Below, in pieces: positions 1-64,000 of a DNA stretch of 64,000 nucleotides. The translations under genes were made by a program, and so were the position numbers. The stretch covers positions 1 to 64,000 of the forward strand of contig NZ_JARRSA010000013.1 of assembly GCF_029624655.1 (NCBI RefSeq). Direction: 5' to 3'. Origin of the DNA: Roseicyclus salinarum. GTDB lineage: Bacteria > Pseudomonadota > Alphaproteobacteria > Rhodobacterales > Rhodobacteraceae. The notes below the pieces were generated by a model, which did not search any database, was not told the DNA's origin, and saw nothing but the letters and a program-made list of their open reading frames with translations. Every line of letters begins with the position of its first letter. The first letter of the stretch is position 1.

Positions 1-17
1 GCCCCGCCGCGTCCGGA

Positions 18-3000
18 CTATTCCGCCGCCTGAGCCATGGGCGCCCCGCCCGAGCGCAGGAGCGCGATCAGGTCCTCGCGCTGCCGCGCGGCCTTCTGCG
101 CGTTCCCCTCCTTGACCGGGCCGAAGCCGCGGATCGTCAGCGGCAGTTCGGCCAGCGCCACCAGCGCGTCCATCGTCTCGGGGCCCGCCTTGGGCAGGAA
201 CTCGGCCATGTCCGCCTCGTAGCGCCGGATCAGCGCGCGTTCCATCCGCCGCTCCGAGCTCTGCCCGAACGGGTCGAGCGGCGTGCCGCGCAGCACCTTC
301 ATCCGCGCAAGAACGGGATAGAGCTTCGCGATCCAGGGGCCGAACTCGCGCTTCCTGGGCCGTCCGGCCGCGTCCCTGCCCGGCAGGAGCGGCGGCGCAA
401 GGTGGAACTTCATGCGGAAGTCGCCCTCGAACTGCTCGCGCGCCTTGCGCGCCGTGTCGAGATGCAGGCGCGCGACCTCGTATTCGTCCTTGCGTGCGAG
501 CAGCTTGTGATAGCCCTTCGCCACCGCCTCCTTCAGGCGCGGATCGGCGATCCCGTCGAGCATCCTGCGGTAGCGCCTCGCCAGGCGCCGCCCCTGGTAT
601 TCCGTCAGGTGGCGCTCGCGGAACGCGATCTTCTCGTCCAGCGTCTTCGGTTTCTCCACCACCTCCGACACCGTGAGCCTGTGCGCCGCGTCCGGGTTCA
701 CGGCCGCCCAGCGACCCATCTCGAAGGCCTGCGCGTTGCGTTCCACCGCTGCGCCGTTCAGCTCGATCGCGCCCATGATCGCCTCGTGGCTCAAGGGAAC
801 GAGGCCCATCTGCCACGCCGCCCCGAAGACCATCATGTTGGAGTAGATCGAGTCGCCCAGAAGGATGCGCGCGAGCTCCGTGGCGTCGAAAAGCGCCAGC
901 CTGTCGCGCAGCCGGGCCTGCAGCGCGACCTGCAGGTCCTTGCCGGGAATGCGGAATTCGGTGTCGCGGGTGAAATCGCCGGTGATGATCTCGTGGCTGT
1001 TCACGGCCGCCCCGGTCTGGCCCGTGCGCATCAGCCCCAGCGTCTTCGCCCCGCCCGTGACCACGAGGTCGCCGCCGATGACGGCGTGCGCCTCGCCCAG
1101 CCCCACCCGGATCGCGCCGATGTCCTCGGGCCGCTCGGCCAGTCTCAGGTGGATCCAGACGGCACCGCCCTTCTGCGCGAGGCCCGCCATCTCGATCATA
1201 CCCGCGCCGATCCCGTCGAGCTGGGCGGCCTGCGCCATGACCGCCCCGATCGTGACGACGCCGGTGCCGCCCACGCCCGTCACCAGCACGTTGTGCGTGC
1301 CGTCGATCCGCGGCAACCTGGGCGCGGGCAGGCCCGACAGATCGACCTCGGCCGTCGCCTGCTTCCTGATCGTGGCGCCCTCCAGCGTCACGAAGGACGG
1401 GCAGAAGCCCTTGAGGCACGAGAAGTCCTTGTTGCACGACGACTGGTCGATGGCGCGCTTGCGCCCCAGCTCGGTCTCGACCGGCACGATCGACACGCAG
1501 TTCGATTGCACGCCGCAATCGCCGCAGCCCTCGCAGACGTCGGTGTTGATGAACACGCGCCGGTCGGGATCGGGGAAGCGGCCGCGCTTGCGGCGGCGGC
1601 GCTTTTCAGCGGCGCAGGTCTGGACGTAGATGATCGCGGAGACGCCGGGCAGCGTCTGGAACCGCTCCTGCACCGGCATCAGCGCGTCGCGCTCGTGCCG
1701 CTCGAGGCCGGAGGGATAGCGCGACCAGTCGATGTCTTCCTTCGGATCGTAGACCAGCGCGATGTTGGCCACGCCCATCGCCTGCAACTCGCGCGCGATG
1801 CGCGCGGGGTCCAGATCGCCCTCGTTGTGCTGGCCGCCGGTCATGGCGACGGCGTCGTTGAAAAGGATCTTGTAGGTGATGTTCGTGCCCGCTGCGAGGG
1901 CCGCGCGGATCGCGAGGATGCCCGAGTGGTTGTAGGTGCCCTCGCCGAGGTTCTGAAAGACGTGGCCGCGGGTCGAGAAGGGCGCCTCGCCGATCCAGTT
2001 CGCGCCCTCGCCGCCCATGTGGGTGTAGGCCTCGGTGTTGCGGTCCATCCATTTGGCCATGAAATGGCAGCCGATGCCGGCCCCGGCGCGCGCGTCCTGC
2101 GGCACCTTCGTCGAGGTGTTGTGCGGGCAGCCGGAGCAGAACCAGGGAAGCCGCGCCGCGAGGTCGGGCGCGTTGTCGGCGCGGCTCGCCTCCTCGACGC
2201 GGGCGATGCCGGCGCGGATGCGGTCGGTGCCGCGACCTTCTTCTACAAGAATATGGCCGAGCTTCAGTGCGATGTCGGCGGGGTCGAGCGCGAAATGGGT
2301 CGGGAACAGGATCTCGCCGTCCCCGCCCTTCCGGTAGCCGTAGACGCGGCGGCCGCGGCGGTCGTCGAAGATCGCCTCCTTGACCTGCACCTCGATCAGC
2401 TTGCGTTTCTCCTCGACCACGACGATCAGCTCCAGCCCCTCGGCCCAGTCGTGGAAACCCTTCATGTCGAGCGGCCAGGTCTGGCCGACCTTGTAGGTGG
2501 TCACGCCCAGCCGCTCCGCCTCGGCCGCGTCGATGCCCAGCGTGTCGAGCGCGGACACCAGGTCGAGCCAGTTCTTGCCGGCCGCGACGAAGCCGATCTT
2601 CGCACCCGCCTTGCCGTGCATCCGCCTGTCGATGCCGTTTGCGCCCGCGAAGGCCTCGGCGGCGAAGCGCTTGTGGCCCAGAAGCCGTTCCTCCTGCGGG
2701 ATCCAGTGATCGCCCAGCCGGATGTTGAGCCCGCCCTCGGGGATCGGGAAGTCGGGCGTGACGAAGGACATGCGGTCGGGGCGTCCGTCCACCACTGCGG
2801 TGGCCTCGACGGTGTCCTTCATCGTCTTGAGGCCGACCCAGACGCCCGCATAGCGGCTGAGCGCGAAGCCGTAGACACCGTAATCGAGGATCTCCTGCAC
2901 GCCCGCGGGGCTGAGGACGGGCATGTGCACGTCCACCAGCGCCCAGTCGGACTGGTGGCAGACGGTCGAGCTTTCGCCGGTGTGATCGTCGCCCATCGCC

Positions 3001-3425
3001 ACCAGCACGCCACCGTTCCTGGAGGTGCCGGCCATGTTGACGTGGCGCAGCACGTCGCCCGAGCGGTCCACGCCCGGGCCCTTGCCGTACCACAGGCCGA
3101 AGACGCCGTCGTATCTGCCCTCCCCGCGCAGCTCCGCCTGCTGGCTGCCCCAGAGCGCGGTCGCCGCGAGGTCCTCGTTCAGGCCGGGCTGGAAGACGAT
3201 GCCGGCGGCGTCGAGATGCGCCTTCGCGCGCGTCATCTGAAGGTCGACCGCCCCAAGCGGCGAGCCGCGATAGCCGGTGACGAGGCCCGCCGTGTTCAGC
3301 CCGGCCGCGCGGTCGCGCGCCCTCTGCATCAGCATCAGGCGCACCAGCGCCTGCGTGCCGTTCATGAGCACCGGGGATTTCTCGAGATCGAAACGATCCG
3401 CGAGCGAGACTTTCTGCACACCCAT
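18..3425 (-). CDS. Indolepyruvate ferredoxin oxidoreductase, fused alpha/gamma chain
   Basis: This 1135-residue protein is a single-chain form of indolepyruvate:ferredoxin oxidoreductase. The family oxidatively decarboxylates aryl-pyruvates (from aromatic amino acid transamination) to aryl-acetyl-CoA using thiamine diphosphate, passing electrons to ferredoxin. It has an N-terminal pyrimidine-binding part, a central TPP-binding part (MGGEGANWIGE region near residue 455), a ferredoxin-like cysteine cluster beginning CEGCGDC at residues 631-637, and a C-terminal gamma domain with a GVGGTGV motif. I chose the ATG at 3425 because GGGAGGT lies just upstream; a longer in-frame start exists but lacks this site. 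It is divergent from a LysR gene. The substrate is inferred from the family; related enzymes may prefer branched-chain or other keto acids. Confidence 0.92.
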   Translation of the reverse strand: MGVQKVSLADRFDLEKSPVLMNGTQALVRLMLMQRARDRAAGLNTAGLVTGYRGSPLGAVDLQMTRAKAHLDAAGIVFQPGLNEDLAATALWGSQQAELRGEGRYDGVFGLWYGKGPGVDRSGDVLRHVNMAGTSRNGGVLVAMGDDHTGESSTVCHQSDWALVDVHMPVLSPAGVQEILDYGVYGFALSRYAGVWVGLKTMKDTVEATAVVDGRPDRMSFVTPDFPIPEGGLNIRLGDHWIPQEERLLGHKRFAAEAFAGANGIDRRMHGKAGAKIGFVAAGKNWLDLVSALDTLGIDAAEAERLGVTTYKVGQTWPLDMKGFHDWAEGLELIVVVEEKRKLIEVQVKEAIFDDRRGRRVYGYRKGGDGEILFPTHFALDPADIALKLGHILVEEGRGTDRIRAGIARVEEASRADNAPDLAARLPWFCSGCPHNTSTKVPQDARAGAGIGCHFMAKWMDRNTEAYTHMGGEGANWIGEAPFSTRGHVFQNLGEGTYNHSGILAIRAALAAGTNITYKILFNDAVAMTGGQHNEGDLDPARIARELQAMGVANIALVYDPKEDIDWSRYPSGLERHERDALMPVQERFQTLPGVSAIIYVQTCAAEKRRRRKRGRFPDPDRRVFINTDVCEGCGDCGVQSNCVSIVPVETELGRKRAIDQSSCNKDFSCLKGFCPSFVTLEGATIRKQATAEVDLSGLPAPRLPRIDGTHNVLVTGVGGTGVVTIGAVMAQAAQLDGIGAGMIEMAGLAQKGGAVWIHLRLAERPEDIGAIRVGLGEAHAVIGGDLVVTGGAKTLGLMRTGQTGAAVNSHEIITGDFTRDTEFRIPGKDLQVALQARLRDRLALFDATELARILLGDSIYSNMMVFGAAWQMGLVPLSHEAIMGAIELNGAAVERNAQAFEMGRWAAVNPDAAHRLTVSEVVEKPKTLDEKIAFRERHLTEYQGRRLARRYRRMLDGIADPRLKEAVAKGYHKLLARKDEYEVARLHLDTARKAREQFEGDFRMKFHLAPPLLPGRDAAGRPRKREFGPWIAKLYPVLARMKVLRGTPLDPFGQSSERRMERALIRRYEADMAEFLPKAGPETMDALVALAELPLTIRGFGPVKEGNAQKAARQREDLIALLRSGGAPMAQAAE

Positions 3426-3462
3426 GAGGCACCTCCCTGCCAATGGTTCGCGCTGTAAGCTC

Positions 3463-3491
3463 AATATAGGTCAAATTTGCTGACCTGAAAA
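3463..3491 (-). promoter_or_regulatory. Candidate promoter of the oxidoreductase with an operator in its spacer
   Basis: Reading the minus strand, TTTTCA (3491-3486) and TATATT (3468-3463) are separated by 17 bases, which fits a sigma-70 promoter about 30 bases before the RBS. The spacer is almost entirely an inverted repeat, AGGTCA-N7-TGACCT (3468-3486). A second repeat, ACCTG-AAAA-CAGGT (3483-3496), overlaps the -35. A protein bound here would block RNA polymerase, so repression is inferred. Confidence 0.45.
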
Positions 3492-3522
3492 CAGGTTTTA
3501 TCGGCTGTCGCTCACCTGACAG

Positions 3523-3550
3523 TTGAAAAACGCGGCGAGCCGGTTATGCC
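3523..3550 (+). promoter_or_regulatory. Candidate promoter of the LysR gene
   Basis: TTGAAA (3523-3528) and TATGCC (3545-3550) are spaced by 16 bases. They would start transcription near 3557, leaving a leader of about 44 bases before the GTG at 3601. An inverted repeat CTGTC-N8-GACAG (3505-3522) abuts the -35. The -10 match is weak. Confidence 0.3.
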
Positions 3551-3600
3551 AATGCAAGCGCTTTGAGGCCCCCGGCCGGGCGGCTACGGGAGTTGAGCGA

Positions 3601-4515
3601 GTGGACTGGGACAAGTTGCGGATCTTCCACGCGGTCGCGGATGCGGGCAGCCTGACCCATGCCGGCGACACGCTGCACCTGAGCCAGTCGGCCGTCAGCC
3701 GGCAGATCAGGGCGCTGGAGGAAAACCTCAACACGACGCTGTTCCACCGCCATGCGCGCGGCCTGATCCTGACGGAACAGGGCGAGCTTCTGTTCGACGC
3801 GACACGTCACATGTCCAAGCGCCTCGAGGCCGCCGCCGCCCGTATCCGCGATTCGGAGGAGGAGGTCTTCGGCGAGTTGCGCGTCACCACCACGATCGGC
3901 TTCGGCTCGCTCTGGCTCGCGCCGCGCCTGCCCGCGCTCTACGAGAAGTATCCAGACCTGAAGATCGACCTGATGCTCGAGGAGCGGCTTCTGGACCTGC
4001 CGATGCGCGAGGCCGACGTCGCGATCCGCATGAAGGAGCCGAGCCAGGCGGACCTGATCCGCCGCCGCCTCATGTCGATCAACATGCGCCTCTACGCCTC
4101 GCCCCGCTACCTCGAGGCCAAGGGCGTGCCCTCCGGTCTCGACGACCTCTCGCAACACCGCCTGATCAGCCAGAACGCGACCTCGGCGCAGGTCTCGGCG
4201 GGGGCGCTTCTGGTGCGCGAGCTGATGAGCTACGACATTGGCAGCCACCTGACGGTGAACAATTATTTCGGCGTTCTGCAGGGCGTGATCCACGACCTCG
4301 GCATCGGCGTCCTGCCCGACTACCTGACGCAGGACTTCCCCGAACTCGTGCGCGTCGTCCCGAGTGTGGAGTCGAGCGAGGTTCCCGTGTTCCTCGCCTA
4401 CCCCGAGGAGCTGCGCCAGTCCAAGCGGATCGAGGTGTTCCGCGATTTCGTGACCGAGGAGGTCATCGCCTATCGCCGCCGCCAGAAGGAAGCCGCATCG
4501 CTCGCCGACGCCTGA
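3601..4515 (+). CDS. LysR-family transcriptional regulator
   Basis: A 304-residue regulator with the LysR architecture. The N-terminal winged helix-turn-helix covers about residues 1-60 (LSQSAVSRQIRALEE recognition region); the rest is a periplasmic-binding-protein-like effector domain that would sense a small ligand. I chose the GTG at 3601 because the protein then begins VDWDKLRIFHAV, the usual position for this family, and GGGAG lies upstream; an upstream ATG at 3523 would add an untypical tail. It is divergent from the indolepyruvate oxidoreductase gene, the classic layout for a LysR regulator and its target, but the target is inferred only from position and from the operator-like repeats between the genes. 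Confidence 0.9.
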   Translation: MDWDKLRIFHAVADAGSLTHAGDTLHLSQSAVSRQIRALEENLNTTLFHRHARGLILTEQGELLFDATRHMSKRLEAAAARIRDSEEEVFGELRVTTTIGFGSLWLAPRLPALYEKYPDLKIDLMLEERLLDLPMREADVAIRMKEPSQADLIRRRLMSINMRLYASPRYLEAKGVPSGLDDLSQHRLISQNATSAQVSAGALLVRELMSYDIGSHLTVNNYFGVLQGVIHDLGIGVLPDYLTQDFPELVRVVPSVESSEVPVFLAYPEELRQSKRIEVFRDFVTEEVIAYRRRQKEAASLADA

Positions 4516-4624
4516 GCCCGGCCAAACAGGCGTGGCGTCAATGTGGGCTATGCGCCACAGGAATATCGGGAATGCCGCGGTGCCGCAGCTTTTGCCTTGA
4601 TCGATTCACGGGCGCTAATTATTT

Positions 4625-4709
4625 CAGCATCAATGGAGCGACGCGGGCAACCGCTGCTTCATTACCTCCCTGTTGGACTTAGGCCGAGATTCGTCTCGGC
4701 CTTTTTTTT
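4625..4709 (+). ncRNA. Candidate small RNA (or leader) with an exposed CCTCCC linker
   Basis: After the LysR gene the sequence folds into two hairpins. The first pairs AATGGAGC (4632-4639) with GCTTCATT (4656-4663), then GCGG with CCGC around a GCAA (GNRA) tetraloop at 4647-4650. The second is an intrinsic terminator. The 18 bases between (4664-4681) are unpaired and start ACCTCCC, complementary to a ribosome-binding site. A weak promoter (TTGCCT 4593-4598, AT-rich hexamer at 4616) would start it near 4625. A second locus near 26.7 kb has the same plan and nearly the same linker. It may be a trans-acting RNA, or a leader of the acetyltransferase gene whose ATG is only 17 bases past the T-run. 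The 5' end is a guess. Confidence 0.55.
4682..4709 (+). terminator. Rho-independent terminator
   Basis: GGCCGAGA (4682-4689) pairs with TCTCGGCC (4694-4701) across a TTCG tetraloop and is followed by eight T (4702-4709). This is the clearest intrinsic terminator in the window. Confidence 0.9.
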
Positions 4710-4726
4710 GGCTGGACAGGGACAAC

Positions 4727-5224
4727 ATGGTTTCCAAGGTCGAAACAAACCCGGTTGATTTCACCGATTTCGGCGCGCTTCACGCCCTCCTTTCCGCAGC
4801 CTTCGCGCCGATGGAGGGCCGGATCGATCCGCCGTCGTCGATGACGCGGCTATCTGTGGCGGATGTCGCGGCGAAGGTGCGTGACGAGGATCTTTTCGTC
4901 ATGTTCGACGGCGCGCGTCCGGTGGCCTGCCTCTTCGGCGCGGTGAAGGGCGAGGTCTATTACATCGGCAAGCTCGCCGTGGCCGCGGGCCATCGCGGGC
5001 GGGGCTTGTCCCGGCGCCTCGTGGAGGAGGCCGCGCGCCATGCCTCGGGCCTCGGCCACCCGACGCTGGAGCTGCAGACGCGGGTGGAGTTGACGTCGAA
5101 CCATGCCGTCTTCCGCGCCCTCGGCTTCGAGGAGGTCGCCCGCACCGCGCATCCCGGCCATTCCCGCCCGACCAGCATCACTTTCCGCCGTCCGGGCCGG
5201 AATAGCGGCGGCGCTCGCGGGTAG
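4727..5224 (+). CDS. GNAT-family N-acetyltransferase
   Basis: A 165-residue protein with the GNAT fold, which transfers an acetyl group from acetyl-CoA to an amine. The CoA pyrophosphate-binding motif A is visible as GHRGRGLSRRLVEEAARHA around residue 90, preceded by the strand YYIGKLAV, and the C-terminal half has the usual NHAVFRALGFEEVAR segment. I chose the ATG at 4727. A TTG start at 4673 would place the terminator stem and T-run inside the gene, so I rejected it. The gene sits 17 bases after that terminator and about 70 bases before purL, so it may depend on read-through or on a promoter inside the RNA element. The substrate is unknown. Confidence 0.85.
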   Translation: MVSKVETNPVDFTDFGALHALLSAAFAPMEGRIDPPSSMTRLSVADVAAKVRDEDLFVMFDGARPVACLFGAVKGEVYYIGKLAVAAGHRGRGLSRRLVEEAARHASGLGHPTLELQTRVELTSNHAVFRALGFEEVARTAHPGHSRPTSITFRRPGRNSGGARG

Positions 5225-5293
5225 CGACCCGATCCGCCCCTTCCCCCCTGCGGGCCCATGCCATATGACAGGCACGGACATGCAGGGGACATC

Positions 5294-7453
<2,160 letters not shown>

Positions 7454-7460
7454 GCCGCGC

Positions 7461-7489
7461 TTGCACCGGGCAGGACCCGGTTCTACATC
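7461..7489 (+). promoter_or_regulatory. Candidate promoter for bolA-grxD
   Basis: TTGCAC (7461-7466) and TACATC (7484-7489) are separated by exactly 17 bases in the purL-bolA gap and would start transcription about 25 bases before the bolA ATG. The spacer contains a small dyad, ACCGGG-N5-CCCGGT (7465-7481), which could be an operator or a weak end-of-purL hairpin. Confidence 0.3.
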
Positions 7490-7520
7490 TTGTCCGAGCG
7501 AATACGTCAGGAAAGCGCCC

Positions 7521-7757
7521 ATGCCCATCACAGCGACCGAAATCGAGCGGTTGATCCGCGAGAGCTTCCCCGACGCCAAGGTCTCCGTCGAGGGAGACGA
7601 CGGCGCGCATTTCGCGGCGCAGGTCGTCGACGAGAGCTTTCGCGGGCTGAACCGTGTCCAGCAGCAGCGCGCGGTCTATGCCGCGCTGAAGGGCAAGATG
7701 GACGGATCGAACGGCGAATTGCACGCGCTCGCGCTGACCACGCGCGCCCCTGACTGA
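7521..7757 (+). CDS. bolA: BolA-family protein
   Basis: A 78-residue BolA/IbaG-type protein. BolA proteins bind monothiol glutaredoxins and share a [2Fe-2S] cluster with them, acting in iron-sulfur trafficking and iron sensing. The sequence shows the alpha/beta BolA fold, with the segment [19 protein letters not shown] holding the helix after the conserved region and a C-terminal [12 protein letters not shown] strand. The usual conserved histidine near the C-terminus is visible. The ATG at 7521 is preceded by AGGAAAG; an upstream start would add an unlike tail. The monothiol glutaredoxin gene follows, the standard partner arrangement in alphaproteobacteria. Confidence 0.93.
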
Positions 7758-8071
7758 AGCGCGGCCCGCACCGCGCGGCGCGCGATGCGGAAGATTGCGG
7801 TGACGGGGCGGATCCTGGCGGAAGCCGTCGGAGCCCCGGCCAGACCCGGGGCCTGCAGAGTGGAGATCCCTTGCCAACGAAACTCGTCGCACTCCTGCTG
7901 ATCACACCCTTCGTCGCGGCCTTCCTCTACGCGGCATGGCACGAGTACCGGAGGTTCCGAAGGGAAGGTCCGGTCGAGGACTGGCGCGAGAAGTTCGACA
8001 TCGACGAGGACGCCCCCGGCTACGAGCCGCCACCCGAAGACACAGACACCGAAACGGAAGGGTCAGAAGAG

Positions 8072-8434
8072 ATGGATGACGCAAGGACACGTATCGAAGC
8101 GACGGTCACGTCGAACGACGTGGTGCTTTTCATGAAGGGCAACAAGACGATGCCGCAATGCGGCTTCTCGAGCCGCGTCGCGGGCGTCCTGAACTACATG
8201 GGCGTCGATTTCCGGGACGTGAACGTCCTGGAGGACGAGGGTATCCGGCAGGGCATCAAGGACTATTCCGACTGGCCGACGATCCCCCAGCTTTACGTGA
8301 AGGGCGAGTTCGTGGGCGGTTGCGACATCATCACCGAGATGACGCTGTCGGGCGAGCTGGACCAGCTATTCGAGGACAAGGGCGTATCCTATTCCAAGGA
8401 AGCCGCCGAGAAGATCCGCGAAGCCAACGCCTGA
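8072..8434 (+). CDS. grxD: Monothiol glutaredoxin, Grx4 type (with a possible membrane-anchored longer form from 7871)
   Basis: The 120-residue core is a Grx4/GrxD monothiol glutaredoxin with the CGFS active site at residues 30-33, the [11 protein letters not shown] strand and the GGCD glutathione-binding turn. These proteins bind a [2Fe-2S] cluster with glutathione and deliver it, often together with BolA. I give the canonical start at 8072, which has a modest purine-rich site upstream. The same frame is open back to a TTG at 7871 preceded by GTGGAG; it encodes a clear transmembrane segment ([19 protein letters not shown]) and an acidic linker before Met68. Either the product is membrane-anchored or two products arise from one frame. 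Confidence 0.93.
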
Positions 8435-8510
8435 GGGACGCTTTTCTGCGGTGGGCCAAGGGCCTTTCGCGGGCAAGGGCGTATTTGGGGAAAGATGAAG
8501 GGTCGAGGGC

Positions 8511-9296
8511 TCAGCCGCAGGACGCGGGCGGGCCCTCTTTGCGTTCGGCCTCGATGAGGCGGTGCAGGGTGTCGCGCGACCGGGTGCCGACGACGACGGT
8601 GCGCCCCACCACGAGGCCGGGCGTCCCCGGAAGCCCCAGCAGCCGCGCGAGCGCGCGATCCCCGGCGAGGCGGGTTGCAACGCCGGACCCTGCCCAGTCG
8701 GCGGCGTAGCGCGCGGGATCGAGCTCGAGCGCCCGGGCGAGAGCGGCGGCGCCCTCGATGTCCATGGGCGCGGGACGCGTGCGCAGGTGCGCGCGCGCCG
8801 CATCGGCCGCGCCTTGGGCATCGGCGGCGACGACGGCGCGGGCCGCGGCCTCGGACCGGGGGCCGAAGACGGGGAATTCCCGCGTGGCGATGTCGATCGA
8901 AATGCTCTCGTCGCGGCGAAGCGAGGCGAGCGTGCCTTCGAGCACGCGGCAGCTCGGGCAGCGGATGTCGGTGAAATAGGTGACCGGAAGCGCGCCCTCC
9001 GAACGCCAGGGAAGGCGCAGTTCGGCGCAGAGATCCTCCTCGATCCGGCGCCGCGCCGAGCGCTCGGCCGCGGAGACCTCCCCGCCGCCGTCGAGGCCCG
9101 CGAAGACGGCCTGCGTCGCGCTGCCGCCACCAGGCGCGCCGTCCGCGACGAGGCGGCGCAGCGGCGCGAGGCGCGGCATCTCCTCGAAGGCGAGGCCGGG
9201 GTCCGCCAGCCGCTGCCAGGGCCGCGCCATCACCAGCGCGGCCGCGCCCAGGACGACGCCGATGCGCAGGAGGTCGCGGCGCGTCGTGCGGGCCAT
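8511..9296 (-). CDS. DsbA-like thioredoxin-fold exported protein
   Basis: A 261-residue protein whose N-terminus has a twin-arginine-like signal (TTRRDLLRIG, then GVVLGAAALVM), indicating export as an oxidised or folded protein. A CPSC motif at residues 113-116, preceded by the strand PVTYFTDIR, marks a thioredoxin fold of the DsbA/DSBA-oxidoreductase group, which forms or isomerises disulfides in the periplasm. The conserved cis-proline region is visible as GLPGTPGLVVG near residue 220. The start lies 2 bases after the der stop, so the two genes are probably co-transcribed. The exact role (oxidase versus electron donor) cannot be read from the sequence. Confidence 0.85.
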   Translation of the reverse strand: MARTTRRDLLRIGVVLGAAALVMARPWQRLADPGLAFEEMPRLAPLRRLVADGAPGGGSATQAVFAGLDGGGEVSAAERSARRRIEEDLCAELRLPWRSEGALPVTYFTDIRCPSCRVLEGTLASLRRDESISIDIATREFPVFGPRSEAAARAVVAADAQGAADAARAHLRTRPAPMDIEGAAALARALELDPARYAADWAGSGVATRLAGDRALARLLGLPGTPGLVVGRTVVVGTRSRDTLHRLIEAERKEGPPASCG

Positions 9297-9298
9297 GC

Positions 9299-10756
9299 TC
9301 AGCCCTTCTTCGTGGCGCCCTTGCGCACGTGCTTGGACAGGCGCGACGGCGTCGACTTCTTGCGGTTCTTGTAGGGGTTCTGATCGGACTGCGAGCGCAG
9401 CCAGAGGCGGATCGGCGTGCCCGGCATGTCGAAATCCTCGCGCAGGCCGTTGACGAGGTAGCGGGTGTAGCTTGCCGGCACCTTGTCGGGGTGCGAGCAC
9501 ATCACGACGAAGCCCGGCGGGCGCGTCTTGGCCTGCGTGGCATAGCGCAGCTTGATCCGGCGGCCGCCGGGCGCCGGGGGCGGATGCGCCTCGGTCATGG
9601 CGGCAAGCCAGCGGTTGAGCTGGGCGGTGGTCACGCGGCGGTTCCAGGTGTCGTGGGCCTTCAGGATCGCGGCGTGGAGCCGGTCGAGGCCGCGGCCCGT
9701 CCGGGCGGACACGGTGACGAGCGGCGCACCCTTGAGCTGCGGCAGGAGCGTTTCGAAGTCGGTGCGCAGGGCGCGCAGCTTGTCCTGCTTTTCGTCCTCG
9801 AGGTCCCACTTGTTGACCGCGACCACGACCGCCCTGCCCTCGCGCTCGGCAAGGTCGGCGATGCGCAGGTCCTGGGTCTCGAAGGGGATCGCCGCATCGA
9901 GAAGGACCACGATCACCTCGGCGAAGCGCACGGCGCGCAGGCCGTCGGTGACGGACATCTTCTCGAGCTTGTCGTCGATGCGCGACTTGCGCCGCATTCC
10001 GGCCGTGTCGAAGATGCGCATGGGCGTGCCGTCCCATGTGACGGGCACGGCGATGGCGTCACGGGTGATGCCCGCCTCGGGGCCCGTCAGAAGCCGTTCC
10101 TCGCCCAGGATGCGGTTGATCAGCGTGGACTTGCCCGCGTTCGGGCGGCCGATGACGGCGATGCGCAGCGGACGCTCGGGCGTGATCGGCCTGACGCCGT
10201 CGTCGCCCGCCTCGTCGCTGACGTCCACATCGGTCTCGGGCACGTCCGCCGTCTCTTCGGCGGCGTCGATGAGGGGGGCGAGCATGGCGGCGAGATCCGA
10301 CATTCCCTCGCCATGTTCGGCCGACAGCGCGAGCGGCTCGCCAAGGCCGAGCTCCCATGCCTCGATCAGGCCGGCATCCGCCGCGCGCCCCTCGACCTTG
10401 TTGGCGGCGAGAATGACGGGGCGGCCGGACCGGCGCAGGATCTCGGCGAAGACGCGGTCGTTGGCGGTCACGCCGGCGCGCGCGTCGATCAGGAACAGGC
10501 TTGCGTCAGCCATGCCGACGGCGCGTTCGGTCAGTCGGCGCATCCGGCCCTGCAGGCTGTCGTCGGTCGCATCCTCCAGGCCCGCGGTATCGACCACGGT
10601 GAAGCGCAGGTCGCCGAGACGCGCGTCGCCCTCGCGCAGGTCGCGCGTGACGCCGGGTTGATCGTCGACGAGCGCGAGCTTTCGGCCGACGAGGCGGTTG
10701 AAGAGCGTGGACTTGCCCACGTTTGGGCGTCCGACGATGGCTAGCGTGAAGCTCAT
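9299..10756 (-). CDS. der: Ribosome-assembly GTPase Der (EngA)
   Basis: A 485-residue Der/EngA protein, an essential GTPase needed for 50S ribosomal subunit maturation. It has two tandem GTPase domains, with P-loops GRPNVGKST near residue 8 and GRPNAGKST near residue 210, each followed by a DTAG switch and an NKxD-type motif (AANKVE and AVNKWD). The C-terminal KH-like domain ends in a basic tail rich in lysine and arginine. The ATG at 10756 gives the standard [12 protein letters not shown] start. The DsbA-like gene follows with almost no gap. Confidence 0.97.
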
Positions 10757-10819
10757 GGGGCTTTGGTCCGATCCGGCAGGCTGCAGCCCATATCGCACGC
10801 GCGCGGCGTTGGAAATACC

Positions 10820-11260
10820 CTAGAGGCGCCGGAGTGCGGTCTCGATCGCGCCGGCGAAGGCGCTTCGGTCGGCCTTCGAGAAGGCGCGCGGCCCGCCGAG
10901 GGCCTGGCCGTCCAACCCGCCGCGCAGGTCCGCCATCAGGTCGCGCGTCGCGAGCTTGGCGCCGATGTTCGTGGCGTCGAGGGTCTCGCCGCGCGGCGTC
11001 AGGACGGCGGCGCCCGCCTCCACGGCGCGGGCGGCCAGCGGGATGTCGGCCGTGATCACGAGTGTGCCGGGGGCCGCGGCCTCGGCGATGAGGTCGTCGG
11101 CGGCGTCGAAGGCGTCGCCCGCGACGGTCATCGAGATCAGGGGGTGGTCGGGATGGCGCAGGTAGCTTCCGGCGAACAGCCTGACCGGCATCTTGTGGCG
11201 ATAGGCGGCGGCGTAGACCTGGTCCTTGACCGGGCAGGCGTCGGCATCGACGAGGATCAC
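10820..11260 (-). CDS. YaiI/YqxD family protein (DUF188, UPF0178)
   Basis: A 146-residue member of the DUF188/UPF0178 family, a PIN-like domain group of unproven function. The N-terminus VDADACPVKDQVY carries the conserved acidic and cysteine residues, and the middle LVITADIPLAARAVEAGA and C-terminal GPRAFSKADRSAF segments are typical. The start is the GTG at 11260, which overlaps the stop of the upstream mutarotase-like gene by four bases (GTGA), so they are translationally coupled. Nuclease activity is suggested only by fold. Confidence 0.88.
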   Translation of the reverse strand: MILVDADACPVKDQVYAAAYRHKMPVRLFAGSYLRHPDHPLISMTVAGDAFDAADDLIAEAAAPGTLVITADIPLAARAVEAGAAVLTPRGETLDATNIGAKLATRDLMADLRGGLDGQALGGPRAFSKADRSAFAGAIETALRRL

Positions 11261-12294
11261 TGGAAATGGCCCTCGGGAAAGGGCACCGAGACCTGCGCGC
11301 CGCCGCGTTCGGTCAGCGTCAGGACGCCATCGGCGAGCGTGATCGCGGACACCTCGGACCATCCGGGGGGGCGCGGCAGGCTGACCAGCGCATGGGCGAT
11401 GACGTGGCGCCGCCCGAGACCGAGCGTCGTGGGCAGCCCCAGCGCCTTGATCCGGTTGTCCCCGATCGCGCCGCGCAGGCCGATCCCGCCCGCCGCGCAG
11501 CCGTCCTCGATGCCGAGCACACCCGTGTGGCGGGCGTTCCACGGGCTGAAGTCGCGGCCGCCGTTCGAGATCCACAGCATCGTCACCGGCATCACGCGCG
11601 CATCCTTCAGGACGACCAGCATGTCGTCCTCGGCATTGCGCATCAGGACCGTCCAGCCAAGGCGCGCGCCGCGGGCCTCGGCGAGGATCGCGAAATCCTC
11701 GACGGCATGTCCGGCGGGATAATCATGAAGGTCCCACTGGCCGCCATCCTCGCGGTCGAGATGAAGATCGCCGCGCAACTGATTGACAGACCAAAGGTTA
11801 TGGCCCGCGTATTGCGGTTCGGGATCGGTGAGGACCGCGCGCTTTGGCGAGAAGGACAGACGCCCGCCCTCGGTCATCCGGGCCATAGGATGATGGGCGA
11901 AGGTCACCTCGCCTGCGCCGCCCTCGATCACGTGGGATTGCAGCAGAACCGGCCCGACGAGCTGCACGCGCTTCGTCACGGTCGCGCCACGCGGATGCGC
12001 AAGAAGGCGGAAGCCGGCATGGGACACGTCTTCCTCGACCACCTCCCAGCGCGAGTTGGCGGGAAGTCCGTGGATCGGACCGCCCTCCACATCGTCGCGG
12101 CCGAAGGGCATGCAGAAGAAGTCGCCTGCGAGCCGCCTGTTGACGAGGGGAAGGTCCTCGTCCTGCTGCACCTCGGGCTCGTCACGCCAGGGCGCGGCAT
12201 GGAGGGGCACGCGCCCGCCGACGCGCCACGAGGGAATGTTGCCGACCTCGGGATCGATCTCGGCAACCGCGTCACCGTGCATCAGCCGGATCAT
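11257..12294 (-). CDS. Aldose-epimerase (galactose-mutarotase-like) superfamily protein, probable
   Basis: A 345-residue protein rich in beta-strand patterns without signal peptide or membrane segments. The regions CMPFGRDD, GPIHGLPANSRW and VLGIEDGCAAGG recall carbohydrate-binding mutarotase-like folds, so it may act on a sugar or sugar acid, but I do not recognise the exact family. The ATG at 12294 overlaps the stop of the upstream aldolase gene (ATGA), and its own stop overlaps the YaiI start. This three-gene chain suggests a shared transcript and perhaps a shared carbon-compound pathway with the aldolase. The assignment rests on sequence impression and context. Confidence 0.6.
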   Translation of the reverse strand: MIRLMHGDAVAEIDPEVGNIPSWRVGGRVPLHAAPWRDEPEVQQDEDLPLVNRRLAGDFFCMPFGRDDVEGGPIHGLPANSRWEVVEEDVSHAGFRLLAHPRGATVTKRVQLVGPVLLQSHVIEGGAGEVTFAHHPMARMTEGGRLSFSPKRAVLTDPEPQYAGHNLWSVNQLRGDLHLDREDGGQWDLHDYPAGHAVEDFAILAEARGARLGWTVLMRNAEDDMLVVLKDARVMPVTMLWISNGGRDFSPWNARHTGVLGIEDGCAAGGIGLRGAIGDNRIKALGLPTTLGLGRRHVIAHALVSLPRPPGWSEVSAITLADGVLTLTERGGAQVSVPFPEGHFQ

Positions 12295-13049
12295 GGCTGC
12301 GCCGCCCGCGCAAGTGCGCCCTGGAGAAGGACCGCGTCGGAGGCCACGCCGAGGAAGGTCGCGCCGGCCTCGACCGACTGCGCCTGCCGGTCGGGGGACA
12401 ACGCGAGGACGCCGGCCGCCCTGCCCGCGGCCCGGATCCGCGCGAGGCCCGAGGCGACCTCGGCCCAGAGCGCGTCGGCATCCGCTTCGGTTCCGAGGCC
12501 CATGTCCGCACCGAGATCGGCCGGACCGATGAAGACGCCATCGACGCCGTCGACGGCGCAGATCGCCTCGAGGTCGGCCATCGCGGCGCGGCTTTCCGCC
12601 TGCACGATGATGCAGAGCTCGTCCGAGGCGGTGGCCGCGTAGTCCGCGAAGGCGCCATAGCCGCCCGAGCGCGCCACGGCGGGTCCCATGCCGCGCAGGC
12701 CGTGGGGCGGATAGCGGCAGGCGCGCACGACCGCCGCGGCCTCCTCGGCGCTGTCGATCATCGGCACAAGGAGCGTCTGCGCCCCCAGATCGAGCGCCTG
12801 CTTGATGATCCAGTCTTCGGCCACAGGCACCCGCAGGACGCCGGCCGCGCCCGTGCCCTCGAGCGCGATGAGCTGGCGGCGAAGCGCGGTCGGGTCCCAT
12901 GGCCCGTGCTCGCCGTCGACGACGCACCAGTCGAACCCCGCGCGCCCGGCGATCTCGGCGGTGATCTCGGAGCCGAGGTTGAGCCATGTCCCGCGCGTGA
13001 GGCGGCCGGCGGCAAGCGCGGCTTTCAGAGCGTTCGCGGGTGCAGGCAT
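12291..13049 (-). CDS. HpcH/HpaI-family class II aldolase
   Basis: A 252-residue HpcH/HpaI aldolase/citrate lyase family protein. These metal-dependent TIM-barrel enzymes cleave 2-keto-3-deoxy or 4-hydroxy-2-oxo acids to pyruvate plus an aldehyde. Visible family segments are FDWCVVDGEHGPW, the active-site RGMGPAVARSGGYG, the metal-ligand region IVQAESRAAM and GVFIGPADLGADMG. The ATG at 13049 is preceded by GGGAGGAC. It lies 17 bases after puuD on the same strand and overlaps the mutarotase-like gene, so the group probably forms one operon. The natural substrate is not determined by sequence. Confidence 0.88.
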   Translation of the reverse strand: MPAPANALKAALAAGRLTRGTWLNLGSEITAEIAGRAGFDWCVVDGEHGPWDPTALRRQLIALEGTGAAGVLRVPVAEDWIIKQALDLGAQTLLVPMIDSAEEAAAVVRACRYPPHGLRGMGPAVARSGGYGAFADYAATASDELCIIVQAESRAAMADLEAICAVDGVDGVFIGPADLGADMGLGTEADADALWAEVASGLARIRAAGRAAGVLALSPDRQAQSVEAGATFLGVASDAVLLQGALARAAQP

Positions 13050-13066
13050 GTGTCCTCCCAGACGTG

Positions 13067-14293
13067 TCAGAGCGCGCCGCCCGTCACCGCGCGATACCAG
13101 TCGCGGATCGCCGCGCGCTCTGCATCGTCGATGTAGGACAGGTTGTTCGGCGGCATGGCGTGGCTGACGCCCGCCTGAAGGTAGATCTCCCGGGCGTGGA
13201 TCGCAATGCGGGAGTCGGTGTCGAGCTTCACGCCGCCGGGCGCGACGGCGAGGCCCGGCCAGTAGACCTCGTCGGCGTGGCACATGGAGCAGCGTGCCGT
13301 CACGATGTCGGCGACCTCGGTGAAGCCGGAATGCGCGGCGAAGGCGGCCTGCCGCGGCGAAAGCGCGGCCTCCTCGACGGGTGCGTCGCGCATCAGCGGA
13401 AGGACGGACAGCCCGACGATCGCCGCGAAGATCGCCGCCGTCGCCCCCCAGGTCCACCAGCGGTACCCGCCGCGTGCGTGCATCGTGTTGAAGAAGTGCC
13501 GGATCGTGACCCCCATCAGGAACACGAGCGAAGCGATCAGCCAGTTCCGGTCCGAAGCGAAGGCCAGCGGGTAGTGGTTCGACAGCATGAGGAAAATCAC
13601 CGGCAGCGTCAGGTAATTGTTATGCGTCGACCTCAGTTTTGCGATCTTTCCGTATTTCGGGTCCGGCGTCCGCCCGGCCTTGAGGTCGGCGACGACCACC
13701 TTCTGGTTGGGGATGATGATCATCGCGACGTTCGCCGTCATGATCGTGGCGGTCAGCGCGCCGACGTGCAAAAGCGCCGCGCGCCCCGAGAAGACCTGGC
13801 TGTAACCCCACGAAATCAGGACGATGATCGCGAACAGGATCAGCATCAGAAGCGTCGGGTTCTCGCCCAGCCTCGACTTGCAGAGGAGGTCGTAGGCGAT
13901 CCATCCCAGCGTCAGGGACGCCCCCGAGATCACGATCGCCTGCCACGGGGCCAGCTCCATCACGGTCCAGTCCACGAGGTAGAGCTCGGCCCCCACCCAG
14001 TAGAGCACGATCAGGAGCGCGGCGCCCGAGAGCCACGTCCAGTAGCTCTCCCATTTGAACCAGGTCAGGTGCTCGGGCATCTGCGAGGGGGCGACCATGT
14101 ATTTCTGGATATGGTAAAAGCCGCCGCCGTGGACCTGCCATTCCTCGCCGTCGGCGGGTCCGGGGATGTTGCGGTTCAGCCCGAGGTCGAGCGCGATGAA
14201 ATAAAAGCTCGATCCGATCCAGGCGATGGCGGTGACCACATGCAGCCAGCGCACGCCGAACTCGGCCCAGTGCAGAAGAATGGTCGTGTCCAT
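13067..14293 (-). CDS. puuD: Membrane urate hydroxylase PuuD with cytochrome c domain
   Basis: A 408-residue integral membrane protein of the PuuD (urate oxidase, cytochrome type) family, which converts urate to 5-hydroxyisourate using the respiratory chain. The N-terminal 290 residues hold about eight hydrophobic helices, starting WAEFGVRWLHVVTAIAWIG. The C-terminal domain is cytochrome c-like, with the heme-binding CSMCH at residues 335-339 and a distal methionine candidate in HAMPPNN. GGGGAG precedes the ATG at 14293. It is divergent from allantoicase, another enzyme of urate breakdown, which supports the assignment. Confidence 0.92.
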   Translation of the reverse strand: MDTTILLHWAEFGVRWLHVVTAIAWIGSSFYFIALDLGLNRNIPGPADGEEWQVHGGGFYHIQKYMVAPSQMPEHLTWFKWESYWTWLSGAALLIVLYWVGAELYLVDWTVMELAPWQAIVISGASLTLGWIAYDLLCKSRLGENPTLLMLILFAIIVLISWGYSQVFSGRAALLHVGALTATIMTANVAMIIIPNQKVVVADLKAGRTPDPKYGKIAKLRSTHNNYLTLPVIFLMLSNHYPLAFASDRNWLIASLVFLMGVTIRHFFNTMHARGGYRWWTWGATAAIFAAIVGLSVLPLMRDAPVEEAALSPRQAAFAAHSGFTEVADIVTARCSMCHADEVYWPGLAVAPGGVKLDTDSRIAIHAREIYLQAGVSHAMPPNNLSYIDDAERAAIRDWYRAVTGGAL

Positions 14294-14337
14294 GAAAGCT
14301 CCCCGGCGGGACGCGGCCCGCCCGTTTTCCGGTCGTC

Positions 14338-14366
14338 TGGCGCCATTTCCGACAAATCCGGCGCCA
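14338..14366. promoter_or_regulatory. Long dyad in the puuD-allantoicase divergent region
   Basis: TGGCGCC (14338-14344) is the inverted partner of GGCGCCA (14360-14366). Inside, ATTT-N5-AAAT forms a second nested inverted repeat, with a 2-base offset on one side. It lies 45 bases before the puuD ATG and about 150 before allantoicase. The size and symmetry suit a dimeric regulator of purine catabolism; this function is inferred. Confidence 0.45.
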
Positions 14367-14516
14367 TGCGCAAGGCGCGAGCGCCCCCGCCCTTGCCCTC
14401 GGGACACAAAGCCGCGTATTCCGCTTGCCATTGCTTCATTTCAGGGCATCGCGCGCGACGTCCCCGGCACAGGCCGGGCCGGCGCGTCCTGCGGCGCCCC
14501 TCACCCGGATACGCAG

Positions 14517-15536
14517 ATGACGAGCATCGAGAGCCTTAATCCCGACATTCCGCTGTTCGCCCGCACGGGCATCAACCTTGCGTCCGCGGGCCTGGGCGCG
14601 CGCGCGATCAGCGCCACGAACGAGTTCTTCGCGCCGCTCGAGCGGATGCTGCAGGACCAGCCGGCCGTCTTCATCGAGGGAAAGTTCGACGATCACGGCA
14701 AGTGGATGGACGGCTGGGAGACGCAGCGCCGCCGCGACGGAGGGCACGACAGCGCGATCTTCCGGCTTGCTGGTGCGGGCCGCATCATCGGCTTCGACGT
14801 CGACACCTCGCATTTCACGGGAAACTACGCCCCCGCCGTGCGGATCGAGGCGTGCTCGTTCCGGGGCGAGGCGCCGCCCGAGGACCAACGTTGGGTCCAG
14901 ATCCTGCCGCACAAGCCCCTCGGGCCCTCGGCGCACCACTACTTCGCCTGCGACAACTTCGAAAGCTGGACGCACCTGCGGGTGCACATCTACCCGGACG
15001 GCGGTATCGCGCGGCTGCGGGTCTTCGGCGTGCCGGAACTGGACGAGGCGAATTCCAAGGGCGAGATCGACCTCGCCGCCGCGCTCAACGGCGGCCGGAT
15101 CCTCGCGTTCTCGGATGCGCATTACGGCGACTACAACAGGCTGCTCGCGCCGGGTCGCGGCATCAACATGGGCGACGGCTGGGAGACGCGGCGCAGGCGC
15201 GAGCCCGGCTACGACTGGATGATCATCGCGCTCGGCGCGCGCGGCGAGATCGAGAAGGCCGTGATCGACACCGCGCATTTCAAGGGCAATTATCCCGACC
15301 GCGCCTCGATCCAGGCCGCCGACATGCGCAGCTTCGGCGACGGGCTGACGGACGCGCTGATCACCGACTCGATGTTCTGGAAGGAGCTTCTGCCCGAACG
15401 GAAGCTTGGCCCCGACGCCGAGCACGCCTTCCGCGACGAACTGGCGAAGATGGGGCCGGTCACGCATGTGCGCTTCAACATCTTCCCCGACGGCGGCGTC
15501 TCACGCCTGCGCCTGTTCGGCACCACGGCGCCGTGA
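14517..15536 (+). CDS. alc: Allantoicase
   Basis: A 339-residue allantoicase, which hydrolyses allantoate to ureidoglycolate and urea in purine breakdown. The protein shows the family's two homologous jelly-roll repeats: about residues 20-175 and 185-335. Each has a GKWMDGWETQRRR / MGDGWETRRRR block, a DTSHFTGNYAP / DTAHFKGNYPD block and a final R-x-FPDGG-x-(S/A)RLR strand. The ATG at 14517 gives the expected length; no strong RBS precedes it. It is divergent from puuD. Earlier pathway steps (hydroxyisourate hydrolase, OHCU decarboxylase, allantoinase) are not in this window. Confidence 0.95.
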   Translation: MTSIESLNPDIPLFARTGINLASAGLGARAISATNEFFAPLERMLQDQPAVFIEGKFDDHGKWMDGWETQRRRDGGHDSAIFRLAGAGRIIGFDVDTSHFTGNYAPAVRIEACSFRGEAPPEDQRWVQILPHKPLGPSAHHYFACDNFESWTHLRVHIYPDGGIARLRVFGVPELDEANSKGEIDLAAALNGGRILAFSDAHYGDYNRLLAPGRGINMGDGWETRRRREPGYDWMIIALGARGEIEKAVIDTAHFKGNYPDRASIQAADMRSFGDGLTDALITDSMFWKELLPERKLGPDAEHAFRDELAKMGPVTHVRFNIFPDGGVSRLRLFGTTAP

Positions 15537-15665
15537 CGGAGGGGCGCATCGGGGCGCGCGGGGGCTCTGCCGGTCACGATGACGGAGCCTCTTTTCAGCG
15601 CGTGACGGCGCAGATAGTCTCCGGCGATACGAACGGGCTGCAAGGCCCAAACAGGGAGTGAAAAC

Positions 15666-16850
15666 ATGAAGAAGATCCTCATGGCATCGGCGGCCGGCAT
15701 CGCGCTCACCGGCGCGGCCACGGCGCAGGAAGTGACGCTGGGCGTCCTTCTGGGCTTCACCGGCCCCGCGGAATCGCTTGCGCCCGGCATGGCCGACGGC
15801 GCCGAGCTGGCGATGTCGGAAGTGAGCGCGTCGGGCAACCTGCTCGGTGGCATGACCGTGAATTCGGTCCGCGCGGATTCGACCTGCATCGACGCGGCCT
15901 CGGCCACGGCATCGGCCGAGCGCCTGATCACGGCCGAGGGCGTGAACGGCATCGTCGGCGCATTGTGCTCGGGCGCGACCATCGCCGCCCTCACGAACGT
16001 CGCCGTTCCGAACGGCATGGTCATGATCTCGCCCTCCGCGACGAGTCCCGCGCTTTCCACCCTCGAGGATAACGGCCTGTTCTTCCGGACCGCCCCCTCC
16101 GACGCGCGCCAGGGCGTCGTGATGTCCGAGATCCTGATGGACCGCGGCTTCGACACGGTGGCCGTGACCTACACCAACAACGACTACGGCCTGGGCCTTG
16201 CCGACAGCTTCGCGGCGGCCTTCGAGGAGATGGGCGGCACCGTGACGCTCGTGGCGGCGCATGAAGACGGCCGTGCCGACTACTCGGCCGAGGTCGGCGC
16301 GCTGTCGTCGGCAGGCGGCGACGCCCTCGTGGTGGCGGGCTACATCGACCAGGGCGGGCCCGGCATCATCCGCGCCGCGCTCGACACCGGCGCCTTCGAC
16401 ACCTTCGTGCTGCCCGACGGCATGGTCGGCACCTCGATCACCGACGCGTTCGGCACCGAGATCGAAGGCTCCTTCGGCCAGTATCCCGGCACCGACAGCG
16501 AAGGCGCCGAGATTTATTTCGGCCTCGCCGAGCAGGCGGGCTTCGACGGCACCGCGGCATTCTCGGCCGAAGCCTACGACGCCGCCGCGCTGATCCTGAT
16601 GGCGATGCAGGCCGCGGGTTCGACCGCGCCGGGCGACTATGCCGCGCATGTCATGGACGTGGCGAACGCGCCGGGCGAGCCGATCCTCCCGGGCGAGCTG
16701 GGCCGCGCGCTGGAACTGATCGCCGCGGGCGAGGATGTCGACTATATCGGCGCCACGGCCGTGGAACTGATCGGTGGCGGCGAATCCGCGGGCGCCTACC
16801 GCGAGATCGAAGTGATCGACGGCGCGATCGAAACGGTCAACTTCCGCTGA
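15666..16850 (+). CDS. ABC transporter substrate-binding protein, Liv (HAAT) type
   Basis: A 394-residue periplasmic binding protein of the branched-chain-amino-acid/amide (Peripla_BP_6) group. A signal peptide is clear (MKKILMASAAGIALTGAATA, cleaved before QEVTLG), then two Rossmann-like lobes. GGGAG precedes the ATG. It starts a seven-gene transporter operon and follows allantoicase by 129 bases on the same strand. Family ligands include leucine-type amino acids, amides and urea; the ureide genes next door make a nitrogen-rich ligand plausible, but the sequence alone does not decide it. Confidence 0.9.
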   Translation: MKKILMASAAGIALTGAATAQEVTLGVLLGFTGPAESLAPGMADGAELAMSEVSASGNLLGGMTVNSVRADSTCIDAASATASAERLITAEGVNGIVGALCSGATIAALTNVAVPNGMVMISPSATSPALSTLEDNGLFFRTAPSDARQGVVMSEILMDRGFDTVAVTYTNNDYGLGLADSFAAAFEEMGGTVTLVAAHEDGRADYSAEVGALSSAGGDALVVAGYIDQGGPGIIRAALDTGAFDTFVLPDGMVGTSITDAFGTEIEGSFGQYPGTDSEGAEIYFGLAEQAGFDGTAAFSAEAYDAAALILMAMQAAGSTAPGDYAAHVMDVANAPGEPILPGELGRALELIAAGEDVDYIGATAVELIGGGESAGAYREIEVIDGAIETVNFR

Positions 16851-16876
16851 TCGGCAGCACTTATCGAGCCACAGGG

Positions 16877-16902
16877 GCAGCCCGGCATCATGCCCGGGCT
16901 GC
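16877..16902 (+). terminator. Intercistronic hairpin after the binding-protein gene
   Basis: GCAGCCCGG (16877-16885) pairs with CCGGGCTGC (16894-16902) and is followed by a weak T-rich stretch (TTCGTTTA). Such a partial terminator would give more binding protein than membrane and ATPase components, a common arrangement in ABC operons. Confidence 0.6.
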
Positions 16903-16929
16903 TTCGTTTACGGGGGGACGCTGGCCGAG

Positions 16930-17721
16930 ATGATCGAGGTCCTGGACATCCACAAGCATTTCGGCGGCTTCCATGCCGTTGACGGCGCGAGCCTGAGGAT
17001 CGAGACCGGCTCGATCACCGGGCTGATCGGGCCGAACGGCGCCGGAAAGACGACGCTTTTCAATGTGATCGCGGGCGTGCTTCCGCCCACGAGCGGCCGT
17101 GTCGTGATGGACGGCGAGGACATTACCGGCCTCAGCCCGCACGAGCTGTTCGCCAAGGGCCTGCTTCGCACATTCCAGATCGCGCACGAGTTCTCGTCGA
17201 TGTCGTGCCGCGAGAACCTCATGATGGTGCCGCCAGGACAATCGGGCGAAAGCCTCTGGAACACATGGTTCGGCCGCAAGCGCATCGCCGACGAGGAACG
17301 CGCCCTGCGCGCGCGCGCCGACGAGGTGCTGGAGTTCCTGACGATCGAGCATCTGGCGGACCACCCCGCGGGCATGGTCTCGGGCGGGCAGAAGAAGCTT
17401 CTGGAGCTTGGGCGCACGATGATGGTGGACGCCAAGATCGTGTTCCTCGACGAGGTCGGCGCGGGCGTGAACCGCACGCTTCTGAACACGGTCGGCGACG
17501 CGATCCAGCGGCTTAACCGCGAGCGCGGCTACACCTTCTGCATGATCGAGCATGACATGGACTTCATAGGGCGGCTTTGCGACCCGGTCATCGTCATGGC
17601 CGAGGGCCGCGTGCTGGCCGAGGGCGGCATCGACGAGATCAAGGCCAACGAGCAGGTCATCGAGGCGTATCTGGGCACCGGGCTGAAGAACAAGGACAAG
17701 CTGGCGGAGACGGGCGCGTGA
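16930..17721 (+). CDS. ABC transporter ATP-binding protein, LivG type
   Basis: A 263-residue ATPase of the LivG subgroup. It has a Walker A GPNGAGKTT near residue 36, a Q-loop in LLRTFQIAHEF, the ABC signature VSGGQKK near residue 155, a Walker B IVFLDEV and the switch histidine in CMIEHDMDF. It would pair with the following LivF-type ATPase to power import. The start ATG at 16930 is preceded by purine-rich GGGGGACG. The last four bases overlap the next gene (GTGA), so the two ATPases are translationally coupled. Confidence 0.93.
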   Translation: MIEVLDIHKHFGGFHAVDGASLRIETGSITGLIGPNGAGKTTLFNVIAGVLPPTSGRVVMDGEDITGLSPHELFAKGLLRTFQIAHEFSSMSCRENLMMVPPGQSGESLWNTWFGRKRIADEERALRARADEVLEFLTIEHLADHPAGMVSGGQKKLLELGRTMMVDAKIVFLDEVGAGVNRTLLNTVGDAIQRLNRERGYTFCMIEHDMDFIGRLCDPVIVMAEGRVLAEGGIDEIKANEQVIEAYLGTGLKNKDKLAETGA

Positions 17722-18542
17722 CGAACGGCGATCCCTATCAGAACGACCGCGGCAACAAGGACCGCTCGATCACCAAGGCAGGCGGCGCGACGCTTTCGCC
17801 CCATCCGGGCACCGGCGAGACCGTCCATTCCTCGGACGCCTTCCTGATCGGCGACACGATGTCGGGCGGCTACGGCGCCGGGCCCGACATCCTCCACGAC
17901 TGTACCATCGCCGTGAACCCCGGCGAGATCGCGGTGATCGTGGGTCCGAACGGAGCGGGCAAATCGACCGCGATGAAGGCCGTCTTCGGTATGCTGAACG
18001 TCCGCCGCGGCTCGGTCAGGCTCGATGGCGAGGACATCACCGGCCTCACCCCGCAGGCGCGCGTCCTCAAGGGCATGGGCTTCGTGCCGCAGACGTCCAA
18101 CATCTTTCCCTCGCTCAGCGTCGAGGAGAACCTCGAGATGGGCGCCTACACCCGCGCGGACGATTTCCGCGACACGATGGAGCAGGTCTACACGCTGTTC
18201 CCGATCCTCAGGGACAAGCGACGGCAGGCCGCGGGCGAGCTTTCGGGCGGGCAGCGGCAGCAGGTGGCCGTGGGCCGCGCGCTGATGACGCGCCCCAAGG
18301 TCCTGATGCTGGACGAGCCGACCGCGGGCGTCAGCCCCATCGTCATGGACGAACTGTTCGACCGGATCATCGAAGTCAGCCGCACCGGAATCCCCATCCT
18401 CATGGTCGAGCAGAACGCGCGCCAGGCGCTGGAGATCGCGGACCGGGCCTATGTTCTCGTGCAGGGGCGCAACGCGCATACCGGCACGGGAAAGGAGCTT
18501 CTGGCCGACCCCGAGGTGCGGCGGAGCTTCCTCGGCGGATGA
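17718..18542 (+). CDS. ABC transporter ATP-binding protein, LivF type
   Basis: A 274-residue LivF-type ATPase, with Walker A GPNGAGKST near residue 77, signature LSGGQRQQVAVGRAL, Walker B VLMLDEPTAG and switch segment ILMVEQNARQALEIADRAYVL. It starts at a GTG overlapping the preceding stop, which leaves an N-terminal extension of roughly 40 polar residues before the normal LivF beginning; an internal start at an ATG near residue 49 would give a more usual length of about 225. It overlaps the start of the first small secreted-protein gene by four bases. Confidence 0.92.
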   Translation: MTNGDPYQNDRGNKDRSITKAGGATLSPHPGTGETVHSSDAFLIGDTMSGGYGAGPDILHDCTIAVNPGEIAVIVGPNGAGKSTAMKAVFGMLNVRRGSVRLDGEDITGLTPQARVLKGMGFVPQTSNIFPSLSVEENLEMGAYTRADDFRDTMEQVYTLFPILRDKRRQAAGELSGGQRQQVAVGRALMTRPKVLMLDEPTAGVSPIVMDELFDRIIEVSRTGIPILMVEQNARQALEIADRAYVLVQGRNAHTGTGKELLADPEVRRSFLGG

Positions 18543-18892
18543 TGCGCGCGGGCCTCATAGCTCTCGCGGCGCTGCCCGCACCTGCCTCGGCACAGGCCAT
18601 CGCCTGCGCCTTCACGCTGGTCTGCGCCCCCGAGATCGAGTGCGAGCGGCACGAGGGCATCCCCTTCGAGATCGCCCATGACGGCGGCTACGCCATCGAG
18701 CTCGAGGGCCGCCGCGTCGAGGCGACGGTCGTGGCCGAGGCGCCGGCGCTGACGCTGGTCTTCGCGCCGGGGGACGAAATGCTCCTGTTCTCGCTCGCGC
18801 CGAATGGCGAGGGCGCCCTGACGCGCCACGGGACGGGCCCGGGCGAGCGGCCGAGGGTTGCGACGTTCCTCGGCCCCTGCGTGAGGGCATGA
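18539..18892 (+). CDS. Small secreted cysteine-containing protein, unknown function (first paralog)
   Basis: A 117-residue protein with a short signal peptide (LIALAALPAPASAQA) and a mature part starting ACAFTLVCAPEIEC. I do not recognise a family. The spacing of the three cysteines and the FT pair is repeated in the next gene, so the two are paralogs. The start overlaps the ATPase stop (ATGA) and the stop overlaps the next start, so it is embedded in the transporter operon. A periplasmic accessory role for the transporter is inferred from position only. Confidence 0.7.
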   Translation: MMRAGLIALAALPAPASAQAIACAFTLVCAPEIECERHEGIPFEIAHDGGYAIELEGRRVEATVVAEAPALTLVFAPGDEMLLFSLAPNGEGALTRHGTGPGERPRVATFLGPCVRA

Positions 18893-19263
18893 GGACGATG
18901 CGCGCACAACTCGCCTTGGCCCTCCTTGCGGTCGCGGCCCCGGCCGCCGCCGAGCCGTGGCACTGCGTGTTCACGGTCGAATGCGTCGCCTCCGAAAGCT
19001 GCGGCGAAAGCGGCTTCGAGGCGCGCGTCATCGCCGCCGACCATGCGGGCGAGCTGTTCCTGTCGGCCGCCAGCGGCGACAGCAGGCTGACGCGCCTGAC
19101 CGAGGCGGACGCCCTGCCTGCGACCTACGCGAGCGCGGGCGCGGACGGTCTGGCCGAGCTTCTGACCGTCGAGGCAGACCTCACCGCCCTGATGAGCGTG
19201 CACATCTTCGACGGCGCGGCCGCCGCCGTCACCTATTTCGGAATCTGCGAGGAGCTGCGCTGA
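18889..19263 (+). CDS. Small secreted cysteine-containing protein, unknown function (second paralog)
   Basis: A 124-residue protein with a clear signal peptide (LALALLAVAAPAAA, cleaved near AEPW) and a mature N-terminus WHCVFTVECVASESC, matching the C-x-FT-x2-C pattern of the preceding gene. A fourth cysteine lies near the C-terminus (YFGICEEL). Paired cysteines suggest a disulfide-stabilised periplasmic domain. It overlaps the first paralog by four bases and precedes the permease gene by two bases, with the permease RBS inside its end. No family was recognised. Confidence 0.7.
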   Translation: MRTMRAQLALALLAVAAPAAAEPWHCVFTVECVASESCGESGFEARVIAADHAGELFLSAASGDSRLTRLTEADALPATYASAGADGLAELLTVEADLTALMSVHIFDGAAAAVTYFGICEELR

Positions 19264-19265
19264 GC

Positions 19266-20276
19266 ATGGACGTTCTCAACGCCTTCGTGGCGCTCATGAA
19301 TTTCGTCATCATTCCCGCCACGGCATACGGCGCCCAGCTTGCGCTCGGCGCTCTGGGCGTGACGCTGATCTACGGGATCCTGCGCTTCTCGAACTTCGCA
19401 CATGGCGACACGATGGCCTTCGGCGCGATGGTGACGATCCTCGTGACATGGGCGCTGCAGGGCATGGGCGTGAACCTCGGGCCCTTGCCCACCGCGCTGC
19501 TGGCGCTGCCCGTCGGCATCGCAGCGACCGGGCTTCTGGTCCTGGCCACGGACCGGGTGATCTACCGTTTCTACCGCGAACAGAAGGCCAAGCCGATCAT
19601 CTTCGTGATCGCCTCGATCGGGGTGATGTTCCTGCTGAACGGCATCGTGCGCTTCATCATCGGGGTGGACGACCAGCGCTTCACCGACGGCGAGCGGTTC
19701 ATCATCTCGGCGCGCACCTTCCGCGACATGACCGGCCTCGACGAGGGTCTCGCCTTCCGCACCACGCAGGGGCTGACCATCGTGGTGGCGCTGATCGCGG
19801 TGGCGCTGCTGTTCTGGTTCCTCAACCGGACCCGCACAGGCAAGGCGATGCGCGCCTTTTCCGACAACGAGGACCTCGCGCTTCTGTCGGGGATCAACCC
19901 CGAGCGGGTCGTGATGATCACATGGCTGATCGTGGCCGCGCTGGCCTGCACGGCGGGCGTGCTCTACGGCCTCGACAAGAGCTTCAAGCCCTTCACCTAC
20001 TTCCAGCTCCTGCTGCCGATCTTCGCCTCCGCGATCGTCGGCGGCCTCGGCAACCCGGTGGGCGCGATCCTGGGCGGGTTCCTCATCGCCTTCTCCGAGG
20101 TCGGCGTGACCTACGCCTTCCGCAAGGTCGTGACCTATCTCGCCCCCGGCGACTGGGAGCCGTCGGGCCTCCTGCAGCTTCTGTCCACCGACTACAAGTT
20201 CGCGGTCAGCTTCGGGATCCTGCTGATCGTGCTGCTGTTCCGGCCCACCGGCATCATGAAGGGGAAATCGGTATGA
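19266..20276 (+). CDS. ABC transporter permease, LivH type
   Basis: A 336-residue inner-membrane permease of the LivH group with roughly eight hydrophobic segments. Typical blocks are GALGVTLIYGILRFSNFAHGD near the N-terminus and FASAIVGGLGNPVGAILGGF toward the C-terminus. I chose the ATG at 19266, with GAGGAG about 10 bases upstream. The stop overlaps the LivM-type start (ATGA). It forms the translocation channel with LivM. Confidence 0.93.
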   Translation: MDVLNAFVALMNFVIIPATAYGAQLALGALGVTLIYGILRFSNFAHGDTMAFGAMVTILVTWALQGMGVNLGPLPTALLALPVGIAATGLLVLATDRVIYRFYREQKAKPIIFVIASIGVMFLLNGIVRFIIGVDDQRFTDGERFIISARTFRDMTGLDEGLAFRTTQGLTIVVALIAVALLFWFLNRTRTGKAMRAFSDNEDLALLSGINPERVVMITWLIVAALACTAGVLYGLDKSFKPFTYFQLLLPIFASAIVGGLGNPVGAILGGFLIAFSEVGVTYAFRKVVTYLAPGDWEPSGLLQLLSTDYKFAVSFGILLIVLLFRPTGIMKGKSV

Positions 20277-21583
20277 CGCGCAGCCTCGACATGCGGGCCG
20301 TGGCCCTTTTCGCGCTGGTGGGACTCCTGTTCGTCGGGACCGGCTTCGTCCAGTCCTGGAACACCTCGCTCACGATCTTCAACATGGGCCTCGTCAGCGC
20401 GATCATGGCGCTCGGCGTGAACATGCAGTGGGGCTATGCTGGCCTCTTCAACGTGGGCGTGATGGGCTTCGTCGCGCTCGGCGGGCTTGCGGCCGTCCTG
20501 GTCGCGATGCCGCCCGTCGAGGACGCATGGGCCGCGGGCGGGGTGCAGGTGCTTCTGGGCCTCGTCCTGGGGGCCGCCACGATCGTCGCGGCGATCCTTG
20601 CATATACGCGCCTGCCCGCGGGGCGGCTGCGCGTCCTCGCGATGCTCGTGATCCTCGTCGGCGGTTTCTTCCTCTATCGCGCGGTCTTCGACGGCGGCGT
20701 GGACGCGGTGGAGAGCGTGAACCCGGCCGCGACCGGCTATCTCGGCGGCCTCGGCCTGCCCGTCCTGCTTGCGTGGCCGGTGGGCGGGCTTCTGGCGGCG
20801 GGCGCGGCTTGGATCATCGGCAAGACGGCGCTGGGGCTACGGTCCGACTACCTCGCCATCGCAACGCTCGGCATCGCCGAGATCATCATCGCGGTCCTCA
20901 AGAACGAGGACTGGCTGGCGCGGGGCGTCAAGAACGTCACCGGCATTCCGCGTCCCGTGCCCTACGAGGTCGACCTCCAGCAATCCGAAAGCTTCCTCGC
21001 CTTCGCCGGACGCATCGGCGCGGATCCGGTCACCTTCTCGTCGATCACGGTCAAGCTCAGCTACGCCGCTCTGTTCCTCGTGGTGCTGCTGGCGCTGATC
21101 TGGTTCACCGAGAAGGCGCTGAACTCGCCCTGGGGCCGCATGATGCGCGCGATCCGCGACAACGAGACGGCGGCCGAGGCGATGGGCAAGGACGTCAAGG
21201 CGCGGCACCTTCAGGTCTTCGTGCTGGGCTCGGCCGTCTGCGGCCTCGCGGGGGCGATGATGACGACGCTCGACAGCCAGCTCGTGCCCGGCACCTACCA
21301 GCCGCTCCGCTTCACCTTCCTCGTCTGGGTCATGGTGATCGTCGGCGGCTCGGGAAACAACTGGGGCGCGGTGCTGGGCGGCTTCCTGATCTGGTGGCTC
21401 TGGATCATGGTCGAGCCGCTGGGCATGGGGCTGATGCAGATCGTCACGGCGGGGCTGGACGAGGGTTCGTGGCTGCGCGGCCACCTGATCGACTCGGCCG
21501 CCTACATGCGGCTCTTCACGATGGGTCTCGTGCTGCTTCTGGTCCTGCGCTTCAGCCCGCGCGGCCTGATCCCCGAACGCTGA
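20273..21583 (+). CDS. ABC transporter permease, LivM type
   Basis: A 436-residue LivM-type permease, longer than the usual 310-360. The core blocks ALGVNMQWGYAGLFNVGVMGF near residue 50, GLRSDYLAIATLGIAEI and GRMMRAIRDNETAAEAMG are conserved, with VIVGGSGNNWGAVLGG toward the end. The extra length comes mainly from an inserted hydrophobic section around residues 80-180 and a loop before the last helices. It ends the transporter operon and converges on the enoyl-CoA hydratase gene. Confidence 0.92.
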   Translation: MTRSLDMRAVALFALVGLLFVGTGFVQSWNTSLTIFNMGLVSAIMALGVNMQWGYAGLFNVGVMGFVALGGLAAVLVAMPPVEDAWAAGGVQVLLGLVLGAATIVAAILAYTRLPAGRLRVLAMLVILVGGFFLYRAVFDGGVDAVESVNPAATGYLGGLGLPVLLAWPVGGLLAAGAAWIIGKTALGLRSDYLAIATLGIAEIIIAVLKNEDWLARGVKNVTGIPRPVPYEVDLQQSESFLAFAGRIGADPVTFSSITVKLSYAALFLVVLLALIWFTEKALNSPWGRMMRAIRDNETAAEAMGKDVKARHLQVFVLGSAVCGLAGAMMTTLDSQLVPGTYQPLRFTFLVWVMVIVGGSGNNWGAVLGGFLIWWLWIMVEPLGMGLMQIVTAGLDEGSWLRGHLIDSAAYMRLFTMGLVLLLVLRFSPRGLIPER

Positions 21584-21637
21584 GGAAGCGGGCGCTGCGC
21601 GGCCCGCGCGCGATCGCGGGCCTGCGCGCTCGCGCGC

Positions 21638-22414
21638 TCAGCGCCCCTCGAACCGCGCGGGGCGTTTCTCGATGAAGGCCATCACGCCTTCCTTGAAGTC
21701 GCGCGTGCGGCCGCATTCGCCCTGAAGCTTCCCTTCCAGCAGAAGCTGCTCCTGCAGGTCGTTGCCGAAGCTCGCCTGCATCGCCTGCTTCACGCGCTTG
21801 TAGGCCTCGGTCGGACCCTCGGCGAGGTGTGCGGCCCGGCCGCGCCAGACTTCCTCGAAGCGCGCGTCCTCGACGGCCTCCCAGATCATGCCCCAGGACG
21901 CGGCCTGTTCGGCACTGATCTTGTCGGCGAACAGCGCCGCGCCCATGGCCCGTGCGAGGCCGATCTGGCGCGGCAGCACCCAGGTGCCGCCCGCGTCGGG
22001 GATCAGGCCGATGCGACTGAAGGCCTGGATGAAGCTTGCCGATTGCGCCGCGATCACCACGTCCGCCACGAGCGCGAGGTTCGCGCCCGCGCCGGCGGCT
22101 GTGCCGTTCACGGCGGCGATCACCGGCGCCGGGCAATCGACCACGGCGCGCAGCATGGGAATGTATTCGTCGCGCAGCGTCCGCTCGAGGTTGATGCTGC
22201 CCACGTTCGCCCGGTCGCCGAGGTCCTGCCCCGAACAGAAGGCGCGCCCCTCGCCCGTCAGGACGACCACGCGCGCCTCGTTGCCGGCCGTGCCGATGGC
22301 GTGGGTGATCTCGGCCCGCATCTGCGTGTTGAGGGCGTTCATCACGTCGGGCCTGCGCAGGGTGACGACCGCGACGCCGCCGTCATCCTCGCGCGTGATG
22401 GTTTCGTATTCCAT
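21638..22414 (-). CDS. Enoyl-CoA hydratase/isomerase family protein, PaaG-like
   Basis: A 258-residue crotonase-fold enzyme. It shows the oxyanion-hole segments GRAFCSGQDLGD near residue 60 and NGTAAGAGANLAL near residue 105, and the DAGGTWVLPRQIGLARA stretch. Its pattern is close to PaaG, the isomerase that converts epoxy-phenylacetyl-CoA to an oxepin in phenylacetate breakdown. A PaaE-like reductase lies at the far end of the window, but 40 kb separate them, so a plain fatty-acid hydratase role remains possible. The ATG at 22414 is preceded by GGGGATG. Confidence 0.85.
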   Translation of the reverse strand: MEYETITREDDGGVAVVTLRRPDVMNALNTQMRAEITHAIGTAGNEARVVVLTGEGRAFCSGQDLGDRANVGSINLERTLRDEYIPMLRAVVDCPAPVIAAVNGTAAGAGANLALVADVVIAAQSASFIQAFSRIGLIPDAGGTWVLPRQIGLARAMGAALFADKISAEQAASWGMIWEAVEDARFEEVWRGRAAHLAEGPTEAYKRVKQAMQASFGNDLQEQLLLEGKLQGECGRTRDFKEGVMAFIEKRPARFEGR

Positions 22415-22489
22415 GGGACATCCCCGCCGTTGCCGTTGCGGGTCGGACACTAGCAGAGCGGCGCGGAAGGGGAAGCTCCCGACGCTGCG

Positions 22490-22948
22490 TCACTCGCGCA
22501 GGATTTCGCGAAGCCGCGCGGTCTCGTCCTCGGTCAGCGCGGTTTCCGTCGGCGCTTCGGCGCGGCCCCGGCGACGGATGTAGACGGCCGACAGGCCAAG
22601 GCCGAGCAGCAGAAGAACCGGCGCCGCCAGCCAGAGCGCGATTGTGGAGCCCTGCATCGGCGGACGCAGAAGGACGTATTCGCCGTAGCGGTCGACGATG
22701 TAGGAGACCACCTCGTCGTTCGTGTCGCCCTCCATGAGGCGCTCGCGCACCAGTATCCGGAGGTCACGGGCGAGCTCCGCGTTCGATTCGTCGATGGACT
22801 CGTTTCGGCACACGAGGCAGCGAAGCCCGCCCGAGATATCGCGGGCACGCTCCTCGAGGACGGGATCGCCGAGCACCTCGTCGGGCTGAACGGCGAAGGA
22901 CGGCGTCGCCAGCGACAGCGCCAGAAGGGCTGCGGCGAGCCACCTCAT
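22490..22948 (-). CDS. ccmH: Cytochrome c maturation protein CcmH
   Basis: A 152-residue CcmH/CycL protein of the system I cytochrome c biogenesis pathway. It has a signal peptide (LAAALLALSLATPSFA), the redox motif LRCLVCRNESIDES near residue 43, and one C-terminal membrane helix (IALWLAAPVLLLLGLGLSAVY). It reduces the apocytochrome CXXCH cysteines and works with CcmF. Its start overlaps the ccmF stop (ATGA). Confidence 0.95.
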   Translation of the reverse strand: MRWLAAALLALSLATPSFAVQPDEVLGDPVLEERARDISGGLRCLVCRNESIDESNAELARDLRILVRERLMEGDTNDEVVSYIVDRYGEYVLLRPPMQGSTIALWLAAPVLLLLGLGLSAVYIRRRGRAEAPTETALTEDETARLREILRE

Positions 22949-24930
22949 TCCGCGGGCACCCCTTGGGGCGGGGCGGCCTTGCCCGCGCCCGCGGCGACCC
23001 GGTAGCGACGGTCCGACAGGCTGAGCGTCCCGCCAAGCGCCATGATGATCGTGCCGCCCCAGATCCAGTTGGCGAAGGGCTTGATCCACGTCCTGACGGC
23101 CCAGCCGCCATTGTCCTGCGGATCGCCCAGCGTGACGTAGACATCGCGCGTGAAGCCGTTGTCGATCCCGGCTTCGGTCGTGGGCATTCCGGCGACAGGG
23201 TAGATGCGCCGCTCGGGCGTCAGGCTCGCGACGAGGCGCCCGCCATCAGCCTCGCGCACGTCGATCGTGGCGATCGTCGATATGAAGTTCGGGCCGCGCA
23301 CGTTCTCGTCCACGCGGACAAGTTCGACCTCGTAGGCTCCGACGCGGTAGGCCTGCCCCTCCTGTGCGACGCGGATGTCCTCGACCTGGTAGCCGGTCAG
23401 GGCCACGACACCGAACATCGTGACGCCGAGCCCGGCATGGGCGACCGTCTTGCCCCAGTCGGCGCGAGGCAGGCGGGTCATGCGAGACAGGCGGCCCGCG
23501 ACGCCTCCGCGGCCGGTGCGGGACCACAGATCGACCATCGCGCCCGCCACCAGCCAGACCGACAGGCTGACGCCGATGGGCGCAAGCGCCGAGTGGCCGG
23601 TGAACATGGCCCAGGCCAGGAGGCCGCAGGCCAGCGCGAGGACGAGCGCGGGCACCAGCGCGCGCAACGGCCGGTCGAGGCCCGCGCGCTTCCACGGCAG
23701 CATCGCCCCGATGGGCAGCGCCACGGCAAGCGCGAAGACGAAGGGCGTGAAGGCCGCGTTGAAGAAGGGCGGCCCCACCGACAGCGTCCGGTCGAAGAAC
23801 ATCTCGGCGATCAGCGGCCAGATCGTGCCGATGAAAACCACGAAGGTGGAGACCGCGAGAAGCAGGTTGTTCACCACGAGGCCGGACTCGCGGCTGACGG
23901 TCGAAAAGACGCCCTTGGCCTCCATCGCGCCTGCGCGCAGCGCGAAAAGAAGCAGTGCGCCGCCCATGAAGACGCCGAGGATCATCAGGATGAAGACGCC
24001 GCGCTCGGGGTCGTTGGCGAAGGCGTGAACCGAGGTCAGGACGCCCGATCGGACAATGAACGTCCCGATGAGGGAGAAGCCGAAGGCGAGGATCGCAAGG
24101 AGGATGGTCCAAGACTTCAGGGCCTCGCGCTTTTCCACCACGATGGCCGAATGGAGGAGCGCGGCCGCTATGAGCCACGGCATGAACGAGGCGTTCTCGA
24201 CCGGATCCCAGAACCAGAACCCGCCCCAGCCAAGCTCGTAATAGGCCCACCACGACCCGAGGCCGATGCCGATGGTCAGGAACACCCATGCCGCAAGCGT
24301 CCATGGCCGCACCCAGCGGCCCCACGCGGCGTCGACGCGCCCCTCGATCAGGGCGGCGACGGCGAAGGAGAAGGCCATCGAAAGGCCGACATAGCCGAGG
24401 TAGAGGAACGGCGGGTGGAACGCGAGGCCAGGGTCCTGCAAAAGCGGGTTCAGGTCCTGCCCGTCGAAGGGCGGCTGCGCGACGCGCAGGAACGGGTTCG
24501 AGGTGAACAGGATGAAGGCGAAGAACGCCGCTGCGACCGAAGACTGCACGGCGAGCACGCGCGCCTTGAGCGTCGGCGGCAGGTTCTGCCCGAACCACGC
24601 GGCGCAGGCCCCGAAGAGCGTCAGGATCAGGACCCACAGAAGCAGCGAGCCCTCGTGGTTCCCCCAGACGCCGGTGATCTTGTAGAGAAGCGGCTTGGCG
24701 GTGTGCGAGTTCGCGATGACGAGGCTGAGCGAGAAGTCCGAGGTCACGAACGCGTAGGTCAGCGCCGCGAAACTGAAGGCGGTCAGAAGGAACTGCGTGG
24801 TCGCCGCGGGCTCCGCGACAGCCATCCATGAGGGCCGGTTCTGGGCCGCGCCCACCAGGGGCACGATCATCTGGAAGATCGCCACCATGAAGGCGAGGAT
24901 CAGCGCGAAGTGTCCGAGTTCTACGATCAT
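22945..24930 (-). CDS. ccmF: Cytochrome c heme lyase subunit CcmF
   Basis: A 661-residue polytopic membrane protein of the CcmF family, which with CcmH ligates heme to apocytochromes c at the periplasmic face. About fifteen hydrophobic helices are visible. The tryptophan-rich WWD domain is clear (ELGWGGFWFWDPVENASF), and conserved histidines occur in GVWGNHEGSLLLW and FHPPFLYLGYVG. The ATG at 24930 gives a normal N-terminus MIVELGHFALIL. Other ccm genes (A-E, G) are not in the window. Confidence 0.95.
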   Translation of the reverse strand: MIVELGHFALILAFMVAIFQMIVPLVGAAQNRPSWMAVAEPAATTQFLLTAFSFAALTYAFVTSDFSLSLVIANSHTAKPLLYKITGVWGNHEGSLLLWVLILTLFGACAAWFGQNLPPTLKARVLAVQSSVAAAFFAFILFTSNPFLRVAQPPFDGQDLNPLLQDPGLAFHPPFLYLGYVGLSMAFSFAVAALIEGRVDAAWGRWVRPWTLAAWVFLTIGIGLGSWWAYYELGWGGFWFWDPVENASFMPWLIAAALLHSAIVVEKREALKSWTILLAILAFGFSLIGTFIVRSGVLTSVHAFANDPERGVFILMILGVFMGGALLLFALRAGAMEAKGVFSTVSRESGLVVNNLLLAVSTFVVFIGTIWPLIAEMFFDRTLSVGPPFFNAAFTPFVFALAVALPIGAMLPWKRAGLDRPLRALVPALVLALACGLLAWAMFTGHSALAPIGVSLSVWLVAGAMVDLWSRTGRGGVAGRLSRMTRLPRADWGKTVAHAGLGVTMFGVVALTGYQVEDIRVAQEGQAYRVGAYEVELVRVDENVRGPNFISTIATIDVREADGGRLVASLTPERRIYPVAGMPTTEAGIDNGFTRDVYVTLGDPQDNGGWAVRTWIKPFANWIWGGTIIMALGGTLSLSDRRYRVAAGAGKAAPPQGVPAE

Positions 24931-25063
24931 GACGGCGATGATATGCCTGTTGCGATGCCGGGCCAAGTGGATGCGTCAGTGGGGCGCATCGGATACGGTC
25001 GGGGGTGCGGTCGGGCCTACGGCCAACGCGCAGGGCGTCGCCTGGGTTCCGCGCTTGCGGGCC

Positions 25064-26641
25064 TCACCGCCCGCGGAAGATCCCGCCGAGGACGCCGCGC
25101 ACGAGGGCCTGTCCAGATTTCGTGCCGAGCTGGCGCGCGAAGCTCTTGGCGAAGGTCTGCGCCACGCTGTCGGATCGCGACGACCCGCCGCGCGACACCC
25201 CGCTGCGCGCGGTCGAGCCGCCAGCGCGCGTGCCCGAGTAGCGGCGCGCGGCGTTGAACTCGCGCGCTGCGGGCGCCTCGGCCTCGGGACCAGCCGCGAC
25301 CGCTGCCGCCTCGGCCTCGCGCGCAGCCTGCTCGGCGCGCGCGCGGAGGATCTCGAAGGCGCTTTCACGGTCCACGGGCGCGTCGTACTTGCCCGCCACG
25401 GGCGACAGGCCCATCAGCTCGGCGCGCGTCGCATCGGCGATCGGCCCGAGCTGCGACGAGGGCGGGCGGATCAGCGTGCGCTCGGCCACGCCCGGAACGC
25501 CCTTGCGCTCGAGCATCGAGGTGACGGCCTCGCCGGTGCCCACCTCGCGGATCGCATCCTCGATGTCGAAGGCGGGGTTGGCGCGGTAGTTCTGCGCCGC
25601 CTGACGCAGCTCGCGCTGGTCCTTGGCCGTGAACGCCCGCAGCGCGTGCTGGACCCGGTTTCCGAGCTGCCCGAGGATGTCCTCGGGCACGTCCGCGGGG
25701 TTCTGCGTGACGAAGTAGACGCCCACCCCCTTGGAGCGGATCAGACGGGCCACCTGTTCGACCTTGTCCACCAGCGCCTTGGGCGCGTCGTCGAACAGAA
25801 GGTGCGCCTCGTCGAAGAAGAAGACGAGCTTGGGCTTGTCGGGGTTGCCGACCTCGGGCAGCGTCTCGAACAGCTCGGACAGGAGCCACAGAAGGAACGT
25901 CGCATAAAGGCGCGGGCTCTGCATCAGCGTGTCGGCCGCGAGGATGTTGATCCGCCCAAGCCCCGCATCGTCGGCAAGGAAAAGATCGCCAAGCTCCAGC
26001 GCAGGCTCGCCGAAAAGGCGGTCGCCCCCCTGCCCCTCCAGCACCATGAGCCGCCGCTGGATCGCTCCGATCGAGGCCGTCGCCACGTTGCCGTAGCGCA
26101 GCGACAGGTCCTGCCTGTTCTGCCCGACCCACACCAGAAGGGCCTGCAGGTCCTTCAGGTCCAGAAGCGCGAGCCCCTGTTCGTCGGCGACGCGGAAGGC
26201 GATGTTCAGAACCCCCTCCTGCGCCTCGGACAGCTCCAGGAGGCGCGCAAGCAGAAGCGGCCCCATCTCGCTGACGGTCGTGCGCACCGGATGGCCCTTG
26301 GCGCCGAAGAGGTCCCAGAACGTCACCGGGAAGGCGCGATAGGCGTAGTCGGCGAACCCGATGCGGCCCGCGCGCTCCGTGAAGGCGCCGTGCAGCTTCG
26401 CCTCGGCGCTGCCCGATGCGCCGAGCCCCGACAGATCGCCCTTCACGTCGGACAGGAAGACCGGCACGCCCCGCGCCGAGAAGCTTTCGGCGAGGATCTG
26501 AAGCGTGACGGTCTTGCCGGTTCCCGTGGCGCCCGCGATCAGGCCGTGCCGGTTCGCGTAGGCCGGCAAAAGATGCTGTGGCGTGGCGTAGTCCGGGCCG
26601 CCCCCGCCGATGAAGATGCCCGCGTCCCTGCCCTCGTCCAT
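25064..26641 (-). CDS. HerA-like helicase/ATPase (DUF853 family)
   Basis: A 525-residue protein of the bacterial HerA-like/DUF853 group (YjgR type), P-loop ATPases related to FtsK/HerA whose cellular role is poorly known. It has a Walker A GATGTGKT near residue 40, a Walker B LVFFFDEAHLLF near residue 285, and a sensor segment YFVTQNPADVP. The C-terminal 80 residues are a low-complexity Ala/Glu/Arg/Ser linker ending in a basic GGIFRGR tail. The ATG at 26641 gives the usual short N-terminus; longer in-frame starts run into a region holding terminators and were not used. Confidence 0.88.
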   Translation of the reverse strand: MDEGRDAGIFIGGGGPDYATPQHLLPAYANRHGLIAGATGTGKTVTLQILAESFSARGVPVFLSDVKGDLSGLGASGSAEAKLHGAFTERAGRIGFADYAYRAFPVTFWDLFGAKGHPVRTTVSEMGPLLLARLLELSEAQEGVLNIAFRVADEQGLALLDLKDLQALLVWVGQNRQDLSLRYGNVATASIGAIQRRLMVLEGQGGDRLFGEPALELGDLFLADDAGLGRINILAADTLMQSPRLYATFLLWLLSELFETLPEVGNPDKPKLVFFFDEAHLLFDDAPKALVDKVEQVARLIRSKGVGVYFVTQNPADVPEDILGQLGNRVQHALRAFTAKDQRELRQAAQNYRANPAFDIEDAIREVGTGEAVTSMLERKGVPGVAERTLIRPPSSQLGPIADATRAELMGLSPVAGKYDAPVDRESAFEILRARAEQAAREAEAAAVAAGPEAEAPAAREFNAARRYSGTRAGGSTARSGVSRGGSSRSDSVAQTFAKSFARQLGTKSGQALVRGVLGGIFRGR

Positions 26642-26706
26642 GATCGTCACCCGGTCCTTCCGCGCCGACCCGCTGCCGGCATCCCGGAACGAAAATACAA
26701 TCTTAA

Positions 26707-26812
26707 CCTGTTTGCGCCAGTGTGGGTTTCGGTCCTGGCCACGCTGGTCTTCGGGGCCGACTTCCTCCCTGTCGACTGGCCGCGTCCGCCCCCCCCCGGA
26801 CGCGGCCTTTTT
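26707..26812 (+). ncRNA. Candidate small RNA, second copy of the CCTCCC-linker type
   Basis: In the gap upstream of the HerA gene, a TACAAT hexamer (26696-26701) could start an RNA near 26707. Its 5' part pairs CCAGTGTGG (26717-26725) with CCACGCTGG (26739-26747, one G-U pair). An unpaired stretch contains CTTCCTCCCTGTCGACT (26761-26777), followed directly by a strong terminator. The order hairpin, CCTCCC linker, terminator is the same as at 4625-4709, and the linkers share CCTCCCTGT and GACT. This repeated arrangement is the main support. The -35 is poor, so the promoter class is open. Confidence 0.5.
26778..26812 (+). terminator. Rho-independent terminator with a C-rich loop
   Basis: GGCCGCGTCCG (26778-26788) pairs with CGGACGCGGCC (26797-26807) around an eight-C loop and is followed by TTTTT (26808-26812). 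Confidence 0.85.
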
Positions 26813-26875
26813 CATGGCGCGTCCACCGCTTGCGGCGCCCTCGAACGGACGTCGCGGACGGCCCGAAATTGGTCG

Positions 26876-26904
26876 TTGACGCATGATGAAAGCTGCCGTA
26901 GCGT
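26876..26904 (+). promoter_or_regulatory. Candidate sigma-70 promoter for the ialB leader
   Basis: TTGACG (26876-26881, five of six consensus bases) and TAGCGT (26899-26904) are separated by exactly 17 bases. The predicted start is near 26911, about 250 bases before ialB. Confidence 0.5.
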
Positions 26905-26910
26905 CCCCTC

Positions 26911-26981
26911 CAGAAAGTCGGCCAGTCCGACAGGGAGAGAAAAAATGCAAAGGGTCCGCTTGTCGGACCCTTTCGCTTTTT
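26911..26981 (+). ncRNA. Candidate leader RNA or small RNA upstream of ialB
   Basis: The predicted transcript begins with a hairpin GTCGG-CCAGT-CCGAC (26917-26931). A good Shine-Dalgarno AGGGAG (26932-26937) and an ATG (26945) follow, seven bases apart, and then an intrinsic terminator. The ATG opens a 48-codon frame to 27091 that runs through the terminator stem. Translation of it would unfold the stem, so the unit could act as an attenuator for ialB, or simply be a short RNA. Neither is proven. Confidence 0.4.
26949..26981 (+). terminator. Rho-independent terminator before ialB
   Basis: AAAGGGTCCG (26949-26958) pairs perfectly with CGGACCCTTT (26964-26973) across CTTGT and is followed by CGCTTTTT (T-run 26977-26981). 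Confidence 0.85.
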
Positions 26982-27159
26982 GGCTCCCCGATACCTCCCG
27001 CGCGCCACCGCTTTTCCAACCCCGAGCGGCGCGCGCAGCCCCGGCGGAGATCCGCACGCAAGCGCGGCGGAGGCGGGGAATTCGCCCCTGACAGGCGGCG
27101 ATCTTCGTGGTAGCGACAGGCGTCGTTTACAGGCAAGACCATCAGGAAGAGACGAACAC

Positions 27160-27810
27160 ATGCGCCAGATCTTGCACCTCATCCGCCCCGCCGCCGCCGT
27201 GGCCGCGCTGCTGGGCCTGCCGCTCGCCGCCGCCGCGCAGGAGGCGGCCACCGAGCCGCAGCCGGGCGAAGCCTATGTGGCCGGGAGCTTCACCGACTGG
27301 GAACTTCGCTGCATCGCCGCCGCCGAGCCGGGCGCGCCTGAGCGCTGCGAGATGTTCCAGCTTCTGCTCGACGACGAGGACAACCCCGTGGCGGTGTTCC
27401 GCGTGAACGTGCCGCTTGCCCTCGCCGAGGAGCAGGTCGCGGCCGCCGTCATCGTGACGCCGATCGAGACGCTGCTCGCGCCGGGCGTGCGGCTCCGTAT
27501 CGACGAGGGCGAGGTTGCGGGCATTCCGTTCACGCTGTGCGAGCCCTCGGGCTGCCTCGCGCGGATCCCGCTCAACGAGAACAACGTCGCGGCCTTCCGG
27601 GCCGGCGGAGACGTCTTCCTCGAGATCTTCGCGCTGGTTCGCGGCGACGTGGGCGAGATCGGGGGCGTTCCGGTTCCGCTGACCGCATCGCTGCGCGGCT
27701 TCACGGCCGCCTACGAGGCCCTGCAGGAGCGTCACGCACCCTTCGCCGAGGCGATCGCGGCGGCGCGGGCCGAAGGCGCCGCCTCCACCGAGGACGCCCA
27801 GACCGAGTGA
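27160..27810 (+). CDS. Invasion-associated locus B family protein
   Basis: A 216-residue secreted protein of the IalB family, first named in Bartonella but widespread in free-living alphaproteobacteria, where its function is unclear. A signal peptide is visible (RPAAAVAALLGLPLAAAAQ). The mature part has the family's opening FTDWELRC, a cysteine pair in ERCEMFQLL, and a second pair in FTLCEPSGCLARI. The ATG at 27160 follows AGGAAGAG. The C-terminus is an alanine-rich helix. A promoter-terminator unit lies upstream and a strong hairpin downstream. Confidence 0.88.
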   Translation: MRQILHLIRPAAAVAALLGLPLAAAAQEAATEPQPGEAYVAGSFTDWELRCIAAAEPGAPERCEMFQLLLDDEDNPVAVFRVNVPLALAEEQVAAAVIVTPIETLLAPGVRLRIDEGEVAGIPFTLCEPSGCLARIPLNENNVAAFRAGGDVFLEIFALVRGDVGEIGGVPVPLTASLRGFTAAYEALQERHAPFAEAIAAARAEGAASTEDAQTE

Positions 27811-27834
27811 AGCCGACATTGGCGTGACATCAGG

Positions 27835-27860
27835 ACGGCCCGCCCCTCAAGGCGGGCCGT
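27835..27860. terminator. Hairpin between convergent ialB and KAS genes
   Basis: ACGGCCCGCC (27835-27844) pairs perfectly with GGCGGGCCGT (27851-27860) around CCTCAA. There is little T-run on either side, so it may act with Rho or stabilise the 3' ends of both transcripts. Confidence 0.6.
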
Positions 27861-27876
27861 TCGCGTTCCGGGCGCC

Positions 27877-29088
27877 TCAGGGCGCCGCGCGCAGGGCGAG
27901 CACCGCGTTGAGGCCGCCGAAGGCGAAGGCGTTCGACAGCACCGCCTCGACCTTCGCCTCGCGCGCCTCGTTCGGCACCACGTCGAGCGCGCATTCGGGA
28001 TCGGGCTCCTCGTAGCCGATGGTGGGCGCGATGATCCCGTCGCGCAGCGCCATGATGCAGGCCAGCAACTCGACCGCGCCGGTGCCACCGATCAGGTGGC
28101 CGTGCATCGACTTCGTGGACGAGATCATCAGCTCGTCCGCATGATGGCCGAAGGCGTTCGCGACGGCGGCGCATTCGACCTTGTCGTTCGCCGCGGTGCC
28201 GGTGCCGTGGGCGTTGATGTAGCCGATGGCCGAGGGGTCGAGCCGCGCATCCTTCAGCGCGCCGGTGATCGCGCGCGCCGCGCCCTGCTGCGAGGGCATG
28301 ACGATGTCGGCAGCGTCGGACGTCATCGCGAAGCCCACGACCTCGGCGAGGATCTCGGCGCCGCGCGCCTTCGCGTGCTCGTATTCCTCGAAGACGAAGA
28401 CCGCCGCGCCCTCGCCCTGCACCATCCCGTTGCGGTTCGCGCTGAACGGGCGGCATGCGTCCTTGGACATGACGCGCAGGCCCTCCCAGGCCTTGATGCC
28501 GCCGAAGGACAGCATCGCCTCCGAGCCGCCCGTCACCATGACGTCCGCGCCGCCGCCCCGGATCAGCTGGAAGGCGAGGCCCATCGCGTGGTTCGACGAG
28601 GCGCAGGCCGTCGCGACCGAGAAGGACGGCCCCTTGAGGTTCCACTCCATCGAGACGTGGCTCGCGGCGGCGTTGTTCATCAGCTTGGGCACGACGAAGG
28701 GATGGACGCGGTTCTTCCCCTCCTCGTAGACGGAGCGGTAGTTTTCGTCCCAGGTGTTCACGCCGCCGCCCGCCGTGCCGAGGACGACCCCCGAGCGCGC
28801 GGCGAGATCGCCCGCGAAGCTCAGGCCCGACCCGCCGAGCGCCTGTCGCGCCGCGATCAGCGTGAACTGGGTGAACCGGTCGTAAAGCGCGATCTGCTGG
28901 CGGTTGAAAAGCGCCTCGGGATCGTAGCCCGTGACCTGCCCGCCAATCCGCACCGACAGCCGCTCCACGTCGCGCAGCTCCAGCGGCCCGATCCCGCAAC
29001 GCCCCTCCCGCATCGCCTCGAGGGTCTGCGGCACGTCGTGGCCGAGCGCGTTGATCGTGCCCTGTCCGGTGATGACGACACGTTTCAT
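27877..29088 (-). CDS. Beta-ketoacyl-ACP synthase, FabF/NodE-like
   Basis: A 403-residue condensing enzyme of the KAS II group, extending an acyl chain on ACP with malonyl-ACP. The nucleophile is Cys162 in SVATACASSN, with the catalytic histidines in NAHGTGTAAND and STKSMHGHLIGG. It is not beside fabD or fabG but follows a dedicated acyl carrier protein gene by 10 bases and lies next to lpxD. This suggests a specialised chain, perhaps for lipid A or another envelope lipid, rather than the housekeeping FabF. The specific product is inferred. Confidence 0.9.
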   Translation of the reverse strand: MKRVVITGQGTINALGHDVPQTLEAMREGRCGIGPLELRDVERLSVRIGGQVTGYDPEALFNRQQIALYDRFTQFTLIAARQALGGSGLSFAGDLAARSGVVLGTAGGGVNTWDENYRSVYEEGKNRVHPFVVPKLMNNAAASHVSMEWNLKGPSFSVATACASSNHAMGLAFQLIRGGGADVMVTGGSEAMLSFGGIKAWEGLRVMSKDACRPFSANRNGMVQGEGAAVFVFEEYEHAKARGAEILAEVVGFAMTSDAADIVMPSQQGAARAITGALKDARLDPSAIGYINAHGTGTAANDKVECAAVANAFGHHADELMISSTKSMHGHLIGGTGAVELLACIMALRDGIIAPTIGYEEPDPECALDVVPNEAREAKVEAVLSNAFAFGGLNAVLALRAAP

Positions 29089-29098
29089 CGGCGGCCGG

Positions 29099-29368
29099 TC
29101 ATGAGGATTTCTGCCCGGCGACCAGCGCCTCCACCGCGCGCACGATGGCCGCGACCGAGGAAATGTCGAAGTCGCTCGCCTCGGGTTCGTTGGCGTTGAA
29201 CGGCACCTGGATGTCGAAGGCTTCCTCGATCGCGAAAATCGATTCCACGAGGCCGAGGCTGTCGATGCCGAGGTCTTCCAGCGTCGCGTCCATGGACACG
29301 TCGCCCGGCTCCAGCACCGCCTGCTCGGCGATGATGGCGATCACCCTGTCCCTGACGCTTTCGCCCAT
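29099..29368 (-). CDS. Acyl carrier protein, specialised
   Basis: An 89-residue acyl carrier protein. The phosphopantetheine site is Ser37 in LGIDSLGLVE, flanked by the acidic helix that docks with partner enzymes. It differs from housekeeping AcpP by a longer loop (VPFNANEPEASDFD) between helices. The ATG at 29368 is preceded by GGGAGGTGTG. It lies between lpxD and the KAS gene on one strand, so the pair KAS-ACP probably builds a dedicated acyl chain. It does not look like rhizobial AcpXL. Confidence 0.88.
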   Translation of the reverse strand: MGESVRDRVIAIIAEQAVLEPGDVSMDATLEDLGIDSLGLVESIFAIEEAFDIQVPFNANEPEASDFDISSVAAIVRAVEALVAGQKSS

Positions 29369-29400
29369 CGTCACACCTCCCGACGCTTCTGGCGCGTCAC

Positions 29401-30498
29401 TTAAGGTGTCCGGTCCGGCTTGAAAACGGCTTTCTGCAACTCCGCGACGGTGCGAGCCAGGCGCGGCAGCCGGCGCAAGGCCTTGTACATCTCCACATGC
29501 GTGTCCATCCGGACGGCGGGGCTTCCCATGAGCATCCGTCCCGCCGGCACGTTGGAGTATATCTTGGTGGCGCCCGCGGCGACCACGTCCGAGCCGATCT
29601 CGATGTTGTCGGAGACGCCGCATTGCCCGCCGAGCACCACCCGGTCGCCCACGACCGCCGATCCCGCGAACCCCACCTGCCCGCACAGCAGGCAGTCGCG
29701 CCCGATGCGGCAGTTGTGGCCGATGTGGACGAGGTTGTCGATCTTGGTGCCGTCGCCGATCACCGTGTCGGCGATGGTGCCCCGGTCGATGGCGGCGTTG
29801 GCGCCGATCTCGACGTCGTCGCCGATCACGACCGAGCCGAGCGAATGGATCCGCGTCCAGCTTTGGCCGCCAGCGCCCGCGTCGTCCCGGCCGAGGCTTT
29901 CGCGCGCCGCCTCGACGCGGGATTTCTCGGGCGTGACGAAGGAAAAGCCGTCTCCGCCCAGAACCGCGCCCGGCTGCACGATGACGCGGTGGCCGATACG
30001 CACCCGCGCCCCGATCCGCGCGCCGGGATGGATGAGCGCATCGTCTCCGATCCGCGCACCCTCGCCGATGGTGACATGCGCCGCGATGCGCGCGCCCTGC
30101 CCGATCACCACGTCCGCGCCGATGACGGTGAACGGGCCGACATGCGCGCCCGGCCCGATCTGCGCGGACGGGTCGATCACTGCCGTGGCGTGGGCGCCCT
30201 GCGCGATCGCGGGGCCTGTGTCCATCGCTGCCGTGATCCCGGCGAGCGCGTAGCGCGGCCGCGGCGCCACGATGGCCGCCTCCAGGCCCAGGGCCCGCCA
30301 GTCCATGGCCCCGCCGATCAGCGCCGCGCGCGCCCGGCCCTTTGGCAGGTCGTCGGCGTAGCGCGGCGTCATGGCAAGCGCGAGGTCGTCGGGCCCGGCC
30401 GTCGCGGGCTCGGACACGCCCGATATCACGAGGTCGGCAGCCCCAAGGGCCTCTGCCCCGAGCGCCGCCGCGATGTCGCTGATCGAATGACCCGTCAT
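29401..30498 (-). CDS. lpxD: UDP-3-O-acylglucosamine N-acyltransferase LpxD
   Basis: A 365-residue LpxD, which adds the second 3-hydroxyacyl chain to UDP-3-O-acyl-glucosamine in lipid A synthesis. After an N-terminal uridine-binding domain of about 100 residues come many left-handed beta-helix hexapeptide repeats ([20 protein letters not shown] and onward). The catalytic histidine lies in [11 protein letters not shown]. It is slightly longer than average because of a loop after [10 protein letters not shown]. Its position outside the usual lpxD-fabZ-lpxA cluster and next to ACP/KAS is notable. Confidence 0.93.
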
Positions 30499-30529
30499 GC
30501 CGCCCCCGCCTGTGCCAGCGGGGACCCGA

Positions 30530-32128
30530 TTAGCTCGACGCGTCCGGCATGACCACCCCCATGGCGCGGATCGCCTGCCCGAGGCGCGCGTTCCGTCCAT
30601 AGATGTCGTCGCGGAAGTTCAGCCCGCCCTCGTCGTCCACCCACGCCGTCCAGTAGGTCAGGTGGACAGGGATGTGTTCCTCGAGGTTCAGCTGCGTTTC
30701 CTGGCCGGTGCCGAGAATGCGCTGGAACAGGCCGACCGGGTCGTCCGTCTGGCGCTCGAGCAGGTGATAGGCGAATTCGTGCGGATCATCGAGGCGGATG
30801 CATCCCGACGAGAACGCGCGGACCTCGCGGTCCATCAGGTATTGCTCGGGCGTGTCGTGCAGGTAGATCGCGTGCCGGTTGGGGAACATGAACTTGACCG
30901 AGCCGAGCGCGTTGCTGGGTCCCGGCGGCTGGCGCAGGTCGAAGGGGAAGTTGGTGACGGTATACTGGCTCATGTCCACGGAGGCCCGGCTGACCGGCCT
31001 GCCGTTCGCCAGAAGCTGCATGTAGGTGCTGCCGCCCGCGAGGATGTTGCCGATGTAGGACCGCTGCGCGATCGAGCGCGGGACATACCAGCTGGGGTTG
31101 ATGACCATGTGTTCCATCTCGTCGGAGAACTCGGGCGTCTGCCGGTCCCGCGCGCCCACGACCGAGCGCGTCACGAAGGTGGTCTCGCCCTCGTCGATCA
31201 CGCGGACGTGGAAATCGGCCAGGTTGACGAAGATCAGGCGGTCATGCACCTCGCCGTCGTTCAGCCAGCGCTGCCGCTCCATGTGGAGCACGACGTCGTT
31301 CCAGTGATCCTCGACCGAGCGGTTGGCCGCCCGGATCGTGTCGGCGCCGGCGATGCCGTCCGGCGCGATGCCGTTGTCGATCTGGAATTCCACGACGGCC
31401 GCCTGCAGGCGCGCGTCGTATTCGGCGGTGACCGAGCGGTCGAGGTAGCCCATCGCAATCAGCCGGTTGCGCAACGCCACGACCGCGGGACCGGCGTCGC
31501 CCGGACGCAGGCTTCCGGCCTCGATCGTGGGGCCGTAGCCGCCCGCGCGCGCAAGGTCCTCGAGGTGCAGCTTCATGCGCATCAGGCGCGCATAGGCCGG
31601 ATCCTGCGGCGGAAGCGTCGCCATGAAGGCATGGGGATTGGCCTCCATGAACCCGGTCAGAAGCTCGAGCGGGTCCTGCCGGGGGCGATCCTGGAAGATG
31701 TCGGGGATGATGTCGCCGGGATCGAGGAAGCCCCCGTGCACGTCCTGTGCGTAGCGAAGGAACATGCGCGTCGCCATCACGTCGGCCTGCCCGCGCGCCC
31801 AGGGGTTCGTGGCCTGCGCGAAGGCCGCGCGCAGCGCGCCGATGTCGTAGGCGTCTGCCGGAAGGCCGTGCACGTCCGCCCCCTCGAGCGCCGCGATCAG
31901 CGCCGAGCGCCTTTCGACCGCTTCGGACGAGGTCCAGATCGGGTGGAAGTCCTGCGCGCGGTAGAAGGCCGCCAGGCGCTCGTCTCCGGCTGACGCCTCG
32001 GCGATGGCCTGCCGCAGCGCCGAGAAGGTCTGCGCCTCGACCGGCGCGGGCAGCAGTCCCGATACGGTGATCGGCGCCACGGCAAGCGCGAAGGCCGCGA
32101 ACGAAGCGCGCACGAAACTGGAACTCAT
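30530..32128 (-). CDS. L,D-transpeptidase (YcbB/LdtD-like)
   Basis: A 532-residue periplasmic L,D-transpeptidase, which forms 3-3 crosslinks in peptidoglycan. It has a signal peptide (cleaved near PVEAQ), an N-terminal scaffold domain, a peptidoglycan-binding segment around residues 200-250 ([19 protein letters not shown]), and a C-terminal YkuD catalytic domain with IYLHDTP and [10 protein letters not shown], where Cys443 is the nucleophile. The large size fits YcbB-type rather than short Ldts. The ATG at 32128 is preceded by GGAAGAGGG. It is divergent from a DUF882 peptidase, another cell-wall gene. Confidence 0.92.
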
Positions 32129-32172
32129 GATCCCTCTTCCTTTTTTCCCGGTCATCAACGTTGCCGCCGCCG

Positions 32173-32201
32173 ATTGGATCCCTTGAACAATTTCAATGCA
32201 A
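32173..32201 (-). promoter_or_regulatory. Candidate promoter of the L,D-transpeptidase gene
   Basis: On the minus strand, TTGCAT (32201-32196) and TCCAAT (32178-32173) are separated by 17 bases. The predicted start is near 32166, leaving a leader of about 38 bases to the ATG. Confidence 0.35.
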
Positions 32202-32525
32202 AAGGGCCGTCCTGTCCATTCACGTTTTTGCAGCCTTGTTGCGGTATCCGATACGTCATCGAAATCCCCACCGCACCCCCGGTGGCCCGGAAATCGCGGC
32301 GGCGGTGCCGAGAAGTAACGCAGGATCTGGCCTGCTCAAGGGCATTATATGGGCGAAATCCCGCCGATTTTTCCCGTTTACCGCGGATGCGTCGTGTCGA
32401 CACTACCGGAAGGTTTTCACATGTGGCATGCCTGCATCGTGCCTGCGGGGATGGGGTGCACGAAAAGAGCCGCGGAAAAGCGGTGTGCGCCGATAACGAA
32501 CTGGCGGAACAGAGGCGATCGATAC
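32202..32525. other. Divergent intergenic region, no gene found
   Basis: This is the rest of a 397-base gap between the transpeptidase and the DUF882 gene. It is less GC-rich than its surroundings. It contains a short palindrome GTAT-CCG-ATAC, a TTATAT stretch (32345-32350) and a TGCAAAA/TTTTGCA pairing that spans 32197-32232. No convincing frame, RNA fold or promoter pair for the DUF882 gene was seen. Confidence 0.5.
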
Positions 32526-33086
32526 ATGTCGGACAGGACCATTTCACGGCGGGCGCTCCTGCGCGCGTTCGCCGCGACAACAGTGGCTGCGGCCCCCGTC
32601 ATGGCGAATGCGACGGGATTTCTCAGGGGCGCCGGCGACATCAGGCGCATCCAGATGTACAACGGACGGGCGGGCGAAAGCCTCGACATGATCTACTGGA
32701 TCGAGGGCGACTACATCGCCCCCGCCCTCGAGGAGATCAACTATTTCTTCCGCGACTGGCGCGACAACACCGTGCACAGCATCGACGCGCGGACCGTCGA
32801 CATCCTGACCGCGGCGCACCGCCTCATGGAGACGGACGAACCCTACACCCTCCTTTCGGGCTACCGGAGCCCTTCGACCAACGCGCTTCTGCGCCGCCGC
32901 TCGTCGGGCGTCGCGCGCAATTCGCTTCACCTCCAGGGGCAGGCCGCGGACGTGCAGATGCAGTCGCGGAGCGTCGGCCAGATGTACAGCGCGGCGCGCG
33001 CCTGCAACGCCGGCGGTGTCGGCCGCTACTCGCGGTCGAACTTCGTCCACATGGACTGCGGTCCGGTCCGCACCTGGGGTGGCTGA
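32526..33086 (+). CDS. YcbK/DUF882 family peptidase (M15-like), exported
   Basis: A 186-residue protein of the DUF882 (YcbK, peptidase M15A-like) family, probably a zinc-dependent murein endopeptidase. An N-terminal twin-arginine-like signal (SRRALLRAFAATT) indicates export by Tat. Zinc-site segments are visible as LLSGYRSPSTN, SLHLQGQAADVQM (His and Asp) and SNFVHMDCGPVRTWGG (His). Family members cut peptidoglycan crosslinks, and the divergent neighbour makes L,D-crosslinks, so the two may work on the same bonds. The ATG at 32526 is the only start that gives the signal at the N-terminus. Confidence 0.88.
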   Translation: MSDRTISRRALLRAFAATTVAAAPVMANATGFLRGAGDIRRIQMYNGRAGESLDMIYWIEGDYIAPALEEINYFFRDWRDNTVHSIDARTVDILTAAHRLMETDEPYTLLSGYRSPSTNALLRRRSSGVARNSLHLQGQAADVQMQSRSVGQMYSAARACNAGGVGRYSRSNFVHMDCGPVRTWGG

Positions 33087-33132
33087 GCGGACAACCACGC
33101 CGCCGCCGCCCGGTTCCATCGCATCGAGACAC

Positions 33133-33157
33133 AAGGGCCCCGTGACGCGGGGCCTTT
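33133..33157 (+). terminator. Rho-independent terminator after the DUF882 gene
   Basis: GGCCCCG (33136-33142) pairs with CGGGGCC (33148-33154) across TGACG. AAG and TTT extend the stem on either side, and a T-rich stretch follows. Confidence 0.7.
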
Positions 33158-33276
33158 CGCATTTCACCGACCCCGGCCGGACCGGCGCCCGGATCGAGCG
33201 GCGGATCGACCGGACGTGATTGGACTTCGCGCCTGTCGTCTCCATATTCAGATCAACGACGAAGGAGCCGACGCAC

Positions 33277-33726
33277 ATGCGCAACTACACCAAGGACCCC
33301 GAGGCGATCGCCAGGCTGACGCCCGAGCAGTTCCGCGTCACCCAGCAGGACGCGACCGAGCGGCCGGGAACGGGTGAATACCTGCACAACAAGGAGCCGG
33401 GCATCTACGTCGACGTGGTCTCGGGCGAGCCGCTTTTCGCCTCGTCTGACAAGTACGAGTCCGGCTGCGGCTGGCCCAGCTTCGTCAAGCCGCTCGAGCC
33501 CGCCAACGTGGCCGAAAAGCGAGACCTCAGCCTCGGCATGATCCGCACCGAAGTGCGCTCGGCCCATGGCGACAGCCACCTCGGCCATGTCTTTCCCGAT
33601 GGGCCGCGCGACCGCGGCGGGCTGCGATACTGCATCAATTCCGCCTCGCTCCGCTTCGTGCATCGCGACGACATGGAGGCAGAGGGCTACGCGGATTATC
33701 TCGATCAGGTGGAGGATCTGGCATGA
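33277..33726 (+). CDS. msrB: Peptide-methionine (R)-S-oxide reductase MsrB
   Basis: A 149-residue MsrB, which reduces the R epimer of methionine sulfoxide in proteins. The catalytic cysteine is Cys119 in [11 protein letters not shown], with Cys64 in SGCGWPSF as the likely resolving residue and [10 protein letters not shown] as the substrate-site block. The two CxxC pairs that bind structural zinc in many MsrBs are absent here (VVSGEPLF and AHGDSHLG at those places), so this is the zinc-free form. GGAG precedes the ATG at 33277. Its stop overlaps the msrA start. Confidence 0.95.
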
Positions 33727-34238
33727 GCGACCGAACCGAACGCGCTGTCCTTGCGGGTGGCTGTTTCTGGGGAATGCAGGAGTTGATCCGCCACAAGCCC
33801 GGCGTGATCTCGACCCGCGTGGGCTATACCGGCGGCGACGTGCCGAACGCGACCTACCGCAACCACGGCACCCACGCCGAGGGGATCGAGATCGTGTTCG
33901 ACCCCGAGGTGATCAGCTACCGCGACCTGCTGGAGTTCTTCTTCCAGATCCACGATCCGACCACGAGAAACCGGCAGGGCAACGACATCGGCATGAGCTA
34001 TCGCTCGGCGATCTACTACGTGGACGAGGCGCAGAAGGCCTGCGCCCTCGAGACGATCGCTGATGTGGAGGCGTCGGGCATCTGGCCTGGCCGTGTCGTC
34101 ACCGAGGTCGAGCCGGTCGGCGATTTCTGGGAGGCCGAGCCCGAGCACCAGGATTACCTGCAGCGCCTGCCGCACGGGTACACCTGCCACTATCCGCGCC
34201 CCGGCTGGGTCCTGCCAAGGCGCGCCGCCGCCGAGTGA
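33723..34238 (+). CDS. msrA: Peptide-methionine (S)-S-oxide reductase MsrA
   Basis: A 171-residue MsrA, which reduces the S epimer of methionine sulfoxide. The nucleophile is Cys14 in [10 protein letters not shown]; the [17 protein letters not shown] and QIHDPTT blocks are canonical, and a C-terminal cysteine in YTCHYPRPG may resolve the disulfide. Its ATG overlaps the msrB stop by four bases, so the two complementary reductases are made together. A strong terminator hairpin follows. Confidence 0.96.
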
Positions 34239-34260
34239 CCAATCGCGCGACAACCGAAGC

Positions 34261-34297
34261 GGGGCGCGGCCATGCGCGAGCGGGCCGCGCCCCGTTT
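34261..34297. terminator. Terminator hairpin between convergent msrA and pfkB-type genes
   Basis: GGGGCGCGGCC (34261-34271) pairs perfectly with GGCCGCGCCCC (34283-34293), followed by GTTTCCTTT on the plus side. It could serve both strands. Confidence 0.7.
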
Positions 34298-34346
34298 CCT
34301 TTCGGCGGGATCCCTTGGCGGCAAACGCGGCCACGGGCCCGCGCCG

Positions 34347-35288
34347 TCAGGTCCGCGTGGCCACGCAATCCGGCAGGAGCCTGTGGAACACCGACCGGTC
34401 GCATAGCTCCGTCGCCTCGGTGGTGACGGCGGCGCTGGCGGCCGTCACGCCCCAGCGCAGCACATCGTCGAGCGCCATGCCGCGCGACAGCGCAAGCGTC
34501 GATCCGGCGACGAAGCTGTCGCCCGCGCCGGTGACGGAGACCACCGGCACAACGGCCGCGGGCGCGAACCAGCGTTCGGTTGCTGTCACGAGGACGGATC
34601 CCTCTGCCCCGCGCGCGAGGATCGCGATCTCGGCGGCGCCCGACGCCACGAGATCCGCCGCCGCCTCCACGCTGTCGGCGATCTTCGGGTGGTCGCGGCC
34701 CGTCAGTTCCTCGGCCTCGTCGCTGTCCATGCGCAGCATCTTCAGCCCAAGACCCGCGGCCGCGATCGCGGCGAGGGCCGGGCCCGAGGTGTCGCAGACG
34801 ACCGAGCCGCCGGCGCTCATGATGACACGCGCAAGTTCGACCAGCGAGGCGGGCGGAAGCCCTGGCGGCAGCGAGCCCGACAGCACGACCAGATCGCCCG
34901 CTCCGACCAGCGGGCGCAGCATCGCCTCCGCCTCCTCCAGGTCCGCGCCGCTCCAGGTCGGGCCGGGAAAGATGAAGCGGTATTGAGCGCCCGTCCGCTC
35001 CTCGATCACGGACAGGTTCTCGCGCGTGTCGCCGGGGGCGCGAAGCTTGGCCACGGAAATTCCGGGCCGCACGAGGCGCGCCAGCAGGTCCTCGCCGATC
35101 GGTCCGCCTGCGGCCACCGCCGCCGTCGCCTCGCCGCCGAGGATCGCGACGGCGCGGGCGACGTTGATCCCGCCGCCGCCGGGATCGCGGCGCGGCGGGC
35201 TGCAGCGCAGCTTGCGGCCGGGGGCAAGCTCGGGCGTGCGGGTCTCGAGGTCGAGGGCGGGGTTCAGGGTCACGGTCAGGATTGCCAT
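34347..35288 (-). CDS. PfkB-family phosphofructokinase (hexose-phosphate kinase)
   Basis: A 313-residue PfkB-type carbohydrate kinase of the 1-phosphofructokinase/PfkB/LacC subgroup. The N-terminus MAILTVTLNPALDLET, the GGGGINVARA nucleotide/sugar region near residue 40 and the second signature VSVTGAGDSFVAG near residue 255 (catalytic Asp in GAGDS) are clear. It phosphorylates fructose-6-phosphate or fructose-1-phosphate. No PTS fructose gene is near, and it is divergent from the glycogen genes, so a glycolytic phosphofructokinase-2 role is plausible but inferred. Confidence 0.88.
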   Translation of the reverse strand: MAILTVTLNPALDLETRTPELAPGRKLRCSPPRRDPGGGGINVARAVAILGGEATAAVAAGGPIGEDLLARLVRPGISVAKLRAPGDTRENLSVIEERTGAQYRFIFPGPTWSGADLEEAEAMLRPLVGAGDLVVLSGSLPPGLPPASLVELARVIMSAGGSVVCDTSGPALAAIAAAGLGLKMLRMDSDEAEELTGRDHPKIADSVEAAADLVASGAAEIAILARGAEGSVLVTATERWFAPAAVVPVVSVTGAGDSFVAGSTLALSRGMALDDVLRWGVTAASAAVTTEATELCDRSVFHRLLPDCVATRT

Positions 35289-35404
35289 GACGACTTGATA
35301 GGGCGAGGCGGCCCGGCAGGAAACCGGTCATTCACAAGGACCCGGCGAAAGACGCGCGCGGCGGCGATCCGCCTGCCGCCCGAAGCGCGGCTTGGGCGGG
35401 GGCG

Positions 35405-35432
35405 TTGAACTCCGGGCGAGAACCGCTAGGGT
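35405..35432 (+). promoter_or_regulatory. Candidate glgB promoter, possibly leaderless
   Basis: TTGAAC (35405-35410) and TAGGGT (35427-35432) are separated by 16 bases. The predicted start falls on or next to the glgB ATG (35440), which would make the mRNA leaderless. Only a weak RBS-like GGTTCGGG is present. Confidence 0.35.
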
Positions 35433-35439
35433 TCGGGAC

Positions 35440-37644
35440 ATGCAGCATTTCCCCAACGCGCAGGCCGACGCCCCTGCCCCGTCCGACGCGACCGCGCGCC
35501 TTGTCTCCGGCAAGAACGGCGATCCCTTCGCGATCCTCGGCCCGCACGAGGTGGACGGGATCCGCCATGTGACCGCGTTCCAGCCCGGCGCCGACATGCT
35601 GGCCGCCCGCGTGGGCGAGGCCGACCACACGCTGGCGCCGGTGGCCGGGCGCGCAGGCCTGTTCCGCGGCCCCGTGCCGGGCGAGGGCCCCTACCGCCTT
35701 CATGCGCGCGCCGCCGACGGAAGCGAATGGGATTTCGACGACCCCTACCGCTTCGGCCCTGTCCTCGGCGAGCTGGACGAGCATCTGTTCGCGGAAGGGA
35801 CGCACCACCGGCTGTGGCACGCGCTCGGCGCGCACGTCATGGAGCATCAGGGCGTCGCCGGTATCCATTTCGCGGTCTGGGCCCCCAACGCGGCGCGCGT
35901 GTCGGTGGTGGGCGAGTTCAACCTCTGGGACGGGCGACGGCACGTCATGCGCAAGCGCGGCGCGACCGGATTGTGGGAGCTGTTCCTGCCCGGCCTCGGC
36001 GAGGGGATCGCCTACAAGTACGAGATCCTAGGAGCCGACGGAGAGCTTCAGCCGCTCAAGGCGGACCCGGCCGGCTACGGCTCTCAGCATCCGCCGAAGA
36101 ACGCCTCGGTGGTGCGGGACATCTCGGGCTACGGCTGGTCGGACGACGCATGGATGGAGACGCGCGCGGGCCGAAACGCGCGCACCGCGCCGATCTCGAT
36201 CTACGAGGTGCACCTCGCGTCGTGGCGGCGGAAGCAAGACGGGCGGCCCATCTCCTATGTCGAGGCGGCACGCGAACTGGTGGACTATGCCGCGGACATG
36301 GGCTTCACGCATATCGAGCTTCTGCCGATCAGCGAGCATCCCTTCGACGGATCGTGGGGCTACCAGCCGGTGGGTCTGTTCGCGCCCACCGTGAGGCATG
36401 GGCCCCCGCACGAATTCCGCGACCTCGTGGCGGCGGCGCACGACAGGGGCCTCGGCGTCATCCTCGATTGGGTGCCGGGGCATTTCCCCACCGACCCCCA
36501 TGGCCTCGGGAGGTTCGACGGCACCCCGCTTTACGAACACGCCGACCCGCGCGAGGGCTTCCACCAGGACTGGAACACGCTGATCTACAATTACGGGCGC
36601 ACCGAGGTTAAGAACTTCCTCGTCTCCAACGCGCTCTACTGGCTGGAGGAATACCACGCCGATGGGCTGCGCGTGGATGCCGTGGCCTCGATGCTCTACC
36701 GCGACTATTCGCGAGCGGACGGCGAATGGGTGCCGAACAAGGATGGCGGGCGCGAAAATTACGAGGCCATCGCGATGCTGCGCGAGATGAACGCCGCCAC
36801 CTACGGCGCCGCGCCGGGCATCATGACGGTGGCCGAGGAAAGCACCGCCTATCCCAAGGTCTCGGCGCCGGTGCACGAGGGCGGCCTCGGCTTCGGCTAC
36901 AAGTGGAACATGGGCTGGATGAACGACACGCTCGCCTACATGGCGAACGATCCGATGCACCGGCGCCACCATCACCACAAGATGACCTTCGGGCTGACCT
37001 ACGCCTTCTCCGAGACCTTCATCCTGCCCGTCAGCCATGACGAGGTGGTGCATGGCAAGGGCTCGATGCTGGGGCGGATGCCGGGCGGCACGGACGAGAA
37101 ATTCGCCAACCTGCGCGCCTATTACGGCTTCATGTGGGGCCATCCCGGCAAGAAGCTTCTCTTCATGGGTCAGGAATTCGGCCAGCAGGCCGAGTGGAAC
37201 CATGACGCCGAGATCGACTGGGGCGCGCTCGACGATCCGCGTCACGAAGGGCTCCGTCGCCTCGTGCGGGACCTCAACACGCTCTACCGCGCCGAGCCCG
37301 CGCTGCATGTCGGGGACGCCGATCCGGGCGGGTTCCAGTGGATCGAGGCCGACGACGCGGAGCGCTCGGTCTATGCGTGGCTCCGGCGCGGTGGCCCGGA
37401 CGATCCGAACGCCGTCGTCATCTGCAACTTCACGCCCGTCGAGCGGCGCGGATACCGTGTCGGGCTTCCGGCGGCGGGACGCTGGCGCGAGGCACTGAAC
37501 ACCGACGCCGGCATCTATGGCGGCGGCGGACGTGGCAACATGGGGGCGGTCGATGCGGCCGGCCCGGCCCACCACGGGCAGGCATCGAGCGCCGAACTGA
37601 CGCTGCCGCCCTTTTCGACGCTGATCCTCGTCCACGAGGACTGA
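35440..37644 (+). CDS. glgB: 1,4-alpha-glucan branching enzyme GlgB
   Basis: A 734-residue GH13 branching enzyme, which makes alpha-1,6 branches in glycogen. It has two N-terminal beta domains (CBM48 near residues 130-230: HFAVWAPNAARVSVVGEFN), then the catalytic barrel with nucleophile Asp413 (GLRVDAVASMLYRDYSR), acid/base Glu466 (MTVAEEST) and the transition-state block PVSHDEVVHGKGS. The C-terminal beta domain ends at residue 734. The ATG at 35440 gives the normal length. A GH13-like gene follows 46 bases later with its own strong RBS, and the remaining glg genes lie opposite. Confidence 0.96.
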   Translation: MQHFPNAQADAPAPSDATARLVSGKNGDPFAILGPHEVDGIRHVTAFQPGADMLAARVGEADHTLAPVAGRAGLFRGPVPGEGPYRLHARAADGSEWDFDDPYRFGPVLGELDEHLFAEGTHHRLWHALGAHVMEHQGVAGIHFAVWAPNAARVSVVGEFNLWDGRRHVMRKRGATGLWELFLPGLGEGIAYKYEILGADGELQPLKADPAGYGSQHPPKNASVVRDISGYGWSDDAWMETRAGRNARTAPISIYEVHLASWRRKQDGRPISYVEAARELVDYAADMGFTHIELLPISEHPFDGSWGYQPVGLFAPTVRHGPPHEFRDLVAAAHDRGLGVILDWVPGHFPTDPHGLGRFDGTPLYEHADPREGFHQDWNTLIYNYGRTEVKNFLVSNALYWLEEYHADGLRVDAVASMLYRDYSRADGEWVPNKDGGRENYEAIAMLREMNAATYGAAPGIMTVAEESTAYPKVSAPVHEGGLGFGYKWNMGWMNDTLAYMANDPMHRRHHHHKMTFGLTYAFSETFILPVSHDEVVHGKGSMLGRMPGGTDEKFANLRAYYGFMWGHPGKKLLFMGQEFGQQAEWNHDAEIDWGALDDPRHEGLRRLVRDLNTLYRAEPALHVGDADPGGFQWIEADDAERSVYAWLRRGGPDDPNAVVICNFTPVERRGYRVGLPAAGRWREALNTDAGIYGGGGRGNMGAVDAAGPAHHGQASSAELTLPPFSTLILVHED

Positions 37645-37690
37645 CCCGCAACGCGGCAAAACGAAAACAAGACCAACCAGGAGGGACATC

Positions 37691-40057
37691 ATGGCCCTGG
37701 CCGACCGTATCCAGTTCAACGAGCCAAAAGCCCGCGCCGAGGCCGAGGCCGCGCGCGCAGCGCTGACCAACGCCAAAACGAGCTTCGAGGCCGAGCGCCT
37801 GATCGCGCGCCGCCTCGGCGCCCGGATCGAGGGGGACTGCGCCATATTCGGCTTCTGGACCCCCGAGCTTCTGGACGCGCGCGTGCCCTCGGGCGACATC
37901 TTCCTCGAGGTGCTCTCGCCGCGCGAGCCGCTCGACCTGACACGGGCGCACCAGACGGTGGCCTTCGACCGCACCTGGGTCCCCGTGATCCGGGAGGAGG
38001 CGCATTGCTTCACCGCCGTCACGGGGATGCGCGCGGGCACGCGCGAGACCGTGGGCGAGTTCTACGCGCTGGCATGGCGCGACGCCGAGGACAACTGGCA
38101 CCGCATCCTCGACCCGCTGGCGATGTCCCTGCCCTTCGGCGTCATGGCCCCGGCCGAGCTTTACGACGTGGACGCGATGCAGGCGGGCCGCGCCGACGCC
38201 GCCTATTTCGAGGCGCTCAAGGGCCCCGCGCCGCACAAGTTCGGGCCGCCGGTCAACATCTTGCAGATCCACGTCCCCACCGCGACCGCGGGCGGCACGC
38301 TGGCAAGCCTGACGCGCCATTACCAGCGCCTCGCCGACAGGGTGGCGCGCGAGCTGCCGCTGGAACCCGCCGACCAGCTTTTCCTCGGCTACGACGCCGT
38401 CCAGCTTCTGCCCGTCGAGCCCACGACCGTCTACGAGACCGGCCCCGATTTCTGGCAGGAAGAGGCCGGCGACAGCGACAGCGTGAGCGTGTCGCTCCTG
38501 AGGCCGGACACCACCAACTGGGGCTATGACATCGTGATCTCGGGCATGGCCACGGTGAACCCCGTGCTCCTAGAAAGCGGGCGCCCGGACGAATTGGTCG
38601 ACCTCGCCTCGGTCCTGCACAACTTCCCCTCGAGGCCCAAGAGCCTGATCCTCGACGTGGTCTTCGGCCATTCCGACAACCAGGGGCTTCGCGCGCTCAA
38701 CAAGCACTTCTTCGCCGGGCCGAACATGTACGGCCAGAACCTCGACTACCAGAACGCCGCGGTGCGCGCGATCCTTCTGGAGATGCAGCGCCGCAAGGTG
38801 AACTTCGGCGCGGACGCCGTGCGCGTGGACGGCGCGCAGGACTTCAAGTGGTGGGACCCCGGCGCGCAATGCATGCGTCACGACGACGACTACCTGCAAA
38901 GCATGTCCGACATCGTGCAGGAGGTTGCGGGCACGCAGTACCGGCCATGGTTCATCTTCGAGGACGGACGCCCCTGGCCCGAGGAGGACTGGGAACTGTC
39001 CTCGACCTACCGCGCGGTGATCGACGCGCAGCGCGACGACGACGTGTTCCAGTGGGGACCGCTGACCTTCGCGCACAACACTCCTTTCCTCTACACCTTC
39101 TGGCTGTCGAAATACTGGCGCATCCGCGAGGCGCTGGAGGTCGGTGCGAACTGGATCTCCGGCACCTCGAACCACGACACGCTCAGGCGCGGCACGCAGG
39201 TCAACCCCAAGCTCAACGTGAACACGCGGCTCGGGCGCACCAAGATGGAAATCCTCGACAAGGCCTACGACAACCCCGCCGTCCACGTGCTGACCTACGT
39301 GGCCCTTCCCGGCGTGCCGATGGACTTCCTGAACGCGATGGCCCGCGCCTCGTGGGGGTTCATCCGCAACCAGGACGACAAGTACGGCGTCAAGGTCGTG
39401 TCCGAGGAGGCCATCAGCCTGAAGTGGCAGGTGGACGAGTATTCCTACTCGGTGCCCGGCAATTTCCGGCGGCTGAAAGAGATGGGCTTCGAGACGCGGG
39501 CGGAGCTGGCGCGGTTCCTCGAATTCCTGCCCGCGCTGGTCGAGGTCACGGAATACGACCTCGAGGAGATCGCGCGCCTTCTCGACAAGGCCGAGCCGCC
39601 GCTTGCCGGCCCCGATTTCACCGTGCGCAGCCTCAAGGACATCTCGCGCGCGTGGATGGACGACATGCACGACTACTGCAACGTGTCGAACTCCTTCCCC
39701 TCGCTCGACGACGAGCAGCTGGCTTTCTGCCTCGCCACACGCAACTTCCGCCGCGCGCGCCCCTGGCTGCGCGACCGGTACGGGGCGAAGGACCGCTTCG
39801 GCTACGTCGAACCGATCGAGGGGCGCACGATCTTCACCTCGCTGCGCCATGGCCCCGACGGCGAACAGGTCTTCTCGGTCACGCACATGGAGGGCAAGCC
39901 AACCCACGAGATCGAGCCGCTGTCGCTGCCGGTGGAGGGCATCGAGGGTACGGGTTGGAAGCTTGCGCTGCAGACGCCCTCGATCGGGGCGGACTACGTC
40001 GGAGGGCCGATCGTTCTGACGGATTCGATGGCGCTGGTCTACACGCGCGCGGCCTGA
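37691..40057 (+). CDS. GH13-superfamily hydrolase, glucosylglycerol hydrolase (GghA)-like
   Basis: A 788-residue protein not closely like standard glg enzymes. Three GH13 signature sites are visible: DAVRVDGAQDF with Asp380 as putative nucleophile, FIFEDGRPWP with Glu424 as putative acid/base, and SGTSNHDTLRRG with His495-Asp496. The overall pattern (FGPPVNILQIHVPTATAGGT, FAGPNMYGQNLDYQN) resembles the cyanobacterial glucosylglycerol hydrolase family as I remember it, which splits the compatible solute glucosylglycerol. It could instead act on a related glucoside. GGAGGG precedes the ATG; it follows glgB and converges on malQ, so a role at the glycogen-osmolyte boundary is inferred. Confidence 0.6.
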   Translation: MALADRIQFNEPKARAEAEAARAALTNAKTSFEAERLIARRLGARIEGDCAIFGFWTPELLDARVPSGDIFLEVLSPREPLDLTRAHQTVAFDRTWVPVIREEAHCFTAVTGMRAGTRETVGEFYALAWRDAEDNWHRILDPLAMSLPFGVMAPAELYDVDAMQAGRADAAYFEALKGPAPHKFGPPVNILQIHVPTATAGGTLASLTRHYQRLADRVARELPLEPADQLFLGYDAVQLLPVEPTTVYETGPDFWQEEAGDSDSVSVSLLRPDTTNWGYDIVISGMATVNPVLLESGRPDELVDLASVLHNFPSRPKSLILDVVFGHSDNQGLRALNKHFFAGPNMYGQNLDYQNAAVRAILLEMQRRKVNFGADAVRVDGAQDFKWWDPGAQCMRHDDDYLQSMSDIVQEVAGTQYRPWFIFEDGRPWPEEDWELSSTYRAVIDAQRDDDVFQWGPLTFAHNTPFLYTFWLSKYWRIREALEVGANWISGTSNHDTLRRGTQVNPKLNVNTRLGRTKMEILDKAYDNPAVHVLTYVALPGVPMDFLNAMARASWGFIRNQDDKYGVKVVSEEAISLKWQVDEYSYSVPGNFRRLKEMGFETRAELARFLEFLPALVEVTEYDLEEIARLLDKAEPPLAGPDFTVRSLKDISRAWMDDMHDYCNVSNSFPSLDDEQLAFCLATRNFRRARPWLRDRYGAKDRFGYVEPIEGRTIFTSLRHGPDGEQVFSVTHMEGKPTHEIEPLSLPVEGIEGTGWKLALQTPSIGADYVGGPIVLTDSMALVYTRAA

Positions 40058-40060
40058 CCC

Positions 40061-41977
40061 TCAGCCGCGCGCCTTCATGATGCGCGCGGCGCGCCTCACG
40101 CCGGGGTGCCCGGCCAGCGCGTCGGGCGCGACCGGCAGGCGCTGACGCCAATTGGGGTATTCGTCGATCGTGCCGGGCAGGTTGGGCTGCGGAACGATGT
40201 CGAGGGCGCATTCCACCTGCACCATCGCCAGCGCCGAGCCCGCCGCCGCGAGCGCGTGGTGCATCGCGTCGGCCGAGGCGGGGTCCGTTCCGTCCGGCGC
40301 GAGCCTTGCCGTCATGGTGTCGAATGCCGCGACTTCGGCCTTGCGCCGGCCCATCTCGGCGGCGGCGAAGTCCTGGTCGATATGCCCCAGCGCGGCGCGC
40401 GCCTCGATGTCGTGGCCCCGCCGCCATCCCAGCCATGTCGGCAGGTCGTGGGTCGAGAAGCTGGCGATGGACCTCGCCTCGTATTGGCCCGGCGGACGGA
40501 ATGCGGGCTTTCTGGTCGGCATCCGCTCGAACAGCTGGAGCCTGCAGCCCAGGATGCCCGACGCGTCGAGCGCGCCGCGCAGGCCCCGCGGCACGTTGCC
40601 GAGATCCTCGCCCACCACGACCGCGCCCGCGCGCGCCGCCTCCAGGCGCACGACGGCCAGCATCGCCTCGCGCGGCATCCGGACGTAGGCGCCGGGTCCG
40701 CCGCGCTCGGGCGCCCAGAAGGCGCGGTCGAAGCCGAGGATGTGGTCGATCCGCACCGCGCCCGACAGCGACATCTGGCAGCGCAGGGTCTCGGCCAGCG
40801 GGCGGAAGCCCGACGCGACCAGCGCGCGGGGGTTGAAGGGCGCGAGACCCCAGGACTGCCCGTCCGCAGAAAACGCGTCGGGCGGCGCGCCGAGCGAGGC
40901 GCCGAAGGCGAAGCTGTCGCGATCCTCCCATGTCTCGGCGCCGGAGGGATGCGTGCCCACGGCGAGGTCGAGGTAGAGCCCCATGGACATGCCCGCGCCG
41001 CGCGCCTGCGCGTTCGCCTGCGCAAGACCGTCATGCGCGCGCCACTGCGCCCAGGCATGGAACGACACGGCGTCAGAAAGCTCGATCGCCGCGCGCGAAG
41101 CGGCCTCTCCCGCGGGATCGTGCAGGTCCGCCGGCCAGTCGCGCCAGTAGGGTCCGTGTCGGTCCGACAACGCCTGGTGAAGCGCGAACCGCTCCAGCGC
41201 GGCGCCCTCGCCGGCGCGGAACGCGTCGAAGGCGGGATCGCCGCCCGAGGCCCGGAACCTTGCGAAGGTCGCGTCGAGCGCGGCGCGCCGGCGCGGAATT
41301 TCCACGGCATAGTCCACGAGCGGCCCGGACGGATCCGACGGCGCGCCGTCAGCCACATGAAACGCACTGAGGCGGCGGCGGTGGGAGGGCGTGTAGGGAC
41401 TGAAGGCGCCGGGATCGGCGAAGAAGCCCGCGTGGATCGGGTTCAGCCCGATGAAGTCCGCGCCCTGCCCCGCCAGCCCCTCGGCCGCCGCCGCGAGGTC
41501 GTCGTAATCGGCGAGGCCGCCGGTCTGGGCGGGGCGCAGCGCGTGGAGCGGCAGCATCATGCCCCAGACAGACCGCGGCAGCGGCAGGCGGCGCGGCGCG
41601 ACGATCAGGGTGCAGTCCGACCCGTCGAGGCCAAGCGTGTGCAGCCCCAGGGGAAGTGCGGGAAGGCTGTCGCCCCGCCCCTCTTCCGTGGTGCCGTCCT
41701 CGCGCACCAGCCGCCACGAAGCGCCCTCGGGCACAAGGCCGCGCGGGGGCATTCCGGGCTCCTGTACCGTCCATTCGGGAAGCGCGCGCGCATCCGCCTC
41801 GGCCTCCAGCGCTGCGAGGCACTCGGCCGCCTCGGCATCGGTGCGCGCGGGAAGGCGCATGGCGGCAAGAAGCGCGCGCATCGTGCCGCGCCCCGTGCGC
41901 CGGCGCCTCCGGGTCTGGTCGGTGTAGGACGCGACGATGCCCGCCCGCGCCGCAAGCGCCTCGAGCGGATCAGACAT
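40061..41977 (-). CDS. malQ: 4-alpha-glucanotransferase
   Basis: A 638-residue GH77 amylomaltase, which moves glucan segments between maltodextrins and releases glucose. Visible blocks are QTGGLADYDDLAAAAEGLAGQGADFIGLNPIHAGF near residue 150, RIDHILGFDRAFW with the nucleophile Asp, and VVGEDLGNVPRGLR with the acid/base Glu. FSTHDLPTWLGW carries the third acid. The start overlaps the glgX stop by eight bases. It is last in the minus-strand glg operon and would process the short chains left by GlgP and GlgX. Confidence 0.92.
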   Translation of the reverse strand: MSDPLEALAARAGIVASYTDQTRRRRRTGRGTMRALLAAMRLPARTDAEAAECLAALEAEADARALPEWTVQEPGMPPRGLVPEGASWRLVREDGTTEEGRGDSLPALPLGLHTLGLDGSDCTLIVAPRRLPLPRSVWGMMLPLHALRPAQTGGLADYDDLAAAAEGLAGQGADFIGLNPIHAGFFADPGAFSPYTPSHRRRLSAFHVADGAPSDPSGPLVDYAVEIPRRRAALDATFARFRASGGDPAFDAFRAGEGAALERFALHQALSDRHGPYWRDWPADLHDPAGEAASRAAIELSDAVSFHAWAQWRAHDGLAQANAQARGAGMSMGLYLDLAVGTHPSGAETWEDRDSFAFGASLGAPPDAFSADGQSWGLAPFNPRALVASGFRPLAETLRCQMSLSGAVRIDHILGFDRAFWAPERGGPGAYVRMPREAMLAVVRLEAARAGAVVVGEDLGNVPRGLRGALDASGILGCRLQLFERMPTRKPAFRPPGQYEARSIASFSTHDLPTWLGWRRGHDIEARAALGHIDQDFAAAEMGRRKAEVAAFDTMTARLAPDGTDPASADAMHHALAAAGSALAMVQVECALDIVPQPNLPGTIDEYPNWRQRLPVAPDALAGHPGVRRAARIMKARG

Positions 41978-44060
41978 GCCGCCCCCCCAGCACGCAGACC
42001 GCGACGGACGGCCCCGCCACCTCGATGGCCGGGCCTACGGGCTCGTCGCCGAACCAGCCGTCCGAGGTCGTGATGCACAGGCTCCAGCCCATCCCCTCGG
42101 GCGGATCGGGAAGCTGCACCGCCACGTCCTGCTCGCCCGCGTTGAACACCAGGAAAAGCGCGTCCTCGCGCTCGGCGTAGGGCGGCGTCCCCGAGGCCAT
42201 GCGCAACTCGGCGCACAGGACGCGCGTCTCAGGGTCGTCCCAGTCCTCCTGGCTCATCGGGCGGCCTTCCATGTGCCACCAGAAAAGGTCTTCCATCCCG
42301 TCGAGGGCACGCTCGCGCGAGTGCAGGAAGCGCTTCTGCCGGAGCGACGGGTGTTTCTTGCGGAAGGCGATGAGCGCTGCGGTGAAGGCGCGGAAATCCT
42401 CGTCGGCATCTGTCCAGTCGATCCAGCCCGTCTCGTTGTCCTGGCAGTAGGCATTGTTGTTGCCGCCTTGCGTGTTGCCGACCTCGTCGCCCGCAAGGAT
42501 CATCGGCGTGCCCTGGCTCAACAGTAGCGTGGCCATCATGTTCCTGCGGCGCAGCGCGCGCGCGGCGGCGATCTCGGGGTCGTCGCTTGGACCTTCCACG
42601 CCGAAATTGTCCGAGCAGTTTTCGCCATGGCCGTCGCGGTTGCCCTCGCCGTTGGCCTCGTTGTGGCGCTCGTTGTAGGAGACGACGTCAACGAGCGTGA
42701 AACCGTCATGGGCGGTCAGCAGGTTTACCGACGTGGTCGCAGCCCGACCCGAATGGTCGAACTGGGTCGCCGAGCCGCTCAACCGGTCGGCCAGAACCGG
42801 CACATGCCCCTCGTCGCCGCGCCAATAGCTGCGCACGCCGTCGCGGAACTTGTCGTTCCATTCCTGGAACGGAAGCGGGAACGCGCCAAGCTGGTAGCCG
42901 CCCGGCCCGATGTCCCAAGGCTCGGCGATCAGCTTGACGTCGCTCAGGACCGGGTCGGCGCGGATCGCGTCGAAGAAGGACGCGCCCCGGTCGAAGCCGC
43001 GCGCCGTGCGCCCCAGCGTGGCGCAAAGATCGAAGCGGAAGCCGTCCACGTGCATCACCTCCACCCAGTAGCGCAGGGAATCGAGGATCATGCGCAGGAC
43101 CATCGGGTGGTCCATGTTGATCGTGTTGCCGGTGCCGGTGTCGTTGACGTAGCCGCGCCGGTCGGGCGTCAGGCGGTAATAGGACAGGTTGTCGAGGCCC
43201 CGGAAACTCAGCGTCGGGCCGATCTCGCTTCCCTCGCAGGTGTGGTTGTAGACCACGTCGAGGATCACCTCGATCCCCGCCGCGTGCAGGCGCGCGACCA
43301 TGTACTGGAACTCGGCGATCCGGCCCGCGTGAAGGTAGCGCGGGTCCGGCGCGAAGAAGCCGAGCGTCTGGTAGCCCCAGAAGTTCGTCAGCCCCTTCTC
43401 CACGAGGAACCGGTCGTTCAGGAACGACTGCACCGGCAGAAGCTCGACCGCCGTGATGCCGAGGTCCACGAGGTAGTCCAGCACCGCGTCCGAGCCGAGT
43501 GCGAGGAAGGTGCCGGGATGCTCCGCGCCCGCGAAGGTCTGGGTAAAGCCCTTGACGTGCGCCTCGTAGATGATCGTCTCGGCCGCGCGGGTGCGCGGCC
43601 GGCGGCGGCCCCACGAAAAGCTCGGGTCCTCGACCACGCAACGGGGCATGAAGGGCGCGCTGTCGCGGCGGTCGAAGCTGAGGTCGGCGCGCGCGTCGCC
43701 CACGGTGTAGCCCATCAACGCGTCGTGCCAGCGCGGATGGCCGGTGATGCGCTTGGCGTAGGGGTCGAGAAGCAGCTTGTTGGCGTTGAAGCGGTGGCCG
43801 TGATGGGGCGCATAGGGCCCGTCGGCGCGCAGCCCGTAGCGCTGGCCCGGCCGCAGCCCCGAGACGTAGCCGTGCCAGACATGGCCATCGCATTCGGGAA
43901 GGTCCAGCCTGTGGGTCTCCTTCCGCCCATCCTCCGAGAACAGGCACACGGTCATCCGCGTCGCGTGTTCGGAGAAGACGGCGAAGTTCACGCCCTCGCC
44001 GTTGAAGGTCGCGCCGAGCGGCGCGGCGCGGCCCTCCTGCATGATCAGGGACGGGTTCAT
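41970..44060 (-). CDS. glgX: Glycogen debranching enzyme GlgX
   Basis: A 696-residue GH13 isoamylase-type debranching enzyme, which cuts alpha-1,6 branches trimmed by GlgP. It has an N-terminal CBM48 domain (GATFNGEGVNFAVFSEHATRM) and the catalytic barrel with DVVYNHTCEGSE, DGFRFDLCATLGR (nucleophile Asp), KLIAEPWDIG (acid/base Glu) and LTAHDGFTLVD. The start overlaps the glgA stop by four bases, so these genes are translationally coupled. Confidence 0.96.
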   Translation of the reverse strand: MNPSLIMQEGRAAPLGATFNGEGVNFAVFSEHATRMTVCLFSEDGRKETHRLDLPECDGHVWHGYVSGLRPGQRYGLRADGPYAPHHGHRFNANKLLLDPYAKRITGHPRWHDALMGYTVGDARADLSFDRRDSAPFMPRCVVEDPSFSWGRRRPRTRAAETIIYEAHVKGFTQTFAGAEHPGTFLALGSDAVLDYLVDLGITAVELLPVQSFLNDRFLVEKGLTNFWGYQTLGFFAPDPRYLHAGRIAEFQYMVARLHAAGIEVILDVVYNHTCEGSEIGPTLSFRGLDNLSYYRLTPDRRGYVNDTGTGNTINMDHPMVLRMILDSLRYWVEVMHVDGFRFDLCATLGRTARGFDRGASFFDAIRADPVLSDVKLIAEPWDIGPGGYQLGAFPLPFQEWNDKFRDGVRSYWRGDEGHVPVLADRLSGSATQFDHSGRAATTSVNLLTAHDGFTLVDVVSYNERHNEANGEGNRDGHGENCSDNFGVEGPSDDPEIAAARALRRRNMMATLLLSQGTPMILAGDEVGNTQGGNNNAYCQDNETGWIDWTDADEDFRAFTAALIAFRKKHPSLRQKRFLHSRERALDGMEDLFWWHMEGRPMSQEDWDDPETRVLCAELRMASGTPPYAEREDALFLVFNAGEQDVAVQLPDPPEGMGWSLCITTSDGWFGDEPVGPAIEVAGPSVAVCVLGGRHV

Positions 44061-45493
44061 TGCGCCTCGACAACCTCGCGATAGAGCCGCGCATAGGCGG
44101 CGGCCGACGTGTCCCAGCCGACGGGCTGCGCCATGGCGTTGTCCTGCATCCGCGCCCAGGTCGCGCGATCTTCGAACAGCGCGCAGAGGTCCATCAGCCC
44201 CAGCGCCAGCGTATCGGCGGTCAGCGGGTGCACCTGCACGCCCGTGCTCGCGCCCGCGGCAAGCGCGGCGGGGCTGGCGGGGATGACGGTGTCGGCGAGC
44301 CCCCCCGTCAGCGCCACCAGCGGGATCGTCCCGTAGCGCAGCGCGTAAAGCTGGGTCAGGCCGCAGGGTTCGAAGCGCGAGGGCACGAGGATCGCATCGG
44401 CGCCCGCGATGAGCCGGTGCGCCATGGCTTCGTCATAGCCGATATGGACCGCGACGCCGGCATGAGCTTCGGCGGCCGTGCGCCACGCGCGTTCCAGCGC
44501 GACATCGCCGGCGCCAAGAAGCACCAGTTGGCCGCCGCGTTCCAAGAGCGCGGGAAGGCTTTGGAGAAGGAGGTCGAGACCCTTCTGCTCGGTCAGCCGC
44601 GAGACCACGCAGGCCAGCGGCCCCTTCGCCCTCGGCAGGCCGAACTCCTCGCGCAGGGCGGCGCGGTTCTTGGCCTTGCCGCGCGGGGTGCGGTAGCGCG
44701 ACGACAGCGCGGGATCGGTGGCGGGGTTCCACGCGTCGGTATCGATGCCGTTCAGGATGCCCGATAGCCGCCCGGCCCGCGTCCTTATGACCCCGTCGAG
44801 GCCGGCGCCGAACTCGGGACGGGTCAGTTCGCGCGCGTAGGTCGGGGAGACGGTCGTGATCCGGTCCGACCAGATCAGCCCCGCCTTCAGCGCGTTGATC
44901 CCGCCATAGAACTCGAAGCCGCCCTCCTGCACGAAGTCCACCGGATCGAGCCTCAGCGCGGTCAGCCGTCCCGCGGGCGCCGCGCCGTGGAAGGCGATGT
45001 TGTGCACGGTGAGAACGGTCGGCACGTCGCAGCCGTGCTTGGCGAGGTAGTAGGGCGCGAGCCCCGCCTGCCAGTCGTGGCCGTGCACGACGTCCGGGCG
45101 CCAGCCCTCCACGCCCTCCTTGGCGATGCGCGCCGCCATCCAGCTCAGGGCCGCGAAACGCTCGGGGTTGTCGGGCCAGTCGCGCCCGTCGGGACCGAGA
45201 TAGGGCGAGCCCTCGCGGTCGTAGAGATGCGGCGCGTCCAGCACCAGAAGCTCCACCTGCCGGGCGCGCGCGCGGATCACGCGGCCCTGTCCGCCGAACA
45301 GCGTCTCGTCCTCCATCACGGTGCGGCCGCCATCCGCGCCGATGGCCTCCATGACGCGCGGATAGCCGGGCAGAAGGACGCGCATGTCCACCCCCTGCCC
45401 GCCCATGACGCGCGGCAGGGCGCCCACGACGTCGGCAAGCCCGCCCGTCTTGACGAAGGGCACGCATTCCGAGGCGACCGAAAGAACCTTCAT
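44057..45493 (-). CDS. glgA: Glycogen synthase GlgA
   Basis: A 478-residue GT5 glycogen synthase that adds glucose from ADP-glucose to glycogen. The N-terminal ADP-glucose-binding signature [14 protein letters not shown] is at residues 14-28; C-terminal sugar-nucleotide blocks include [14 protein letters not shown] and [21 protein letters not shown] with the conserved glutamate. The ATG at 45493 overlaps the glgC stop. It sits in the order glgC-glgA-glgX-malQ. Confidence 0.96.
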
Positions 45494-46758
45494 CCTGTGG
45501 ACGCCGCCCGCCGGTCGAGCATGTCCTGCGTGATCAGCGTGACGCCGCCCTCGGTCACGCGGAACCACCGCGCGTCCTCGACGGGGTCTTCGCCCACGAC
45601 GAGGCCCTCGGGGATGTGCACGCCGCGGTCGATCACCACCTTCGTCAGCCGCGCATGGCGCGCGATGTTGGCGTAAGGCAGCACGACCGCCTGATCGAGC
45701 GTGGCGAAACTGTTGGTGTGAACCATCGTGAACAGGAGCGACTGGCGGATCTCGGTGCCCGAGACGATGCAGCCGCCCGACACCAGCGAACTGACCGCCG
45801 AGCCGCGCCGGTTCTTCTCGTCGTGGATGAACTTCGCTGGCGGCACGGATTCGGAATAGGTCCAGATCGGCCAGTCCTTGTCCCAAAGGTCCAGCTCTGG
45901 CGCGAAGTTCGTCAGGTCGATATTGGCCTTCCAGAAGGCGTCGACCGTGCCGACGTCGCGCCAGTAGGCCGTGGCCTCCGGCCCGTTGCGCACGCAGCTG
46001 TCGGTGAAGCGGTGCGCCATCGCCTTCCCGTTCTTCACGATGTCGGGGATGATGTCCTTGCCGAAATCGTGGCTGGAGTTCGGATCGCCGGCATCGCGGA
46101 TCAGCAGGTCGCGCAGGAAGGGCCACGAAAAGACGTAGATGCCCATCGAGGCGAGCGCCACGGTGGGGTCGTCGGGCGTTCCCGGCGGATCGTCCGGCTT
46201 TTCGAGGAAACTGGTGATCCGGTCCCTGCCATCGACCGCCATGACCCCGAAGGCCGACGCTTCCTCGCGCGGGACCGTCAGGCAGCCCACGGTGACGTCC
46301 GCGCCGCTTTCGGCGTGCTGGCGGATCATGTGTTCGTAATCCATCTTGTAGACGTGGTCGCCCGCAAGGATCAGGACGTAATCGACCTGGTAGCTGTCCA
46401 CGATGTCGATGTTCTGGGTCACCGCGTCGGCGGTGCCGAGATACCACTGGTGCTCGTCGACGCGCTGGCTCGCGGGCAGGATGTCGAGATATTCGTTGCG
46501 CTCGGCGCGAAAGAAGTTCCAGCCGCGCTGGCAATGGCGGATCAGCGAATGCGCCTTGTATTGCGTTGCGACCGCCATCTTTCGGATGCCCGAGTTCAGC
46601 GCGTTGGACAACGCGAAGTCGATGATCCGCGTCTTGCCGCCGAAATAGACCGCGGGTTTCGCGCGCCGGTCCGTGAGTTCCTTCAGCCTGCTGCCCCGCC
46701 CGCCGGCGAGCACGAAGGCCATCGAATTGCGCGTGAGCTTCGATGAACTGTCGACCAT
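45490..46758 (-). CDS. glgC: Glucose-1-phosphate adenylyltransferase GlgC
   Basis: A 422-residue ADP-glucose pyrophosphorylase, the committed step of bacterial glycogen synthesis. The N-terminal nucleotidyltransferase domain has [31 protein letters not shown] near residue 17, WYLGTADAV and FLEKPDDPP; a C-terminal beta-helix follows. In the family, fructose-6-phosphate or fructose-1,6-bisphosphate activates the enzyme, which links it to glycolytic flux. I chose the ATG at 46758 with GGGGAGAG upstream. The long in-frame region before it has no good start. Confidence 0.96.
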
Positions 46759-46890
46759 GGGCTCTCTCCCCCCCTGTTCCCTTTCGGTGCCGGGGTCGCG
46801 CTCTGCGGCGCGATCCCCGGCGGCATGGGAGAAGCCTAGGCGATCCGGCCCCGAGTGCAACAGCCGCGGGGCCCGGAGGCGTCGATTGCC

Positions 46891-49269
46891 TCAGACGAGG
46901 GGCGACGCGCCCCAGATGTCGGCAAGATAGCCGCGGATCGTGCGATCCGACGAGAACCAGCCCGACCGCACCGTGTTGAGCGCAGCCATCCGCGTCCAGC
47001 CCTCGGTGTCGCGGTAGGCCGCGTCAACCTCGCGCTGCGCGCGCCAGTAGTCGGTGAAATCCGAGGCGACGAGGAAGTAGTCGTGCCCCGAGATGTTCTC
47101 GACGACATGGGCGTAGCGGTCAGGCTCGTCCGGCGAGAAGACGCCCTCGCGCACGGCCCCGATCGCTGCGGCGAGGCGCGGGTCGGCCTCGATCGCCTTG
47201 CGCGCGTGACCCTCGATCATGCGCCGCTCCACCACCTCGGCCGCCGTCATGCCGAACAGAAAGAAGTTCTCGGCCCCGACATGATCGCGGATTTCGACGT
47301 TGGCGCCGTCGAGCGTGCCGATCGTCGGCGCGCCGTTGAGGGCGAACTTCATGTTCCCGGTGCCCGAAGCCTCCTTGCCGGCCGTCGAGATCTGTTCCGA
47401 GAGGTCGGAGGCCGGGATCAGCCGCTCGGCCAGCGTGACGTTGTAGTTGGGCAGGAACACCACCTTCAGCTTGTCGCTGGTCAGCGGATCGGCGTTCACG
47501 ACCGCGGCCACGTCGTTGATCAGCCGGATGATGTCCTTGGCGAAGAAGTAGCCCGGCGCGGCCTTGCCCGCGAAGATCTTGACGCGCGGGGTCCAGTCGC
47601 CGTCGGGATTGGCGCGGATCGCCTGCCACAGCGCGATGGCCTCGAGGATGTTGAGGTGCTGGCGCTTGTATTCGTGCAGGCGCTTGATCTGGACGTCGAA
47701 CATCATCTTGGGATCGAGGGCGATGCCGTGCTCGGCCTTGATCCAGGCGGCCAGCCCGGCCTTGTTGGCGGTCTTGGCCCCGGCATAGGCGTCGAGGAAG
47801 GTCGGATCGTCGATGTGGCTTTCGAGTTCGGACAGCTTCTCGAGATCGCCCACCCAGTCCTCGCCGATGCGCTCGGTGATAAGGCCCGCAAGCCGCGGGT
47901 TCGATGACAAGAGCCAGCGGCGCGGCGTCACGCCGTTGGTCTCGCTGACGATGCGGTCGGGGTGCAGGCGGTTCAGTTCGTCGAACACGGTCGTCTTCAT
48001 CAGCTCGGTGTGCAGCGCGGAGACGCCGTTGACCTTGTGGGCCATCACGAAGCTGAGCTCGCCCATGTTGACGGTGCCCTCGGCATGGAGCCGCACCGAG
48101 CTGCCGGGATGCGCGTCGCGGTGGCCCTGGTCGATCCGGTCGATGATCTCGAGGTGCCGCGGCAGGAGGCGGCCGAACAGCCCCTCCGACCACTTCTCGA
48201 GGGCCTCGGGCAGAAGCGTGTGGTTGGTGTAGGCGAGCGTGTTGCGCGCAAGCTCCACCGCCTCCTCGAAGGGGACGCCGCGCGCGTCGTGCAAAAGCCG
48301 CACCAGTTCGGGTCCCGCGATGGCGGGATGGGTGTCGTTGAGCTGGATCGCGACCTTCGAGGGCAGCCGGCGCAGGTCGCCATGCTCCTGGTCGAACCGG
48401 CGCAGGATGTCCTGCAGCGAGGCCGCGGTGAAGAAGAACTCCTGCTTCAGCCGCAGCTCCTTGCCGATTTCGGTATCGTCGTTGGGATAGAGCACCCGGC
48501 TGATCGTGCGCGCCGTCTCCTCGGGGGCGGCGGCGGCGACGAACTCGCCACGGTTGAACCTGTCGAGGTCGAAGCCCGCAACCGAGCGCGCCGACCACAG
48601 GCGCAGCGTGTTCGCCCAGACGCCGTTCCAGCCCACGACCGGCGTATCGTAGCCCGCTGCGATCACGGCCTCGGCCGGTTCCCAAGCGCCGTTGCTGACA
48701 GACCCGCCGAACCCGATCCGGTAGCTCGTCTCGGGGCGCTCGAATTCCCAGGCGTGGGGGTCGTTCAGCCATGTCTCCGGCAGTTCCACCTGCCGGCCTC
48801 CGATGATGCGCTGCTGGAACAGGCCGTGCTCGTAGCGGATGCCGTAGCCATGGGCCGGAACGCCAAGGCTCGACATCGACTCCAGGAAGCAGGCCGCCAG
48901 ACGGCCGAGCCCGCCATTGCCGAGCGCGGCGTCGGGTTCGTCCGCGATGACCTTCATGGGGTCGCAGCCGAAGCTCGAAAGCGCCTCGCAGGCCGCGTCG
49001 AACATCCGCAGGTTCACGAGCCCGTCCTCAAGCAGACGGCCGATCAGGAATTCCATCGAGAGATAGTAGACCCGCTTGGCCCCGGCGGCCTTGGAGCGGC
49101 GGGTGGAATTGAACCAGACGTCCACGATCCGGTCACGCAGCGCATGGGACAGCGCCATGCGCCAGTCGAACCGCGTGGCGTGGTCGGCATCCTTGCCGAC
49201 CGTGTAGTTCAGGTGATGCAGGATCGCCGACTGCATGTCCTGAACGCCGTTGTGGATACTGTCGTGCAT
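46891..49269 (-). CDS. glgP: Glycogen/starch/alpha-glucan phosphorylase GlgP
   Basis: A 792-residue phosphorylase, which releases glucose-1-phosphate from glycogen ends. The pyridoxal-phosphate lysine is in EASGTGNMKFALNGAPTIG near residue 640; other blocks are VYYLSMEFLIGRLLEDGL, GNGGLGRLAACFLES and YEHGLFQQ. It begins the minus-strand glg group; the 132-base gap before glgC may hold a separate glgC promoter. The upstream 200 bases to the tRNA gene show no gene. Confidence 0.96.
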   Translation of the reverse strand: MHDSIHNGVQDMQSAILHHLNYTVGKDADHATRFDWRMALSHALRDRIVDVWFNSTRRSKAAGAKRVYYLSMEFLIGRLLEDGLVNLRMFDAACEALSSFGCDPMKVIADEPDAALGNGGLGRLAACFLESMSSLGVPAHGYGIRYEHGLFQQRIIGGRQVELPETWLNDPHAWEFERPETSYRIGFGGSVSNGAWEPAEAVIAAGYDTPVVGWNGVWANTLRLWSARSVAGFDLDRFNRGEFVAAAAPEETARTISRVLYPNDDTEIGKELRLKQEFFFTAASLQDILRRFDQEHGDLRRLPSKVAIQLNDTHPAIAGPELVRLLHDARGVPFEEAVELARNTLAYTNHTLLPEALEKWSEGLFGRLLPRHLEIIDRIDQGHRDAHPGSSVRLHAEGTVNMGELSFVMAHKVNGVSALHTELMKTTVFDELNRLHPDRIVSETNGVTPRRWLLSSNPRLAGLITERIGEDWVGDLEKLSELESHIDDPTFLDAYAGAKTANKAGLAAWIKAEHGIALDPKMMFDVQIKRLHEYKRQHLNILEAIALWQAIRANPDGDWTPRVKIFAGKAAPGYFFAKDIIRLINDVAAVVNADPLTSDKLKVVFLPNYNVTLAERLIPASDLSEQISTAGKEASGTGNMKFALNGAPTIGTLDGANVEIRDHVGAENFFLFGMTAAEVVERRMIEGHARKAIEADPRLAAAIGAVREGVFSPDEPDRYAHVVENISGHDYFLVASDFTDYWRAQREVDAAYRDTEGWTRMAALNTVRSGWFSSDRTIRGYLADIWGASPLV

Positions 49270-49476
49270 TTTACGCTGCCTCGGAATGGTGGTCGTATGC
49301 GTCCGCGAACGTTCTGGGTCACAGCTTGCCGCGTTTCAAGCGGGCTGGAGGTTTCCGTTCCTCAGTTCGTCAGATGCGCAACGCTCGTGCTTGCGGAATG
49401 GGCGGATGCCCGTTTGATGCTTCCAATGTGCCTTTTCACACCGCACTACGGCCAAATCTCGGCAAGAACAGGGATT

Positions 49477-49553
<77 letters not shown>

Positions 49554-49599
49554 TTCGGAGCCGGGATATATGTGAAAGGCCAGGGTCCTGCAATCGGTT

Positions 49600-50613
49600 T
49601 CAGGCCGGTTTCCTGGCCACGGCGAGCTTGGTCATGCGGGGAATCATCTCGTCGATCCCGACCTCGTCGAAGCCCGCGCCGCGCAGCTCGTCCACCAGCG
49701 TCGCGGCATCGAGCGAGCGCGCCTCGGGCGTGAAGGCCGTGTGCTGCAACTGCCAGAGTGCCGCAAGGCGCGGCCCGGTGCGGTCGGGATCGACGACGAA
49801 ATCGTGCACCAGAAGCCGCCCTCCGGGCGCGAGGTGGTCCCACGCGCGCCGCATCAGGCCCGGATGCGCCTCGCCCGGCACGCCCGAGAACAGGTAGGAC
49901 ATCAGGATCAGGTCCTGAGCCTCGGGCCACTCGGCCTCCAGCGCGTTGCCCTCGACATAGGAAATGCGGTCAGACAGGCCCGCCGCCTCGACATGGCTGC
50001 GCCCCAGCGCGGCCACGTTGGGGAAATCCACGATCGTGGCGCGCAGACCCGGAGCGGCGCCGCACAGCGTGATGGCGAAGGCGCCCGTGCCGCCGCCGAC
50101 GTCGAGCATCGTCCGCACGCCCGACAGGTCGATCGACTTGGCAAGCTGCCGCGCGGGCCCCAGAGATCCCGCATGCTGGCTTTCGGAATAGATCCGCGCC
50201 TGCTCGGGATCGGAGAACCACTCGGCATAGGAGCCGGTCGCGTCCTCGGGAAGCCGCCCCGTCAGGGCGGGCTCGATCTGGTCGAGAAGGCCATACATCT
50301 GCCGCCCGACCTGAAGCCTCAGGTAGTCGCCGAAGTCGTATTTCGCGCCCGTCACGAGGAAGGCGTCGGCGGCCGGCGAATTGGCGTAGCGGCCATCCGC
50401 GACGCTGACGAGGCCGAGCCCCGCAAGCGCCGTCAGAAGCGTCTCGGCGCGCGGCGTGTCGAGATCGGTGCGCGCGGCGAGGTCATCCGCGCTCATCGGT
50501 CCCTTCGAGAGGTGGCTGAACACACCCTGCTCCAGCGCCGCGAAAAGTGCCTTCGAGCCCATGAAGCCGAACGCGATATCCGAGATCTGATCCGCCGTGG
50601 TAAGTGCGCCCAT
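49600..50613 (-). CDS. SAM-dependent O-methyltransferase-type protein
   Basis: A 337-residue methyltransferase of the class with an N-terminal dimerisation winged-helix domain (residues 1-90) and a C-terminal Rossmann SAM domain. Motif I is TMLDVGGGTGAFA near residue 168, followed by the acidic TIVDFPNV and the LLVHDFVVDPD region. This architecture matches plant-type/acetylserotonin O-methyltransferases and bacterial relatives such as CrtF, but the substrate cannot be read. GGGAGGAACG precedes the ATG at 50613. Five TGTCG-type elements lie in its upstream region. Confidence 0.85.
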   Translation of the reverse strand: MGALTTADQISDIAFGFMGSKALFAALEQGVFSHLSKGPMSADDLAARTDLDTPRAETLLTALAGLGLVSVADGRYANSPAADAFLVTGAKYDFGDYLRLQVGRQMYGLLDQIEPALTGRLPEDATGSYAEWFSDPEQARIYSESQHAGSLGPARQLAKSIDLSGVRTMLDVGGGTGAFAITLCGAAPGLRATIVDFPNVAALGRSHVEAAGLSDRISYVEGNALEAEWPEAQDLILMSYLFSGVPGEAHPGLMRRAWDHLAPGGRLLVHDFVVDPDRTGPRLAALWQLQHTAFTPEARSLDAATLVDELRGAGFDEVGIDEMIPRMTKLAVARKPA

Positions 50614-50636
50614 TCGTTCCTCCCGCTCGCCGCAGG

Positions 50637-50716
50637 TGTCGCGGCTGTCGCAACGGCGGATAGCAAGATGGGAGGAAATGTTCCAGATGCGACATGGGAA
50701 TGTCGAAAACGCGACA
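50637..50716. promoter_or_regulatory. Cluster of TGTCGC/GCGACA elements before the methyltransferase
   Basis: TGTCGC occurs at 50637 and 50646 (direct repeat, 9-base period), and GCGACA at 50689 and 50711 (22 bases apart). TGTCGA lies at 50701, and CGACAT-GGGA-ATGTCG (50690-50705) is an inverted repeat. They fill the upstream region of the methyltransferase and could be binding sites of a dimeric regulator. The regulator is unknown. Confidence 0.4.
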
Positions 50717-50746
50717 GGCGGCTGACCGGAAATGCGGCGCCCCGGC

Positions 50747-50777
50747 GCGGCCCTGCCGAATCCGGAGGCAGGACCGC
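50747..50777 (-). terminator. Hairpin at the end of the suf operon
   Basis: GCGG-C-CCTGCC (50747-50757) pairs with GGCAGG-A-CCGC (50767-50777), one mismatch, just past the sufS stop. It has almost no T-run, so Rho-independent action is uncertain. Confidence 0.45.
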
Positions 50778-50792
50778 GCGTTCAGCGTCCGG

Positions 50793-52013
50793 TCAGACGA
50801 ACAGCTCGTGGCACAGCTCGAGCGCGTCGATCAGCGCGTCCACCTCGGCCTCGGTGTTGTACATCCCGAAACTCGCGCGGCAGGTCGCGTTCACGCCCAT
50901 GTGCTCCATCAGCGGCTGGGCGCAATGATGCCCCGCGCGCACCGCCACGCCCTTCTTGTCGAGCACGGTCGAGATGTCGTGCGCATGGGCGGCCCCTTCC
51001 ATCGTGAACGAGAAGATCGCGCCCTTCTTCGCCGAATTGCCCTGCACCGACAGCCAGTTGAGCCCCGAAAGCCGCGTGCGGGCGTAGTCCGTCAGCCGCC
51101 GCTCATGGGCGGCGATGTTCTCCATGCCCACGCCGGTCATGTAGTCGAGCGCGACGCCGAGGCCGATCTGCTGGACGATGCCGGGCGTGCCCGCCTCGAA
51201 CTTCATCGGCGGGTCGTTCCACGTGATCACGTCGCGGTGGACGTCGCGGATCATGTCGCCGCCACCCATGAAGGGACGCATCTCGGCCATGCGGTCGTGC
51301 CGGATATGGATCGCGCCGGACCCCGAGGGCCCGTAAAGCTTGTGGCCCGTGATCGCGTAGAAATCGGCGCCGAGCGCCTCGAGATCGAGCGGCATGTGCA
51401 CCGCCGCCTGGCTGCCGTCGACCAGCACCGGCACGCCGCGCGCATGCGCCCCGTCGACCACGGCCTTCACGTCGAAGACCGTGCCCAGAACGTTCGACAT
51501 GTGCGCCATCGCGACCAATTTCGTGCGCGGGCCGATCGCGTCGATCACGGCCTGCGGATCGAGATCGCCGTTCGCGTCGACGTCCACCCACTTCAGGACG
51601 ACGCCCTGCCGTTCGCGCAGGAAGTGCCAGGGCACGATGTTGGCGTGATGCTCGGCGATGGTCAGCACGATCTCGTCGCCCGCCTCCATCTGGGGCATGG
51701 CCCAGCCGTAGGCGACGAGGTTGATGGCTTCTGTGGTTCCGCTGGTGAACACGATCTCGCGCTCGTCGGCCACGCCGAGAAAGCGCGCGATCTTGCCGCG
51801 TACGGCCTCGTAATTCTCGGTCGCGAGGTTCGACAGGTAATGCAGGCCGCGATGAACGTTGGCGTATTCCATCGAATAGGCCTGCGTGATCGCGTCGATG
51901 ACGACCTTGGGCTTCTGCGCCGAGGCGCCGTTGTCGAGATAGACCAGCGGCTTGCCGTTCACCTCCCGCGAGAGGATCGGAAAGTCCGCGCGGATCGCGT
52001 CGATGTCGTACAT
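50793..52013 (-). CDS. sufS: SufS-type cysteine desulfurase
   Basis: A 406-residue class V PLP enzyme of the SufS (group II) family, which takes sulfur from cysteine for Fe-S assembly by the SufBCD scaffold. The PLP lysine is in FYAITGHKLYGPSGSG, the PLP histidine in LTIAEHHANIVPW, and the sulfur-accepting residue is Cys364 in RAGHHCAQPLM. GAAGGAG precedes the ATG at 52013. It closes the suf operon. No sufE is visible in this window. Confidence 0.95.
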   Translation of the reverse strand: MYDIDAIRADFPILSREVNGKPLVYLDNGASAQKPKVVIDAITQAYSMEYANVHRGLHYLSNLATENYEAVRGKIARFLGVADEREIVFTSGTTEAINLVAYGWAMPQMEAGDEIVLTIAEHHANIVPWHFLRERQGVVLKWVDVDANGDLDPQAVIDAIGPRTKLVAMAHMSNVLGTVFDVKAVVDGAHARGVPVLVDGSQAAVHMPLDLEALGADFYAITGHKLYGPSGSGAIHIRHDRMAEMRPFMGGGDMIRDVHRDVITWNDPPMKFEAGTPGIVQQIGLGVALDYMTGVGMENIAAHERRLTDYARTRLSGLNWLSVQGNSAKKGAIFSFTMEGAAHAHDISTVLDKKGVAVRAGHHCAQPLMEHMGVNATCRASFGMYNTEAEVDALIDALELCHELFV

Positions 52014-52066
52014 GAGAACTCCTTCGCCCGCTCGCGGGGTCGGATGAAACTTGGTTGCGGCGCCGG

Positions 52067-52666
52067 TCACGCCGTGGGCACCGCGACGCCGAGCGACGCC
52101 AGCACCATGCTGAGGAAGACGAGAAGGCCGAAGCCCGCAAGCAGCGTGACCACGAAGACGAGGCCGAGCGACGTGAAGCCGTGCAGCACGGCGATGAAGT
52201 TCACCAGCAGCCAGAAGAACAGCCCGATCGCCAGGATCGTCACGAGGCCCGCGACGGGCGGCACGATCACGATGGCCACGATCTGCACCACCTGCACACA
52301 GATGAAGATGAACTGCAGCCAGATTACCAGTAGCGCCGCCTCCTCGAGGCTGCCGGTCCCGCCGAAGAAGCGCCCGATATGGTGGATCGCGTGGATCATC
52401 AGGAACAGGAACCCCGCCTGCACCAGCCCCAGCGCCAGGGGGGACTGCACGAAGGGGCCGGTCATCGGGCCATCCGCGGGCATGGTCGTGAGAAGCGCCA
52501 CGATCTCGCCCATCATCATCGACGTGACGACGACGAGCGCGAACATGAGCCACAGGGCCTGCCGCTGGGGCGCGAAGCTCAGCACCGTCGTCGCCCCCTC
52601 CCGCGGGTTCGCGACAGTGTCGCGGGCCAGCCGCAGAAGGTGCCGCAATGTGCCGATGTCCGTCAT
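52067..52666 (-). CDS. Yip1-domain membrane protein (first of a pair)
   Basis: A 199-residue protein with about five membrane helices and no signal peptide, in the Yip1-like group of small bacterial membrane proteins of unknown function. Hydrophobic blocks include LWLMFALVVVTSMMMG and VVQIVAIVIVPPVAGLVTILAIGLFFWLLVNF. Its start overlaps the stop of the second Yip1-type gene by four bases, and both sit inside the suf operon. A link to Fe-S assembly is positional only. Confidence 0.75.
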   Translation of the reverse strand: MTDIGTLRHLLRLARDTVANPREGATTVLSFAPQRQALWLMFALVVVTSMMMGEIVALLTTMPADGPMTGPFVQSPLALGLVQAGFLFLMIHAIHHIGRFFGGTGSLEEAALLVIWLQFIFICVQVVQIVAIVIVPPVAGLVTILAIGLFFWLLVNFIAVLHGFTSLGLVFVVTLLAGFGLLVFLSMVLASLGVAVPTA

Positions 52667-53172
52667 GCCGCTGCCTCCGCCTCGGGGCCGCGTTCGGCCT
52701 CCCGCAGACAGATGGCCCAGATCGACAGAAAGGCCAAGAGCAGCAGCGCGCCGACCCCGCTTTGCGCGGGTCCCGGCCCGATGAAGCCTGACACGAGGCC
52801 GTGCAGCATCCACGCCGGCGACGAAGCCAGCATCGCCCAGAACAGCGCCAGCCGGGCCGAATACCAGCTGCCGCGACCGCGGAAGATCATGGCCACGACG
52901 TGGCTGATCCCTGCGAGGATGTAGGCCATCAGCGGCCATATCATCAGCATGGCGAAGAAGGTGATGGCAAGGCGCGCGTCGAGGGGTGCTGCGCCCTCGC
53001 CGGCGAGGTAGGCTTCGCGGCTGATGCGCGGCCATTGCGCCACGAAGATCACGAGGCACGCCCCGATCAGGATGGCGAGCGCGCGATCCTCGCGCTTGCC
53101 TTGCGACAGGAGCCTGCGCATGACCTGTCGTGGCCGGCGCCACGTCGCCACGATATCACGCGACACGCTCAT
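52663..53172 (-). CDS. Yip1-domain membrane protein (second of a pair)
   Basis: A 169-residue membrane protein with about four helices after a basic N-terminus (ATWRRPRQVMRRLLSQGKRED). It resembles the Yip1-like neighbour in size and helix pattern. It begins four bases after the sufD stop and overlaps the next gene, so it is translated as part of the operon. The product is presumably in the inner membrane. No catalytic motif is visible. Confidence 0.75.
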   Translation of the reverse strand: MSVSRDIVATWRRPRQVMRRLLSQGKREDRALAILIGACLVIFVAQWPRISREAYLAGEGAAPLDARLAITFFAMLMIWPLMAYILAGISHVVAMIFRGRGSWYSARLALFWAMLASSPAWMLHGLVSGFIGPGPAQSGVGALLLLAFLSIWAICLREAERGPEAEAAA

Positions 53173-53176
53173 CCGG

Positions 53177-54492
53177 TCACGCCTGACGGCGCCGCATCAG
53201 CCATTGCTCGAGGCGCTCGCGGATGTCCTCGCGCAGGCGCTCGTCGTCGATCTCCTCGATGGTCTCGGCGAGGAACGCGAGGATCAGGAGGTCGGTCGCC
53301 TCGGCCACGGGCACGCCGCGCGAACGCAGGTAGTAAAGCGCCGTCTCGTCAATTGCGCCGGTGGTCGAGCCGTGTGAGCACTGCACGTCGTCGGCGTAGA
53401 TCTCGAGTTCGGGCTTGGCCTGGAACGAGGAATCCTCGTCAAGGAGAAGCGCCTGGCTGATCTGGTAGCCGTCGGTCTTCTGCGCGTCGGGCTTCACCAG
53501 GATCTTGCCCTGGAACACCCCCTCGGCCCCGTTGCGGAGCACCTTCTTGAAGACCTGCCGGCTTTCGCAGCGCTGTGCGTCATGGGTGATGAACACGGTG
53601 TCGTCGTGATGGAACGGCGCGCTCGCCGCGTCGCCCATTGCGGCGCCCGCGACATGCGCGATTGCATCATCGCCGGTGAATTCCACGACATGTTCGTTGC
53701 GCGTCAGCACGCCGTTCGCGGTCAGGGTGAACGACTTGTAGGTCGACCCCTCGCCGAGGCGCGCGAAGATGTGCGTGACCGCGCGACGCTCGTGGTCGCG
53801 GCCCTGCGCGCGCACATGGTGGAACGCCCCACCATCGGCCACGTCCACCTCCATGCACTTGTTGAAGCGCGCGGCGGCGGGTCCGCTCTCGAGCACGGTC
53901 ACGTCGGCCCCGGGCTCCACCCGGACGACGTGGTGCAGGATGGCGTCCGACGCCTCGTCGCCATGCAGGTAGACGAGGCTGATCGGCCTCGACGCCTTGC
54001 CCGTCGCCCGGATCACGATCCCGTCCGCCGCGAAGGCCGAGTTCAGGGCCGCAAGCGGGCGCGCGACGGGCGACTGGCCCCGCGTCTCGAGCGCGCCGTA
54101 GAGATCGCGCGCCCAGTGGATGTCCTTGGTCATGACGTCGGACAGCCGCTCGATCTCCACGCCGTCCAGCGACAGGTCGTCCGACTGCGCGGGGTCGAAA
54201 ACGCCGTCCACGAAGACGATCCGCAGCCGGTCGATCCCCGAGAAGATCGGTACCTCTTCCGCGCCCTCGAACAGCGCGGCGCGCGGCGTCGCCTCCTGCG
54301 TCAGGGTCGCGGGGTCGGTGAACTTCCAGTATTCGTCACGCCGGTTCGGAAGCCCGGCCTCGCGCAGCCGCCCCAGCGCCGAGGCGCGCGCCTCGGCGGC
54401 CCAGCCCGACTGCCCCTGCGGCGCCGAAAGCCCCGCGATCCGCGTCTCCGTCTGGTCGGCCCGCGCCTGTTTCTGTGCCGCCGACTGGGCCA

Positions 54493-54493
<1 letters not shown>
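53177..54493 (-). CDS. sufD: Fe-S cluster assembly protein SufD
   Basis: A 438-residue SufD, which with SufB and SufC forms the SufBC2D scaffold for new Fe-S clusters. The C-terminal beta-helix core includes CSHGSTTGAIDETALYYLRSRGVP, with the conserved SHG region near residue 365. The N-terminal 100 residues are a variable helical domain (LPNRRDEYWKFTD). The ATG at 54493 touches the sufC stop (TGATG). It is separated from sufB by sufC and a ybjQ gene. Confidence 0.94.
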
Positions 54494-55248
<755 letters not shown>

Positions 55249-55280
55249 TTCTCTTCCTCGTGTCATGTCCGTCGCGCGGC

Positions 55281-55592
55281 TCAGGCAAGCCGGACGGCAG
55301 TTCCGCTCGCCGAGACCATCAGCATGTTGTTGATGACCTCGTAATCCAGATCGACGCCCACGACCGCGTTGGCGCCAAGGGCTGTCGCGCGCTCCTCCAT
55401 CTCCGAAAGCGCGACGGTGCGCGCGCGGCCAAGCTCTTCCTCGTAGGCGCCCGAGCGGCCGCCGATGATGTCCGTGATCCCCGCGAAGAGATCGCGGAAG
55501 ACATTGGCGCCGAGGATCGCCTCGCCGACGACGATGCCGTGGTATTCGGCGATGCTGCGTCCCTCGACGGACGGAGTGGTGGTCACGATCAT
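55281..55592 (-). CDS. YbjQ family protein (UPF0145)
   Basis: A 103-residue YbjQ/UPF0145 protein, a small pentamer-forming family of unknown function. Typical segments are [41 protein letters not shown] and [15 protein letters not shown]. It is located between sufB and sufC on the same strand, so it is presumably co-expressed with Fe-S genes. No cysteine is present, so it is unlikely to bind a cluster itself. Confidence 0.88.
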
Positions 55593-55623
55593 GTCGCTCT
55601 CCGCAATGGGGGCCGGGCGGGCC

Positions 55624-57144
<1,521 letters not shown>

Positions 57145-57277
57145 GTCTACCTCCACGGGCGGAGGGCGATTTGCCCCGAACCCATCTGACGCGGCGTTGC
57201 GGGCCGCTTCGTTTCCTGTCGGGTGACGCGCACCCGGTCCTGTCCAGCGGCGCGCCCGCGCCCGGACATGTCCGGGA

Positions 57278-58330
57278 TCAGGCCGCCTTCGCGCGGAAGC
57301 GGTCGTAGGCCGCCACCCAGGCTTCGGCAAAGGCCTCGACCTCCGCCTCTGTCGTCCCGGGCCCCAGCGACACGCGGATCGCGCTCGCCGCAGCCCGACT
57401 GTCGAGGCCCATCGCGGTCAGCACCTCGCTCGCCCGGACCTTCCCCGAGGAACAGGCCGATCCCGCGGAGATCGCGAAGCCGGCCAGATCCATCTGCATC
57501 ACCTGCGTCTCGCCCTTCCAGCCCGGCGTCACGATGCAGGACGTGTTGGGAAGCCGGGGTCCGCCTTGTCCGACAAAAATAGTCTCTTTCGCGCGGGCTT
57601 CCAGAGCCTTTTCTAGAATATTTCTAAGTTTCTCCACCCGATCCCAGACACCAGATTCAAGATCTTGCAGCGCGGCCTCCGCTGCACCACCAAATCCGGC
57701 AATGCCCAAAAGGTTCTCCGTCCCCGACCGGCGGCCCATCTCCTGCCCGCCGCCCCGGATGCGCGCCTCCACGTCGAGCCCGCGGCGCAGGATCAGCGCC
57801 CCGATTCCCTTCGGCCCGCCAATCTTGTGCGCCGAGATCAGGGCCATTCCCACGCCGGACCAGTCGAAGGCCATCGGCAGCTTTCCGAAGGCCTGCGTCC
57901 AGTCGCTGACCGCCAGGCCCTCGGGCAGATCCTGCACGATCCCGGTCTCGGAATTGGCCGCCTGCAACGTCGATGCGGCGGGATCGGCGATGGCCACCGA
58001 GCCGTCCGGCGCCACCGCAAGGTCCTCCCGGGTCCAGGCGCGCACCGCCTCGTGCTCGATCGCCGCCCCGTGCAGCCCGCGGCCCGCAAGCGCCAGCGCC
58101 GCAGCCTCCGTGGCGCCCGAGACGAAGACGACGTCCGAGCCCTGCGCGCCCACCGCCTGCGCCACCTGCGCCCGCGCGCGCTCCACCAGCGCCTTCGCCG
58201 CGCGGCCCTCCGCATGGACCGACGACGGATTGCCCGCCACGTCCATCGCCGCGATCATCGCCTCCCGCGCCTCGCGCCTCAACGGCATCGTGGCGTTGTG
58301 ATCGAGATAGACCCGCGTTCGACCTGCCAT
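57278..58330 (-). CDS. Cysteine desulfurase, NifS/IscS-like (second copy in the operon)
   Basis: A 350-residue class V PLP enzyme of the IscS/NifS (group I) type, shorter than SufS or canonical IscS (about 400). It shows [11 protein letters not shown] at the N-terminus, the PLP lysine in [26 protein letters not shown] and the sulfur-accepting cysteine in [11 protein letters not shown]. It lies between iscR and sufB, so the operon has two desulfurases with sufS at the end. Codons for residues around 220-252 are unusually AT-rich (AGA, CTA, AAT, ATT), unlike neighbouring genes. Confidence 0.92.
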
Positions 58331-58435
58331 GGCCCGTCCTTCATCTTTCCAAAAATACGCATCGCGCCGAAGGCGCCGGGCCCGCGGGGCCCGCAGGATG
58401 TCCGTGCGGCGCGCCTCGGGCGGCGCGCGCCCGCC

Positions 58436-58897
58436 TCATCCCTCGTCGACCACCTCGAAGAGGGTGGGCACCGCGGGACAGGGCGACAGTTCGTTCTTCA
58501 CCACGTCCGAAAGCCGGGTCTGGTGAAGGAACACGTAGACATGCGCGCTCAGGCTTTCCCACAGCCTGTTCGTCATGCTCTGCGCCCGGCTCCCCGACAG
58601 CCCGCCGGTCGCGCCCGCGCCCTTGTGCATGGCGTCCACCGTCTCGTCCACCGCCCCGAAGATGTCGACCACGCGGATGTCCGATGCCGGCCGCGTCAGG
58701 CGGTAGCCGCCACCGGGTCCGCGAACCGACTCCACGAGGCCCGCGCGGCGCAGCTTCACGAACAGCTGCTCGAGGTAAGGCAGGGAGATCTGCTGGCGCC
58801 TCGCCACGTCCGACAGCGCGCTCAGCTCGCCGGGTTTCAGCATCGCGAGGTCGGCCATCGCCACCATCGCGTAGCGCCCCTTCGTGGACAGCTTCAT
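58436..58897 (-). CDS. iscR: Rrf2-family regulator, IscR-like, Rhodobacter type
   Basis: A 153-residue Rrf2 regulator at the head of the suf operon. The N-terminal winged helix (MKLSTKGRYAMVAMADLA, PYLEQLFVKLRRAGLVESVRGPGGGYRL) is typical IscR. The three clustered cysteines that hold the [2Fe-2S] cluster in the E. coli protein are missing; the only cysteine is Cys140 in SPCPAVP near the C-terminus. Rhodobacter IscR is known for atypical cluster ligation, so this matches that subtype. It probably represses its own operon when Fe-S supply is good. The ATG at 58897 gives the standard N-terminus. Confidence 0.92.
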   Translation of the reverse strand: MKLSTKGRYAMVAMADLAMLKPGELSALSDVARRQQISLPYLEQLFVKLRRAGLVESVRGPGGGYRLTRPASDIRVVDIFGAVDETVDAMHKGAGATGGLSGSRAQSMTNRLWESLSAHVYVFLHQTRLSDVVKNELSPCPAVPTLFEVVDEG

Positions 58898-58997
58898 GCG
58901 CCGCACTCCCTGCCTGACGCCGAAACGCCCGGACCAATTGACCTTTGCCTCCGCGGCGCTTAACTGCGAACCACTCCGGGTGGCCGCGCCGTCCGGA

Positions 58998-59015
58998 TCG
59001 GATTTTACTAAGGAG
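58998..59015. promoter_or_regulatory. AT-rich element in the iscR-hydrolase divergent region
   Basis: GATTTTACTAAGGAG (59001-59015) is an isolated AT-rich island about 105 bases before iscR in otherwise GC-rich sequence. It could be an iron/Fe-S regulator site or promoter element. A plus-strand TTGACC-N17-TAACTG (58938-58966) nearby might serve the hydrolase. Neither is certain. Confidence 0.25.
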
Positions 59016-59071
59016 CGCAGGGCGGCGCGTCAAGAAACCCCGCCCCGCCCCTGCTCTCGAGGGAGACCCTG

Positions 59072-59725
59072 ATGCCCGAGGTGATTTTCCCCGGCCCCGA
59101 AGGCCGGCTCGAAGGACGCTATCACCCGCAGAAGGTCAAGGACGCGCCGATCGCCATCATCCTGCATCCGCACCCCCAGTTCGGCGGCACGATGAACAAC
59201 CGCGTCGTCTACAACCTGCACTACGCCTTCCACCAGATCGGCTTCACCGTGCTGCGCTTCAACTTCCGCGGCGTGGGGCGCAGCCAGGGCGAATACGACC
59301 AGGGCATCGGCGAATTGTCCGATGCGGCCTCGGCGCTCGACTACCTGCAGTCGATGAACCCCAACGCCAAGCACTGCTGGGTGGCGGGCTTCTCGTTCGG
59401 GGCGTGGATCGGGATGCAGCTTCTGATGCGGCGCCCAGAGATCACAGGCTTCATCTCGGTGGCGCCGCCCGCGAACATGTACGACTTCTCGTTCCTTGCC
59501 CCCTGCCCGGCCTCGGGCCTCGTCATCAACGGCACCAGCGACCGCTTCGCCAAGCCGCAGGACACCCGCATCCTCGTGGACAAGCTCCACGAGCAGAAGG
59601 GCATCACGATCACCCACCAGGAGGTCGAGGGCGCGGGGCATTTCTTCGAGGATCCGCACATGGACCCGATGATCCAGAGCGTCCAGGACTACGTGAAGCG
59701 CCGCCTCACCGAGAGCACGCGCTGA
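59072..59725 (+). CDS. Alpha/beta hydrolase (dienelactone-hydrolase-like)
   Basis: A 217-residue alpha/beta hydrolase. The nucleophile elbow is GFSFGAW (serine near residue 111), the acid is probably in GTSDRFAK and the histidine in EGAGHFFED. The N-terminal ILHPHPQFGGTMNN and FNFRGVGRSQGEYD blocks are found in a conserved group of small bacterial hydrolases of unknown substrate. GGGAGACC precedes the ATG. It is divergent from iscR and followed by a small unknown gene 10 bases later. Confidence 0.88.
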   Translation: MPEVIFPGPEGRLEGRYHPQKVKDAPIAIILHPHPQFGGTMNNRVVYNLHYAFHQIGFTVLRFNFRGVGRSQGEYDQGIGELSDAASALDYLQSMNPNAKHCWVAGFSFGAWIGMQLLMRRPEITGFISVAPPANMYDFSFLAPCPASGLVINGTSDRFAKPQDTRILVDKLHEQKGITITHQEVEGAGHFFEDPHMDPMIQSVQDYVKRRLTESTR

Positions 59726-59735
59726 GGGCCGCCGC

Positions 59736-59999
59736 ATGAGCGCGATCACCGAGAAGCTCGCCGACCAGCTCGCGCAGGACGTGATCGCGGCCGCCGAGGC
59801 GATGGACGACGACCGCCTCTATGACGAGATCGCCCGCGCGCTGGGGAACTCCTCGCCCACGACGGAAGAGCTGTTCCGCACCTTCGTGCGCGTGCGGCTG
59901 GCCGAGAAGCGCGCCCGGCGGATCCTCGAACAGAAGCTTGCGAAACACCGCGAGGCGCCGCCGCCGGCCGCGCCCGAGGATGCCGGCTCTCCCGGCTAG
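59736..59999 (+). CDS. Small conserved-looking protein, unknown function
   Basis: An 87-residue, mostly helical, charged protein with no signal peptide or membrane segment (ITEKLADQLAQDVIAAAEAMDDDRLYDEIARALG, then EKRARRILEQKLAKH). The tail is Pro/Ala-rich. I do not recognise a family. Its start follows the hydrolase stop by 10 bases, suggesting co-transcription. Its TAG stop overlaps the TAG stop of the opposite-strand aminotransferase at a shared CTAG (59996-59999). Confidence 0.75.
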   Translation: MSAITEKLADQLAQDVIAAAEAMDDDRLYDEIARALGNSSPTTEELFRTFVRVRLAEKRARRILEQKLAKHREAPPPAAPEDAGSPG

Positions 60000-61375
60000 A
60001 ACAGGCCGCTTCGCGCCATGTCGGCCTGCGTCCGGTCGAGCGCCTGCGTCGCGCGCTCGACCAGCAGGTCCGCCTCCTCGCGGCTGAGGATCAGCGGCGG
60101 GGCCACGACCATCCGGTCGCCGACCGCGCGCATGACCAGACCGGCGGCGAAGGAATGCTCGCGGCACGTCATGCCCACGTCCGATCCGTCGGGAAAGGCC
60201 CGGCGCGCGTCCTTGTCGGCGCAAAGCTGAAGCCCGCCCACGAGCCCCGTCATCACCGCCTCGCCCACGATCGGGTGATCGGCCAACGCGCGCCAGCGCT
60301 CCTGCAGGTAGGGTCCGATGTCGTCGGCGACGCGCTCCACCAGCTTCTCGTCGCGCAGGACGCGCAGGTTGACGAGGGCTGCCGCCGCCGCCGCGGGGTG
60401 GCCGGAATAGGTGTAGCCGTGGGTGAACTCGCCGCCCTTCTCCATCAGGACCTCCGCGATCCTGTCCGACACCGCGACCGCACCCATCGGCACGTAGCCC
60501 GAGGTCAGCGCCTTGGCCATCGTCATGAAATCGGGCTCGGTGCCGTAGGTCTCGCATCCGAACCAGTTGCCGGTGCGCCCGAAGCCGCAGATCACCTCGT
60601 CGGAGATCAGCAGGATCCCGCGCTCCTTCAGGCCGGCCCACAGCTCGGGCCAGTAGCTGTCGGGCGGGATGATGACGCCGCCCGCGCCCATGATCGGCTC
60701 GGCGATGAAGGCGGCCACGCGCGCCGCACCGATGCCGTCGATCAGTTGCAGCGTCTCCTGCGCGACCTTGCGTCCGAAGGCCTCGGGCGACAGATCGCCG
60801 CCCGCCGACCACCAGCCGGGCCGCGGCGCGTGAAAGACGTTGCCCACCGGCAGTCCGGGCTGGGCGTGCATCGGGTCGAAGCCGCCCACCGCCGCCGCCG
60901 CGACGGTCGAGCCGTGGTAGGCCCCGCGCCGCGACACGATGACGTTGCGCTGCGGCTCGCCCTTGAGGTGCCAGTAGTAGGTCACGAGACGGAAGATCGT
61001 GTCGTTCGCCTCGGACCCCGAGGAACAGTAGAAGAAGCGGTTGAACTGCGGCGGCGTCAGCTCGGACAGAAGCTGCGACAGCTCGGCCACCGGCGCGTGC
61101 GTGGTCTGGAAGAACGTGTTGTAGAACGGCAGCTCGCGCATCTGCGCCGCGACCGCCTCGACGATGTCCTGCCGCCCGTAGCCGACGGCGGTGCACCACA
61201 GGCCCGACATGCCGTCGAGGATGCGGTTGCCCTCGCTGTCGGTCAGCCAGGCGCCCTCGGCCTTCGTGATGACGCGCGCGCCCTTCTCGTTCAGTTCGCG
61301 GGTGTTGGTGAAGGGGTGGATGTGGTGCGCGGCGTCGAGGGCGCGGATTTCGGCGGTGGAGTTGTGGCGGGTCAT
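59996..61375 (-). CDS. Class III PLP-dependent aminotransferase (omega-amino acid/polyamine type)
   Basis: A 459-residue fold-type I aminotransferase, class III. It has SSGSEANDTIFRL for phosphate binding, GAYHGSTVAAAA, the Asp of LLISDEVICGFGRTG and the PLP lysine in TMAKALTSGYVPMGA near residue 286. This group transfers amino groups from putrescine, beta-alanine, taurine or similar donors to pyruvate or other keto acids; the exact donor cannot be fixed. The ATG at 61375 follows a gap to the FAD hydroxylase gene, so it may be in the same transcription direction as a catabolic cluster. Confidence 0.9.
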   Translation of the reverse strand: MTRHNSTAEIRALDAAHHIHPFTNTRELNEKGARVITKAEGAWLTDSEGNRILDGMSGLWCTAVGYGRQDIVEAVAAQMRELPFYNTFFQTTHAPVAELSQLLSELTPPQFNRFFYCSSGSEANDTIFRLVTYYWHLKGEPQRNVIVSRRGAYHGSTVAAAAVGGFDPMHAQPGLPVGNVFHAPRPGWWSAGGDLSPEAFGRKVAQETLQLIDGIGAARVAAFIAEPIMGAGGVIIPPDSYWPELWAGLKERGILLISDEVICGFGRTGNWFGCETYGTEPDFMTMAKALTSGYVPMGAVAVSDRIAEVLMEKGGEFTHGYTYSGHPAAAAAALVNLRVLRDEKLVERVADDIGPYLQERWRALADHPIVGEAVMTGLVGGLQLCADKDARRAFPDGSDVGMTCREHSFAAGLVMRAVGDRMVVAPPLILSREEADLLVERATQALDRTQADMARSGLF

Positions 61376-61458
61376 GGATGCGGTCCTCGTCTGGGCGCAG
61401 GCCGGCTTCGGCCGCGCGTCGGTCCAGATGTGTCGCGTTTTGCGGGCGGATGCCAGCC

Positions 61459-62763
61459 CTACGCGACGTTCGGCGGCAGGCCCGCCGCGCCGATCCGCGC
61501 GCCGGGCGGGATCGTGGGCGGCGCGGCGTTCAGTCTTTCGACGGAAAATCCCGCTGCAGCCTTGTATCCGGCCAGGAATTCCGCGCGCTCGGCGGGCGGA
61601 ATGACGGTGTCGATGTCGTCGAAGACCCCGCCGCAGCGCACATCCACCATGTCCAGGAGGCCGAAGGGCCCCGCCCCGCGATTGCGCAGCACAAGCTCGG
61701 AGACCGGGCCGCAAAGCTCCGCGTCGTAGGCCGCGAGCGCCTCGGGCGTGACGCCGTGCGCCAGCATCTTCGCACCGATCACGCGGGCGTCGACGATGGC
61801 CTGGCTCGCCCCGTTCGATCCGGTGGGATACATGGCATGGGCCGCATCCCCCATCAGCGCGACACGCCCCTCGACCCATGTGGGCACGGGGTCGCGGTCG
61901 ATCATCGGGTTCACGAAGGCCGCGTCCGCCGCGCGCAGCATTTCGGGCACGTCGAGCCACGGGTAGCGGAAGGCCTCGAAGTGGTGGACGAAGTCGCTGA
62001 TCCGCGCGGGCGCGAACCAGCGGTCGCCCGCCCAGCCGCCGGTGCCGTCCACAGTCACCTCGGCGATCCAGTTCACCAGGGCGCGCCCGTCCGCGCCTGG
62101 CCGCGAGATCGGGTAGATGACCATGCGCTGCCGGCTGGTCCCGAGGCCGACGAAGGACGATCCCGTGCGGATCGGCGTCGCGCGGACCGTGCCACGCCAC
62201 ATGAGCGCGCCGCCCCACTGGATGCCGCCGCCCTCCGGGTGCATCCGGGCGCGCAAGAGCGAACGGATGCCGTCCGCCCCGATCAGAAGCGCGCCGCGCA
62301 CGTTCGTGCTTGCCCCGCCGTCGAGCGCGATGCGCGCCATCACCCCCCGCGCGTCCTGCTCGTAGGACGTCACCCGCGCCCCGGTCACCACGGCGCCGGC
62401 CCCAAGACGCTCGATCACCGCCCGGTAGAGCGCCATGGTGAACGCGCCGCGATGGACCGCGTATTGCGGCCAGCCGTATCCGGCCTCCCGGCCGCGCGGC
62501 TCGGCGTGGATGTCGTTGCCGTTCAGCCCCACGAGCGCCCATTCCCGCGCCGGGAGGCCTACCGCGTCCAGCGCCTCGGGGCCGATGCCAAGCTCGAACA
62601 ACTCGCGCACCGCGTTGGGCTGAAGGTTGATGCCGACGCCGAGCGGCTTCACCTCGGGCGCGCTCTCGAAGACGCGACACGGCACGCCGATCTGGTGCAG
62701 CGTCAGCGCGAGCGTCAGGCCCGCAATGCCTCCGCCCGCGATCAGGACTTCCGCGTTCGACAT
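61459..62763 (-). CDS. FAD-dependent aromatic hydroxylase/monooxygenase (salicylate/3-hydroxybenzoate hydroxylase-like)
   Basis: A 434-residue class A flavoprotein monooxygenase. It has the FAD-binding GGGIAGLTLALTLHQ at the N-terminus, a GADGIRSLLRARM block near residue 160 (DG motif) and VALMGDAAHAMYPTGSNGASQAIVDA near residue 300 (GD motif). Relatives hydroxylate salicylate or 3-hydroxybenzoate with NAD(P)H and oxygen. The ATG at 62763 gives the normal N-terminus; the overlap with neighbours is short, so it may share a transcript with the SDR upstream. The substrate is inferred from the family only. Confidence 0.88.
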   Translation of the reverse strand: MSNAEVLIAGGGIAGLTLALTLHQIGVPCRVFESAPEVKPLGVGINLQPNAVRELFELGIGPEALDAVGLPAREWALVGLNGNDIHAEPRGREAGYGWPQYAVHRGAFTMALYRAVIERLGAGAVVTGARVTSYEQDARGVMARIALDGGASTNVRGALLIGADGIRSLLRARMHPEGGGIQWGGALMWRGTVRATPIRTGSSFVGLGTSRQRMVIYPISRPGADGRALVNWIAEVTVDGTGGWAGDRWFAPARISDFVHHFEAFRYPWLDVPEMLRAADAAFVNPMIDRDPVPTWVEGRVALMGDAAHAMYPTGSNGASQAIVDARVIGAKMLAHGVTPEALAAYDAELCGPVSELVLRNRGAGPFGLLDMVDVRCGGVFDDIDTVIPPAERAEFLAGYKAAAGFSVERLNAAPPTIPPGARIGAAGLPPNVA

Positions 62764-62785
62764 GGCCGCCTCCCCCGTCACGCGA

Positions 62786-63553
62786 CTAGCGCGGCGCCAT
62801 GCGGATCGCCCCGTCGAGGCGGATCACCTCGCCGTTCAGCATCGGGTTCTCCACCACATGCAACATGAGAGCCGCGTATTCTGACGGATCGCCGAGGCGC
62901 GGGGGAAACGGCACCTGCGCGCCGAGGCTGTCCTGCACCTCCTGCGGAAGGCCCTTGAGCATGGGCGTCAGGAACAGGCCGGGGGCGATGGCGCAGACCC
63001 GCACGCCCTTGTCGGCAAGGTCGCGCGCCATGGGCAGCGTCATCGCCACGACGCCCCCCTTGGAGGCGGCGTAGGCCACCTGCCCTACCTGCCCGTCATA
63101 AGCCGCGACGGAGGCCGTGTTCACGATCACGCCGCGCTGCCCGTCGGGCCCGACGGGATCGGCCGCGACCATGCGCGCGGCCGCTTGCGAGGCCACGTTG
63201 AACGTCCCCACGAGGTTGATGGCGATGGTGCGGCCGAAGACCTCGGGGTCGTGGGCCTCGCCGCGCGACACCGTCTTGGCCCCGGGGGCGACCCCGGCGC
63301 AGTTCACGGCGACGCGCAGCGGCCCGAAGGCATCCGTCACGCGGTCGAGCGCGGCCGAGACCGCGGCGGGGTCGGTGACGTCGGTGGCGCAGAACATGCC
63401 CCCAAGCTCGGCCGCCAGCGCCTCGCCCGCCCCGGCGTTCAGATCGAGGATGCAGGGCTTCAGTCCCGCCTTCGCCAGCGCCCGCGCGCTCGCCTCGCCC
63501 AGCCCCGACGCGCCGCCCGTCACGACCGCCGCCTGCCCTTCGAAAATCGTCAT
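62786..63553 (-). CDS. SDR dehydrogenase, 3-hydroxyacyl-CoA dehydrogenase type
   Basis: A 255-residue short-chain dehydrogenase. The NAD-binding TGGASGLGEASARALA is at residues 13-28, the NNAG-equivalent is NCAGVAPG, and the catalytic Ser-Tyr-Lys lies in NTASVAAYDGQVGQVAYAASKGG. The overall pattern resembles HSD17B10/type II 3-hydroxyacyl-CoA dehydrogenases. GGGGAG precedes the ATG at 63553. It sits between a PaaE-like reductase and an aromatic hydroxylase, suggesting a role in degrading aromatic or acyl-CoA compounds. Confidence 0.9.
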   Translation of the reverse strand: MTIFEGQAAVVTGGASGLGEASARALAKAGLKPCILDLNAGAGEALAAELGGMFCATDVTDPAAVSAALDRVTDAFGPLRVAVNCAGVAPGAKTVSRGEAHDPEVFGRTIAINLVGTFNVASQAAARMVAADPVGPDGQRGVIVNTASVAAYDGQVGQVAYAASKGGVVAMTLPMARDLADKGVRVCAIAPGLFLTPMLKGLPQEVQDSLGAQVPFPPRLGDPSEYAALMLHVVENPMLNGEVIRLDGAIRMAPR

Positions 63554-63626
63554 CCCGGCTCTCTCTCCCCTTGAATGCCCTGTCTGCGCCGAAGCCGTTT
63601 TGCCGCCCCCCAGCGCCAAGGGCGCG

Positions 63627-64000
63627 TCACTGGTCGTAATCGACCGCCAGCCTGCCGCCCAGCGGAAAGGACTGGCACGACAACGCGTAGCCGCGCGCCA
63701 CCTCGTAATCCTCCAGCGCGTGGTTCGCCGCCATTTCCACCTCGCCCTCCGTCACGCGGCAGCGGCAGGTGGAGCACACGCCGGCGCGGCACGAATACGG
63801 CACCTCTATGTCCTGCGCGAGCGCGGCCTCCAGCACGGTCATGCCCGGCGGGATCACGATCTCGCGCGTCGCGCCGTCGAGCGTCAGGTGCAGGAGCGTG
63901 CCGCCCCCCGCCGAAGCCGCCGCACTTGTCGGCACCGGGCGCGGCAGCCGCCCCTGCTGCGCGGCCGAGGAGAACAGCTCGAACCGGATGCGGTCACGGT
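63627..64000 (-). CDS. paaE: Phenylacetyl-CoA epoxidase reductase subunit PaaE-like, partial (5' end beyond window)
   Basis: Only the C-terminal part is present; the reading frame enters from the window edge at 64000 and no start can be given. It begins RDRIRFELFSSAAQQGRL, the end of an FNR-like NAD(P)H/flavin reductase domain, then a plant-type [2Fe-2S] ferredoxin domain with cysteines in PYSCRAGVCSTCRCRV and a fourth in YALSCQSFPL. This domain order is that of PaaE (PaaK), the reductase of phenylacetyl-CoA epoxidase. Other oxygenase reductases share it, so PaaE is likely but not certain. Confidence 0.75.
   Translation of the reverse strand, partial: RDRIRFELFSSAAQQGRLPRPVPTSAAASAGGGTLLHLTLDGATREIVIPPGMTVLEAALAQDIEVPYSCRAGVCSTCRCRVTEGEVEMAANHALEDYEVARGYALSCQSFPLGGRLAVDYDQ

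Follow-up and report, generated by a model that had tools for sequence, protein, structure and literature searches.

The locus analysed here lies in a window of 64,000 nucleotides from Roseicyclus salinarum and appears to encode two short RNAs in tandem, called A and B below, in the interval between a HerA-like ATPase gene and an ialB-like gene. The features concerned, including a locus 22 kb upstream in the window that is related to A (locus 1), are the following:

4629 to 4709, plus strand: locus 1, a SorY-like, alphaR8-type sRNA according to Rfam scores
25064 to 26641, minus strand: gene of a HerA-like ATPase, the conserved left neighbour (Pfam HerA_C, 710 bits)
26728 to 26812, plus strand: RNA A, a predicted SorX-like/alphaR8-type sRNA, based on its fold, homologues in relatives and Rfam SorX; start inferred
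26729 to 26760, plus strand: 5' hairpin of A (UCGGUCC/GGGCCGA) in the MFE structure, adjoining the linker
26761 to 26777, plus strand: linker of A, CTTCCTCCCTGTCGACT, a putative anti-Shine-Dalgarno-like pairing site, based on sequence, shuffle count and alignment
26778 to 26812, plus strand: intrinsic terminator of A (stem 26778 to 26807 and T run), from terminator prediction and consensus fold
26876 to 26904, plus strand: promoter-like sequence of B, TTGACG-N17-TAGCGT, which recurs in B loci
26911 to 26983, plus strand: RNA B, a predicted sponge or target-mimic sRNA about 100 bp 3' of A, found with covariance model R1; start inferred
26917 to 26937, plus strand: core of B, GTCGGCCAGTCCGACAGGGAG, a small hairpin (GTCGG/CCGAC) followed by AGGGAG, from the alignment of relatives
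26920 to 26937, plus strand: stretch of B complementary to the linker region of A (26765 to 26781) and to the SorX and SorY linkers, from duplex energies and a window scan
26949 to 26983, plus strand: predicted terminator of B
27160 to 27810, plus strand: ialB-like gene, the conserved right neighbour (Pfam IalB, 99 bits)

This arrangement recurs in relatives. Among 80 named B loci (L064-L143; 80 of at least 118 listed), a HerA-like gene lies upstream of B in 71 and ialB downstream in 69, several of the remaining loci being truncated where the sequence examined ends; A was found by a strict rule in 55 of the same 80. From the 80 listed titles of named carriers, we take these to be Rhodobacteraceae or Rhodobacterales, together with a few MAGs titled Alphaproteobacteria or Pseudomonadota. 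Just upstream of ialB there is a promoter-like sequence, CTGACAG...TAGCGA (27087 to 27119), and similar sequences were seen by eye in relatives.

RNA A and the alphaR8/SorX/SorY family

The first-pass annotation had drawn a 5' hairpin, an unpaired linker and a terminator in that order over positions 26707 to 26812, and the latter two elements hold whereas the hairpin does not. The linker was read as CTTCCTCCCTGT, which is indeed present at 26761 to 26772 and belongs to the full linker CTTCCTCCCTGTCGACT, and the terminator stem at 26778 to 26807 begins with GGCCG, as claimed, and is followed by TTTTT. The proposed hairpin, CCAGTGTGG/CCACGCTGG, can be drawn (nine pairs, one of them G-U) but is not used in the MFE fold of 26712 to 26815. 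We dropped it as the working structure because the MFE favours another, the hairpin from 26728 onwards being that at 26729 to 26760. The CCAGTGT arm of the rejected hairpin is, as judged by eye, part of a motif recurring upstream of A in relatives. This motif is probably a promoter, and the start of A is therefore more likely to lie near 26728 than at 26707.

The fold of 26728 to 26813 has a z of -3.8, and none of 200 shuffles was equally good. A hairpin abutting the linker is present in six of the nine A sequences that were folded singly. The consensus fold of 17 aligned A sequences contained the terminator only, with changes on both sides at four of its seven pairs; the 5' hairpin was not recovered in it owing to the sequence divergence of that part. 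As for the linker, CCTCCCTG is unchanged in all 19 aligned linkers, which had themselves been selected by CCTCCCTG, and CCTCCCTGT has two occurrences in the window where 0.24 would be expected (two or more in 1 of 100 shuffles).

Two other observations concern the surroundings of these elements. The motif upstream of A reads ATACA...TTAACC...GCCAGT (26693 to 26724 in the window), and its parts were counted with search windows that differ between loci with and without A: TTAA[CT] is upstream in 158/174 loci with A and 22/60 without, ATACA in 116 and 29, and [TC]GCCAG in 99 and 32, respectively. TTAACC may be part of the promoter of A, and the remainder of the motif may be the divergent promoter of herA. 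In addition, GTCCTCT is common to the loop region of the 5' hairpin of A in L013, L014, L015, L016 and L021, where it is a possible second pairing site.

RNAs of this kind are already known, namely the alphaR8 RNAs MmgR and SisA-D, and SorX and SorY in Rhodobacter, which have been studied as singlet-oxygen resistance RNAs. The alphaR8 design comprises a hairpin, an internal single-stranded UUUCCUCCCU core and a Rho-independent terminator (PMC12559287, accessible part). The corresponding parts of A are the hairpin at 26729 to 26760, CUUCCUCCCU, which agrees with UUUCCUCCCU at nine of ten positions, and the terminator at 26778 to 26807. A thus resembles MmgR and the other alphaR8 RNAs (Rfam suhB, RF00519) in having a hairpin, a single-stranded CCUCCCU and a terminator, but scores only 15.1 bits with that model (E 5, gathering 41), and we therefore name it alphaR8-type and no formal member. 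With SorX and SorY (RF02784 and RF02651) it shares a linker of the type CCUCCCUGUUGGACU that follows a hairpin and precedes a GC-rich terminator. Unlike SorX, A sits between herA and ialB and reaches only 18 bits with the SorX model (E 0.26, gathering 46.6; up to 39.2 bits for A of relatives), and its linker is most often CUGUCAGACU (79 of 175 loci).

The earlier suggestion of a paralogous family with a shared pairing site, to be extended by a genome-wide search, is borne out by three copies in this genome: A, the SorY-like locus 1 and a SorX-like copy on contig C45. Locus 1 carries CCTCCCTGTTGGACT at 4665 to 4679, as had been stated, and stays below all three gathering scores, with 54.6 bits for SorY (gathering 111, E 3.9e-10), 41.6 for SorX (46.6) and 35.2 for suhB (41). 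The third copy (C45:8062; SorX 29.0 bits, gathering 46.6) is directly downstream of an OmpR-type regulator gene (Pfam Response_reg and Trans_reg_C), that is, in the position of its 3' UTR, and R. sphaeroides SorX is likewise reported to lie behind an OmpR-type response regulator gene (PMC8625941, accessible part). The predicted alphaR8 design is common to A, locus 1 and the SorX-like copy. It should be noted that covariance model R2 was built with all three copies included, so that its top three matches in this genome are not independent proof of the family. Three of the further R2 matches were inspected and rejected as alphaR8 RNAs: L231 and L235 are both terminators, and L237 is an RBS on the opposite strand. 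In the family at large, the exact 15-mer CCTCCCTGTTGGACT is present in 223 of 248 genomes, mostly once or twice per genome, against a single match for the reversed control. The initial interpretation thus stands as regards the sRNA family, less the drawn hairpin; what it missed is RNA B, an antisense partner that is conserved and lies some 100 bp 3' of A.

RNA B and its complementarity to the linkers

A search with the linker pattern also matched the opposite strand at 26924 to 26938, within the core of B. In a BLAST search with 26680 to 27000, 18 of 41 relatives had matches, and conservation was highest over the B portion. Covariance model R1, built from 17 sequences, has strong matches (E<=1e-9, counted by hand) in 201 of the 248 family genomes, a cut-off that misses some true weak B. 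Higher counts were set aside: that at E<=0.01 (232/248) because the window's genome has matches other than B with E as low as 3e-7, and that of a pattern with three mismatches (220/248) because its reversed control matches many genomes too. In a class sample of 289 genomes, R1 scored above 50 bits only in the genome of the window and in three further genomes from its family; weaker matches in other families were taken as terminator noise. An Rfam search with B gave no credible match, and a term search of published papers on the sRNAs of R. pomeroyi and P. denitrificans produced no entry that matched A or B.

After deduplication, 235 B loci were available, at most 118 of which come from the listed matches to the exact core. 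The core base frequencies therefore lean to the consensus, the G counts given here coming from the remaining loci. At core position 16, outside the small hairpin, A is found in 185 and G in 50 loci, and at position 14 A in 220 and G in 15; at both positions either base pairs with the U of the linker. Position 8 varies more widely (A in 175, G in 38, C in 15 and T in 7 loci), and some of its variants break a pair. Within the small hairpin of B, the variation consists of G-U wobbles only, and no compensatory pair was found. TTGAC-N17-TAnnnT precedes B in 229 of the 235 loci and two more have a spacing of 16 or 18, a nearby TTGAC having been among the criteria by which these loci were chosen. The B of L024 has one extra A, and that of G011 (L018, around 1550-1580) has extra bases, possibly forming small hairpins, between core and terminator.

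The complementarity of B to the linkers is extensive. The antisense match covers the linker and first terminator bases of A through GGCCAGTCCGACAGGGAG of B, where one base is bulged out in the window, and the linker of SorX and SorY through AGTCCGACAGGGAG of B, where one pair is G-U; B is thus complementary to several alphaR8-type siblings, as a sponge of such RNAs should be. The predicted duplex energies with B are -38.1 kcal/mol for A, -34.6 for locus 1 and -37.0 for SorX. In a scan of the core of B over 8528 window segments of 50 nt, A (-39.9) and locus 1 (-39.4) came out as the strongest partners, its own antisense strand aside, on a background with a mean of -19.1 and an sd of 3.6. The cofolding scores are modest, dinucleotide-shuffled versions of B being as good in 2/100 cases with A, 1/100 with the SorY-like RNA and 3/100 with SorX (1-3%), while cofolding of B with a same-sense candidate target mRNA was no better than chance (93/100 shuffles as good). 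Folding of the window RNA from 26905 pairs the GGAG of B with an upstream CUCC; the exposure of AGGGAG hence depends on where B truly starts.

The same relation is seen across relatives. In the 175 loci with both RNAs, the mean energy of the cognate A-B duplex is -37.4 kcal/mol, against -21.1 with shuffled linkers. Swapping the partners among loci gives -37.06 (sd 0.07) and none of 200 swaps was as good, although the effect is small (0.3 kcal/mol) and kinship was ignored. Matched changes occur in L017, where A reads CTTGCC and B reads GGCAAG; the changes in A of L014 (CTCGCC) and L020 (CTGACC) are unmatched, the B of both loci keeping GGCCAG. These 175 loci were identified by the strict rule for A, CCTCCCT plus TTTT, which misses degenerate copies such as those of L072 and L116; L114 ends at a contig edge. 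In the other 60 of the 235 loci, including L018 and that of Cereibacter flavus (L125), A was not found by this rule and B is kept, so the constraint on B must come from other partners, and SorX and SorY fit this role. Moreover, a perfect match to B through GGAC was seen in only 19 of the 175 linkers of A, and A may therefore not be the main partner of B. This points to a secondary role for A, or to a pairing that is imperfect by design. The SorX/SorY linker and a strong B occur together in 197 genomes, the linker alone in 26, B alone in 4 and neither in 21 (Fisher p 6e-14, kinship ignored).

The core of B also looks like a copy of a type of mRNA site. A B-like pattern, AGTCCRACARGGAGR, has four exact matches in the genome: B itself, the strands antisense to locus 1 and to SorX, and AGTCCAACAAGGAGG (L237, G000:C67:152961), which forms the RBS for a solute-binding-protein gene of the NMT1 type and is complementary to the SorX/SorY linker at 14 positions out of 15. 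A similar sequence, AGTTCAACAAGGAGA (L308, G000:C21:22321), precedes an SBP_bac_5 gene and pairs at 13 of 15 positions, one of them G-U. Of 17 target-like sites inspected in this genome, four have an ATG at most 13 nt downstream, and Pfam searches on two of these four confirmed both as belonging to solute-binding-protein genes. Pairing of the linkers with an RBS is plausible on this basis, and the sites agree with the transporter mRNAs reported as SorX and SorY targets (PMC8307010, accessible part). One linker site with a single mismatch, L004, was considered as an mraZ site and rejected, since by eye it lies among GNAT-like reading frames instead.

A candidate sponge and competing explanations

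We consider it probable, with moderate confidence, that SorX, SorY and A have in B a sponge or target mimic. In this model, A would be an sRNA of the alphaR8/SorX type in which a 5' hairpin and a terminator flank an exposed CCUCCCUGU linker able to pair with an RBS, and B would be an sRNA transcribed on its own, with a core that mimics a target site of the RBS type. The AGGGAG of B would catch the CUCCCU of a linker, after which the small hairpin of B would open to yield 14 continuous pairs (one G-U) with SorX or SorY and about 17 with A, presumably with the involvement of Hfq. B would thereby sequester the three RNAs, and perhaps trigger their decay, such that these sRNAs would become active only once stress lifts them above the level of B. 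The prediction is precise to the base.

There is a precedent for such a role. In Caulobacter crescentus, CrfA, which is induced by carbon starvation, pairs with four alphaR8 sRNAs according to RIL-seq and structure probing, with compensatory mutations in the case of SisA (PMC12559287, accessible part). Like CrfA as described there, B is a short G-rich RNA, antisense to the CCUCCCU core that several alphaR8 paralogues of one genome have in common, and the action that we propose for it is sequestration. However, B has strong matches only in its own family (class sample of 289 genomes), pairs with a longer CUCCCUGUYGGACU site, adjoins an alphaR8-type gene and has a promoter-like TTGAC-N17-TAGCGT. 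On paper, then, B would work like CrfA, but no homology between the two was seen in the class sample and from the published description of CrfA.

The roles might be reversed, with B an ordinary sRNA that has mRNA targets of its own and A, together with SorX and SorY, a decoy that sequesters it. B adjoins A and is more conserved, and A is variable and missing, by the strict rule, from 60 of 235 loci. We nevertheless regard this reversal as unlikely: the reported targets of SorX and SorY are transporter mRNAs (PMC8307010, accessible part), the sponge in Caulobacter is the G-rich partner and not the CCUCCCU RNA (PMC12559287, accessible part), and the exact 15-mer of the SorX/SorY linker (223/248 genomes) is what is expected of a target-binding site. 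The position of B upstream of and on the same strand as ialB (the 69 of 80 named loci mentioned above, from at least 118 listed) would also fit a leader or attenuator of that gene rather than a free sRNA, but we find this improbable, because B has a full terminator, which in the window separates it from ialB, because the promoter-like sequence of ialB itself lies 3' of that terminator (by eye), and because pairing with linkers encoded elsewhere accounts for the conserved core.

Identity of B with StsR, which would mean that B is not new, is very improbable. StsR is an R. sphaeroides RNA of similar length (72 nt) that acts on another sRNA (PMC8307010, accessible part), binding UpsM from the mraZ leader (PMC8307010 and PMC8625941, accessible parts). 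In terms of predicted duplex energy, pairing with the mraZ leader fails for B in two genomes: with the 5' part of the Cereibacter flavus B, 196/200 shuffles were at least as good, and with the corresponding part from Rhodobacter sp. YIM 73028, 72/100 were as good (97/100 with full-length B), so that B as StsR is unsupported, StsR having been compared by description only. Finally, A could simply be one more alphaR8 paralogue, and B's complementarity a by-product of a purine stretch, given that AGGGAG resembles an ordinary Shine-Dalgarno sequence and that generic alphaR8 core strings reach only -10 to -13 kcal/mol with B, values that are not fully comparable as the strings are 10 and 22 nt long. 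This explanation is highly improbable in our view: the complementarity spans AGTCCGACAGGGAG and beyond, far past a Shine-Dalgarno sequence, and AGGGAG is not followed by a conserved start codon, the ATG present in B of the window being missing in L011, L012 and L018.

Taking the sponge model further, B could be a near-universal sponge of the Rhodobacteraceae that arose independently of CrfA and controls SorX and SorY, with A as a linked anti-sponge that imperfectly titrates B; we put this forward tentatively, as a doubtful but possible extension. If the anti-sponge reading were true, three layers, namely mRNA, sRNA, and sponge with its decoy, would share one 14-nt pairing code. A limited search of the open-access literature found no sponge named for SorX or SorY, and a conserved sponge in most of this ecologically large family would change how the dosage and targets of both RNAs are read. 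Together with CrfA, B would suggest that alphaR8 sRNAs have repeatedly come under sponge control.

With regard to the number of linker copies, one genome carries the exact CCTCCCTGTTGGACT twice on the same strand, 140 bp apart (G168:C3:795435 and 795575), possibly a tandem sRNA pair.
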